Shown here in pieces: positions 1 to 48,025 of a stretch of 48,025 nt of DNA (its first letter is position 1; each line of letters starts with the position of its first letter). The notes under the pieces were generated by a model, which saw only the letters and a program-made list of their open reading frames with translations, did not search any database and was not told the DNA's origin. Location: positions 1 through 48,025 of the forward strand of contig JAOULO010000025.1 of the NCBI GenBank assembly GCA_029881995.1, read 5' to 3'. The translations under genes and the position numbers were made by a program. This stretch comes from Gammaproteobacteria bacterium. GTDB taxonomy: Bacteria > Pseudomonadota > Gammaproteobacteria > UBA6429 > Thiohalophilaceae.

Positions 1-2113
1 CACCGAGAGAGTAACCTGCCAGCACCTGGGCAATCTGCATGACCTGCTCCTGGTAGAGAATAATGCCGTAAGTCGGCTCCAGGATCGTTTTCAGGCTCTC
101 GTGCTGATATTTGGCATCGGGATAAGAGACGGTCTCACGACCGTGCTTACGGTTGATAAAGTTATCCACCATTCCTGACTGCAGAGGGCCCGGCCGGAAC
201 AGGGCTACCAGGGCAACGATATCTTCGAAGGAATCCGGCTGCAGGCGCTTGATGAGGTCCTTCATACCACGGGATTCCAGCTGGAACACCGCGGTAGTGG
301 CGCAGTCTTTTAATAAGCGGAAGGTAGCCTGATCATCCAGTGGGATAGTGTTGATGTCGATGGCTTCTTCACCGGAGGCTTCCTTTACCTTATTCACAGC
401 CTGCACGGCCCAGTTGATGATGGTCAGGGTACGCAAGCCCAGAAAATCGAACTTGACCAGGCCAATGGCCTCCACATCGTCCTTATCAAATTGCGTGACC
501 AGACTGCCCCCACCCTGCTCACAATACAATGGGGTGAAGTCGGTCAGTTTGGAGGGGGCAATCACCACACCCCCGGCGTGCTTACCAGCATTACGGGACA
601 GGCCTTCCAGAGAACGGGCCATGTTGATGAGTGCCTGTACATCCTCATCCTGCTCGTAGAGTTCCCTGAAGGCCTCTTCCTGCTCCAGCGCCTTCTCGAG
701 GGTAATGCCGATTTCAAATGGAATCAGCTTGGCAATACGATCGACAAAACCATAGGGATGGCCCAATACACGGCCCACGTCTCGCACCACCGCCTTGGCG
801 GCCATGGAACCATAGGTGATGATCTGGGAAACCTTGTCGCGGCCATAGTGCTCGGCCACGTATTCGATAACCCGGTCACGGCCTTCCATACAGAAGTCCA
901 CATCGAAGTCAGGCATGGAGACACGTTCCGGGTTGAGGAATCGCTCGAACAGCAGGTCATATTCAATGGGGTCGAGATCTGTAATAGTCAGGGCATAGGC
1001 CACCAGGGAACCGGCCCCGGAACCACGACCCGGCCCCACCGGCACACCGTTTTCCTTCCCCCATTTGATAAAGTCGGCCACGATAAGGAAGTAACCGGGA
1101 AATCCCATGTCATTGATAACCTTGAGTTCCAGCTCCAGCCGGTCCAGGTATTCCTTTCGCTTTGCGTCGTAATCACTGGCCTCGGAATCCAGGATTATCT
1201 TAAAGCGCTCCCCCAGGCCTCGGCGGGATTCGACCGCGAGAAATTCTTCGATGGTCATCCCCGGTGGTATTGGATAATCGGGCAGGTAGTTTTTGCCGAG
1301 GGTCAGTTCCAGATTACAGCGTTTGGCAATCTCAACGGTGTTCTCCAGCGCCTCGGGAAGATCGGCAAACAGGGCCTGCATCTCTTCCGGACTACGCAGG
1401 TATTGCTGCTCAGAATGGCGTTTAGGACGACGTGGGTCATCGATAGTCCGGCCATCGTGGATGCAGACACGCACTTCATGAGCAGCAAAATCATCTGTCT
1501 TAAGAAAATGTACATCATTGGTGGCAACCACAGGGACATCGCGTCGAATGGCCAGCTCCACGGCAGCATGGATATAAGCCTCTTCTCCCTCTCGACCAGT
1601 ACGCTGTAATTCCAGATAAAAGCAGTTTGGGAACCAGGTCTGCCATTCGCTCAACAGGCGGTCGGCCTCTTCCCAATTTTCAGCCAGCAGCGCCTGACCA
1701 ACATCTCCAGACCGTCCTCCGGACAGGGCAATCAGTCCATTGCTGTAACCATTTAGCCACTTTTTGTCGAGGATGGGGATTCCACGATGCTGTCCTTCCA
1801 GGTAGGTTTTGGAAACCAGGTAGGTCAGATTGCGGTAGCCCTCGTTGTCCTTGCAGAGCAATACCAGCCTTGATGGCTGATTTGGATTCTGTTCATTGTG
1901 CACCCAGATATCGGCGCCAATAATAGGTTTCACCCCAGTGGCCATGGCTGCACGATAGAACTTGACCATGGCAAACAGATTGCCCTGATCGGTCACCGCC
2001 ACAGCGGGCATGCGCTGTTCCGCCACGGCCTGGGCCAGTGGCTTGACGCGAATCATGCCATCAACCAGGGAATACTCGGTGTGGAGATGTAAATGAACGA
2101 AGCTGGGTTGCAT
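1..2113 (-). CDS. dnaE: DNA polymerase III alpha subunit, N-terminal part (runs off the window)
   Basis: The replicative polymerase subunit that extends both DNA strands in the Pol III holoenzyme. Reading the minus strand from ATG at 2113 gives about 704 uninterrupted codons before the window edge, against about 1160 in E. coli DnaE. The N-terminus carries the PHP-domain motif [12 protein letters not shown]. The palm motif [13 protein letters not shown] supplies two catalytic aspartates and is followed by the PHP/palm-typical GRDRVIEY. The usual neighbour rnhB lies upstream but is separated by a kinase and an HNH gene. A weak promoter may lie just upstream (TATAAT on the minus strand at 2162-2167 with a TTGATT 19 bases away), but that spacing is poor. 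Identity is certain; only the C-terminus is missing. Confidence 0.97.
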
Positions 2114-2240
2114 AGCCGACAAGTTTCAGATCATTCAGGGCATCATGCAAGGGGCAAAGAAATTATATTTTTAGCGGGGAAACCTAAATCAAAGACTTAA
2201 AAAATTGACTATTTTATATACACATTTATATCAGGATGGT

Positions 2241-4598
2241 TTAAGGCAGGGCCAGTTTATCTTCACCTAAATCACTCGATTTGATTTCAGACAGCGTGGA
2301 CATCTCAAGCCAGAATGTACTGCCTGTTCCGGGCTTGCTTTGAAAACCCATCTCTCCTCCCATCATCTCAATAATCTTTTTACTGATCATGAGCCCAATC
2401 CCAGTGCCCTCAACATCGGTTGATTCTGCCCCAAGACGATTAAACGCTTTAAATAGTTCTGACTGTCGTTCTGCTGGTATTCCGATTCCCGTATCCGATA
2501 CATTGATACGAATTCTCTGTGTCCCTTTCGGCTCGCAGGTAACGCAGACTTTGCCATTAGCTTTATTGTATTTGATGGCATTAGAGATCAGATTAAACAT
2601 CACCTGTTTCAATTTAGTACGATCCACACTCAGGCCCACCTTCTCACATTTATCCATATCGAACTCAAGGGTAATATCTTGATTTTCAGCCATCGGTATC
2701 ATCATGCTATAGCTCTCCAGCAGCACATCGACAACCTCAGTTTCTTCAATATTGAGCTGTACTTTACCTGCCTCAATTTTCGCCAGATCAAGGACTTCGT
2801 CGATTAACTCGAGCAAATGATTTGATGCTTTAAGTATTTCATTCAAACTGTCGTGCTGATGTTCAAGCAATGGCTGCTCTGTATCCGATTCGAGCAGTTG
2901 GGTAAAACCAATAATGGCATTTAAGGGTGTACGTAATTCATGGCTCATACGGGACAGGAATTCTGATTTGGCACTGTTCGCCTGCACTGCAAACTCTTTT
3001 TGTGTGGCCAGATCTTTTTCAAGCTGCTTCCTGCGAGTTGTATCCTGGATCGCACCTAACATACGCACCGGTTTGCCCTCCGCATTTCGAATTACATCGC
3101 CTTTTTGCAATAACCAGCGTATGGAACCATCAAGCCAGATAATCCGGTGCTCAATCTCATAGTCACGACTCTCGGTAGCACAGGAGTCCATCGCTTTTAT
3201 AAGCTTTTGTTTATCTTCCGGATGGACCGCAGCAAGAAAAGCATCATAGCTAGGTGAAACCTTATTCTTTTCGTAACCCAATAATGGCCCGATTTTCTCT
3301 GACCAGTGCATATCCTGGGTTGTGAGGTTTAAATCCCAGGTACCTATCCCGGCAAAATACTGACTAAAGCGTAAACGCTCTTCTTTTTTCTCTATTTCCT
3401 TACGCTGTGATTCATTTTTCTGGAGTGACATTTCCAGATCAGTCTTGAGTCTAATCAACCACCGAGACCGTTTTACCCTGGCAATCACCGTTGAAAGTAA
3501 TTGCTGTTGATCCACGGGTTTTGTCAGAAAGGCATCGCCACCCAGATCCAGGGCATATAGTTGTTTATTGATATCCTGTTCTGATGAAAGGAATACAATG
3601 GGTAGAGTTGTAAACTTATCGTCCTGTCGTATGATTGAAGCCAGTTCTAGTCCATTACACTCTGGCATATAAACGTCCATAATCACGAGGTCAGGCTGCC
3701 AGTCTTCAAGCGCCTCTAGCGTATCAAGTGGTTGGTGAATGAGTTTTGTTAAGATACCCGCCCCGTGTAAGAGTACTCCATAATATTCAGCCAGTTCCTT
3801 ATCATCGTCCACCACCATGACACGATAGGGTTGATGGGGTAAGCGATTAGTAACCCCACTCAGAGTCTGAATTAACTTCTCGGTATCAAGCGGTTTGGTG
3901 AAATAACGGCTTGCTCCAGCTCTAACGGCTTCAAGTCTGGCTTTAATATCATGACGATTTGATATAAAAATGACTGGCGGTGTTGGACGATACATTTGCA
4001 TCAGGGTTTGCATGGCCCTGGCTCCCCCCTCTTCATTCTCGGGAAACACCATATCCATGATGACGGCATCAGGTTTATTTGACTGATAAGCCTGTTTAAA
4101 ACTATCCAGCTCTGTAAAAACCTGTGCATGGTAATTCACAGCTTCTAGCTCTGTCTTTAATTTGTTGCCAAGTATTACATCGTCCTCGACAATATAGACA
4201 GGTCTATCTTCATTAACCTGTTCATTAACTTGAGATACCCCTGTCGTATCAAGCTGAGGAATGATGTTTGAAACTTCAAGCGCAATATCATTAATAAGCT
4301 GAGAAATAGCTTTCTGAGTGTTACTATCCGGGTATGAGGACGCCGATAGCAGGGAAGTTACTGCATTGTCGATCTCTTTTGATATGCGACTTATCTCTTC
4401 CAAACCAAATGTCGCACCGGAACCTGATAAAGTGTGAACCTGATGCTGAAATTCTTTTAGCATATCTGCATCTTTGTCTGCTAATACTTTATCCCATGTT
4501 GTTTGTATGTCGCTAATTTTCTGAGGCAGACTGGAATAATAGCTCTCACGCAGGGCGGCGAGTTTTTCTTCGACAAGATTTTTATTAGAGTCTGCCAT
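2241..4598 (-). CDS. Hybrid sensor histidine kinase: HPt-REC-REC-PAS-HisKA-HATPase
   Basis: A 785-residue soluble phosphorelay protein with no predicted membrane segment. Domain order: an N-terminal HPt domain (about 15-115) with phosphoacceptor candidate His55 in HTLSGSGATFG; receiver 1 (about 132-250; Asp182, Lys235); receiver 2 (about 257-375; Asp308, Lys360); a coiled coil (about 378-412); a PAS/PAC sensor (about 412-525); HisKA with His553 in SHELRTPLNA; and an HATPase_c domain with N box (NLISNAIKYN) and G boxes (DTGIGI, GTGIGL). HPt and receivers normally sit at the C-terminus of hybrid kinases, so this N-terminal placement is unusual. It lacks a DNA-binding output, so it should signal to a partner encoded elsewhere. 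The ligand is unknown. It sits between rnhB and dnaE, which are usually adjacent. Confidence 0.9.
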   Translation of the reverse strand: MADSNKNLVEEKLAALRESYYSSLPQKISDIQTTWDKVLADKDADMLKEFQHQVHTLSGSGATFGLEEISRISKEIDNAVTSLLSASSYPDSNTQKAISQLINDIALEVSNIIPQLDTTGVSQVNEQVNEDRPVYIVEDDVILGNKLKTELEAVNYHAQVFTELDSFKQAYQSNKPDAVIMDMVFPENEEGGARAMQTLMQMYRPTPPVIFISNRHDIKARLEAVRAGASRYFTKPLDTEKLIQTLSGVTNRLPHQPYRVMVVDDDKELAEYYGVLLHGAGILTKLIHQPLDTLEALEDWQPDLVIMDVYMPECNGLELASIIRQDDKFTTLPIVFLSSEQDINKQLYALDLGGDAFLTKPVDQQQLLSTVIARVKRSRWLIRLKTDLEMSLQKNESQRKEIEKKEERLRFSQYFAGIGTWDLNLTTQDMHWSEKIGPLLGYEKNKVSPSYDAFLAAVHPEDKQKLIKAMDSCATESRDYEIEHRIIWLDGSIRWLLQKGDVIRNAEGKPVRMLGAIQDTTRRKQLEKDLATQKEFAVQANSAKSEFLSRMSHELRTPLNAIIGFTQLLESDTEQPLLEHQHDSLNEILKASNHLLELIDEVLDLAKIEAGKVQLNIEETEVVDVLLESYSMMIPMAENQDITLEFDMDKCEKVGLSVDRTKLKQVMFNLISNAIKYNKANGKVCVTCEPKGTQRIRINVSDTGIGIPAERQSELFKAFNRLGAESTDVEGTGIGLMISKKIIEMMGGEMGFQSKPGTGSTFWLEMSTLSEIKSSDLGEDKLALP

Positions 4599-4732
4599 AG
4601 GTAACTATGTGAATTTATTACGTCTAATTTAGCATAATAGACTATATTTCACTTTAGCAGTAATTGTTATGACTTTAGCTCAATCTTTAACAAATGTTGT
4701 CAATGCCAATACTAAGTTTAATTAGCACAGCC

Positions 4733-5299
4733 TTATGCTATGTGTCGATCCATTTCCTTAAACTGGCCTTTTAGAAATTCCATTTGATCTGCAAGGATAC
4801 GGCGATTTCTTAGCACAAGATATTCGGCAATGTTGGGGATATATGGGACGGCCAATAAAGGCATATTGGCCTGTTCAGGTGTTCTACCACCCTTATGGGC
4901 ATTACATCGTTTACAGGCAGTTACCACATTCGACCAATGGTTTTTACCTCCCTGTGATAATGGAATTACATGGTCTCGGGTCAGTTCAGTTTCCCGAAAG
5001 TCACGACCACAATACATACAAAGTCTGTGGTCACGATGAAATAGCTCCCGATTATTTAAAGGGGGAATTGTTTTTGAATGATAAGCCTTGAATTCACCTT
5101 TTACGGCGATAATAGAATTGATTTCGACAACCGTTTGCTGCCCTGTGTATCTGGAAATACCACCATGTAGAGAGAACACATGATCTCCAGCGGTCCAACC
5201 TACCATACCTCTTGCATAGATACATGCGGCTTCCTGCCAGGGCATCCACCTTACTGGTTTGCCTGTAATATCCAGTCTTAGTATCAATGGTATTGCCAT
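4733..5299 (-). CDS. HNH endonuclease family protein
   Basis: A protein of about 188 residues. The C-terminal half is an HNH zinc-finger nuclease module: a first CxxC (CMYCGRDF), then DHVIPLSQGG with the HNH histidine, an Asn in NHWSNVV, and a second CxxC (CKRCNAHKGG). The N-terminal half (LRLDITGKPVRWMPWQEA, then INSIIAVKG) matches a widespread family of small stand-alone HNH proteins of unknown biological role. I chose ATG 5299 because a GGAG lies 9 bases upstream and the product then begins MAIPLILRLD; ATG 5314 would add five residues. It is not next to a methyltransferase or integrase, so a restriction or homing role is not indicated. The upstream region 5316-5400 is AT-rich and may hold its promoter. 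Confidence 0.85.
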   Translation of the reverse strand: MAIPLILRLDITGKPVRWMPWQEAACIYARGMVGWTAGDHVFSLHGGISRYTGQQTVVEINSIIAVKGEFKAYHSKTIPPLNNRELFHRDHRLCMYCGRDFRETELTRDHVIPLSQGGKNHWSNVVTACKRCNAHKGGRTPEQANMPLLAVPYIPNIAEYLVLRNRRILADQMEFLKGQFKEMDRHIA

Positions 5300-5400
5300 C
5301 CTCACCAACTCCATATTTCATATATGTATTATTAATAGTCTATATCAAATTTTCTTAAGTCCTACGTGTATACCTATAATTACTATATCGGCAAAATTAT

Positions 5401-6015
5401 TTACGACGTTAATTCAGGGGATTTCATGAATTGACGTACAGGTTTATAGGAAATTCGATGTATAGGACTAACACCGTGTTCAGCCAGCGCCTGAATATGT
5501 AATTTTGTTGGATAGCCTTTATGCTTGGCCAGGCCATAATTTGGGTATATTTTGTCCAACTCCATCATTTCATGATCCCTGGCGACCTTGGCAATTATCG
5601 AGGCCGCACTAATTACAGGTACTTTACTGTCCCCTTTTACAATCGCTTCTGCAGGACAATCCAGTATGGGTAGCTTGTTCCCATCAATCAGGGCTAGCTC
5701 GGGTGGTATATTTAAACTGGCAACCGCTCTTTGCATTGCAAGTAAACTGGCCTGAAGAATATTAATGCGATCGATTTCCTCAACTTCAGCACGACCCAGT
5801 CCCCAGCACAAAGCCCTTGCTTTAATTTCCTGAGACAATTGCTCTCTTTTCTTCTCGGTAAGCTTTTTGGAGTCCATTAATCCCTCGATAGGCTGTGAGG
5901 AATCAAGAATAACAGCGGCTGCGACAACCGGCCCTGCAAGGGGACCTCGGCCAACTTCATCGACCCCCGCGATTAACAGGCTCGTGCCCTCAGAAACTTT
6001 AAAATCTGTAAGCAT
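5401..6015 (-). CDS. rnhB: Ribonuclease HII
   Basis: Removes ribonucleotides misincorporated in DNA and RNA from RNA/DNA hybrids in the cytoplasm. The 204-residue product has the family signature [20 protein letters not shown] with the catalytic Asp-Glu pair, the [10 protein letters not shown] motif, and later acidic residues in LIDGNK and [10 protein letters not shown]. The length is normal for the family. The start at 6015 is supported by a strong GGGGAG ribosome-binding site four bases upstream. In E. coli rnhB lies between lpxB and dnaE. Here lpxB is on the opposite strand and a kinase and an HNH gene separate rnhB from dnaE. It diverges from gnnA across 171 bases that hold no clear operator. 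Confidence 0.96.
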
Positions 6016-6186
6016 TCATCTCCCCTTTAAATAATTCACCAATTCAGTAGTAATTTTTTTATGTGGCGTTGAATATCAGCCCAATCGATGCGAAGATATA
6101 CCTGATGTTTCGAAAATTAGCAAAAAGCAAGATATAGGCTTAATCAGCCTCTTCCTCTTGTCCCCTACCATAACCGAGAGCCTTGT

Positions 6187-7131
6187 ATGAGTAAAATAAA
6201 AACCGCCGTTATCGGAGTGGGATATCTGGGTAAATTTCATGCACAAAAATATGCCGCACTACCTAATTCAGAATTAATCGCCGTTTGTGATGCCAATACT
6301 GAAAATGCTAAAACCATCGCCAATGAATTAGGCGTCGACAGTTTCACTGATTACACACAATTATTTGGCAAAGTTGATGCCGTCAGTATTGTCGTTCCTA
6401 CCCAAAAGCACCATGAAGTCGCCAAAGCCTGTCTTGAAAATGGTATCCATGTCCTACTGGAAAAACCAATCACAGTTACCGTAACAGAAGCCCAGGAACT
6501 GGTTGAACTGGCCGAGCAAAACAAACTGGTACTGCAAGTTGGTCATCTTGAGCGATTTAATCCAGCAATTCTTGCACTCGATGAAGTCATCAAGGAACCC
6601 TTATTTATTGAATCTCATCGTATCGCACCATTCAACCCAAGAGGTGCCGATGTGAGCGTCATTCTTGACCTGATGATTCATGATATCGACATCATTCTCG
6701 ATATTGTCGGTCAACCCGTAAATCGCATCGAAGCCAAAGGTGTCGCTGTTCTATCCAGTGATATCGATATCGCTAATGTGCGTCTGGAGTTCTCAAATGG
6801 CTGTGTCGCCAATGTTACGGCAAGTCGGGCCGGTCTGAAGAGTGAGCGAAAAATGAGACTATTCCAGTCAGATGCCTATATCGCGATTGACTTTCAGAAC
6901 AAAAAACTTGGCATTCATCGTAAAGGTGACGGTGAAATGTTCCCTGGTGTAGCTAATATTGAAAGTCAGGAACAAAGCTTTGATCAGGGTGATGCTCTAA
7001 TGGCCGAAACTGAAGCCTTCCTGAAATCGATTAAAAACGGTACCCCTGCTATTGTCAGTGGTGCTGATGGCAAACGGGCATTGGAAACCGCCATGGAAAT
7101 TACCCGCTTACTGAATGAAAACAGAAATTAA
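6187..7131 (+). CDS. gnnA: UDP-GlcNAc 3-dehydrogenase-like Gfo/Idh/MocA oxidoreductase (GnnA)
   Basis: Predicted to oxidise the 3-hydroxyl of UDP-GlcNAc to a 3-keto sugar with NAD+, the first step towards UDP-GlcNAc3N for amide-linked lipid A. The 314-residue product has an N-terminal Rossmann fold (GVGYLG, residues 10-15), the EKP motif of the family (92-94) and a C-terminal substrate domain with GHLERFNPA and LDLMIHDIDI (His165-Asp166). It lies 24 bases upstream of a DegT aminotransferase, and lpxB follows. In Acidithiobacillus ferrooxidans the gnnA and gnnB genes lie between lpxA and lpxB, which supports this assignment over other nucleotide-sugar dehydrogenases. Substrate specificity is inferred from context, not seen directly. 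Confidence 0.82.
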   Translation: MSKIKTAVIGVGYLGKFHAQKYAALPNSELIAVCDANTENAKTIANELGVDSFTDYTQLFGKVDAVSIVVPTQKHHEVAKACLENGIHVLLEKPITVTVTEAQELVELAEQNKLVLQVGHLERFNPAILALDEVIKEPLFIESHRIAPFNPRGADVSVILDLMIHDIDIILDIVGQPVNRIEAKGVAVLSSDIDIANVRLEFSNGCVANVTASRAGLKSERKMRLFQSDAYIAIDFQNKKLGIHRKGDGEMFPGVANIESQEQSFDQGDALMAETEAFLKSIKNGTPAIVSGADGKRALETAMEITRLLNENRN

Positions 7132-7155
7132 TATAACTAGCTTGAGGACGTACGC

Positions 7156-8244
7156 ATGATCCCAATGGTGGATTTAAAACGCCAGTATCACAAACTGAAA
7201 AATGAAATTGATCAGGGTATGTTAACTGCTCTGGAAAACACCCAGTTTATCCTGGGACCCAATGTACAGGCATTTGAAAAAGAGGCTGCCGAAAACCTCG
7301 GCGCAAAACATGCAATTAGTTGTGCCTCTGGTACCGATGCCTTACACCTGGCACTGGTTGCGGCGGGTATTGGACCAGGTGATGAAGTCATCACCTCAAC
7401 CTTTACCTTCATCGCTACAGCGGAGGCCATCAGTTATGTCGGTGCTATTCCTGTTTTTGTAGACATTGATGAAAAGACCTTTAACATGGATCTTGACGCT
7501 GTTGAAGCTGCCATCACCAGTAAGACAAAAGCCATTATTCCCGTTCACATCTTTGGCCAACCTGTAGATATGGGGCGAATACAGCAAATTGCTGATAAAC
7601 ATAAACTATTGGTAGTAGAAGACTGTGCACAATCCTATGGTGCCGATATAAACGGCAAAATGACCAGTACATTTGGTATAGCCGGTTGCCACAGTTTTTT
7701 CCCCAGTAAGAACCTGGGTTGCTATGGTGATGGAGGGATGATTACGACTGATAATGATGATGTCGCAGAACGGCTCAAGGTCTTGAGGAATCATGGCAGC
7801 TTTGAACGCTATCATCACAACATCATCGGCTATAACAGCCGCCTGGATGAGCTTCAGGCGGTTATCCTAAGAATAAAACTAAAGCATATCGAAGAATATA
7901 ATCGTGAACGTCGGCGTGCTGCCCACTATTATAGTGAACAGCTAAAAGACCTGGTTACACCACCTCAGGAAGATGGGATAGGCACTCATGTCTATCATCA
8001 GTACGTCACTTTAACTGACAAGCGTGATGTTATCATGAGCAAGCTCACTGAAAATGATATTGCCTGTGCAATTTACTATCCTATCCCTCTACACAAACAA
8101 CCCGTGTACGAAGAACAATATAAATCACAGTCTCTCCCAGTAAGCGAAAAGGTAGCTTCACAATGCATGGCTCTCCCCGTTCACCCGGAATTGACCAATC
8201 AGCAAATTGATCAAATTGTATCTGTTATTAAATCTGCCATTTAG
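7156..8244 (+). CDS. gnnB: UDP-2-acetamido-3-keto-glucose aminotransferase-like DegT/DnrJ/EryC1 protein (GnnB)
   Basis: A PLP-dependent sugar aminotransferase, predicted to transfer an amino group from glutamate to the 3-keto product of GnnA, giving UDP-GlcNAc3N. The 362-residue protein has the DegT fold signatures: CASGTDALHLAL near residue 56, Asp156 in VVEDCAQSYGA (ring nitrogen contact), PLP lysine Lys185 in SFFPSKNLGCYGDGG, and RNHGSFERYHHN near residue 212. GAGGACG upstream of ATG 7156 is a good ribosome-binding site. It is cotranscribed with gnnA and lpxB (6-base gap to lpxB). Other DegT enzymes make rare O-antigen sugars, but the lpxB neighbour favours lipid A modification. Confidence 0.82.
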   Translation: MIPMVDLKRQYHKLKNEIDQGMLTALENTQFILGPNVQAFEKEAAENLGAKHAISCASGTDALHLALVAAGIGPGDEVITSTFTFIATAEAISYVGAIPVFVDIDEKTFNMDLDAVEAAITSKTKAIIPVHIFGQPVDMGRIQQIADKHKLLVVEDCAQSYGADINGKMTSTFGIAGCHSFFPSKNLGCYGDGGMITTDNDDVAERLKVLRNHGSFERYHHNIIGYNSRLDELQAVILRIKLKHIEEYNRERRRAAHYYSEQLKDLVTPPQEDGIGTHVYHQYVTLTDKRDVIMSKLTENDIACAIYYPIPLHKQPVYEEQYKSQSLPVSEKVASQCMALPVHPELTNQQIDQIVSVIKSAI

Positions 8245-8250
8245 ACACGC

Positions 8251-9381
8251 ATGAAAAGAGTCATGATCATTGCTGGTGAGGCCTCGGCTGACTTGCATGC
8301 TGGTAAGTTGGTACGCCACATTCTGTCAAAAACTAGTGATATTGAGTTTTTTGGTATTGGTGGTAACGATATGCGTAACGCTGGTGTCAAAACATTGGTT
8401 GATTCAGCAGAACTTGCTGTTGTCGGTTTAATCGAGGTACTTGCCCACCGTAAAGTCATCTTTGGTGCCCTCCATCAAATGGAAGACATACTCAAAACTG
8501 ACCCACCGGATCTACTTGTTCTCATAGATTATCCTGAATTCAACCTTCGCCTTGCCAGAACCGCCAAGGAGTGTAATGTAAAGGTGCTCTATTATATCGG
8601 TCCACAGGTCTGGGCCTGGCGACAAAAGCGCGTTGAAATTATTCGTCAACGCGTCGATATGATGGCTGTAGTTTTCCCTTTTGAAGAAGCCTTTTATAAA
8701 AAACATAATGTACCCGTCGAGTTCGTTGGACACCCACTCACCGATGAGCTCATACCAGTAGATAATCTGGACAAAGTTAAAACTGATTTCAATCTGCGTA
8801 AAGACAAAAAAACTATCGGTCTGTTCCCGGGCAGTCGAAGAAGTGAAATTAAACGTCTACTACCTATTATCCTGTCTTCAGCTAAAATGCTGAATCAACG
8901 CCGAACCGATATTCAATTTATATTGCCTGTCGCTTCAACACTGGATGAAAATGATATCAAGGAGAAGTTGGCACCTTATAACCTGGATATCATCGTCATT
9001 AAAGGCAAGAGTCATGAGGTCATTCAATCCTGCGATGTTATCATTACTGTATCCGGCACAGTCACGCTGGAGATAGCGCTATTTGGTATACCACAGGTCG
9101 TTATCAATAAGGTGGCATGGCTAACTTATTATATCGTCAAACCCATGTTGAAAATTCCTTATATCGCTCTATGTAACATTGTCGCCGGCAAACAAATTGT
9201 CCCGGAGCTCATCCAGCAAAATGCCACCCCTGTTAAAATTGTCCACGAGGTAGAGCGCTATCTTGATGAGCCTGTTTACATAAACAAAACAAAGCAGGAA
9301 CTTGCTACTATTCGGAGTAAATTAGGCAGTGGTGCTGGAATTGAACGAATTGCTGATTTATTAGTTAAAATGGTAACGTAA
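8251..9381 (+). CDS. lpxB: Lipid-A-disaccharide synthase
   Basis: A GT19 glycosyltransferase at the inner face of the cytoplasmic membrane. It joins 2,3-diacylglucosamine-1-phosphate (lipid X) with UDP-2,3-diacylglucosamine to form the beta-1,6 lipid A disaccharide. The 376-residue protein shows the N-terminal IIAGEASADLHAGKLV motif (GEASGD in most homologues, so Ala replaces Gly here), YYIGPQVWAWRQKR, GHPLTDE, LFPGSRRSEIKRLLP and the donor-site region SGTVTLEIALFG. It is the last gene of the gnnA-gnnB-lpxB group. It runs convergently into lpxA with four bases between the stop codons, whereas lpxA and lpxB normally run in the same direction. Confidence 0.96.
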   Translation: MKRVMIIAGEASADLHAGKLVRHILSKTSDIEFFGIGGNDMRNAGVKTLVDSAELAVVGLIEVLAHRKVIFGALHQMEDILKTDPPDLLVLIDYPEFNLRLARTAKECNVKVLYYIGPQVWAWRQKRVEIIRQRVDMMAVVFPFEEAFYKKHNVPVEFVGHPLTDELIPVDNLDKVKTDFNLRKDKKTIGLFPGSRRSEIKRLLPIILSSAKMLNQRRTDIQFILPVASTLDENDIKEKLAPYNLDIIVIKGKSHEVIQSCDVIITVSGTVTLEIALFGIPQVVINKVAWLTYYIVKPMLKIPYIALCNIVAGKQIVPELIQQNATPVKIVHEVERYLDEPVYINKTKQELATIRSKLGSGAGIERIADLLVKMVT

Positions 9382-9385
9382 TATA

Positions 9386-10159
9386 TTAACGGATAATACC
9401 GCGAGAGGAAGACTTTATAAATTCTAGAAACGGAATAACTTCTTCTGATGAATCAGTAATTTTCTCTATCTTAGGCAAGGCCTCTTCAAGCGTCAGACCT
9501 TTTCGATATACCAGTTTATAGGCATCACGCAGGGCTTTTAGTGCTTCTTTTGAAAAACCTCTTCTCTTCAGGCCTTCAAGATTCAGCCCATGAGGATGAG
9601 CCGGATTTCCATTCACGATAACATAAGGCGGCACATCTTTACTGACTGCACTTCCCATACCGCAAAAAGCATGGCTACCTATATGGCAAAATTGATGTAC
9701 CAGCGTAAAACCACCAAGAATTGCATTATCGTCAACAATAACATGGCCAGCTAATGAAGCAGCATTTGAAAAAATAACATTGTTTCCAACAATACAATCG
9801 TGCGCAATATGGATATAAGCCATTAGCCAGTTATCATTGCCAACCTTTGTGACTCCTCCACCATCTTCTGTACCACGATTAATCGTTACAAATTCGCGAA
9901 TATGATTACGGTCTCCAATTTCAAGAGTGGAATTTTCACCATGAAATTTTTTATCTTGAGGGACCTCACCAATAGAGGCGAATTGAAAAATATGGTTATC
10001 CTTACCGATACGAGTTGGTCCATTGATGACTACGTGAGGACCGACCACAGTACCTGACCCAATCTCCACACCAGGACCAATAATGGAATAAGGACCTATT
10101 TCAACATTGTCTCCAAGACTGGCATTGCTATCAATGACTGCCGTAGAGTGTATACTCAT
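9386..10159 (-). CDS. lpxA: Acyl-ACP--UDP-GlcNAc (or UDP-GlcNAc3N) acyltransferase LpxA
   Basis: The first acyltransferase of lipid A synthesis, a trimeric left-handed beta-helix of hexapeptide repeats. From ATG 10159 (ATGA overlap with the fabZ stop) the product is 257 residues. Catalytic His120 (E. coli His125) sits in [10 protein letters not shown], with His117 equivalent to His122. The C-terminal helical domain begins at [11 protein letters not shown] and ends SSRGIIR. At the position of E. coli Gly173, the acyl-chain ruler, this protein has Met168 in [10 protein letters not shown] Met there goes with shorter (C10-type) hydroxyacyl chains in Pseudomonas aeruginosa. With gnnA/gnnB next door the natural acceptor may be UDP-GlcNAc3N; this is inferred. 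Confidence 0.95.
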
Positions 10160-10599
10160 ATCATCTCGCGTTCTGCACACATTAATTCAGCACTGCAGAC
10201 TACATTACCATCAACCGATGCTTCACCATCAAATTTCCAGATGCCTCTTTTTTGCCTGATATAAGTAACCTTCAGGACTAACTGGTCACCAGGGTTAACC
10301 GGTTGTTTGAATCGGGCTTTATCAACCCCTACAAAATAGTATAAGGAGTTTTCATCCGGTATCTTTCCAACCGTTCTGAAAGCAAGGATGCCTGTCGCCT
10401 GAGCCAGAGCCTCTAAAATCAAAACACCAGGAAAAACGGGCCGTTGGGGAAAGTGTCCGGTAAAAAATGGTTCGTTATAAGTGACATTTTTATATCCAAT
10501 CAAATACTCGCCTGGCTTACACTCAGTAACTCGATCAATAAGCAAAAATGGGTACCGATGAGGTAGATGATTCAGGATTTCATGTATATCAAGTGTTTC
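10156..10599 (-). CDS. fabZ: 3-hydroxyacyl-ACP dehydratase FabZ
   Basis: Dehydrates beta-hydroxyacyl-ACP in fatty acid elongation and competes with LpxA/LpxD for hydroxyacyl-ACP. The hot-dog-fold protein has [13 protein letters not shown] near the N-terminus and the active-site stretch [15 protein letters not shown] with the catalytic His, followed by the Glu of [12 protein letters not shown] place the start at TTG 10599 (about 147 residues, the usual family length) because GAGG lies eight bases upstream, inside the lpxD stop region. The longer TTG at 10626 would overlap lpxD by 20 bases and has no good ribosome-binding site. Seven bases separate it from lpxD, and its TGA overlaps the lpxA ATG. 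Confidence 0.95.
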
Positions 10600-10606
10600 C
10601 AAGGCT

Positions 10607-11635
10607 TTATCCTCGTAATTTTTCAACTTCTTTTTCTAACTGCTTAATACGCTTTGCCATTTCATCAAGCTGTTTGAAGCGTACATAATTTTTATGCCAA
10701 CTCCGATTTGGCTCTAAAGGAGTAGAAGAAGAATACACACCTTTAGTATCAATCGATTGTAGTACCGCTGAACGTCCTGTAATAGTGACATTATCTGCAA
10801 TGGTAAGATGGCCTGCAATAGCTACCTGACCACCAATAATACAATTTTTCCCGATTGTAGTACTTCCTCCAATTGCGGTACACGCAGCAACGACTGTATG
10901 TTGGCCAATTCGAACATTGTGTCCAATCTGGATGAGATTATCTAACTTAACCCCTTCCTCAACAATGGTATTTTCTATCGCACCTCTATCGATCGTGGTA
11001 TTAGCTCCAACTTCTACATCATTCCCTATCTGAACTGCGCCTACTTGAGGTACTTTAAGCCATTTCCCAGCTTCATAAGCCTGGCCAAAACCGTCACCAC
11101 CAATAACTACACCTGGATGGAGTAATACTCTATCGTCAAGCTGGCAGTCTCTCATAATTGAAACATTTGCGGTTAAATGACAGTCATTTCCTATTGATAC
11201 ATTTGCACCAATAAATGACCCTGAGCCGATAATTGTTCCAGTGCCTATCTTGACACCATTTTCAATAACACAATACGGTCCAATGGCGACTGAACTATCA
11301 ATCGTACAATCATCACCAATACAGGCTGTAGGATGAATACCAGATAATGTTGTATTGTTCGAATAAATTAGTGTGGCAATCTTGGCATAAGCGGGGTGAG
11401 GATCAGAAACAACCAGAGCATTAGTTTTGCAATCACTGGCAAATTTTTCATTTATAATTACTGCTGTTGCCCCTGTTGTCTCCAAATCTGGCTTGTATTT
11501 TATATTAGTTAAAAAACTAATTGCCCCCTTTTGGGCATTTTTCAAGGTCGCAACATGATCAATTTCTGCATCATCATCACCAATGATGTATCCATTAACA
11601 TGCTCAGCAAGTTTTTTTAGAGTTATTTTTGACAA
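10607..11635 (-). CDS. lpxD: UDP-3-O-(3-hydroxyacyl)glucosamine N-acyltransferase LpxD
   Basis: Adds the second hydroxyacyl chain (on the 2-amino group) in lipid A synthesis. The 342-residue product (341 in E. coli) has an N-terminal uridine-binding domain, a long run of hexapeptide repeats forming a left-handed beta-helix, and a C-terminal coiled helix ([15 protein letters not shown]). The catalytic-His region is [16 protein letters not shown]. The only sensible start is a TTG at 11635, preceded by AT-rich DNA with no clear Shine-Dalgarno sequence, so it may depend on coupling to skp, whose stop lies 15 bases upstream. Confidence 0.96.
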
Positions 11636-11650
11636 CTGATTTATTAAATC

Positions 11651-12160
11651 TTATTTATTTTTTAATCTGTTTAACACCAGATCAGTCACATCAATTCGTT
11701 TACTTGCATAAAGAGCACTGTCGCCCAAAATCAAGTCATACTTCTGTTCTTTAGCAAGCTTAAGAATAGTATCGTAGACGAGTTTTTGTAGTTTATTCAA
11801 CTCTTCATTTCGTCGGATATTTAAATCTTCGGTAAATTCTTCTCGACTTCGTTTGATATCTCGTTTATTGGTAATTATTTGTCTTTCGAGAGTTTTTCTA
11901 TCTTTATCTAGAATTTTTCCTGTATTAGTGGTTAATTTATCTTCCAGGGATTTCAGTTTTGTTTGCATTTTGACAATTTTCTGATCCCGGGGCGCAAATT
12001 CATTTTCCAGTTTTTTTCGGGCCTCTTCGGCCTGTGGAGCCTCTTTTAGCAATCTAGCTGTATTTACATAACCAAGTTTCAAGTCAGCAGCATATACAAT
12101 ACCAGTTTCTAAAAATAACAGTCCAATTATTCCTACAATAATTATATGTCTATATGCCAT
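11651..12160 (-). CDS. skp: Periplasmic chaperone Skp/OmpH family
   Basis: A periplasmic trimeric chaperone that holds unfolded outer-membrane proteins on their way to the BAM complex. The 169-residue protein has a signal peptide (hydrophobic stretch 6-19, cleavage probably after Ala24 in VYA), then LKLGYVNTARLL, then a long charged helical hairpin rich in Lys and Glu (about 40-140), as in Skp tentacles. It lies between bamA and lpxD, the conserved place for skp, with 20 bases to bamA. Confidence 0.93.
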   Translation of the reverse strand: MAYRHIIIVGIIGLLFLETGIVYAADLKLGYVNTARLLKEAPQAEEARKKLENEFAPRDQKIVKMQTKLKSLEDKLTTNTGKILDKDRKTLERQIITNKRDIKRSREEFTEDLNIRRNEELNKLQKLVYDTILKLAKEQKYDLILGDSALYASKRIDVTDLVLNRLKNK

Positions 12161-12180
12161 GTCGCTCCTGAAACATATCT

Positions 12181-14454
12181 TTAGAAAGGTGTCCCCAGAG
12201 TAAACTGGAAGTGCTGCGTATCATCTGTTGATCTAGCATCGTATGGCTCAGCATAGCTAAATCTCATTGCTCCAACAGGTGTTATCCATATTAATGATAC
12301 ACCATAAGAATGTCGCAATAAATTTGTTGTTTCTGGTTCGTCCTCACCATATGCATAACCCATATCCCAGAAAAGACTCATCCTGGTGGAAGCACTCCTA
12401 TCAGCAAATGGATTAGGCAATATTAATTCTAAATTACCAACAAATCTACTTGTTCCACCAAGTGACCTACCCTGGTATTTTGGACCTAGAGTGCCTGACT
12501 TATAGCCACGAACTGAACGACTACCCCCAGCATAATAGTTTTCGAAGAAAGGTAATTCTCGAGTATGCCCCAAAGGTTCACCTCTACCGTATTCACCTCT
12601 TAGTAAAACACTGGTTTTACTGGTGAAGGCAAAATATTGTGAGTAATCGACATTCCACTTATAGAACTCAATATCACTATCAGGTAGGACATATTCTGTC
12701 CCGACACCAAATTTCATCCCATCACTGGCAAATATGGCACGATTTCGTGAATCATGTTGCCACCCTAAATTTAGTTTATATAAGGCATATTCATTGCCAT
12801 AATCATTAATAAAACTTTGTCTATTTTCATCTAGTGATGAGCCTGTTAAAAGCTCAGTGTATTCATAAGATAAGCCAGCACTGGCAGACTGTGTTTCACT
12901 TAAAGGCAAGCCATAGTAAACTCTGCCTCCATATGTATTTGACTGGACTCCAACAATATCTCCAACTTGACCAGAATCAATTTCAGACGAAAAAAGACTA
13001 AAACTACGGCTAATGCCATCTGGTGTATGATAAGGGTCAGTATAACTTACACTGTAATCATCCCGCGTTTCACTTTGACTTAGATTAAAGCTCATACGAG
13101 TACCCGTACCAAGGAAATTATTCTGGCTAACAGAAAAGGTAAATACGGTTCCACTTTGATCAGAATAACCAATACCGGCCTGTAACGTACCTGTTGAACG
13201 CTCTTTTAAAGAGTAGTTTATATCGACCAGATCATTTTCACCTGGTACGGCTGGTGTTTCAACAGAAACATCTTCAAAAAATCCGGTTCTATTTAAGCGT
13301 TTTTGTGAGTTGGCAATAAGCGTGGTTGACATTTTACCTGCTTCCATTTGCCTGATTTCACGGCGAACCACACGGTCTTTAGTTTTGACATTGCCAGCAA
13401 TATTCACTCTTCTCACATAAACGCGTTTGCCTGGCTCTATAAACACCAGAAGATTAACCAGTTTTTTATCATCAACAGTCTCTGGTGCAATGTTGACATT
13501 GGCAAAGGCATAACCATCCATAGCTAGTCTTTCTTGAATATTTTTTCTTGTTTTGGTTAATTTGGCCCGTGAAAAGATCTCACCAGACTTAAATTCAATA
13601 AGCTTATTAACCTCGGATTCCTTAAAAACCAGATCACCTGCCAGCTTTATATCATCGATGGTAAATTGTTCCCCTTCTGCAATATTAACGGTGACATAAA
13701 CATCCTGCTTATCTGGTGTAACTGATACCTGCGTAGAGGCAATAGAAAAATTGATATAACCCCGATCCATATAATAGGACTTAATCGCTTCTAAATCTGC
13801 CGACAATACTTGCTTTGAATAATTTTCCCGCCCGCCAAACATAGCTGGCTCACCTAGTGATGTTTCAAACAGCAGGTCGACCATCGGAAATTTTGTATTC
13901 CCAATAATATTTAGCGCATAGACTTCAGCCTTATCACCTTCAGTTATTTTAATATTAATCTCAACACGATTTCTCTCAAGGGGCAGAATTTCAGTTTTAA
14001 TTTGTAATGCATATTTTCCCAAACTGTAATATTGTCTTTGCAACTCAAGCTTTATTCTTTCAAGAACTGACCTATCAAAGACTCGACCTTCAGCCAGACC
14101 TATCGCCGTAAGTGATTCTTCAAGCTTATCAGTTGGTATATCATTATTTCCTTCAATATTGAGGCCGGCAATAGCAGGTTTTTCTGCAACAAAAATAACC
14201 AGTACGTTACCTTCTTTTTCCAGTCTGACATCTTTAAAGAAACCTGTTCCATATAGTGAACGAATAGCTTCTGATGACATGCTCAATGAGAACTTTTCAC
14301 CTACTTTAATGGGCAAATAATTGAATACCGTACCCGCAGATATGCGCTGAAGACCTTCTAACCTTATGTCTTTTACGATAAATGACGAACTGGCGTATGC
14401 TGTATTCACCATCAACAATAGTAACAAAAAAACAAAACGTACCATCTTACTCAA
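12181..14454 (-). CDS. bamA: Outer membrane protein assembly factor BamA
   Basis: The core beta-barrel insertase of the BAM complex. The 757-residue protein has a signal peptide (hydrophobic stretch about 6-20, cleavage near TAYA), five POTRA repeats (about 24-420; typical starts FIVKDIRLEGLQR, KPAIAGLNIEGN and AEVYALNIIGN) and a C-terminal 16-strand barrel. The loop-6 motif VRGY is at about residue 648 in SRSVRGYKSGTLGPK. The last residue is Phe (FTLGTPF), the usual outer-membrane barrel signal. It overlaps rseP by four bases, so the two are translationally coupled. Expression in this block is often sigma-E linked, but I see no clear sigma-E promoter. Confidence 0.97.
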   Translation of the reverse strand: MSKMVRFVFLLLLLMVNTAYASSSFIVKDIRLEGLQRISAGTVFNYLPIKVGEKFSLSMSSEAIRSLYGTGFFKDVRLEKEGNVLVIFVAEKPAIAGLNIEGNNDIPTDKLEESLTAIGLAEGRVFDRSVLERIKLELQRQYYSLGKYALQIKTEILPLERNRVEINIKITEGDKAEVYALNIIGNTKFPMVDLLFETSLGEPAMFGGRENYSKQVLSADLEAIKSYYMDRGYINFSIASTQVSVTPDKQDVYVTVNIAEGEQFTIDDIKLAGDLVFKESEVNKLIEFKSGEIFSRAKLTKTRKNIQERLAMDGYAFANVNIAPETVDDKKLVNLLVFIEPGKRVYVRRVNIAGNVKTKDRVVRREIRQMEAGKMSTTLIANSQKRLNRTGFFEDVSVETPAVPGENDLVDINYSLKERSTGTLQAGIGYSDQSGTVFTFSVSQNNFLGTGTRMSFNLSQSETRDDYSVSYTDPYHTPDGISRSFSLFSSEIDSGQVGDIVGVQSNTYGGRVYYGLPLSETQSASAGLSYEYTELLTGSSLDENRQSFINDYGNEYALYKLNLGWQHDSRNRAIFASDGMKFGVGTEYVLPDSDIEFYKWNVDYSQYFAFTSKTSVLLRGEYGRGEPLGHTRELPFFENYYAGGSRSVRGYKSGTLGPKYQGRSLGGTSRFVGNLELILPNPFADRSASTRMSLFWDMGYAYGEDEPETTNLLRHSYGVSLIWITPVGAMRFSYAEPYDARSTDDTQHFQFTLGTPF

Positions 14455-15818
14455 CCACCAAATATCCTGGTTAAATCATTGCCAATCGCCAAAGCCATCA
14501 TCATAACAATTATCACTATTCCAATTCTCTGGCCTAACATCTCAAAATTCTCTGATACCGGTTTTCCTTTGATAATTTCGATCAGATAATTCATCAAGTG
14601 ACCGCCATCAAGAAGTGGTATAGGTAATAAATTTATAACACCCAGACTGATACTGACAATTGCCAGAAAATCCAGAAACCGGGCTAATCCAGCACTTGCC
14701 GAATATCCTGCGTATACTGCAATATTGATAGGACCACTGAGATTTTTTATTGAAACCTCTCCAGTAATCAACTTACCTATCATTTTTAAAGTTAAAACCG
14801 AATTACGCCATACTTTTTCCAGCGAATGAGTTAAGCCAGAAAGATATGGATACTGGTATTCTCGTTTCATGTCTTCAGGGATAACAGCATTACCTGCTGG
14901 ACCAATACCAATCTGACCAATTTTTTTATTTCCTCGTTCAATCAGTGTTGGTGTAATGCTGATAGATTGTTTTGCATTGTTTCGAATAATGGTAAATACA
15001 ATTTTTTGTTCAGGTCTGGAACTTACATATTCTACAAGGCCATACCAATCATTTATGGTTTGACCATCGACAGCGACTATTTTATCACCACCTATTAGCC
15101 CCGAACTGGATGCAGGTGAATCATTCAATACTTTACCCACAACAGCATCAACATGTGGTCGCCAGGGTTTTAAGCCAAGCGCTTTTAATGCCTGTTCCGG
15201 CTCGTCATAATCATCCAGACTCTGAAAATCTATAGTCTTTTTAATCAGAAAGCCATCTCCTTTTGAGACAGCCACTGTAGCAGATTCCTTATTTAAAGCA
15301 GCGATCACTAGCTCTTGAATTGCAACATCCCAAATTGGAGTAGACCGATCATTTATCTCAACAATCTCATCACCTGGATTAAAACCGGCTGTTGCCAATA
15401 CAGAATTATTATCAATATCACCAATAACAGGCTTTAAGCCATTCACTCCAATCGACAGCATTAACCAATAAGCTAAAGCTGCAAAAATAAAATTGAATAT
15501 TGGGCCGGCTGCAACAATAGCAATCCGTTTGGATACTGTCTGATTATTGAAGGCTCGGTGTTTTTCCGTGTCCAGCACCTCACCTTCTCTTTCATCTAGC
15601 ATTTTTACATAACCACCAAGTGGTAATGCGGCCACAACATATTCCGTTTGGTCTGGCCCGTAAGATTTCTTCCAGAGCGGCCTACCAAAACCAATTGAAT
15701 AGCGTAAAACTTTAACGCCCATTTTTTTAGCTACCCAGAAGTGTCCAAATTCATGAACTGCAACAAGAATGCTAATCGCAACAATAAAAGCGAGTAATGT
15801 ATAGATAAAGTCAATCAT
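14451..15818 (-). CDS. rseP: Site-2 intramembrane zinc protease RseP
   Basis: Cleaves the anti-sigma factor RseA within the membrane during the sigma-E envelope stress response and clears signal peptides. The 455-residue protein has the HEFGH zinc motif (His22, Glu23, His26) in the first transmembrane segment, two PDZ domains (about 115-310) and the second active-site motif LLDGGH with the metal ligand Asp at about 404 in a C-terminal membrane segment. The final segment IGIVIIVMMMALAIGNDL is hydrophobic. It lies 11 bases downstream of dxr and overlaps bamA, the usual arrangement. Confidence 0.97.
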   Translation of the reverse strand: MIDFIYTLLAFIVAISILVAVHEFGHFWVAKKMGVKVLRYSIGFGRPLWKKSYGPDQTEYVVAALPLGGYVKMLDEREGEVLDTEKHRAFNNQTVSKRIAIVAAGPIFNFIFAALAYWLMLSIGVNGLKPVIGDIDNNSVLATAGFNPGDEIVEINDRSTPIWDVAIQELVIAALNKESATVAVSKGDGFLIKKTIDFQSLDDYDEPEQALKALGLKPWRPHVDAVVGKVLNDSPASSSGLIGGDKIVAVDGQTINDWYGLVEYVSSRPEQKIVFTIIRNNAKQSISITPTLIERGNKKIGQIGIGPAGNAVIPEDMKREYQYPYLSGLTHSLEKVWRNSVLTLKMIGKLITGEVSIKNLSGPINIAVYAGYSASAGLARFLDFLAIVSISLGVINLLPIPLLDGGHLMNYLIEIIKGKPVSENFEMLGQRIGIVIIVMMMALAIGNDLTRIFGG

Positions 15819-15829
15819 TATATAAATTA

Positions 15830-17017
15830 TTAGTGTAATGTGTTTTTAACTTTGACTGAGTCATATGCAATTCTTCTGGCTTCTGCATCGTCCTCAAGAA
15901 TCACATCTAATGAAATGGCCTCCCTAGGAGTCATTATGGACATGACTTTTTCGATTAAGTTCGGTATTTCAGTGAATGCAATTTCACCATTCAAAAAAAG
16001 ATCAACAGCAATTTCATTAGCAGCATTCAGGATAGTTGTCTGTGTACCGCCAATCTGCATTGCTTCATACGCCAGTCTCAAGCAGGGAAAACGTTCAAAG
16101 TCTGGTTTTTTAAACTCAAGACTCCCCATTGTAAATAAATCCAAACTATCAACGCCTGATTGTATACGTTCCGGCCAGGCCAATGCGTGTGCAATAGGTG
16201 TCCGCATATCTGGTTGCCCCATTTGGGACAAAATTGATCCATCATGGTATTCAACCATGGAATGAATAATACTCTGTGGATGCATTGCTACACTGACTCT
16301 TTCAACTGGTGCATCAAACAACCAGCATGCCTCAATCACTTCCAGCCCTTTATTCATCATGGTCGCTGAATCAACTGATATTTTCCTACCCATATCCCAA
16401 TTAGGATGTGCACAAGCCTGCTCAGGTGTGACAGCTGTTAATTCACTCAGGGGGGTATCCCTAAATGGACCTCCAGATGCTGTTAAAATAATTTGTTTAA
16501 TCCCTCTCTCATCCATAGTGCCAGATGCGTTGTATGGCATTGATTGGAAAACAGCATTATGTTCACTGTCGATAGGTAATAGCTCTGCATTAAATTGCTT
16601 CACTGCATCCATGAATATTTGTCCTGACATCACCAGCGCTTCTTTGTTTGCCAGTAAAATTCGCTTACCCTTTTTTACTCCAGCAAGGGTGGGTAACAAA
16701 CCTGCAGCACCGACAATAGCTGCCATGACATAATCTACGTTGTCATGAGAAGACACCTCGATAAGACCTTCTTCGCCAGCAAGCACATTACAATCAAGCC
16801 CACTCTCATTGAGTTTACTTTGCAGAAGGTTTGCTGAGTCTGTATCTGCCATCACCACATATTCCGGCTTGTGTTGTTTGCATTGTTCTAACAGGCGATC
16901 TACCTGCTTGTTTGCGGTCAATGCAAAAACAGAATATTTGTCATTATTCCTGGCGACTACATCCAGGGTACTTACACCAATTGAGCCGGTGGAGCCAAGT
17001 ATCGTAATCTTTTTCAT
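15830..17017 (-). CDS. dxr: 1-deoxy-D-xylulose-5-phosphate reductoisomerase
   Basis: Converts DXP to 2-C-methyl-D-erythritol 4-phosphate with NADPH, the committed step of the MEP isoprenoid pathway. The 395-residue protein begins with the NADPH-binding motif ILGSTGSIGVSTLDVV, contains the LLANKEALVMSG segment and the metal-binding LPIDSEHNAVFQ region, followed by SGGPFRDT, NWDMGRKISVDSATMMNKGLE and MHPQSIIHSMVEY. Its product feeds undecaprenyl phosphate synthesis, which links it to uppS two genes upstream. It overlaps cdsA by four bases. Confidence 0.97.
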   Translation of the reverse strand: MKKITILGSTGSIGVSTLDVVARNNDKYSVFALTANKQVDRLLEQCKQHKPEYVVMADTDSANLLQSKLNESGLDCNVLAGEEGLIEVSSHDNVDYVMAAIVGAAGLLPTLAGVKKGKRILLANKEALVMSGQIFMDAVKQFNAELLPIDSEHNAVFQSMPYNASGTMDERGIKQIILTASGGPFRDTPLSELTAVTPEQACAHPNWDMGRKISVDSATMMNKGLEVIEACWLFDAPVERVSVAMHPQSIIHSMVEYHDGSILSQMGQPDMRTPIAHALAWPERIQSGVDSLDLFTMGSLEFKKPDFERFPCLRLAYEAMQIGGTQTTILNAANEIAVDLFLNGEIAFTEIPNLIEKVMSIMTPREAISLDVILEDDAEARRIAYDSVKVKNTLH

Positions 17018-17844
17018 TCCTGTAATCCCAGCAAATACATACCCAGCACAAACACTGGACTGGCTGCGATCAGACTGTCAATTCTGTCTAGTACTCCTCC
17101 ATGCCCTGGAAGAATATTGCCACTATCTTTAAGACCAGCCTGTCTTTTCATAACACTTTCAAATAGATCGCCTGCAATTGAAACCGCAACAACGACTAAG
17201 GACAAGACAAGCAGCTTTATAATGATCAGAAATTGATAACCCATCACGTTTGCATATATAACTGAAATTGTGATCGAAGAAACTAAGGCACCTACTACAC
17301 CTTCCCATGTTTTTCCTGGACTTATGTTTGGTGCCAGTTTATTTTTCCCAAATTTACGACCAGAAAAGTAGGCGGCAACATCCGCGCCCCAAATAAGCAA
17401 AAACATCAACAGAATGAGTATTCGATCATGTTCGAACTTTAACGTAAGAAACCCTACACTGATAAAAGTACAGGTCAGCAGTAATATGCCAATTAAAATA
17501 CGCGACAATCTGGAAAACTTAACCACGATTATTTCTTTATCATATAAAGCCAACCAGAAAATGATTAAAAACCATAAAAGGACAGTTGATGAAAGTAATA
17601 CAATCATCACATTTACAGAATCACTTAAATAATATTTTGCAGCAACAAACATTACTCCGTTACTGATAACAAACAATATTTTTTTGTAAGGGGAATGTAA
17701 GCCGGCAAGTGCTGCCCATTCCCAGGAGCCCGCCAGTAACACGGCCATAAATAACCATAGAAGTTGTTCATCAGGCAAGCCGAAAAGTGCCCAGACCACT
17801 AAAGGAGCAAGGATTAGAGCTGTTATAATTCTTTGTTTAAGCAT
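17014..17844 (-). CDS. cdsA: Phosphatidate cytidylyltransferase
   Basis: Makes CDP-diacylglycerol from phosphatidic acid and CTP, the branch point for membrane phospholipids. From ATG 17844 the product is 276 residues and begins MLKQRIITALILAPLVVWAL, with seven to eight membrane segments. The C-terminal signature KRQAGLKDSGNILPGHGGVLDR matches the CDP-alcohol synthase pattern, with ISPGKTWEGVVGA before it. A longer reading from 17901 would add 19 residues inside uppS and lacks support. The chosen start overlaps the uppS stop by eight bases, indicating coupling. Confidence 0.96.
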   Translation of the reverse strand: MLKQRIITALILAPLVVWALFGLPDEQLLWLFMAVLLAGSWEWAALAGLHSPYKKILFVISNGVMFVAAKYYLSDSVNVMIVLLSSTVLLWFLIIFWLALYDKEIIVVKFSRLSRILIGILLLTCTFISVGFLTLKFEHDRILILLMFLLIWGADVAAYFSGRKFGKNKLAPNISPGKTWEGVVGALVSSITISVIYANVMGYQFLIIIKLLVLSLVVVAVSIAGDLFESVMKRQAGLKDSGNILPGHGGVLDRIDSLIAASPVFVLGMYLLGLQE

Positions 17845-18604
17845 TGTTAAGTTTTGCCACCTGTTCGCCAGTTTTACCAAAACGGCGTTCCCTGTCAGCA
17901 AAAGACTTTAATGCCTTGACGTATTCGACTCTGTCAAAATCCGGCCAAAATATGTCGGTGAAATAGAGCTCAGTATAGGCAAGCTGCCAAATCATAAAAT
18001 TACTGATTCGATGCTCACCACTTGTACGAATAAAAAAATCTGGTTCAGGTAAATCACCAAGTGAAATAGTATTTTGTATAAGCTCTTCGCTTATATCTTC
18101 AGGCTCTAATGAGCCTTTTCTAATCTGTTGAGCAATTTTTCTAACTGCATCAGTGATGTCCCATTTACCACCATAATTGGCCGCAATAACAATTTGCATC
18201 CCCTGATTATCACAAGTCAGTTTTTCTGCTTCGTTAATACGCTTTTGAAGTTTTTCACTAAACCTGCTTCTATCCCCAATAAAACGTAAGCGAATATTTT
18301 TCTCATGTAATTGAGCCACTTCCTTTTCCAGTGAAGTTACAAATAGATCCATGAGAGTACTAACTTCGTCCCTGGGTCGATTCCAGTTTTCACTTGAAAA
18401 TGCAAAAAAAGTTACAACTTCGACCCCAAGCTGAGCACTGGTTTCAATAACCATCTTAACTGTATCAACACCAGCCTTGTGACCTGCAACACGTTTCAAA
18501 AAACGTTTTTTAGCCCATCGACCATTACCGTCCATAATAATGGCAACATGTTTTGGAACAACTGTCAGTTCTACATCAGGAACAGCGGATAGTTTATTTC
18601 CCAT
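17837..18604 (-). CDS. uppS: Undecaprenyl diphosphate synthase (cis-prenyltransferase)
   Basis: Condenses isopentenyl diphosphate units on farnesyl diphosphate to give the C55 lipid carrier for peptidoglycan and O-antigen. The 255-residue product has HVAIIMDGNGRWAKKR with the catalytic Asp, then GHKAGVD, TFFAFSSENWNRP and, near the C-terminus, IRTSGEHRISNFMIWQ and YTELYFTDIFWPDF. The length is normal. The usual neighbours frr (40 bases upstream) and cdsA (overlapping) are present. Confidence 0.97.
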   Translation of the reverse strand: MGNKLSAVPDVELTVVPKHVAIIMDGNGRWAKKRFLKRVAGHKAGVDTVKMVIETSAQLGVEVVTFFAFSSENWNRPRDEVSTLMDLFVTSLEKEVAQLHEKNIRLRFIGDRSRFSEKLQKRINEAEKLTCDNQGMQIVIAANYGGKWDITDAVRKIAQQIRKGSLEPEDISEELIQNTISLGDLPEPDFFIRTSGEHRISNFMIWQLAYTELYFTDIFWPDFDRVEYVKALKSFADRERRFGKTGEQVAKLNNA

Positions 18605-18644
18605 TGTTGTGTTCCTCTACCATATTACTTGCATGACTGAACAA

Positions 18645-19202
18645 TCAGATTTCCATCAAATCTTTTTCTTTTTCCGCAAGTAATTCATCCACCTGCGCAA
18701 CATATTTGTCTGTGACTTTCTGAACAACATCCTGGGCCTTACGGTCTTCATCTTCGGTAATATCCTTATCTTTCAAAAGAGACTTAAAATCACCTAACAC
18801 ATCACGACGAATATTCCGAATAGCCACTTTGGCCCCTTCACCCTCTTTTCTTACAACTTTGATTAAGTCCTTGCGACGTTCTTCAGTTAAAGGAGGTAAT
18901 GGGACACGAATAATTTCACCTGCCGTGGCAGGATTGAGTCCCATATCAGAATTAATAATGGCCTTCTCAACTACAGGAACCATTGGCTTTTCCCATGGTG
19001 TTACATTCAATGTACGAGAATCACCAACTGAGATATTTGCGACCTGATTTAAGGGGACATTTGAACCATAATATTCAACTGTTAAATGCTCCAATAAACT
19101 AGGATGGGCACGACCAGTTCGAATTTTGGTTAATTCACCCTTCAGTGATTCAATACTCTTCTTCATTCTTGATTCAGCATCGCTAATCAGCTCGTCGATC
19201 AT
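18645..19202 (-). CDS. frr: Ribosome recycling factor
   Basis: Splits the post-termination ribosome together with EF-G. The 185-residue length equals that of E. coli RRF. Recognisable stretches are [20 protein letters not shown], the domain-II segment [16 protein letters not shown], and [18 protein letters not shown]. It starts two bases downstream of the pyrH stop, so the two are probably coupled. Confidence 0.97.
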
Positions 19203-19204
19203 CT

Positions 19205-19930
19205 TTATTTACCTCCGTCCACCAGGGTGCCTTCAGCCTCGCCTGAAACAACACGCATCATTGCGCCAGGTTTATTCATGTTTGCTACTTTAATGGGAAT
19301 ATTATTATCACGACACAAAACAATTGCTGTTGTATCCATCACAGCCAATTTGTTTTTTATTACTTCATCATAAGTTAGATGTTCATAGAGTTTTGCAGAT
19401 GGGTCTTTGTTGGGATCAGCAGTATAAACACCATCTACTTTGGTGGCCTTAACTACCATACCGGCATTGATTTCCACACCACGAAGACTAGCGGCTGTGT
19501 CAGTCGTAAAAAAAGGATTGCCAGTGCCTGCAGCAAAAATTACAACCCGACCTTTCTCAAGATGCCGAATAGCTCGACGACGTATGTAATCTTCACAAAC
19601 AGAATGAATAGGTAAGGCCGACATCACTCTGGCCACGAGTCCATGGCGCTCCAGGCCATCCTGAATCGCCAGTGAATTAATAACTGTTGCGAGCATCCCC
19701 ATATGATCGGCAGTAGATCGATCCATACCTGCTGCAGATAGGCTGACTCCTCGAAAGATATTCCCGCCACCAATAACAATAGCGACCTGCACACCTGAAC
19801 TGGTTAGCTCAGACACTTCTTTTGCCGTTCGATCAATAATGGCAGGATCAATCCCAAAGGATTGATCCCCCATAAGGGCTTCACCGCTGAGTTTGAGCAG
19901 GATCCGCTTATATTTTATATTTTTTGCCAT
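19205..19930 (-). CDS. pyrH: Uridylate kinase
   Basis: Phosphorylates UMP to UDP in pyrimidine nucleotide synthesis; hexameric and of the amino-acid-kinase fold. The 241-residue product starts with [17 protein letters not shown], has the phosphate-binding [13 protein letters not shown], the [12 protein letters not shown] helix, and the [12 protein letters not shown] segment. It lies 26 bases after tsf in the conserved tsf-pyrH-frr order. Confidence 0.97.
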
Positions 19931-19956
19931 GGAGCCCTCAGCTTATATATGCTTAA

Positions 19957-20835
19957 TTAACCTTTAACTTGTGCCATAACCTCATCAGCAAAGTTTTCAC
20001 TCTTTTTCTCGATGCCTTCACCAACTTCGAATCGTATGAAACGATTTACGCTTGCGCCGGCACCCTTAAGAAGTTTTTCAACTGTCTGATCAGGGTCTTT
20101 AACAAAAGGCTGACCCACCAGGGTAATTTCTTTCAGGAATTTCTTGATACGACCACCTATCATTTTCTCGATAATATCAGCTGGCTTACCACTTTCTGCT
20201 GCCTGAGCTGAAAATATTTCCTTTTCTTTTTCAATCAAGGCAGGATCAACCTGTTCTTCGGAAACGCAGACTGGACGGCTTGCAGCAATGTGCATGGCCA
20301 GATCTTTACCCAGTGTTTCATCACCACCTTGCAGGTCAACCAGTACTCCAATACGGCTACCGTGCATATAGCTGGCAACCAGGCCATTCGTTTCCACTAA
20401 TTCAAAACGACGCACACTCATATTTTCACCCAACTTGGCGATCATGGCTTTGCGGCTATCTTCAACAGACTCGCCACCATCAGTCAGTGGCATGGCCATC
20501 AAGGCATCCAGATCAGCAGGCTTACTGGCCAGAACACGTTCTGCAATGGCATTAGCAAAATTGATAAAGTCATCACCCTTGGCGACGAAGTCTGTTTCAC
20601 TGTTCACTTCAACTACGGCAGCGGATTTACCATCGGCACCTGTCTGGATGACAACCAGACCTTCTGCAGCGGTACGGCCAGCTTTTTTGTCTGCTTTTGC
20701 CAAACCTGATTTACGCATTTCTTCAATTGCAGTTTCCAGATCACCATTGGTTTCAACCAGTGCTTTTTTGCACTCCATCATACCGGCACCGGTACGTTCA
20801 CGCAGTTCCTTAACTAATGCTGCTGTGATTGCCAT
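19957..20835 (-). CDS. tsf: Elongation factor Ts
   Basis: The guanine nucleotide exchange factor for EF-Tu. The 292-residue product has the N-terminal UBA-like module with [19 protein letters not shown], the core [10 protein letters not shown] motif that contacts EF-Tu, and the repeated core subdomains, ending [11 protein letters not shown]. It follows rpsB, but the 138-base gap contains a terminator-like hairpin, so tsf is probably expressed by read-through of an attenuator. Confidence 0.97.
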
Positions 20836-20896
20836 GTTACTGTCCTCTTAAAATTCGTTTAAGCTAAGATAAATAGATTCATTCTCTGTCTCTGGT

Positions 20897-20918
20897 AAAA
20901 AGGGGGCCAAGCCCCCTT
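20897..20918 (-). terminator. Intrinsic terminator/attenuator between rpsB and tsf
   Basis: On the minus strand an 8-bp perfect stem AAGGGGGC/GCCCCCTT with a three-base loop is followed by a short T tract (five T in all, two of them in the stem). Strong GC pairing with a short U tract suggests partial termination. That would let rpsB exceed tsf expression, as with the known rpsB-tsf attenuator of E. coli. Confidence 0.75.
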
Positions 20919-20925
20919 CCTAGCA

Positions 20926-20966
20926 TGGTTTAACCAGGCAGGTAATGTTCTGCCATGATTAAACCA
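20926..20966 (-). repeat. Nested inverted repeats just after rpsB
   Basis: An 8-bp inverted repeat TGGTTTAA (20926-20933) / TTAAACCA (20959-20966) encloses a 5-bp stem GGCAG (20937-20941) / CTGCC (20950-20954). An alternative pairing CATGG/CCATG (20924-20928 with 20953-20957) competes with it. It lies between the rpsB stop and the attenuator hairpin. It may protect the rpsB 3' end or modulate the attenuator; this is inferred. Confidence 0.5.
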
Positions 20967-20973
20967 GTTATGT

Positions 20974-21879
20974 TTAAGCCTTTTTCTTGGCTGTTTTCTT
21001 TTTCGCTGCAGTCTTTTTCTTAGCAGTCTTTTTCTTGGCGGCCGCATTTTCTGAGTCCGCATCACCCGATGCAGCTTTCTTTACTGTCACCTTTTTGGTT
21101 GTTACCTTCTTGGAAGTCTTTTTCTTGGCAGTTCTAGCAACTGAACCATCTTCGTCCAGTTCAATAAAATCATCTGCCTTACCGGCTACGTGAGCAACGG
21201 AAGACTTACCATCCAGAATCGCATCTGCAATACCCTTTGTATAAAGCGTGATGGCACGAATCGCATCATCATTTCCTGGGATCAGGTAATCGACATTGTC
21301 AGGGCTATTGTTAGTATCAACAATACCAATAACAGGTATACCGAGTTTTACGGCTTCCTGAACAGCAATTTTTTCATGGCCGACATCAACAATAAACAAT
21401 GCATCAGGCAAACCAGCCATGTTTTTAATACCACCCAGACTACGCTCCAGTTTTTCCTGTTCGCGAGTCAGGTTAAGAACTTCTTTTTTGTTCAGGCGAT
21501 CAAAAGTTCCATCTTCAGCCATCTTTTCCAGGTCTTTCAGGCGTTTGATAGACTGCTTGACGGTTTTGAAATTGGTCAGCATACCACCCAACCAGCGATG
21601 GTTGACGAAGGGCATACCACAGCGTTCCGCTTCTTCACGAACAACTTGCTGGGCTGCACGCTTGGTGCCAACGAACATGACATTGCCACGATTGGATGCC
21701 AGTTTACTGATGAAATTGACCGCATCATTGTAAAGAGGAAGGGTCTTTTCCAGGTTGATGATATGAATTTTATTGCGATCGCCAAAGATAAAGGGGCGCA
21801 TTTTAGGGTTCCAGAAGCGAGTCTGGTGACCAAAGTGCACGCCAGCCTCAAGCATCTGGCGCATGCTTACATCTGCCAT
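20974..21879 (-). CDS. rpsB: 30S ribosomal protein S2 with a lysine-rich C-terminal tail
   Basis: Binds 16S rRNA at the head-platform hinge of the 30S subunit and is needed for S1 recruitment. Residues 1 to about 230 are canonical: [50 protein letters not shown], and [21 protein letters not shown] (split family motifs). Most S2 proteins are about 240-250 residues, but this one is 301. Residues 250-301 are low-complexity, with 21 Lys in 52 residues and repeated [10 protein letters not shown] units like histone-H1-type bacterial tails. A GGAG eight bases before ATG 21879 supports the start. A structured leader and a strong promoter precede it. Confidence 0.97.
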
Positions 21880-21903
21880 AATATTTCTCCAGGGTTAGGC
21901 CTC

Positions 21904-21958
21904 CATACACCCCATATACCAACCCTTTTGGGCACCCTGATATATGTGACGGTGTATG
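21904..21958 (-). promoter_or_regulatory. rpsB 5' leader hairpin (t44-like S2 autoregulation element candidate)
   Basis: In the rpsB leader a long imperfect hairpin forms from nested complementary segments: CATACACC/GGTGTATG (21904-21911 with 21951-21958), ATATA/TATAT (21914-21918 with 21941-21945) and CCC/GGG around a four-base loop (21923-21932). It ends 25 bases from the rpsB start codon. Gammaproteobacterial rpsB leaders (Rfam t44) carry a conserved structure bound by S2 for autogenous control. The position and base pairing fit, but I could not align it to the family. Confidence 0.6.
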
Positions 21959-22022
21959 TGTGTAATTATGCCCGGAAGCCATTTGGCGACCGGACGGTTA
22001 AGTTTGCTAAACAAGCGCGCGC

Positions 22023-22051
22023 TTTATACCATATCGGGCTCTGAACAACAA
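22023..22051 (-). promoter_or_regulatory. Predicted sigma-70 promoter for rpsB with GC-rich discriminator
   Basis: On the minus strand TTGTTG (22046-22051), a 17-base spacer and TATAAA (22023-22028) are followed at once by GCGCGCGC. A GC-rich discriminator next to the -10 box is typical of ribosomal-protein and rRNA promoters under stringent (ppGpp/DksA) control. Transcription should start near 22014-22017, giving a leader of about 135 bases. Confidence 0.65.
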
Positions 22052-22147
22052 TAATCCTGCCAAAATCATGGGTAATTTCCCTTCACCAGTACGGGATTTC
22101 CGATAATGAGGTAGACTCTGTCCAAATCGAGGTAAAATGTCGAAATT

Positions 22148-22915
22148 ATGAGCGTGACAATCAAAAGCCCTGAAGAAATCGAGAAAATGCGTGTCGCTGG
22201 CCGTCTGGCAGCTGAGGTGCTGGAAATGGTGGAGCCACACGTCCAGGCTGGGATTACAACAGACGAACTGGACAAGATCTGCCATGACTATATCGTCGAT
22301 GAGCAGCAGGCCATCCCCGCCCCACTGGACTACCATGGTTTTCCCCGGTCAATCTGTACCTCGGTAAACCACGTCATTTGCCATGGCATCCCGAATGAAA
22401 AGCGGCTCAAGGATGGCGATATCATCAATATTGACATTACCGTCATCAAGGATGGGTACCACGGTGACACCAGCAAAATGTTTTTTATTGGTAAACCATC
22501 AATTCAGGCCCAACGGCTGGCCAGAATTGCCTATGAATGTATGCAACTTGGCATTCAAAAAGTCCGCCCCGGTATTCACCTTGGTGATATTGGACACATC
22601 ATCCAGCAACATGCCGAGCAGCATAAATACTCGATAGTCCGTGAATATTGTGGTCACGGTATCGGCCTGAAGTTCCATGAAGAACCCCAGGTATTGCACT
22701 ACGGCCAGGCAGGGACAGGCATTGTGTTACAAGAGGGTATGACATTTACCATTGAACCCATGGTCAACGCTGGCAAGCGTCATGTAAAACTGATGAAAGA
22801 TGGCTGGACTGTCATCACCAAAGACCGCTCTCTTTCCGCCCAATGGGAACACACTATCCTGGTCACCAGCGATGGCTTTGAAGTTTTGACCAAAAGACAG
22901 GAAGAAGAGTGGTAA
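22148..22915 (+). CDS. map: Methionine aminopeptidase, type I
   Basis: Removes the initiator methionine from nascent proteins; a binuclear metal enzyme. The 255-residue product has PRSICTSVNHVICHGIP, the metal ligands in DGDIINIDITVIKDGYHGD and GHGIGLKFHEEP, then MTFTIEPMVN and the C-terminal SAQWEHTILVT Glu ligand. It diverges from rpsB, the usual position. No Shine-Dalgarno sequence precedes ATG 22148; a TAAAAT (22133-22138) lies only nine bases upstream, so the mRNA may be nearly leaderless. It overlaps glnD by seven bases. Confidence 0.96.
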   Translation: MSVTIKSPEEIEKMRVAGRLAAEVLEMVEPHVQAGITTDELDKICHDYIVDEQQAIPAPLDYHGFPRSICTSVNHVICHGIPNEKRLKDGDIINIDITVIKDGYHGDTSKMFFIGKPSIQAQRLARIAYECMQLGIQKVRPGIHLGDIGHIIQQHAEQHKYSIVREYCGHGIGLKFHEEPQVLHYGQAGTGIVLQEGMTFTIEPMVNAGKRHVKLMKDGWTVITKDRSLSAQWEHTILVTSDGFEVLTKRQEEEW

Positions 22916-25560
22916 AACTGGCAATTTCCACAATTGATAAAGAGCTGTTTAATTCCATTCAATTCGATAACGAGTTAAATCAGAGTAAAAACCATCTCCT
23001 CCTCTTCAAGCAAACCTTAAAACAAGCCCAAACATCACTCTTTGAATTTTATCATGCGGGGCGTTCTGCCAGTGAACTGGTACACGCCTGGGCCCGATTT
23101 ATTGATAAATTACTACAACGAGCCTGGGATCAACATCTAAACGACAATGGTCAACTTTCCCTATTGGCGGTGGGTGGTTATGGTCGTGGTGAACTACACC
23201 CCCATTCCGATATTGATTTAATGATTCTTCTGCCTGAAGACAATCATGAATTTGATGATCAACTTGAACACTTTTTGCGGTTTCTCTGGGATATTGGACT
23301 TGAGGTGGGACATAGTGTCCGCACACTAGATGAATGCGTAAGTGAATCGGAAAAAGATATTACCGTCGCGACGAATATTCAAGAAGCCAGGTTGATATCT
23401 GGGAACCCTACCTTACTAGAAGAACAACGAAAACGTTGTTCTCCTCAAAACATCTGGCCAAGTAAAGAATTCTTTGCCGCAAAGTGGAAAGAACAGATCA
23501 GTCGTCATGCCAAGTTTAATGATACTTCATATAACCTCGAACCCAATATCAAAGAAGGACCAGGTGGTCTGCGTGATATTCAGATGATTGGTTGGGTTGC
23601 AAAACGTCATTTTGATGCCAATACCCTGCATGATCTGGTAACACACCATTTCCTGAGTGAAACCGAATACAATTCGCTCATCGGTGGCCAGAACTTTCTC
23701 TGGAAGATTCGATTTGGTCTGCATGTATTAACTAAGCGTCGGGAAGACCGTTTGCTGTTTGATCACCAACGGACACTGGCTAAACAGTTCGGCTACGTTG
23801 ACGAACCACATCGTCTAGGCGTAGAAAGTTTCATGAAAGACTACTATCGAACCATCATGGAACTCAACCGACTCAATGAAATGCTCCTGCAATTATTTCA
23901 GGAAGAAATTCTACACACTGAAGATGAAGATGAGCCCGTCTTACTCAATAAACGTTTCCAGGTACGAAAAGGCTTTCTGGAGATTTGTTACAGCAACACT
24001 TTTAAAAGATACCCCTTTGCCCTGCTGGAACTCTTTCTGATTCTGACGCAAAACCCGAATATCAAAGGTGTTCGTGCAAATACAATTCGTGCCATTCGTG
24101 AACATCGCCACCTGATTGACAATGATTTTCGCAACGATTTGCGCTGCAAAAGCCTGTTCATGGAAATTCTACGCCAGCCGACTGGCGTTACCCAGGAATT
24201 AAGACGCATGAACCGTTATGGGATTCTTGCGGCTTATATTCCAGCTTTTGGCAAAATTGTTGGGCAAATGCAACATGATCTGTTTCATGTTTATACCGTA
24301 GATGAACACACCCTAACTGTTATACGTAACCTGCGCCGTTTTACAGTCGAAGAATATACCAATGAGTTCCCCTTATGCAGCGAACTTATTGCAAAGGTCC
24401 CCAAACAGGAACTGCTAATCATCACCGCCCTATTTCATGATATTGCCAAGGGCCGGGGTGGTGATCATTCTACTTTGGGCGCAGTCGATGTAGAAGAGTT
24501 TTGTAAACTTCATGGCCTGGGAAAATACGACACGGATATTGTCTCCTGGCTGGTAAAAAATCACCTCATTATGTCGGCCACAGCCCAAAGAAAAGATATC
24601 AGTGACCCAGGTGTGGTGCATAATTTTGCCAGCCAGGTCGGTGACCTGATACATCTCAACTATATCTACCTGTTAACGGTGGCCGATATTCGCGCCACCA
24701 GCCCGGATGTCTGGAACACTTGGAAGGACGCATTATTGAAAGAGCTTTATCATGCCACCCGTAAAGCTTTACAACGTGGTCTAGATAACCCGCTCGTCCA
24801 AACAGAATTAATTGATGACATAAAGAAACAGGCCAGTAATCAAATTAGCATTTTAAAGAAAAAAGATCTTCACACCTTATGGCAGGGCTTTAATGAGGAA
24901 TATTTTCTTCGTTATTCAGTAGATGAAATAGTCTGGCAAAGCAAAGCGCTGTTAAGTAAAAAAGCCAAACCTCCGATGGTACTCATTCGTAAGAAATCAG
25001 AGCGTGGCGGCACCGAAGTGTTTATCTATTCAAAAATATTTGATGGCCTGTTCGCCATTAGCACTTCAGTTATCGATCAGCTTGGGTTTACTATTATGGA
25101 TGCTCGAATAATGCAATCCAGAGACAATTACACGCTTAACAGTTATATCATTCTTGACCAGGAAGGCGACCCAGTCAGTGATGATTATCGGCTTGAAGAA
25201 TTAAGGAGCCGAATACATGAGTTAATTCTGAATCCCATCGACCTCAAAACCGACAGCAAACCCCATCTCAATCGCCAACAAAAGCAATTTACCTTCCCGA
25301 CAGAGGTAGATTTTTGGGCTGATCCCAATTATGACCGGACGGTTATGAAAGTAACGGCCTACGACAGACCTGGTTTGCTATCTCTGGTCAGTACAGCTAT
25401 GAACCAGTGCCAGGTACGGTTACATAATGCCAAGGTCGCAACGTTTGGAGAACGGGCAGAAGATTTGTTTTTTGTTACGGATCACAATAACAAACCACTG
25501 ACGACAAGTGATCAGTTTTCCTGCCTTCGATCGACAATCACAAAATATCTGGACGATTGA
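22909..25560 (+). CDS. glnD: Bifunctional uridylyltransferase/uridylyl-removing enzyme GlnD
   Basis: Senses glutamine and modifies or demodifies PII proteins, setting nitrogen status signalling. The 883-residue product has the nucleotidyltransferase motif GGYGRGEL (89-96) with Asp101 and Asp103 in HSDIDLMIL, a PII-uridylyltransferase helical region, an HD hydrolase domain with His510-Asp511 in LFHDIAKGRGGDH, and two C-terminal ACT domains (about 700-780 and 805-883; the second begins VMKVTAYDRPGLLS). The start is a GTG inside the end of map. PII proteins also regulate inorganic carbon uptake in some autotrophs, but no direct link to the DAB locus is visible. Confidence 0.96.
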   Translation: MVKLAISTIDKELFNSIQFDNELNQSKNHLLLFKQTLKQAQTSLFEFYHAGRSASELVHAWARFIDKLLQRAWDQHLNDNGQLSLLAVGGYGRGELHPHSDIDLMILLPEDNHEFDDQLEHFLRFLWDIGLEVGHSVRTLDECVSESEKDITVATNIQEARLISGNPTLLEEQRKRCSPQNIWPSKEFFAAKWKEQISRHAKFNDTSYNLEPNIKEGPGGLRDIQMIGWVAKRHFDANTLHDLVTHHFLSETEYNSLIGGQNFLWKIRFGLHVLTKRREDRLLFDHQRTLAKQFGYVDEPHRLGVESFMKDYYRTIMELNRLNEMLLQLFQEEILHTEDEDEPVLLNKRFQVRKGFLEICYSNTFKRYPFALLELFLILTQNPNIKGVRANTIRAIREHRHLIDNDFRNDLRCKSLFMEILRQPTGVTQELRRMNRYGILAAYIPAFGKIVGQMQHDLFHVYTVDEHTLTVIRNLRRFTVEEYTNEFPLCSELIAKVPKQELLIITALFHDIAKGRGGDHSTLGAVDVEEFCKLHGLGKYDTDIVSWLVKNHLIMSATAQRKDISDPGVVHNFASQVGDLIHLNYIYLLTVADIRATSPDVWNTWKDALLKELYHATRKALQRGLDNPLVQTELIDDIKKQASNQISILKKKDLHTLWQGFNEEYFLRYSVDEIVWQSKALLSKKAKPPMVLIRKKSERGGTEVFIYSKIFDGLFAISTSVIDQLGFTIMDARIMQSRDNYTLNSYIILDQEGDPVSDDYRLEELRSRIHELILNPIDLKTDSKPHLNRQQKQFTFPTEVDFWADPNYDRTVMKVTAYDRPGLLSLVSTAMNQCQVRLHNAKVATFGERAEDLFFVTDHNNKPLTTSDQFSCLRSTITKYLDD

Positions 25561-25574
25561 GTTATTTTACAAGC

Positions 25575-25946
25575 TTATTTTTCTACGAACTCAAGTGCAT
25601 TGCCATCCGGATCGCGACAAAATAACGCCTTACGACCTGATTTGCTTTCTGTGTATAAAATGTTGGCGCTTGATAATCGCGCTTTCAATTTTTCCATCGA
25701 TTCTACCTGCATGGCCAGGTGCCTGTCTCGACCACCGTGTTCAGGTCTGTCAATGACAGGATCAGGGTTAGGCAACTCTAGTAAATGTATTTGTCCATCA
25801 CCCACATTCAACCAGGCACCGGGATAGCCTAAATCGGGTCTGCTGGAATCAATTTCAAATTCAAGCACTCCACAATAAAAGGACAAAGCATCCTCAGTAC
25901 CATTAACAATAAAACTGGCATGTAAAATTTTCGTTATATTACTCAT
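25575..25946 (-). CDS. VOC-superfamily (glyoxalase/dioxygenase-like) protein
   Basis: A 123-residue single-domain protein of the vicinal oxygen chelate fold with two beta-alpha-beta-beta-beta units. Candidate metal-site positions are His9 (KILHASFIVNG), the His in GQIHLLELPNP, His in DRHLAMQVES and Glu near the end (DPDGNALEFVEK). The closing DPDGNALEF motif is typical of the superfamily. The substrate cannot be told from sequence; many such proteins are called lactoylglutathione lyase-like. It converges on glnD with 14 bases between stops and has a free-standing upstream region. Confidence 0.85.
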   Translation of the reverse strand: MSNITKILHASFIVNGTEDALSFYCGVLEFEIDSSRPDLGYPGAWLNVGDGQIHLLELPNPDPVIDRPEHGGRDRHLAMQVESMEKLKARLSSANILYTESKSGRKALFCRDPDGNALEFVEK

Positions 25947-26059
25947 AGATCTTCATTCACTAATTTTGATGAGCAGTCAGTCTGTCAGACAAGCTATTAT
26001 ATCGCGCCAAAAACTTACCCTCAGGATAAATTGAAGGTGGATGGGGAGCCATGCTCTGG

Positions 26060-26088
26060 TTTAATCGGTCTCTGCACTGGTCTATAAT
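26060..26088 (+). promoter_or_regulatory. Candidate sigma-70 promoter for dapC
   Basis: TTTAAT (26060-26065), a 17-base spacer and a perfect TATAAT (26083-26088). The -35 box is poor. Transcription would start about 43 bases before the dapC ATG. Confidence 0.4.
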
Positions 26089-26137
26089 GCCTGTCCTTTT
26101 AGAATTGACCTTTGCCCTGAAACATTAACCATAAATT

Positions 26138-27334
26138 ATGAACCCCGATCTCAATAAACTGCAACCCTACCCATTTGAAAAGCTGGCCAAACTCAAACAG
26201 GGCATCACGCCACCTCCTGAATTAAAGCATATCCCCATGTCCATTGGCGAACCAAAACACCCTGCTCCGGATTTTGTAAGTCAAATTATCAGTGACAATA
26301 TGCAAGGCCTGTCCAGTTATCCGCTGACAAAGGGCAGTGATGAATTGCGCCAGTCAATCGCCAGCTGGTTAATGAATCGATTTGGGCTTCCCAGCAGCAG
26401 TCTTGATGTGAATAAACATATTATTCCGGTCAATGGTACTCGCGAAGCATTGTTCGCTTTCGCTCAGGCCATGATAGATCGCAGCAATGATCCTCTAATC
26501 ATCATGCCAAACCCTTTTTATCAGATCTATGAAGGGGCGGCCTTCCTGTCAGGTGCAGAACCTTATTTTTTGAACACCTCAAAGGAAACCAATTACTTAC
26601 CTGACTTTGATGCTGTGCCTGAAAAAATCTGGCGACGTTGTCAGCTCATCTACCTGTGTTCACCCGGTAACCCGACTGGGGCTGTTATAGACAGCGGTAC
26701 CCTGGAAAAACTCATAAAGCTTGCCCATCAATACGACTTTATCATTACCTCGGATGAATGTTATTCCGAACTCTATTTTGATGAGTCAAATCCACCGGTT
26801 GGTCTGTTACAAGTCGCTGCTAATGCTGGCTATGATGATTATTCACGTTGTGTCGTGTTTCATAGCCTGTCGAAACGCTCCAATCTGCCGGGTATGCGTT
26901 CCGGGTTCGTGGCTGGAGATGAAAATATTATTCAATCCTTCCTGCGCTATCGCACCTATCACGGCTGTGCCATGCCCCCACCCTATCAAGTCGCCAGCAT
27001 TGCCGCCTGGTCAGATGAGGAGCACGTCAGACAAAACCGTGAGCTTTACCGGCAGAAATTCGATGCTGTACTGGAGATCCTGCAACCAGTACTCAATGTG
27101 ACTCGACCCGATGCCGGTTTCTATCTCTGGCCGCAAACACCTATCGACGATGCAGAATTCGCACTGAGTTTGTTTGAAAAGCAAAATATCACCGTCCTGC
27201 CCGGCAATTACCTATCCCGCGTATTCAACGGGGTTAATCCTGGAAGCGGACACATACGTATGGCCCTGGTTGCCCCATTGGAAGAATGTATCGAAGCCGC
27301 TCAGCGAATACGTCACCATATTGAAAGCCTGTAA
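26138..27334 (+). CDS. dapC: N-succinyldiaminopimelate aminotransferase (DapC type)
   Basis: A PLP aminotransferase of fold type I converting N-succinyl-2-amino-6-ketopimelate to N-succinyl-LL-diaminopimelate in lysine and peptidoglycan synthesis. The 398-residue product has YPLTKGSDELRQSI, CSPGNPTGAV, the PLP-phenol contact region SDECYSELYFDE and PLP lysine Lys246 in HSLSKRSNLPGMRSGF, with a C-terminal Arg in GHIRMALV for the substrate carboxylate. The dapD-dapE context picks out this function among class I aminotransferases. No clear Shine-Dalgarno sequence is seen. Confidence 0.93.
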   Translation: MNPDLNKLQPYPFEKLAKLKQGITPPPELKHIPMSIGEPKHPAPDFVSQIISDNMQGLSSYPLTKGSDELRQSIASWLMNRFGLPSSSLDVNKHIIPVNGTREALFAFAQAMIDRSNDPLIIMPNPFYQIYEGAAFLSGAEPYFLNTSKETNYLPDFDAVPEKIWRRCQLIYLCSPGNPTGAVIDSGTLEKLIKLAHQYDFIITSDECYSELYFDESNPPVGLLQVAANAGYDDYSRCVVFHSLSKRSNLPGMRSGFVAGDENIIQSFLRYRTYHGCAMPPPYQVASIAAWSDEEHVRQNRELYRQKFDAVLEILQPVLNVTRPDAGFYLWPQTPIDDAEFALSLFEKQNITVLPGNYLSRVFNGVNPGSGHIRMALVAPLEECIEAAQRIRHHIESL

Positions 27335-27374
27335 GCTGGCAAAGCCCTCGCCCGTTTTATACAATGCCGCATCC

Positions 27375-27392
27375 CGTGAATAGCCATTCACG
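27375..27392. promoter_or_regulatory. Hairpin between dapC and dapD
   Basis: A perfect 7-bp stem CGTGAAT/ATTCACG with a four-base loop (AGCC) lies in the 83-base gap between dapC and dapD, 26 bases before the dapD start. There is no good T tract, so it is more likely an mRNA processing or stability element or an operator than a terminator. Confidence 0.4.
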
Positions 27393-27417
27393 CCCAGTTT
27401 TAATTTGGAGTTAGTAA

Positions 27418-28239
27418 ATGAGTGATTTAAAAAAGATTATTGAAGATGCCTTTGAAAACCGTGCCGATATTACCCCCAGAAATGCCGACACCCTGGTAAA
27501 AGAAGCCGTCGATGAAGCCATGAATATGCTCGATAAGGGTGAGGCTCGGGTTGCTGAGAAACAAGGCGGTGACTGGGTCGTTAATGAGTGGCTCAAAAAG
27601 GCCGTACTCCTGGGATTTCGTCTGGAAGACAATGAATTTATGAAAGGTGGCTTCACCAACTACTTTGACAAGGTTCCCTCCAAATATGCTGATTACAACT
27701 CCCGTGATTTTCGTGCTGCGGGTGTCCGTGTTGTTCCCCCTGCCAGTGTTCGTAAAGGTGCCCATATTGCCTCAGGTGTGGTACTCATGCCTTCGTATGT
27801 CAACATCGGTGCCTATGTAGACACCGGTACCATGGTAGATACCTGGGCCACCGTTGGTTCCTGTGCGCAGATTGGTAAAAATGTTCACCTGTCCGGTGGC
27901 GTGGGTATTGGTGGTGTACTGGAACCCCTGCAGGCTTCTCCTACTATCATTGAAGATAACTGTTTCATCGGTGCTCGCTCAGAAGTGGTAGAAGGTGTGA
28001 TCGTTGAAGAAGGCTCTGTGATCTCCATGGGTGTTTACATTGGGCAGAGCACACGCATCTACAATCGTATGACAGATGAAATCACCTATGGACGTATCCC
28101 TGCAGGATCGGTTGTGGTTTCTGGTAACCTGCCATCAAAAGACGGTAAATACAGCCTGTACTGCGCTGTGATTGTGAAGCAGGTAGATGAAAAGACACGT
28201 GGTAAAGTTGGCATCAACGAACTTCTGCGTGATATCTAA
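27418..28239 (+). CDS. dapD: Tetrahydrodipicolinate N-succinyltransferase
   Basis: Transfers succinyl from succinyl-CoA to tetrahydrodipicolinate in the succinylase branch of lysine/diaminopimelate synthesis. The 273-residue product (274 in E. coli) has an N-terminal helical domain with [18 protein letters not shown] and a left-handed beta-helix of hexapeptide repeats ([21 protein letters not shown]). GGAG eight bases before ATG is a good ribosome-binding site. It sits between dapC and yffB/dapE in one operon. Confidence 0.97.
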
Positions 28240-28242
28240 ATA

Positions 28243-29719
<1,477 letters not shown>

Positions 29720-29758
29720 TTATTGATTCAATCAGCCAAAGATTTCTATCTTCTATAT

Positions 29759-30133
29759 TCACGCCAGCAACCACTCTTCTCCTTCATCAAAATCCCGAAA
29801 TAATTGCATTTCCTGTGATAGTTTATTGGCTGACTGAAAGATATGTATTTCGGTGATGCCATAACCAAAATCATTGTCCACTACAAATGCAATACGGGTA
29901 TTGGCCCTTTTGGGATTCATTTCCCTGATATTCACCAGTTCCTTACTGAAATCCCAATCGATAATGGAAAAATCCATTTTTCGCAAATCCCATAATATCC
30001 GGCTATTTGGCGGGAAATTCTCGACCTCAGTTATTTTTGCTAGGGTTAACTGAAATTCTTCAAACGTTATCTTGCCTTCGATAGTTGCATAGATAGCTTT
30101 ATTTTCTGAATCATATCGGTAGCTAATTGACAT
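29759..30133 (-). CDS. Hypothetical small protein, STAS/SpoIIAA-like
   Basis: I do not recognise a characterised homologue. The 124-residue soluble protein starts ISYRYDSENKAIYATIEGKITFEE, a pattern of short beta strands followed by helices like the SpoIIAA/STAS-like fold of many small regulatory proteins (an ILWDLRKMDF strand-turn sits where STAS proteins have a DLS-type loop). It has no signal peptide or membrane segment. GGAAG eight bases before ATG 30133 supports the start. It converges on dapE and diverges from the following tautomerase-like gene. Confidence 0.65.
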   Translation of the reverse strand: MSISYRYDSENKAIYATIEGKITFEEFQLTLAKITEVENFPPNSRILWDLRKMDFSIIDWDFSKELVNIREMNPKRANTRIAFVVDNDFGYGITEIHIFQSANKLSQEMQLFRDFDEGEEWLLA

Positions 30134-30295
30134 ATTTCAAACTTCCTGACATCTTGAAAATTATGATATTTTATTGTTTATATATGCAAAGCAGCATGCA
30201 CATCTACATAAGCCAAATCTAGATGTTAGATTAGATATTTTTTATCTCAAATCATAAAACAGATCAAGTCGCCTAATCATATTAAGGAAAAAACA

Positions 30296-30640
30296 ATGCC
30301 ACATATCATTATTGAATACGCCGACCTACTGGGGGATGACACCTTTGCACACACCTTATGCATAACAGTCCATCAGGCCATTGCCGAGAGTGGCTTATTC
30401 GAGGCCAGTCACATTAAAACAAGAGCCTACCCATTCAAAACATATACCCATGCTGGTGGAGAGAAGCCTTATATACATATTCAGGCACGAATTAAGTCTG
30501 GGCGTGACTCACAAAACAAGAAACAGCTGAGTGATGCCATAATTGATAAATTGAAGTTAGTCCAGATTCAAGATACCGTTGTGACAGTAGAAATTATTGA
30601 CATGGATAGAGAATCGTATGGTAAATTTAAGGCTGACTAA
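30296..30640 (+). CDS. 5-carboxymethyl-2-hydroxymuconate isomerase-like tautomerase
   Basis: A 114-residue member of the CHMI branch of the tautomerase superfamily. After Met removal the N-terminal Pro (MPHIIIEYAD) would be the catalytic base. The HIKTRAYPFKTY segment and the IHIQARIKSGRD strand match CHMI. E. coli HpaF acts in homoprotocatechuate breakdown, but none of the other hpa genes are here, so the substrate is open. AAGGA seven bases upstream supports the start. It stands alone between AT-rich intergenic stretches (30134-30295 and 30641-30828). Confidence 0.8.
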   Translation: MPHIIIEYADLLGDDTFAHTLCITVHQAIAESGLFEASHIKTRAYPFKTYTHAGGEKPYIHIQARIKSGRDSQNKKQLSDAIIDKLKLVQIQDTVVTVEIIDMDRESYGKFKAD

Positions 30641-30828
30641 GACTGGTTGTTTTACCAAAAGATAGAGTAGATAACTAAACAATTTTATAATTATTTATTA
30701 AGTTGGGTTTACATAAATCAAACGCCAAAACACAAAGCCGTGTTGCGAACCTTAATAAACAACCCTTCGATAAATCGTAAATTTACTATACACTAACTCT
30801 CCTGTTTTCAATACTACAAGGTTATTCC

Positions 30829-31446
30829 ATGATAACAGCCAGTGAAGCCATCTCCCGTTTAAAAGACGGAAATCAGCGATTTGTATCAGGTGTGCGTAGC
30901 ATTGATACTATAGTAAAACAGATTAAACGTTCTGATTTTGTAAAAGGACAAGCGCCTTTCGCAATTATCCTTGGTTGTTCCGATTCCAGAGTACCTGCTG
31001 AAATCGTTTTTGATCAGGGCCTGGGAGATCTTTTTGTAATCCGGGTAGCTGGAAATATTGTTGCTTCTTCCCAGATAGGTAGTGTCGAGTTTGCAGCCGA
31101 AGTATTTGGAACACCACTGGTAGTAGTACTGGGGCACTCCATGTGTGGAGCAGTCATGGCTACAATTGAGGAATTGCAAGCCCCCAATTCCGATAAAGAA
31201 CATTCCCATAATATTCAGGCTATTGTCAGCCGAATTCGACCCGCAGTTGAGCCGTTGATTCATCCTGGGATTCATCATGAATCAGATAAATTACTGGCAT
31301 CGGCAATCCGTGCCAATATCCTTGCCTCAACCAACCATCTTCGTCATGGCTCAGAAATTCTTGAGCATTTAATACAGGAAGGAAAGCTCAAAATTATTGG
31401 TGCGGAATATTCTCTGGAAACAGGAGTTGTTACCTTTTTTGACTGA
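30829..31446 (+). CDS. Beta-class carbonic anhydrase
   Basis: Interconverts CO2 and bicarbonate in the cytoplasm. The 205-residue product has the beta-class zinc ligands and dyad: Cys50, Asp52 and Arg54 in ILGCSDSRVPAE, His103 and Cys106 in VLGHSMCGAVM, plus the FVIRVAGNIV strand. No signal peptide is present. It precedes the LCIB-like gene and the DAB operon on the same strand, so it probably belongs to the carbon-supply locus, but gaps of 166 and 225 bases with promoter-like sequences suggest separate transcription. AAGG eight bases before ATG supports the start. A TATACA (30787-30792) is a possible -10 box but its -35 is weak. Confidence 0.95.
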   Translation: MITASEAISRLKDGNQRFVSGVRSIDTIVKQIKRSDFVKGQAPFAIILGCSDSRVPAEIVFDQGLGDLFVIRVAGNIVASSQIGSVEFAAEVFGTPLVVVLGHSMCGAVMATIEELQAPNSDKEHSHNIQAIVSRIRPAVEPLIHPGIHHESDKLLASAIRANILASTNHLRHGSEILEHLIQEGKLKIIGAEYSLETGVVTFFD

Positions 31447-31543
31447 ATAACACAATCTGTCCTATACAATATCATCACCAGAGTATAGCCAGAGGATTGG
31501 AGCGAGACAGCCATGGTAAAAAACATACATATGTGTTCAAACA

Positions 31544-31573
31544 TTGATAAAGATGCGTAACAAAGCCTAAGAT
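31544..31573 (+). promoter_or_regulatory. Candidate promoter for the LCIB-like gene
   Basis: TTGATA (31544-31549), an 18-base spacer and TAAGAT (31568-31573), about 40 bases before the GTG start at 31613. Both boxes are near consensus but the local AT richness makes chance matches likely. Confidence 0.4.
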
Positions 31574-31612
31574 AGTATATTATTAATTCAAATCAAAGAC
31601 TAAGGGGGTCTT

Positions 31613-32758
31613 GTGTACCGTACTAGTGGTTCTATATCAAGCGTGCTTGGTGCATTTCACATGGCAGAAGTATCCATGCGTTACAGTCTGTTTGTTCCAC
31701 GATTATATAACCTGGCTTTATCACTGGGTTTTGAAAAGGGCAAAATAATGCCTTCTCGTGCCTTTTGCTCCGATGAAAGCCAGGGTTATCCAATCATTCT
31801 TATTGCAAAACACTTTGGTACATTTCCTTTCAACCATGGTCGGGTGGGAGGAATTGTCGCTACAGACCGTCATGGCCCTCATGCTCACCATGGTAAGGAT
31901 TTAATTATCGTACAGGCCAGCCATGTTGGTTATGACCCTCAGACAGGAAGCTTTGGCATCTATCGTCGCTTACAGACTGAGCATCAGGAAGACAGTACCA
32001 GCTGCGGTAAAATCTGTGGTGCCATTGACTGGTATCTGCATGAATATGAATTTGCCAAACAAAATATTTTCTTAACCACCGATGGCAAGGACCACCTGGT
32101 TATTATCGATAATCAACTGTTACATACCGAGCGTGATGAAGGCCTATTGCTGAAACTTGAACGCCTTATCAATCTGGACGATCATGGTACACCTATGCCT
32201 AAACAGTGTTTAAGTACCTCCAAGGTATTTAAAGCCTCCTCTGTTCTGGAAAGTTATCTGGATAATTATGAGTGGAAAGCCGAATACAAAGACCCTATTG
32301 GCGAACACCTGCATCCGGATCTGTTTTTCTACCGACGTGATGTCTCGCAACATGCTGAGGGAGGAGATCATCTGGAACCTAACCTACTCGAAGTCATGCC
32401 CTATGTCGTAACATCAAAATGGCCTGCCCTGACCGCAGCACAGGCCAATACCCAGGTCGAATTTGATAGAGCCTATAGAACGATAATAAAGGAGCCAGCC
32501 TACCAGGGTAAAAAACTACTTTTCATCGCAGGCTTGAATGTTGATATCTCACCCCAACCCGGCCAGTTCTTTCCCTTGACCAAGTTTATCCCTTGGGCTG
32601 CCTACTATCAGGATGAGCAGGGAAAACAACAAACCTGGGAACAAACTGACCTGTTTGAACAGCTAATTGCCCAGTCCACCGAAAACTCGGACCAGATTGA
32701 TATGGAGACAGCTATCGAAATTATGGGGAACGTAGATGAGATCAAGTTACCATTTTAA
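31613..32758 (+). CDS. LCIB-like protein (limiting-CO2-inducible B/C family, beta/theta carbonic anhydrase fold)
   Basis: The 381-residue protein resembles the LCIB/C family of algae and bacteria, whose structures show a beta-type carbonic anhydrase site. Candidate zinc ligands and context are Cys52 with Asp54 and Glu55 in AFCSDESQG, His104 in QASHVGYDP, the GSFGIYRR strand, and Cys131 and Cys135 in STSCGKICGAI. The region 64-140 is rich in Gly and His (KHFGTFPFNHGRVGG, HGPHAHHGK), as expected. No signal peptide or membrane segment is seen. The start is GTG with AAGGGGG four to five bases upstream. LCIB homologues occur near DAB operons in some chemoautotrophs, which fits the dabA gene downstream. 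Activity is not proven, as several LCIB proteins are inactive. Confidence 0.75.
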   Translation: MYRTSGSISSVLGAFHMAEVSMRYSLFVPRLYNLALSLGFEKGKIMPSRAFCSDESQGYPIILIAKHFGTFPFNHGRVGGIVATDRHGPHAHHGKDLIIVQASHVGYDPQTGSFGIYRRLQTEHQEDSTSCGKICGAIDWYLHEYEFAKQNIFLTTDGKDHLVIIDNQLLHTERDEGLLLKLERLINLDDHGTPMPKQCLSTSKVFKASSVLESYLDNYEWKAEYKDPIGEHLHPDLFFYRRDVSQHAEGGDHLEPNLLEVMPYVVTSKWPALTAAQANTQVEFDRAYRTIIKEPAYQGKKLLFIAGLNVDISPQPGQFFPLTKFIPWAAYYQDEQGKQQTWEQTDLFEQLIAQSTENSDQIDMETAIEIMGNVDEIKLPF

Positions 32759-32848
32759 GTTAATGATTTATTTGTTGATATGTGCAAAACAGTCCAACAG
32801 AATAGACTTATCGTTTCTTGGCATTAGCGAAAAACTGCCTATAACTTT

Positions 32849-32876
32849 TTGATATTACTTAAAATTTCTGTATAAT
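32849..32876 (+). promoter_or_regulatory. Predicted sigma-70 promoter for the five-gene DAB operon
   Basis: TTGATA (32849-32854), a 16-base spacer and a perfect TATAAT (32871-32876) lie about 108 bases before the first NuoM-like gene. It is the best promoter match in this part of the window. The long leader (about 100 bases) could hold further control. Confidence 0.65.
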
Positions 32877-32983
32877 CTTGGCCTGTCATTTTCCCTTAAC
32901 TATAGGCTATGCCCTATGTCCATCTAAGGTGAAAATGCTAACCCCAATAATCAATATACAATAAACTAAACTGTGCATATTCA

Positions 32984-34456
32984 ATGGGTGTCTTGACGCA
33001 ATTGCTGCTAATTCCACTGCTGGGAGCCCTCCTTATCCTGCTGACACCAAAACAATGGCAGTCCCTGATTCGACCAATTGCCATCCTGCATGCACTTGCC
33101 ACACTGATTCTGGCATGGTCCCTTATCGCCAGTTTTGACACAAGCCTGACCTCACTCCAGTTTGCCGAACACCATGTCTGGAATTCACGACTTGGAACTG
33201 CCTATTCCTTAGGTATCGATGGATTTTCTTTCCCCATGGTTCTCCTGGCAACACTGCTTTGCCTGATTGCCATCATGGCATCAGGCAGCATCAATAAAAT
33301 GATGAAAGGCTATTACCTGCTTATTCTGTTGCTGGAAACCGCCATGTTGGGTGTATTTCTCGCCCAGGACTGGACCCTGTTTTACATTTTCTGGGAGTTA
33401 ACCCTGTTACCCCTGTTCTTTTTGATCGATCGCTGGGGAGGAAAACAGCGCCACCAGGCATCATTAAACTTTGTACTTTATACCATGGGTGGATCGGCCT
33501 TTATGTTGATCAGCCTGTTGGTGTTATTCGATACCTTGCCTGGTCATACCTTCAATATGCAGGCCATGATTGAGAGCGCAGCCGGACTTGATCCGGATGT
33601 GCAAGTTTTAATTTTTCTTGGCTTGCTGATTGGTTTTGGTGTCAAGATGCCCATTTTTCCCTTACATGGCTGGTTACCACTGGCCCATGTTGAAGCACCC
33701 AGCCCCATCAGTATCTTGCTATCCGGTGTTTTATTAAAAATGGGTTCGTATGGTTTGATACGTGCAGCCACCATGCTACCCGAGGCCGTGGTCAGTATGC
33801 AGAATTTTCTGGCCGGTATAGCTTTATTCAGCCTGATCTATGGAGGCCTGTTGGCCTGGCGTCAATCAGATATGAAGGGCATGATCGCCTACTCTTCTGT
33901 TAGTCATATGGGTGTAGTATTACTTGGCATAGCCACCCTCAATGTTACTGGACTCACAGGTGCCGTAATGCAAATGGTGGCCCACGGTCTGGTTGCCGGT
34001 CTGATGTTTCTCATGATTGGCCTTTTATATGAACGTACCCATACTCGCGATGTAAATCACTACAGTTCTCTGATACGTACCACTCCCCGCTTTGCCTTCT
34101 TTACTGTGCTTGCCTTTATCGCTGCTGTTGGTCTTCCAGGCACGGCTGGTTTTATCGCTGAGTTACATGCCCTTATTGGTGGTTATGAACGCTGGGGCTG
34201 GGTGGTTGTATTACTGACGGTGGGAGTCATGATCAGTGCCGCCTATGCCATTCGAACGGTTGGCCGACTCTTTACCGGCCCAATTCGCGATGAAATGCGT
34301 GATATTGCCGATCTGAAAGCCACTGAAATGCTTGCGGCTGGTGTGCTCAGTCTGGGGATCGTGCTGATGGGCGTCTTTCCAGCCCGGGTACTGGAGTTAT
34401 TCAGTGCCTCAGTGAATGTGCTGGGTGCAAGCTTTGCAAAATTTAAGGGACTGTGA
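32984..34456 (+). CDS. NuoM-like antiporter subunit 1 of the DAB operon (PF00361)
   Basis: A 490-residue polytopic membrane protein of the complex I / Mrp antiporter family, about 14 membrane segments. It is the most canonical NuoM of the set: GIDGFSFPMVLL, Glu138 in YIFWELTLLPLFFLI, Lys221 in GFGVKMPIFPLHGWLP, and Lys252 in SGVLLKMGSYGLIR, the residues of the ion half-channel. No nuoA-K genes are near, so it is not part of complex I. Its stop overlaps the dabA start (TGATG), so it should be made together with DabA. The likely role is ion (H+ or Na+) translocation driving bicarbonate uptake; this is inferred. No clear Shine-Dalgarno sequence precedes ATG 32984. Confidence 0.88.
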   Translation: MGVLTQLLLIPLLGALLILLTPKQWQSLIRPIAILHALATLILAWSLIASFDTSLTSLQFAEHHVWNSRLGTAYSLGIDGFSFPMVLLATLLCLIAIMASGSINKMMKGYYLLILLLETAMLGVFLAQDWTLFYIFWELTLLPLFFLIDRWGGKQRHQASLNFVLYTMGGSAFMLISLLVLFDTLPGHTFNMQAMIESAAGLDPDVQVLIFLGLLIGFGVKMPIFPLHGWLPLAHVEAPSPISILLSGVLLKMGSYGLIRAATMLPEAVVSMQNFLAGIALFSLIYGGLLAWRQSDMKGMIAYSSVSHMGVVLLGIATLNVTGLTGAVMQMVAHGLVAGLMFLMIGLLYERTHTRDVNHYSSLIRTTPRFAFFTVLAFIAAVGLPGTAGFIAELHALIGGYERWGWVVVLLTVGVMISAAYAIRTVGRLFTGPIRDEMRDIADLKATEMLAAGVLSLGIVLMGVFPARVLELFSASVNVLGASFAKFKGL

Positions 34457-37400
34457 TGCAAACAGAAAATAATTCACAGCCTTCAGTAAAAGATGTCCGA
34501 CAACAAATACGTGAGTTAATCGATCATCTAGCCCATATATTACCAGGGCAGGCCCCCATTAAAGATTTTGTACACCACAATACCTTGCATGGCTTTCAAC
34601 ATCTGCCCTTTCCTGCAGCACTTGAAGCGGCACGCAAAGTAACGGGTATCGATGGGTATTTACCAGAAAATGAATTCAGAAAACTGTATAAGCAGGACAG
34701 GATTACCCGGCAAGATCTACTTGATGTAATTCGCAGTGATAAAAACTTTGCGGACGACGAGCCAGTGCTAACATGTCAGAGTAAACCTATTACCCGAGCT
34801 GAAATTATCCTCACTGCTCTAATAAACCCAATCACCACCGTGACGGGTTGTCAGCTGACCTGGCAAATTGAAGAACAACATGCCTTAACGCGATTCCAGC
34901 CAGATGTCAGTGAATCAAGCCGTAAACACTTTTTTTCTAACATGAGACAGCAGGTATCAAGTGAGGCCAGTGCAATTACTGAGCTATGGTCTGCCTGTCT
35001 CAGAGTATTAGATTTACAACATTTTGTTTTGCATCCGGAAGAACTGGTCGACCTCGATCCTGATGATGCAGAAAAAATGCTCTCCGACAGTCTACATGAG
35101 ACCATCGAAACAGGTGGTGAGCATGTAACTCGACGCATGGTTTTGAAAGAAGCCGAAAAATTATTAAGCCATACCCTTGGTCGCGTTGGCCCGGAACTGA
35201 CTATACGTGATGTATTACATTTGCTGACGGGCCAGGATCTGCTCGAAGAAATCCGCCCTGCCCTGATCAGGCACCTTTCCGCCTACCTTGATCAAGGTAT
35301 GGCAGCATGGCACCACCCACAAAGGCAACTTGGTTTTTATGCCAGTTGGAAACAAAGTGCCCTACAGGACATGACCTGGAGTCTTGACAACATGTCTGAG
35401 ATTACCGATGAGTTGAATCACCTGCCTAATGATGCATTTGAAACGGTTATTACTGAACTTAAGTTAATTGGAATCCCGGAAAAACACTGGCCCCAGTATC
35501 TTGAAAGACTGGCACTGGAACTGCCCGGCTGGTCAGGAATGTTCCTATGGCGATCTCAAAACCCAGGCTATGAATCTCTGCTGCCAGAGCATGTGGACAT
35601 GATGGATTATCTTGCTGTGCGACTGATACTTGAACGGCTCTATGCTCGACGCATTTGTCGTGACCAGTGGTCAATTGGTCCTCGACTCGATCTGATTCGT
35701 TGGTACTTCCGTCAACATCCCTATCAGTTCATGGTGCGCTATATCCTGCACACCAGTCGTCTACCTGAATACCTCACTTCACGGGCTCAGAGTCTGGTAA
35801 AACAGTTTAACCAGGAATTTGATGATGACAACCAGTGGCAATTGCTTGCACAAATGATCTGGACCTGGCGTCAAAGTCCGGCCTCGGACAATCCTGTCGG
35901 GCATAGTGTATTTGGCAGTGCCTGGCGCCTGTTCCGACTGGCACAACACATGGGCCTGCCTGCCGAGGTCATTGCGACTTGCAATAAATCACAGGTAGAA
36001 GACATCTTAAATTGCCTTGATGCATTAACTGAGGGTGTGCGGGGCTTTATCTGGTTACAGGCCTACGAAAACCACTATCGTGATCAGCTCTTCAATGCAT
36101 TAGTAAACAACCGTGGTCGTGGCCGGTGGGCCAGCCGTGAACAACGTCCACAGGCACAGGTCGTGTTCTGTATGGATGATCGTGAAGAAGGTATTCGTCG
36201 TCATCTTGAAGAACTCAATCCGGCCATTGAAACCATGGGGGCTGCTGGATTCTTTGGGGTAGCCATAAACTGGCGTGGCATGGATGATGAAAAAATCACC
36301 CCGCTTTGTCCTGTGGTTGTCACACCCGCCCATGAAATACGGGAAATCCCTGCAGCAGGTGAAGAGCAAAAGAAAACAGCCCATGACAAACGTCGTCAAC
36401 TGCGCCTGAAATTGAGTGAGGTGTTTTATCAGGAAACCCGGCGCAATCTATTCACCAGCAGTGTCTTGATTACGAGTAGTGCGTTTGTCGCAATGCCTGT
36501 ATTGCTAACAAAATTATTCCTGCCCTTTACCAGTGGACAAATATCAAACTGGCTGCTTAAGAGTTTTGATTTAAATATTAACAGCCGCATTGTAATTAAT
36601 GCACAAACCAACACTGAAGCAAGCATTGAACACCCACGCCTTGGATTTACCGATGAGGAACAGGCAGACCGAGTACAAAACTTTCTGCGAACCATTGGTC
36701 TACAGCAGGGTTTGGGTTCATTTGTGGTAATGATGGGACACGGTTCCATTAGTCAGAATAATCCACATCTGTCGGCCTATGACTGTGGTGCCTGTAGTGG
36801 TCGACACGGTGGTCCCAATGCACGAACCTTCGCGGCCATGGCCAATCGACCTGAAGTGAGAAAGATTCTTAAAGATCGAGGTATCGATATACCCAAAGAC
36901 ACCTGGGTCATGGGTGCTGAACACAATACCTGTGATGAAACCATCACCTGGTATGATATAGATCTGATTCCAGATACTTTAAAACCGGCCTTTACAAAAT
37001 TACAGGCTGAATTAAAACAGGCCACAAAAATGTCTGCACATGAACGGTCACGCCGTTTTGCTTCTGCTCCACGCAAACTGTCACCGGCGCGTGCATTACG
37101 CCATGTCATCGGACGTTCAACAGATTTCAGCCAGGCCCGCCCAGAACTGGGGCATGCGACCAATGCCGCAGCCTTCATTGGTCGGCGCTCCATCAGTCAG
37201 GGAACCTTCTATGATCGACGTGTGTTTCTAATTTCCTATGATCCGACACAGGATCTGGAAGGAAAGGTACTGGAAGCGATTCTCCTGGCAGCCGGTCCAG
37301 TAGGTGCAGGGATCAATCTGGAATATTACTTCTCGACTGTTAATAACGACAAGTATGGCTGTGGTAGCAAGGTAACCCATAATGTCACCGGGCTGTTTGG

Positions 37401-37755
37401 TGTAATGGAAGGTACTGCCAGTGATCTGCGTACCGGATTACCAAAACAAATGATCGAAATCCATGAGGCCATGCGATTACAGATCGTTGTAGAAGCCAGC
37501 ACCGAGGTGCTAACCACAATATATAAACGCCAAGCCCCTTTACAGGAACTGGTTGGAAATGGCTGGTTACTACTCAATGCAATCGATCCCGATAGCGGTG
37601 AAATTACTATGTTTAAACCCGAGCAGGGTTTTGTCAAATGGGAAGGGGAAGTCAGTAATTTACCAGAAGTAGCCAGTTCAACAAACTGGTATGCTGGACA
37701 CCAGACTCCCCTGACGCCTGCCCTGATTAAACAAGCGGAGTTTGCCAATGGCTGA
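34456..37755 (+). CDS. dabA: DabA-type inorganic carbon transporter subunit (UPF0753/DUF2309)
   Basis: The zinc-containing cytoplasmic subunit of DAB complexes, thought to act as a vectorial carbonic anhydrase energised by DabB. The product is 1099 residues from ATG 34456 (GTG 34453 is one codon earlier). Numbering from 34453, the active-site residues known from Halothiobacillus DabA are all present: Cys573 and Asp575 in VVFCMDDREEGIRRHLE, His763 in VMMGHGS, and Cys778 in YDCGACSGRHGG. The N-terminal HHNTLHGFQHLPFPAAL and FRKLYKQDRI motifs are family hallmarks. It is longer than the DabA proteins of about 800-850 residues. AGGGA five bases before ATG favours that start. It overlaps both neighbours, showing tight coupling. 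Confidence 0.93.
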   Translation: MQTENNSQPSVKDVRQQIRELIDHLAHILPGQAPIKDFVHHNTLHGFQHLPFPAALEAARKVTGIDGYLPENEFRKLYKQDRITRQDLLDVIRSDKNFADDEPVLTCQSKPITRAEIILTALINPITTVTGCQLTWQIEEQHALTRFQPDVSESSRKHFFSNMRQQVSSEASAITELWSACLRVLDLQHFVLHPEELVDLDPDDAEKMLSDSLHETIETGGEHVTRRMVLKEAEKLLSHTLGRVGPELTIRDVLHLLTGQDLLEEIRPALIRHLSAYLDQGMAAWHHPQRQLGFYASWKQSALQDMTWSLDNMSEITDELNHLPNDAFETVITELKLIGIPEKHWPQYLERLALELPGWSGMFLWRSQNPGYESLLPEHVDMMDYLAVRLILERLYARRICRDQWSIGPRLDLIRWYFRQHPYQFMVRYILHTSRLPEYLTSRAQSLVKQFNQEFDDDNQWQLLAQMIWTWRQSPASDNPVGHSVFGSAWRLFRLAQHMGLPAEVIATCNKSQVEDILNCLDALTEGVRGFIWLQAYENHYRDQLFNALVNNRGRGRWASREQRPQAQVVFCMDDREEGIRRHLEELNPAIETMGAAGFFGVAINWRGMDDEKITPLCPVVVTPAHEIREIPAAGEEQKKTAHDKRRQLRLKLSEVFYQETRRNLFTSSVLITSSAFVAMPVLLTKLFLPFTSGQISNWLLKSFDLNINSRIVINAQTNTEASIEHPRLGFTDEEQADRVQNFLRTIGLQQGLGSFVVMMGHGSISQNNPHLSAYDCGACSGRHGGPNARTFAAMANRPEVRKILKDRGIDIPKDTWVMGAEHNTCDETITWYDIDLIPDTLKPAFTKLQAELKQATKMSAHERSRRFASAPRKLSPARALRHVIGRSTDFSQARPELGHATNAAAFIGRRSISQGTFYDRRVFLISYDPTQDLEGKVLEAILLAAGPVGAGINLEYYFSTVNNDKYGCGSKVTHNVTGLFGVMEGTASDLRTGLPKQMIEIHEAMRLQIVVEASTEVLTTIYKRQAPLQELVGNGWLLLNAIDPDSGEITMFKPEQGFVKWEGEVSNLPEVASSTNWYAGHQTPLTPALIKQAEFANG

Positions 37756-39316
37756 ACAATGGATCTGGCTTGTCCCTCTTCTGCCCACCCTGGCATCCGC
37801 ATGGATCCTGCTGGGTATGCTTTTTGGATTTAATCGTGGCGAACGGGGTGAACGTCAAACCGCACTTGTTATACAAACCGCTTCGCTGCTGTCTTTGTTA
37901 TTACTATTGGCACTGATGTTTAATGCTGTTCCCCGTCAACAACTACCTGGTCTGATCGATATTACTACCTGGTTTAGCACAGGCGATTATCAGATTAAAC
38001 TGAACTTCTTACTTGATGGGCTGGCCCTTGGTCTTTCACTGGTGGTCGCACTGGTATCACTGCTGAGCATACGTTTCTCAGTGAACTACATGCATCGTGA
38101 GGCCGGTTTCCAACGTTTCTTTGCCATACTGGGACTGTTTAATGGTGCAATGCTGCTGATTGTTCTGGCAGGCAATGCCATGCTGACCTTCATTGGATGG
38201 GAGCTGGCCGGAGTCAGCTCTTACCTGCTGATTGCCTATGCCTATGACCGACCAAATGCCACTGAAAATGCAACACGGGCCTTCGTGACCAATCGTATTG
38301 GTGACACCGGTTTCATTCTGGCTATAACATTCTCATTTATACTGCTGGGTAATGTCGACTGGCCGAGTATTAACGCAGGCAATGAAAATAAAGCCGGCTT
38401 CTCTCTGGTCATTATCATGATCGGGTTCCTGATGGCCGCCATGGCCAAATCCGCACTGGTCCCTTTTTCATCATGGATCACCCGTGCCCTCGAAGGTCCC
38501 ACACCTTCCAGCGCCGTTTTCTATGGTTCACTGATGGTGCATTCCGGTGTTTACCTGATCATACGTTTACAGCCCTTATTCGAACAAAGCCCGTTTATGA
38601 TGTTTATACTGATATTAATCGGGGCACTTACAGCGATTTACGGTTTTCTTGGTGGCCTGGTGCAAACCGATGTTAAAAGCAGCCTGATGTTTTCCACCAC
38701 TGGCCAGGTGGGTCTGATGTTCATTTCATGCGGCCTTGGCCTGTTTGAAATAGCGGCCTGGCATCTTGGCCTACATGCTATCTGGCGTGCATATCATTTT
38801 CTCAATGCACCCGCCATGCTTCATCTTATGCATAAACCTGCACGTCCTGTCCCCGCCTGGTTACAGAACAGAAAATGGTTATACCTGGCTTCGGTACAGC
38901 GGTTTTGGCTTGACAACCTCGCCAATGCCATGCTGGTACGTCCGGCATTAAACATGGCACATGACGTACAGCGCTTTGATGAACAGATCGTCGTACGTGC
39001 AGTTGGCCTGCCCAATTCAGTAGGCGCCATTTCATCCCTGGCACAATGGGAAGAATACAAGGATGACAATACCGGTAAACTGATCGGTGACAGTGGTGCT
39101 ATCGGTCGTGGCCGTGGCGCACTGGGCAATCTAATGGAATGGCTGGCATCGGTGTTTAGCTGGTTTGAGGAACACCTGGTTTTAAAAGGGGGAGATGAAG
39201 GTGTCATCAGTCTAATCCAGCATGCTGGCCATTATCTGAATCGGCTGGAAAAATTGCTATCCCAACCTCGATACCTGTTCCTGATGATTATTCTAACTTT
39301 TGCCGTCATTTTGTAA
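37748..39316 (+). CDS. dabB: NuoL-like DabB-type membrane subunit (PF00361)
   Basis: The 522-residue membrane protein most like DabB by position and NuoL features: LLDGLALGLSLVVAL, Glu154 in FIGWELAGVSSYLLIAY, NRIGDTGFILA and Lys236 in AKSALVPFSSWITRALEGPTPSS (numbered from TTG 37742). I prefer ATG 37748 because GGAG lies seven bases upstream; it overlaps dabA by eight bases. Oddities: the NuoL His of ALIHA-type sequence is Tyr here (AVFYGSLMV), the Lys of the broken helix 12 is Arg349 (HAIWRAYHFL), and residues 365-500 are mostly hydrophilic before one last membrane segment. It probably couples ion flow to DabA. Confidence 0.88.
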   Translation: MAEQWIWLVPLLPTLASAWILLGMLFGFNRGERGERQTALVIQTASLLSLLLLLALMFNAVPRQQLPGLIDITTWFSTGDYQIKLNFLLDGLALGLSLVVALVSLLSIRFSVNYMHREAGFQRFFAILGLFNGAMLLIVLAGNAMLTFIGWELAGVSSYLLIAYAYDRPNATENATRAFVTNRIGDTGFILAITFSFILLGNVDWPSINAGNENKAGFSLVIIMIGFLMAAMAKSALVPFSSWITRALEGPTPSSAVFYGSLMVHSGVYLIIRLQPLFEQSPFMMFILILIGALTAIYGFLGGLVQTDVKSSLMFSTTGQVGLMFISCGLGLFEIAAWHLGLHAIWRAYHFLNAPAMLHLMHKPARPVPAWLQNRKWLYLASVQRFWLDNLANAMLVRPALNMAHDVQRFDEQIVVRAVGLPNSVGAISSLAQWEEYKDDNTGKLIGDSGAIGRGRGALGNLMEWLASVFSWFEEHLVLKGGDEGVISLIQHAGHYLNRLEKLLSQPRYLFLMIILTFAVIL

Positions 39317-39319
39317 GCC

Positions 39320-40870
39320 ATGAATATCGACGAAATACATTGGACAACACAGGCCAGCTATCCTGTCCTGACCATACTGCAAACACTTCCATTGGTATCA
39401 ATGGTACTGATGTTGTTATTACGTAAGTCACGTTACATTGTCCAGATTGGGACGGGTCTGGCATTGATTGGCTTGCTGATTGCCATTGATATCTATCGCC
39501 TGTTCGATCATACCAAACCAGCTTTACAACTGGTTGAGCACATTCAGATATTTGGTGCTCTCTCCTGGCATGTAGGCGTCGACGGCATCAGCGTTTTATT
39601 CATCCTGCTTTCCAATACATTGTCACTGATGCTGGTGTTATACAGTCGTATACGTAAACTGAATCCGGCTGGATTATTCCTGGCAGTGTTGTTTACCATC
39701 ATGGCGACCATACAGGCCATGTATGTCACACAAAACCTGTTAATGTTTGCCATCATGTCGGGTATTGAACTTTTGTTGATTGGTTACTTGCTACATCGCT
39801 GGGCATCATTTTCCGATGGTGGCTTATGTGAAAAACGTTATTTCCAGTTTATGGGAACAGGTATTGTGTTGTTTCTGGCAGGTACCCTGATGCTCGGCTG
39901 GAACTACGCAGAACTGCACAATGGATTCTGGAGCTTTAATATTAACGATCTGAAAAGTACGGCAGTCAACGATAATATTAACAGCATTGTCTTCTTCCTG
40001 TTGTTCTATGGACTGGCCATACGAATTCCCCTGTTTCCCATGCATGGCTGGCTGCCATTGATCGCCGAACATGGCACTGTTGCTGTTTCCGGCGTGTTGC
40101 TGCTGGGACTTAAGACCGGGGTCTATGGTCTGATCCATTTCGTCATGCCGGTTTTGCCCAATGCAATACTGCAATGGCAGGAATTCATCGTGGCCTTTGC
40201 CTTGATTGGTATTTTCTATGCGGCCATCCTGGCTTTGATGCAAACCAATTTACGCCGACTACTTGCTTTTGCAGTAATCAGTCATACCAGTGTACTTGTG
40301 ATTGGTCTGTTTACTCTGCACCATGCTGCGTTCCAGGGTAGCATGATGTTATCCGTCAACTTTGGTCTTGCTACATCACTGTTATTATTCATGGCTGGCC
40401 TGGTCTACCACCGCACTCACACCATGCAGTTATCACGCCTGGGAGGCCTGTTTGATCATATTCCATTTATCGGCATCGCCTTTCTGATTGCAGGACTGAG
40501 TATTATCGGAATGCCCGGCACACCTGGCTTTGATGCTGTACACCTGATGCTTGAGGCATCGATTGTTCGATTTGGCGCTTTATTAACCATCGCAGCAGCA
40601 CTGGGTAATGTTATTGCTGCTGGTTTTTTATTGTATGCCTTCCAGCGAGCATTCCTGTCACCCCGTAAAAACTCATTGCCAGCCTATAAAGTACAGAAGA
40701 TCACTCATACTGAAACCATACTGGCAGCAAGTATGATTATGACTCTGTTATGGGCTGGCTTTCATACCGAACCCTGGCTTGATCTAATGGAGAACACACT
40801 CAAGGTGCTGGAAAGCCAGTTTGTTCAACCTGGGGCAGCACACTCAATGTTGAATATAGAAGTTAAATAA
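39320..40870 (+). CDS. Divergent NuoM-like subunit 2 of the DAB operon (PF00361)
   Basis: A 516-residue polytopic membrane protein of the antiporter-like family, three bases after the NuoL-like gene. It keeps GVDGISVLFILL, HGWLPLIAEHG, Lys265 in LLGLKTGVYGL and LRRLLAFAVISH. The usual FWE motif is degenerate (MSGIELLLIGYLLHRW), though a Glu remains at 150. The central channel lysine (GFxVKxPxFP) is replaced by Arg235 in GLAIRIPLFPMHG. Residues 160-215 carry an extra hydrophilic loop (FSDGGLCEKRYF and ELHNGFWSFNI). It may have a changed ion path or a structural role. The ribosome-binding site is weak, so coupling is likely. Confidence 0.85.
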   Translation: MNIDEIHWTTQASYPVLTILQTLPLVSMVLMLLLRKSRYIVQIGTGLALIGLLIAIDIYRLFDHTKPALQLVEHIQIFGALSWHVGVDGISVLFILLSNTLSLMLVLYSRIRKLNPAGLFLAVLFTIMATIQAMYVTQNLLMFAIMSGIELLLIGYLLHRWASFSDGGLCEKRYFQFMGTGIVLFLAGTLMLGWNYAELHNGFWSFNINDLKSTAVNDNINSIVFFLLFYGLAIRIPLFPMHGWLPLIAEHGTVAVSGVLLLGLKTGVYGLIHFVMPVLPNAILQWQEFIVAFALIGIFYAAILALMQTNLRRLLAFAVISHTSVLVIGLFTLHHAAFQGSMMLSVNFGLATSLLLFMAGLVYHRTHTMQLSRLGGLFDHIPFIGIAFLIAGLSIIGMPGTPGFDAVHLMLEASIVRFGALLTIAAALGNVIAAGFLLYAFQRAFLSPRKNSLPAYKVQKITHTETILAASMIMTLLWAGFHTEPWLDLMENTLKVLESQFVQPGAAHSMLNIEVK

Positions 40871-40872
40871 CC

Positions 40873-42366
40873 ATGTCGATACTTGATCTGCCTCTTATCA
40901 GCCTGTTGATCATTACCCTGCCACTAGGTGCCTTGCTCATCTGGATCATACCCAATGCCGGTATGGCACGCTGGATCACATTATTTGCCGCACTCATCGA
41001 TCTGTGTCTGTCATTAACCATTCTTTTTAATTTTGATTCGAGCACCCCCGGTTTCCAGTTTGTTGAACAAGCGAACTGGATCCCAACCCTGAACATTCAC
41101 TATAAAGTGGGTATCGACGGTATCTCTGTCCTGTTCCTGCCAGTGACAATCCTGATATTCCTTGGCGTCATCATGTCGTCATGGAACAGCATACGCAGTA
41201 TGCCACGTCTGTATTTCTCGCTACTCCTGATGCTGGAAAGTGTCACTCTTGGCATCTTCTGTGCCCTCGACACCATGTTGTTTTTCCTGTTCTGGGAACT
41301 GACTTTGATCCCGCTGTATTTTTTAATCAGCCTATGGGGTATTGGTCCAAATCGTCGTTATGCCGCAGTAAAATACACCCTGTTTATGATGGCCGGTGGG
41401 GTGCCATTACTATTTGGATTTATCCTACTTGGGTTCAATCATGCCGAGGTTTCTAATCTCGCTATCCCTGCGGGTTTAAGCTTTGACTACCTGAAGTTAT
41501 TAAAAACTGAAGTCCCTCTCAATTTACAGATCACCATTTTCTTTTTATTGCTGATCGGTTTTGCGGTTAAAACACCGATCTTTCCCTTTCATACCTGGTT
41601 ACCGACGGTTGCAATGGAAGGACCTGCCAGTATCACTGCTTTTTTGACCGGTCTTAAGCTGGGTGCCTTCGGTATTCTCCGCTTTGTAGTTCCCCTTACC
41701 CCCGCTGCATCACAACAGTTTCACTGGTTACTGGCGGGACTGGGTGTTATTGGCATCCTCTATGGTGCTATTGCTGCTTTAAACCAGACCAACCTGCGGC
41801 GGATGCTGGCCTTTTCCAGTTTTAGTCATGTCGGCCTGGTATTACTGGGTATTGCGTCATTTAACCTGCAAGGTATTCAGGGTGCTGTATACCAATTATT
41901 GAATTTTACCGTTATTGCCGGTGGCCTGTTCCTGTTAACCGGTATCCTGCATCATCGTATTGGTTCCACTGATCTGATTAATCTCGGTGGTGTTGCGAAA
42001 ACCATGCCGATATTAACCGGTTTCTATTTCCTGTTTGGTCTGGCCAGTATGGGAATTCCCGGCACCAACGGCTTTATCGCGGAGTTTCTGATTTTATTCA
42101 GTGCATTGCAGACCCATACCGGTGCAGGACTTGCTGCCCTTGCTGGTGTTGTAATCGGGTCAGCCTATTTCCTTGGGAGTTATCGTCGTGCATTTTTGGG
42201 GCCAGTTAACAGTCAGGTTGTGGCAGATGTTATTGATCTCAGAAAACGTGAATTACTGCTGTTCCTGCTAATCGCTGTCATCATCATTAGCACTGGTATA
42301 TACCCCCAGTATGTCCTTGAGACAACACGTCTGGCCAGTGAGAACTGGATTGGCTTTCTTAAATAG
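40873..42366 (+). CDS. NuoM-like antiporter subunit 3 of the DAB operon (PF00361)
   Basis: A 497-residue polytopic membrane protein, two bases after the preceding gene and last in the operon. It has the full NuoM set: GIDGISVLFLPV, Glu142 in LFFLFWELTLIPLYFLI, Lys233 in GFAVKTPIFPFHTWLP and Lys262 in LTGLKLGAFGILRF, and LRRMLAFSSFSHVGLVLLG. It therefore looks capable of ion translocation. Together with subunit 1 and the NuoL-like protein it gives the operon at least three apparently functional antiporter modules. Its stop lies three bases from the convergent nhaC stop. Confidence 0.87.
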   Translation: MSILDLPLISLLIITLPLGALLIWIIPNAGMARWITLFAALIDLCLSLTILFNFDSSTPGFQFVEQANWIPTLNIHYKVGIDGISVLFLPVTILIFLGVIMSSWNSIRSMPRLYFSLLLMLESVTLGIFCALDTMLFFLFWELTLIPLYFLISLWGIGPNRRYAAVKYTLFMMAGGVPLLFGFILLGFNHAEVSNLAIPAGLSFDYLKLLKTEVPLNLQITIFFLLLIGFAVKTPIFPFHTWLPTVAMEGPASITAFLTGLKLGAFGILRFVVPLTPAASQQFHWLLAGLGVIGILYGAIAALNQTNLRRMLAFSSFSHVGLVLLGIASFNLQGIQGAVYQLLNFTVIAGGLFLLTGILHHRIGSTDLINLGGVAKTMPILTGFYFLFGLASMGIPGTNGFIAEFLILFSALQTHTGAGLAALAGVVIGSAYFLGSYRRAFLGPVNSQVVADVIDLRKRELLLFLLIAVIIISTGIYPQYVLETTRLASENWIGFLK

Positions 42367-42369
42367 AAA

Positions 42370-44070
42370 CTAGTTTCCTCTGGCTACAGCATGCTTACCA
42401 AATAGCTGTAATAGAAGCATTAACGCAACGATACCAGCAATAAACCCTGCCCAGGCTGAAAGCCCCAAAGCTGATGGCAGATAGCCTAATCCAAGCGCTA
42501 CAATGGCGACACTCAAACTGTATGGCACCTGTGTTTTGACATGATGCAGGTGATCACAGGCACTGGCAATAGAGCTCATAATGGTAGTATCTGATATGGG
42601 TGAGCAGTGGTCACCGAAAATCGAACCATCAAGCACGGCACCAAGACTAATAATGGTAATCAAACCATACTGATTACCATCCAGTGCGAAAGCCACGGGT
42701 AACGCCGTTGGAATAAGAATCGCCATGGTTCCCCAACTGGTACCTGTACCGAATGACGTCAATGCTGCGGCAATAAACAGGAGCGCAGGGAACCAGAATG
42801 GTGAGACTGTCTGACCAATCGTTGCTACCAGAAAATCACCTGTATTCAAATCTGAACAACTACTCTTTAAAGACCAGGCAAGAATCAGGATCAACATGGG
42901 TAAAAGACTACTACGTAGTCCACTGTATGAAGCCTTTTTTAACAATATCAATTTTGCCCTGCCAAACCAATAAGCACAGCCAAGTGCCGAGATAAGACCA
43001 GCAGCAGATGATAGAAGCAAGATAGTACTATTGTTTTTGGTTGCCGATATGACTTCCAGCCAGGCAGCCGGGTTGAGTAAGGCCCAAAGACTTTTCTGCA
43101 AGCCTCCCCCATCAAACCATAAGCCCCCCAGTAATACACCGAACAAACAGGTAAAAGGTATCAAGGCGGTTTTAAGGTACGGAGTAACTTCATCACCTGT
43201 TTCGGTTAAGGCAAAACTGCGCGAGGTCATTGGGATGGCATCATCGGCCAGCACTTTGTTCTCTTTTAACACGCGTTGCTCAGCACTTAACATTGGCCCG
43301 TAATCCCGGCGACTCAAAATATTGATAAAAACAAAGGCCAGCATGAGTAAACAATAAAACCGGAAAGGCAAGGCATCAAAAAACATGGCATAGCCATCTT
43401 TGTCGATACCCAGTTGCTGGGCGGTTTTACCAAACAGGCCTGTTTCATAACCAATCCAGGTACTGATAATGGCCAGGCCGGCCACCGGGGCACTGGTGGC
43501 ATCCACGATAAAGGCCAGTTTTTCGCGGCTGATTTTATGCTGATCACTCAGCGGACGCATGGATGAGCCGACAATCATGGTGTTTGCATAATCATCAATA
43601 AAGACCAGCAGTCCCATAATGGCAGTCACCAGTTTGCTTGAACGACGGCTCCGGGCATACTTCTGTAAGGACTGAGCAATCGCACTTAAGCCGCCACCCA
43701 CGATAATGACGGAGATCATCATCAGGATCAGCACTACAAAAGCCAGGATTTTCAGACTCCAGGGATCACGAATTACTGATAGTGCATATGCTGCACCTGT
43801 CGATAAGCCTTTTATGATTGCCGGGATACCGGCAATATCCTGTTGAATGGTTGTTAACAAACCGCCAAGTAATATGGCAACCCCCATACTCCAGAGCAAT
43901 TGTCGGGTGGCATAGGCCAGGACAATCGCAAGCAGGGGTGGTAACAGACTGTACCAGGCACCTACACTAGCAAACTCACCTGCAGGTTCAAAAATGATGC
44001 TGGCTGAGAGCAGAAAAAGAAAAATAATACTGGCCAGCAAGTAGCGCCGGACATGAGAGTCATTTGTCAT
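42370..44070 (-). CDS. nhaC: Na+/H+ antiporter, NhaC family
   Basis: A 566-residue inner-membrane antiporter with about 11-12 membrane segments. Characteristic stretches are GVAILLGGLLTTIQ, FIDDYANTMIVGSSMRPL, and, in the second half, GTGTSWGTMAILIPTALPVAF followed by GAVLDGSIFGDHCSPISDTTIMSS with the ion-site residues. It would exchange Na+ for H+ and help set the ion gradients that the convergent DAB operon may use, but a direct link is only inferred. Related proteins can carry malate/lactate or amino acids, so the substrate is not certain. Confidence 0.88.
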   Translation of the reverse strand: MTNDSHVRRYLLASIIFLFLLSASIIFEPAGEFASVGAWYSLLPPLLAIVLAYATRQLLWSMGVAILLGGLLTTIQQDIAGIPAIIKGLSTGAAYALSVIRDPWSLKILAFVVLILMMISVIIVGGGLSAIAQSLQKYARSRRSSKLVTAIMGLLVFIDDYANTMIVGSSMRPLSDQHKISREKLAFIVDATSAPVAGLAIISTWIGYETGLFGKTAQQLGIDKDGYAMFFDALPFRFYCLLMLAFVFINILSRRDYGPMLSAEQRVLKENKVLADDAIPMTSRSFALTETGDEVTPYLKTALIPFTCLFGVLLGGLWFDGGGLQKSLWALLNPAAWLEVISATKNNSTILLLSSAAGLISALGCAYWFGRAKLILLKKASYSGLRSSLLPMLILILAWSLKSSCSDLNTGDFLVATIGQTVSPFWFPALLFIAAALTSFGTGTSWGTMAILIPTALPVAFALDGNQYGLITIISLGAVLDGSIFGDHCSPISDTTIMSSIASACDHLHHVKTQVPYSLSVAIVALGLGYLPSALGLSAWAGFIAGIVALMLLLQLFGKHAVARGN

Positions 44071-44127
44071 GCATTTAAGTCTAGCGACTTAAATTGTATG
44101 TTTACAGTTTTAGGTAAAACTTCAGAA

Positions 44128-44694
44128 CTAGACGTTGTTCTCAATGATACGTATGACGTCTTTCTCCAATTCCTCAGCAATTTCTCTAGCCGGGCTTTGT
44201 GCGGCGACTTTGCCTGGGCGGACAAAAACGATAGTGGTCAGTTTTCCTTTCTGGTACATCGTGATGCGAAGTGGACAGAGTGCCAGCATATAGGGGTCTG
44301 CATTACTGACCTTATTCGCATACCAGGCATTACAGAACACCATGCTGCGGATCTCTTCCAGTTTGTTACGGTTGTAATCCGATCCCCAACGCTGGGCAAA
44401 ATGAGAGAGATTCTTACCAATATTAGGTTCAATCAGTATGTAATAGCCATTGTGTTCAAGGGCACGAAAAATACTGCGATACAATACGGTCAGGGGTTTG
44501 CTACGTTTCTTAACATACACCATCCGCTCATCATCGGGCAGGTCTGTCAAAGAAGGTTTACGATTTGTTGCTTCAGCAAGTTGAATGATTTCCTGAGGTT
44601 TTTTTGATATGGGTGAGACTAGAGGGATTTCGGCCTGACTCTGCATGGGCATCATCACTACTGCTGCAAGAAATACACCTAATCGAATTACCAC
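44128..44694 (-). CDS. Exported DUF302-domain protein
   Basis: A 188-residue protein with a signal peptide (hydrophobic stretch about 5-15, cleavage after Ala21 in QSQA). The mature part holds a DUF302 domain: the VLYRSIFRALEHNGYYILIEPNIG and SHFAQRWG segments and a FCNAWYANKVSNADPYMLALCPLR segment with two Cys, then YQKGKLTTIVFVRPGKV. DUF302 proteins are periplasmic and of unknown function. The start is GTG 44694 with a good GAGGAG eight bases upstream. It lies between tsaB (50-base gap) and nhaC (57-base gap) and may be cotranscribed with them. Confidence 0.82.
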   Translation of the reverse strand: MVIRLGVFLAAVVMMPMQSQAEIPLVSPISKKPQEIIQLAEATNRKPSLTDLPDDERMVYVKKRSKPLTVLYRSIFRALEHNGYYILIEPNIGKNLSHFAQRWGSDYNRNKLEEIRSMVFCNAWYANKVSNADPYMLALCPLRITMYQKGKLTTIVFVRPGKVAAQSPAREIAEELEKDVIRIIENNV

Positions 44695-44744
44695 TTTTAT
44701 CTCCTCACACTTTTTTCTGGTTTGTGTTCTAACTTCTTTCTGAA

Positions 44745-45428
44745 TTATACCCCAGATTGCTTACGCGCAACCTCATTTCGTAAATAACAGGGTAGCGCCT
44801 GTTCGGCACTGACATAGTCCTGTCTGCTAAAAGAGGCTTTTGCCAACGATAGAATATCTTTAGCATGGGGTAAACGCCTGCCATCAAAACCGGTATAGCC
44901 AGATGGAGCGAGCTGTAACAGTGTTTCCTCATAAACCAGCCAGCCGGAACCGGCACCATACCATTGCTGTTCTTTCGTGAGTGTGACGGCTTCTGCCCGA
45001 CTAATGTGTTCTATGCCCTGAATTTGAGTAATACCGTCTTCAATTATATAAAGGCCCCAGTAAATTTCTTTCATACGGGCATCGATAGCTGCCATGATGG
45101 CAGTGGTTCCTGTCTCTTGCCAAACACCCTGAGCAATGGCCGCCAGACTGGAAACCGGGATAACAGGTAAATCTGCCCCGAAAGCCAGTCCCTGGGTCAC
45201 ACTGGTACCCACCCGAACCCCGGTAAAGGAACCGGGGCCACGATCAAAGGCAATGGCATCCAGTGATGACAGTGAAACACCTGCTTCTGATAACACTTCC
45301 TCTACCATAGGCAACAAGCGCTGGGCATGACCCCGGGGGGCAATTTCATGTCGACTAGTCACTTCTTCACCTATCATCAGGGCCACCGAACAGGCCTCTG
45401 TGGCGGCATCAATGGCAAGCAGTTTCAC
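44745..45428 (-). CDS. tsaB: tRNA threonylcarbamoyladenosine biosynthesis protein TsaB
   Basis: Partner of TsaD in forming the t6A modification at position 37 of ANN-decoding tRNAs. The 227-residue product has the ASKHA-fold N-terminus LLAIDAATEACSVALM, HAQRLLPMVEEVL and the conserved FDRGPGSFTGVRVG motif, then QGLAFGADLPVIPVSSL. The start is GTG 45428, inside the end of the upstream helicase gene (20-base overlap). rimI, often next to tsaB, is not here. Confidence 0.95.
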   Translation of the reverse strand: MKLLAIDAATEACSVALMIGEEVTSRHEIAPRGHAQRLLPMVEEVLSEAGVSLSSLDAIAFDRGPGSFTGVRVGTSVTQGLAFGADLPVIPVSSLAAIAQGVWQETGTTAIMAAIDARMKEIYWGLYIIEDGITQIQGIEHISRAEAVTLTKEQQWYGAGSGWLVYEETLLQLAPSGYTGFDGRRLPHAKDILSLAKASFSRQDYVSAEQALPCYLRNEVARKQSGV

Positions 45429-47367
45429 TTAGCCTCCCACTGGCAACTGGTTGTTGTTTTCTGGAATAAAAACTCTCAACGACCTTAAGCTCCCTTGTCT
45501 GTGGCATCTTAGGCAGACTGGCAAGAAAAATCCGTCCATAGGGTTTACTCTTTAAACGGGGGTCACAGATCATCAGTACACCACTGTCCTGCACATCTCT
45601 GATTAGGCGACCGGCCCCCTGTTTAAGCATGATCACGGCCTGGGGCAGTTGAAACTCCATAAAGGGATTGTTGCCCTCACGCCGCATGGCCTCCAGCCGG
45701 GCCTGCAAAACCGGATCCCCGGGAGAGGCAAAAGGAAGTTTATCGATAATCACACAGGACAGGGCTTCACCACGAACATCCACCCCTTCCCAGAAACTAC
45801 TGGTACCCAGTAGCACCGCATTGCCAGCTTTTCGAAAATCCTCCAACAGACGATCCCGCGGGGCACTGCCCTGTACCAGAATAGGATAGTCACAATCATT
45901 ACCCAATATTTCAGCCGCCTCTCTGAGGGCACGATGACTGGTAAACAACATAAACGCGCGCCCACCACTTGCTGCCAATACCGGTCGGGCTGATTCGACC
46001 ACGGCTTCGGTATAGCTGGCCTGGTTTGGTTCCGGCAGCCCAGTGGGCATATAGAGTAAGGCCTGTCTGGCAAAATCAAATGGGGAATCCCAGCTACGGG
46101 TGATGGCCTCATTGAGGCCTAACTGGCTGATAAAGTGATTAAACCCACCATTCACACTCAGGGTGGCAGAGGTAAATATCCAGGCCCCGGGCATACTCTC
46201 AAGGTGACCACGAAAATTGTCACTGATATCCAGCGGCGTCAGATGCAGTGAAAAGGTCCTCTTGTGAGTTTCAAACCAGTGAATATAGCCTTCGGTCGGC
46301 TCGCCAGTCAGCATACTAAACTGCTCGCTTAACTCCCTGCATCGACGATAACAACTCTCCAGATCCTTGCTACGTTCAGCCAGGGGTTCAAGCTGGTTAT
46401 GAAGTTTCACCAGGCAATTTGTCAGCGTAACAATCGATTTCTGTAACTGCTTGTTATGACGGATATCATTCCAGCTACCCCGTCTCTGAGCCTGACCAAA
46501 ATCTAGCCGCATATCGAGCACTGCCTTATCCAGTGCATCGCAGGCCTTTGGAACGGCATTCCCCTCATTGATCTCTTTATAAAAAGCAGCCTCACTATCA
46601 CGGGCCAGTTCGCGGAGCTGATTGCCACTCATCCCAATACCAAAGAAGGCAGACGCGGCCTCAGCCAGTTGATGGGCCTCATCAATGACGACTGCATCGG
46701 CCATAGGCAGGAGTTCACCAAAACCCTGTTCCTTGATGGACATGTCGGCAAACAGAAGATGATGGTTGATGACAACAATATCTGCCGCCTGGGCCGCACG
46801 GCGGGCTTTGACAAGATAGCAGTCATTTATTTTTGGACAATCCTGACCAAGACAATTTTCAGCTGTGGATGTGACCCTGGCCCAGATCACATCATCTTCC
46901 GCGATCTCATCCACTTCAGCCCGATCACCCAGCTGAGTGTGACCCGCCCATTCCCCTATGTGGCGTAACTTATTCAACCCCTGATGAGTCAGACTTCGAT
47001 TGTCCTGAAAAGCCAGCTCCAGACGCTGTGGGCAGAGGTAATTGGCCCGCCCTTTTAATAATGCCACCTGGACCGGGACTCCCAGAGCTTTTTGCACCAG
47101 AGGGATATCCTTATGAAATAGCTGATCCTGGAGATTTTTTGTCCCTGTGGAAATCAACACCTTTTTGGTACTGAGAAGGCTGGGGACGAGATAGGCAAAG
47201 GTCTTGCCGGTACCGGTACCGGCCTCAGCAACAAGCCAGGCCTTATCCTGCAGGGCTGACTCAATGGCCTCAGCCATTTGCTGTTGCTGCAATCGTGGAG
47301 CAAAACCGGGAAGTGATGTGGCCAGTGAGCCATCTGCGGACAAGGCGTCCTGAAGGGGGTGGGTCAT
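45409..47367 (-). CDS. yoaA: DinG/YoaA-type ATP-dependent Fe-S helicase
   Basis: An XPD-like superfamily 2 DNA helicase with an iron-sulfur cluster. The 652-residue product has Walker A GTGTGKT (50-56), an Fe-S cluster domain with Cys112 (YLCPQR), Cys172, Cys177 and Cys183 (NCLGQDCPKINDCY), the DEAH box at 229-232 (VVIDEAHQL), and the C-terminal motifs LLGTSSFWEGVDV and QGAGRLIRD. The length and four-cysteine spacing fit YoaA, which aids replication-fork repair, better than the longer DinG, but the split between them is not sure. Upstream is a nuclease-like hypothetical gene 27 bases away; downstream tsaB overlaps. Confidence 0.92.
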   Translation of the reverse strand: MTHPLQDALSADGSLATSLPGFAPRLQQQQMAEAIESALQDKAWLVAEAGTGTGKTFAYLVPSLLSTKKVLISTGTKNLQDQLFHKDIPLVQKALGVPVQVALLKGRANYLCPQRLELAFQDNRSLTHQGLNKLRHIGEWAGHTQLGDRAEVDEIAEDDVIWARVTSTAENCLGQDCPKINDCYLVKARRAAQAADIVVINHHLLFADMSIKEQGFGELLPMADAVVIDEAHQLAEAASAFFGIGMSGNQLRELARDSEAAFYKEINEGNAVPKACDALDKAVLDMRLDFGQAQRRGSWNDIRHNKQLQKSIVTLTNCLVKLHNQLEPLAERSKDLESCYRRCRELSEQFSMLTGEPTEGYIHWFETHKRTFSLHLTPLDISDNFRGHLESMPGAWIFTSATLSVNGGFNHFISQLGLNEAITRSWDSPFDFARQALLYMPTGLPEPNQASYTEAVVESARPVLAASGGRAFMLFTSHRALREAAEILGNDCDYPILVQGSAPRDRLLEDFRKAGNAVLLGTSSFWEGVDVRGEALSCVIIDKLPFASPGDPVLQARLEAMRREGNNPFMEFQLPQAVIMLKQGAGRLIRDVQDSGVLMICDPRLKSKPYGRIFLASLPKMPQTRELKVVESFYSRKQQPVASGRLSETACH

Positions 47368-47394
47368 ATTATTGAATAACTCTTCCTGGGCAAA

Positions 47395-47925
47395 TTATTG
47401 ACTGGACTGATTGTCCCATATTTCATCTGCAATCGCCCCTTCGTCCCTGGTCCAGACGACTCTGGCGATATTTTTGAATTTAGACACCGACATGGCTCCC
47501 CTTTTATTACGATTACTGTCTGTTTGTTCCTTCAGGGCGTCGAGAACTTCTCCCCGCTCAGCCTCATAGATACAGTCCGTCTCGTAGTTTTCGTCCATGA
47601 TCACCAGGAGGATAGCATCCCAGTCCTGTTCAATTTTTAACTGGCCGATGCGCTGGTTCTTTTTGCCTTCATCGAAAATAACCCGACCCTTGATTTGATA
47701 TTTAAGCCCATCACGATTCTCGCGGCCGACTGCGTCATAGCCGCTAACTCCTTCTTTGACAGTTTCAAGCTTGAGGAAATGACAGGCATCGTGCCTTGCA
47801 ATTTCACCACTGATACCCAGGACCTGACCGGTGGTGCGACGATACTCTGCGGCCAGTTGTCTAGCCTCACTGATAAGCTTGCCAACAGAATAAATACCGC
47901 CAGTTTTGCTTGGTTCAGAACTCAT
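47395..47925 (-). CDS. Hypothetical protein with PD-(D/E)XK-nuclease-like core
   Basis: I do not recognise a characterised family member. The 176-residue protein has an N-terminal helical part (LISEARQLAAEYRRTTGQ), then KEGVSGYDAVGRENRDG, KYQIKGRVIF and a helix-strand WDAILLVIMDENYETDCIYEAERGEVLDAL. An Asp about 15 residues before QxK on a beta strand is the arrangement of many PD-(D/E)XK nucleases with the QxK variant, resembling restriction-like DUF6998-type proteins. A short Arg/Lys-rich tail (NRNKRGAMSVSKFKNIARVVW) could contact DNA. It is followed by the Fe-S helicase 27 bases away, so a repair role is possible. The remaining 100 bases of the window (47926-48025) hold nothing I can identify. 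Confidence 0.6.
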   Translation of the reverse strand: MSSEPSKTGGIYSVGKLISEARQLAAEYRRTTGQVLGISGEIARHDACHFLKLETVKEGVSGYDAVGRENRDGLKYQIKGRVIFDEGKKNQRIGQLKIEQDWDAILLVIMDENYETDCIYEAERGEVLDALKEQTDSNRNKRGAMSVSKFKNIARVVWTRDEGAIADEIWDNQSSQ

Positions 47926-48025
47926 CGTGGAAATTGGCTACTTCGTGGATTCATTATTCTAGTGTAACAAACTCAGCAGCGGCCTGCGGGCAGACCTATT
48001 GATCTGGCTGTACTATTTCTTACAT

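Follow-up and report, generated by a model that had tools for sequence, protein, structure and literature searches.

What would a DabA-type protein do when it is encoded together with four antiporter-like membrane subunits? The question is raised by five plus-strand open reading frames at 32984-42366 of the window (the whole 48,025-nucleotide stretch of DNA analysed here), which follow one another in the order M1 (NuoM-like), DabA, L (NuoL-like), M2 and M3 (both NuoM-like) (Table 1). From their sequences, the five genes look as if they encode a carbon dioxide pump, with a complex-I-like membrane arm driving a carbonic-anhydrase-like protein. A sequence-only reading had described this order and its tight junctions, and both are borne out by the DNA, where neighbouring genes overlap by up to 8 bases or are separated by up to 3. 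With ATG starts assumed, M1 and DabA overlap by 1 base and DabA and L by 8 bases, L and M2 are 3 bases apart and M2 and M3 are 2 bases apart. This part of the plus strand contains four PF00361 genes and DabA, and nothing else. Between 32984 and 42366 we found no NuoH, J, K or A genes with the L and M genes, and between the five abutting genes no MrpB, C, E, F or G small-subunit reading frames of at least 80 aa. Scans for promoters (16 found, 16.5 expected) and terminators (9 found, 8.9 expected) both ran at chance level. A promoter match of 11/12 lies at 32849-32876, ahead of M1, in a scan that as a whole is at that level.

Table 1. Positions in the window of the five genes and of the protein features discussed in the text.
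Feature	Position	Strand	Description
M1	32984-34456	+	NuoM-like antiporter-like subunit, 490 aa
DabA (PF10070)	34453-37755 (GTG start 34453, ATG 34456)	+	cytoplasmic beta-carbonic-anhydrase-like subunit, 1100 aa numbered from GTG
DabA C573-M-D575-D-R577-E578	36169-36186	+	Zn ligand, Asp-Arg dyad, Glu578
DabA membrane finger helix, residues 666-689	36448-36519	+	helix in predicted structure
DabA His901	37153-37155	+	at DabA2 Leu658, the transition-state position of beta-carbonic anhydrases
L	37742-39316 (TTG start 37742, ATG 37748)	+	shortened NuoL-like subunit in DabB position, 524 aa from TTG
L Glu154	38201-38203	+	equivalent of NuoL TM5 Glu144; DabB2 has Ile151
L C-terminal amphipathic (lateral-helix-like) region and last membrane helix	38900-39310	+	follows TM1-11 core
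M2	39320-40870	+	divergent NuoM-like subunit, 516 aa
M3	40873-42366	+	NuoM-like subunit, 497 aa

DabA matches PF10070 with 827.8 bits (cut-off 25), the single match to that family in the whole draft genome, and aligns to DabA2 of the DAB2 structure PDB 9rd0 with an E value of 4.2e-72. L matches PF00361 (143 bits) and PF00662 (53.6 bits); the best NuoL models match it only to about residue 365, and it aligns to DabB2 of 9rd0 over residues 55-363 (E 2.6e-32). M1, M2 and M3 score 485, 283 and 475 bits against the NuoM model TIGR01972 (curated cut-off 263.8). In trees that were quick and carry SH-aLRT support only, L is NuoL-like and M1, M2 and M3 are NuoM-like, grouping with NuoM apart from three MrpD-like rows. 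A Foldseek search of the PDB library with the DabA model (pLDDT 80.5, pTM 0.78) returned nothing at E <=0.001, but the DAB2 entries did not come up either, which leaves this search without weight; for L, the best 50 matches listed included no DAB2 chains. Ten PF00361 matches occur in the draft genome, four on this contig (all in the operon), three on contig C103 and three on contig C30, and the C103 proteins are NuoL/M/N-like. The earlier statement that no other complex I or Mrp genes are present thus holds for PF00361 proteins in the window and fails for the genome.

That reading had also proposed looking for the five-gene order in other genomes, and there it was found. Among 80 relatives fetched by DabA similarity, all 57 loci with enough flank carry the five families in identical order, and the set recurs in many bacteria that oxidise sulfur or methane and in magnetotactic bacteria. 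An M2 model reached at least 550 bits in 17 of 369 genomes sampled from the class and in 35 of 398 from the phylum, plus one in which the gene is in two pieces; the two samples overlap, few candidates were scored per genome (two for most, four or three with the M2 model) and all remaining listed M2-model scores are at most 348 bits. Genome lists compiled by hand from the matches listed place M2 with DabA in 36 phylum genomes and M2 alone in none; across the samples, one of 53 M2-bearing entries has no detected DabA (G250, 77 percent complete). A plasmid search with M2 gave only distant antiporter-like matches, all below 60 percent identity and at 29-30 percent in the best ten listed. Where clusters are scattered, parts persist, and where DabA moves, L stays beside the M genes. 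Two species of one genus carry a natural L-M2 fusion of 1045 aa. Order, co-occurrence, persistence after scattering and the fusion support the conclusion that the five genes behave as one inherited unit.

Some arrangements point to a division within the set, with DabA and L making up a standard two-subunit DAB pump, while M1, M2 and M3 belong to another antiporter or pump that shares only the transcript. In a Thiothrix (L060) the operon contains the DabA-L pair twice, the four membrane genes stand together without DabA in two lineages (L207; L205 and L206), and the near relatives L210 and L231 have DabA, L and one very divergent M only. Such a division sits poorly with the fusion of L to M2, with the retention of L beside the M genes and with the near-absence of M2 without DabA. 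It also sits poorly with the loss, described below, of the helices that receive the membrane finger in DAB2 and of the finger Glu: because both are absent, DabA and L alone would be without the DAB2 proton route. We consider this division unlikely. With five genes, four of them for membrane subunits, the set exceeds the one-, two- or three-subunit DAB complexes described, as the first reading had held; Schmid in 2021 is said to have reported complexes of one to three subunits.

Residues were counted in L proteins of 480-600 aa scoring above 400 bits, in M proteins of 460-620 aa above 500 bits, and in five-gene DabA proteins longer than 1000 aa, above 1000 bits and at a locus with a counted L. 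Because some genomes equal contigs also in the set, these sets contain copies, and distinct sequences number 86 of 92 for L, 92 of 98 for M1, 82 of 88 for M2, 76 of 82 for M3 and 85 of 91 for DabA. The classing covered part of the DabA-bearing sample genomes, and the relatives being classed also supplied the class models, which makes the class labels partly circular; the scores are bimodal. Five-gene DabA forms a clade separated from the other classes by one branch, in a tree that carries a long-branch warning (L231 with L214, L213 with L215), and L is likewise separated from DabB by one branch. The class contrasts amount to few evolutionary events, so the 91 sequences set against 57 (DabA) or 61 (L) are not independent.

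The Zn ligands and Asp-Arg dyad of DabA (C573, D575, R577, H763 and C778) are invariant in the five-gene class (91/91), and C573, D575 and R577 also in the other two classes (31/31 and 26/26). Their equivalents in DabA2 are Cys351, His524 and Cys539, with the dyad Asp353-Arg355. Judged by these residues, the catalytic set of DabA is probably as in a working anhydrase. Two further positions separate the classes: Glu578, at the position of DabA2 Ser356, is Glu in 91/91 against Ser in 31/31 and 26/26, and His901 is His in 91/91 against Leu in 31/31 and 26/26. The pairing of His901 with Leu658 was made by counting chain residue 658 along the alignment of DabA to DabA2 (9rd0). With His901 and Glu578, DabA of the five-gene class may have a more canonical carbonic-anhydrase site. 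Leu658 has been reported as strictly conserved in 150 DabA2 homologues; because replacing it in DAB2 causes no loss in vivo, the presence of His901 may be of little consequence. The position of the DAB2 finger Glu444 is Thr674 here, in divergent stretches that were aligned. Across such stretches, none of the 91 five-gene DabA proteins has the finger Glu (nine have Asp), against 31/31 and 26/26 in the other classes.

A canonical beta-carbonic-anhydrase His might let DabA catalyse freely, and some hosts are methanotrophs by their record titles, in which CO2 is made inside the cell. Both would suit a complex that runs in reverse, with cytoplasmic CO2 hydration driving ions out. By simple arithmetic, hydration yields a few kJ per mole in the cell, whereas each proton costs about 14 kJ/mol against 150 mV; because the yield is below one proton, pumping several ions in this way is not feasible. 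DAB2, moreover, is reported to be driven by the proton-motive force in the hydration direction. We therefore regard reverse running as very improbable.

L reads as a NuoL that ends after TM11, with its channel residues remodelled. Relative to NuoL, the TM5 Glu is kept, the TM8 His is Tyr, the TM11 Lys is Arg and TM12-14 are absent. The TM5 Glu is present in 90/91 other L proteins (L027 has Lys), in 0/32 two-gene DabB and in 0/29 DAB1-type DabB; a His equivalent to the channel residue His334 of NuoL is found in only 79/91 L. Past TM11, hydropathy gives 0-1 hydrophobic segments in L (91/91), 2-4 in two-gene DabB (n=32) and 4 in DAB1-type DabB (n=29), a crude count that comes out lower for membrane helices than the AF2 model and is used for class comparison only. 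That model, with helices at 387-421, 460-480, 485-506 and 509-523 and a poorly predicted 427-453, agrees with the lack of several membrane helices past TM11.

M1 retains TM5 Glu138, TM7 Lys221, TM8 Lys252 and TM12 Glu393, each identical in 98/98 M1 (window included), and M3 retains the four canonical charges as Glu142, Lys233, Lys262 and Glu404 (82/82). The TM11 position that is His in NuoM and M1 is Phe in 81/82 M3 and Leu in 1/82, and the absence of this His weakens M3 as a full channel. In M2, the TM7 Lys is Arg235 and the TM12 Glu is Val407, with Asp405, His408 and Glu412 conserved instead. Its TM5 column is hydrophobic and aligns poorly, so no count of a lost Glu was drawn; two residues on, there are 42 Glu, 41 Gln, 3 His and 2 Asp (n=88). 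The four ion channels of the sequence-only reading are therefore too many, with M2 lacking the TM12 Glu, L cut and remodelled, and M3 lacking the TM11 His.

We give an even chance to a single membrane complex, in which DabA would sit on an arm of four antiporter-like subunits and CO2 hydration would be driven by the proton-motive force through lateral coupling. Gene set, order, co-inheritance and residue patterns are what we observed, and from these we infer assembly, direction, coupling ion and proton number. Direction and ion would be carried over from DAB2; against protons, the Staphylococcus aureus relative MpsAB is argued to use sodium. Protons would run down the proton-motive force through M1 and M3, which keep the four canonical charges, and shifted charge pairs would pass sideways through M2 and L in a complex-I-like manner. 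M2, its exit glutamate lost, would be a relay. L, without TM12-14 and with a lateral-helix-like tail, would serve for coupling and not as a complete channel, and would act on DabA via the membrane finger, so that DabA hydrates CO2 one way only, giving bicarbonate. If at least two protons were used per CO2, a steep bicarbonate gradient could be built even at a weak proton-motive force, each proton contributing about one decade per 59 mV by arithmetic.

Excerpts of the DAB2 report state that E444A or E444Q abolished activity, that H260A and K347A significantly impaired it and that I151E halved growth yield (PMC13144422). Set against the residues found here, these effects suggest that the five-gene class should couple differently. 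It may form a separate branch of proton-driven carbonic anhydrases that has abandoned the DAB2 proton route. In that case a complex-I-type arm would operate its DabA remotely: M1 and M3 would conduct the protons, M2 would be a former channel now serving as a relay, and L would be a shortened lever. We hold this fuller reading tentatively, at somewhat less than even chances.

The flanks and hosts bear on what the complex would be for. The operon is flanked by an LCIB-like and an NhaC-like gene: a beta-carbonic anhydrase gene and the LCIB-like gene lie upstream, and the NhaC-like antiporter gene is directly downstream of the M3 end and convergent. A SulP-like gene is near the operon in at least 20 of 79 loci (window included, near-copies L004 and L005 left out); because many loci end at contig ends, such neighbour counts are lower bounds. 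Among 56 genomes with the cluster or its marker genes, 18 have RuBisCO and one has carboxysome shell (BMC) genes, and PF00936 shell genes have no match in this draft genome. A carboxysome as the usual setting of the cluster is not supported.

NuoM-type subunits and Mrp antiporters are relatives. The set could be an antiporter, sodium/proton or bicarbonate-linked, that serves to balance pH or ions, with DabA sensing or buffering bicarbonate. The NhaC-like neighbour, the DabA of L134 within an Mrp-like operon, and the hosts in which shell genes, and often RuBisCO too, were not found would all fit. The tree places M1-M3 with NuoM and not with the MrpD-like rows, the Zn ligands and dyad of DabA are invariant, and the genes upstream are a beta-carbonic anhydrase and an LCIB-like gene, all of which make such an antiporter improbable.

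Sideways energy transfer through the antiporter-like subunits of complex I is still debated. If the single-complex reading is true, the operon would provide complex-I-style lateral coupling without redox chemistry: an arm of the same type would drive the conversion of CO2 to bicarbonate, a soluble reaction that is easy to assay and involves neither quinone nor electrons, so that mutations could test lateral coupling directly. The DAB family would gain a further architecture, and Leu658, the finger Glu444 and the TM5 Glu loss, described as conserved in DabA/DabB, would not be universal. It would also point to a supply of bicarbonate in carboxysome-free bacteria, methanotrophs and magnetotactic bacteria among them.

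As judged from sequence, the five-gene set differs at several key points from its relative of known structure. DAB2 of Halothiobacillus neapolitanus (DabA2-DabB2; PDB 9rd0, 9rd8 and 9rd9) has, in the excerpted report, the same Zn ligands, Asp-Arg dyad, membrane finger and NuoL-derived partner (PMC13144422). It has one membrane subunit where there are four here; L lacks TM12-14 and keeps the TM5 Glu where DabB2 has Ile151, and DabA has lost the finger Glu and has His for Leu658 and Glu for Ser356. DAB1-type complexes comprise three subunits (DabA1, DabB1 and a small membrane protein) and resemble the present set in that their DabA is about as long (1038-1111 aa, 26 rows) and its partner is NuoL-like. 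They differ in that DabB comes first, followed after 100-781 bases (mostly about 700-780; 29 loci) by DabA, in keeping the finger Glu and Leu658, and in forming separate clades; no NuoM-type gene stood beside the DAB1-type pair in the loci read.

NuoM genes in DabA operons and the idea that more membrane genes mean more ions were, by the excerpted text, already in print in 2017 (PMC5700660). There, in COGNAT 'clade C' operons, a nuoL homologue lies downstream of ybcC (DabA) and genes for NuoM (COG1008) and SulP (COG0659) are often present, and the authors propose in general terms that an exergonic YbcC reaction drives ions out. The excerpts on 'clade C' state neither how many NuoM genes there are nor how they are arranged, contain no comparison of residues between classes, and suggest an outward energy flow. 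Searches of an open-access library gave no description of the five-gene order. Compared with the membrane arm of complex I (NuoL, NuoM and NuoN), the set has two extra NuoM-type subunits and lacks one of NuoN type, L is cut and DabA replaces the redox arm; L remains NuoL-like and M1-M3 NuoM-like, with the TM5 Glu and a lateral-helix-like region kept.

An ORF scan recovered five genes in the order M1-DabA-L-M2-M3, in which M1, M2 and M3 are NuoM-like subunits, DabA is the beta-carbonic-anhydrase-like subunit and L is a NuoL-like subunit in the DabB position. Read with ATG starts, the junctions comprise a 1-base overlap (M1/DabA), an 8-base overlap (DabA/L) and gaps of 3 and 2 bases (L/M2 and M2/M3), confirming the sequence-only reading that all overlap or lie within three bases. 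By domain scan, DabA matches PF10070 (827.8 bits), the best NuoL models cover L only up to about residue 365, and M2 is the most divergent NuoM-like protein (283 bits, with M3 and M1 at 475-485). This is the one DabA in the whole draft genome, and the four PF00361 genes on the contig all lie within the operon. A second trio of antiporter-like genes, on contig C30, includes none of the five-gene types.

Coordinates of the operon, its neighbors and related loci
Location	Feature	Detail	Basis
30829-31446	beta-carbonic anhydrase	upstream of operon	domain scan
31613-32758	LCIB-like protein (PF18599, carbonic anhydrase family)	upstream, adjoins operon	24.8 bits (cut-off 25)
32984-42366	five-gene operon	plus strand	ORF scan
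L103:5149-10036	second antiporter-like trio	window's own genome (G000)	
L074:3782-5371	SulP-like permease	example near operon	named by eye
L050:13554-16087	split L	Methylobacter tundripaludum SV96	
L060:8442-23114	M1-DabA-L-DabA-L-M2-M3	Thiothrix	
L231:110-5716	DabA-L-M cluster	near five-gene clade	
L210:2750-8624	DabA-L-M cluster	near five-gene clade	
L134:1-10102	DabA with Mrp-like genes	genome G061, with L230	small genes named by eye

To find this order elsewhere, we searched genomes of 84,980 species with the DabA query and took the best 80 of 296 relatives, a set chosen by likeness to the window DabA and therefore giving no estimate of the type's frequency among all DabA genes. All 57 loci with enough flank carried the same five families in the same order: 55 exactly, one with L in two frames (L050) and one with DabA-L doubled (L060). 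Contig ends interrupted the remaining 23, of which eight still held all five in order, as did L037 with M2 in two pieces. The four junctions were at most 20 bases apart in 70/74, 66/76, 62/69 and 57/66 fetched loci, measured from the longest possible frames, so that real gaps may be larger. The L frames of L050 encode 362 and 178 residues and lie about 900 bases apart. The second DabA of L060, placed in a quick tree, branches elsewhere within the five-gene clade.

On that tree, a single clade (SH-aLRT 99) holds the five-gene DabA, with L210, L231 and the long-branched L214 as its neighbors. The other fetched DabA loci are mainly of two types, with DabB either directly 5' of a DabA of about 800-880 residues or separated, mostly by about 700-780 bases, from one of about 1040-1060. 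Within a branch shared with NuoM, M1, M2 and M3 make up one clade each; M2 groups with M3 (96) and M1 adjoins NuoM (86). L likewise falls in a clade of its own (99), to which the L210 and L231 proteins attach (100), apart from DabB and NuoL. L210 and L231 share the L signature of the five-gene class, and their single M is very divergent. Outside the clade, L134/L230 is another DabA (950 residues) with several antiporter-like subunits, its operon also encoding a NuoL-like 674-residue and a NuoM-like 497-residue protein.

Co-inheritance was assessed in two samples with some genomes in common, each evenly drawn: 369 genomes of the class and 398 of the phylum. DabA was present in 83 and 69, respectively (one of the latter, G590, only under the curated cut-off). 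The M2 model scored at least 550 bits in 17 class and 35 phylum genomes, and a further phylum genome carries M2 as a split gene; among the matches listed, the interval 348-550 bits was empty except for a piece of that gene. Across the phylum, 36 genomes had M2 and DabA, none M2 alone, 33 DabA alone and 329 neither. The class counts were 16, 1, 67 and 285, the sole M2-alone genome (G250) being 77 percent complete. A part of the 67 DabA-alone genomes was fetched as loci; two (G087 and G353) have DabA of the five-gene class on contigs that stop inside L (L172, L178). Twenty phylum loci were also fetched: eight two-gene loci, all from M2-negative genomes, and 12 with five-gene-class DabA, all from M2-positive genomes.

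The NuoM-like genes might instead belong to a separate complex in related genomes, or be neutral neighbors. Scattered clusters argue against both. In two genomes of one genus (G104, G234), a single 1045-residue frame that joins L to M2 comes after DabA, and M1 and M3 lie elsewhere; G110 keeps M1-L-M2-M3 together and DabA on a separate contig; in G541 and G545, M1-M3-L-M2 form a cluster, with DabA apart; and in G364, M1-DabA occupies one contig, and M2 sits beside a NuoM-like gene on another. The simplest account would be that all five proteins form one complex. Beyond co-inheritance and residue patterns, we infer everything in it: L and DabA may no longer build their own proton channel, M1 and M3 would work them sideways, and M2 would act as a relay.

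In the window's draft genome, the RuBisCO large subunit gene is divided between two contigs; ORFs judged by eye to be cbbS-like, cbbQ-like and cbbO-like lie on the second. A search of the same draft for carboxysome shell genes gave no hit. Among 56 genomes with the cluster or its marker genes, many of them incomplete drafts, RuBisCO occurred in 18 and shell genes in one; the 41 with completeness of 90 percent or more and contamination of 5 percent or less gave the same 18 and one. An LCIB-like relative adjoins the operon in 6/79 loci, window included, and a SulP-like permease gene lies nearby in 20/79, mostly upstream.

Charged residues of M1-M3 were compared with NuoM of the window's genome. 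M1 (98/98) and M3 (82/82) keep the TM5 Glu, TM7 Lys, TM8 Lys and TM12 Glu; the TM11 His is retained in all M1 and is Phe or Leu in all M3. M2 keeps the TM8 Lys and replaces the TM7 Lys with Arg (both 88/88); none of 88 has Glu at the TM12 position, near which lie Asp405 (86/88), His408 (88/88) and Glu412 (87/88). L has the TM5 Glu in 90/91 other sequences, against 0/32 and 0/29 in two DabB classes. Every L (91/91) has Tyr for the TM8 His, a His six residues further and Arg for the TM11 Lys, sites matched, from their position and spacing, to DabB2 His260 and Lys347. These contrasts, like those of DabA below, are consistent with sideways coupling and fit that model rather than prove it, because few evolutionary events underlie them.

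An AF2 model of L (pLDDT 85.1, pTM 0.79; residues 427-435 and 443-453 poorly predicted) superposes on NuoL structures, matching for instance 388 residues of 7p64_L at 2.2 A. Model residues 5-404 span chain residues 1-554, so about 150 are skipped, which implies that the predicted L has TM1-11, lacks TM12-14 and closes with helices resembling the lateral helix, followed by a final membrane helix.

The proposal that subunit number could raise the ion:bicarbonate ratio is not new: excerpts of the COGNAT survey of such operons (2017, PMC5700660) already report extra NuoM genes and connect the count of genes with the count of ions. In the open-access literature searched, no description was found of the five genes as a fixed set, of the separate clade they form or of the altered coupling residues, and these appear to be new.

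Compared with DAB2, the DabA2-DabB2 complex of Halothiobacillus neapolitanus, the Zn ligands and Asp-Arg dyad of DabA are invariant. Three further positions that have been considered in DAB2 carry different residues in the five-gene class. At the first, finger Glu444, Glu occurs in 31/31 and 26/26 of the other classes but in 0/91 five-gene DabA (nine have Asp), and in 79/91 the finger stretch has no acidic residue. The Leu658 position is His in 91/91, as opposed to Leu in 31/31 and 26/26, and the Ser356 position is Glu in 91/91 rather than Ser. L210 and L231 DabA share this His (His901 in the window) and have no finger Glu. The corresponding residues are Leu and Asp in the Mrp-linked L134 DabA. 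According to portions of the DAB2 study (PMC13144422), E444A and E444Q abolish activity, H260A and K347A significantly impair it, I151E halves growth yield and Leu658 is replaceable in vivo without loss. Together, the switched DabA and L residues and these mutant effects make it unlikely, judged from sequence, that the five-gene class uses the DAB2 proton route as described.
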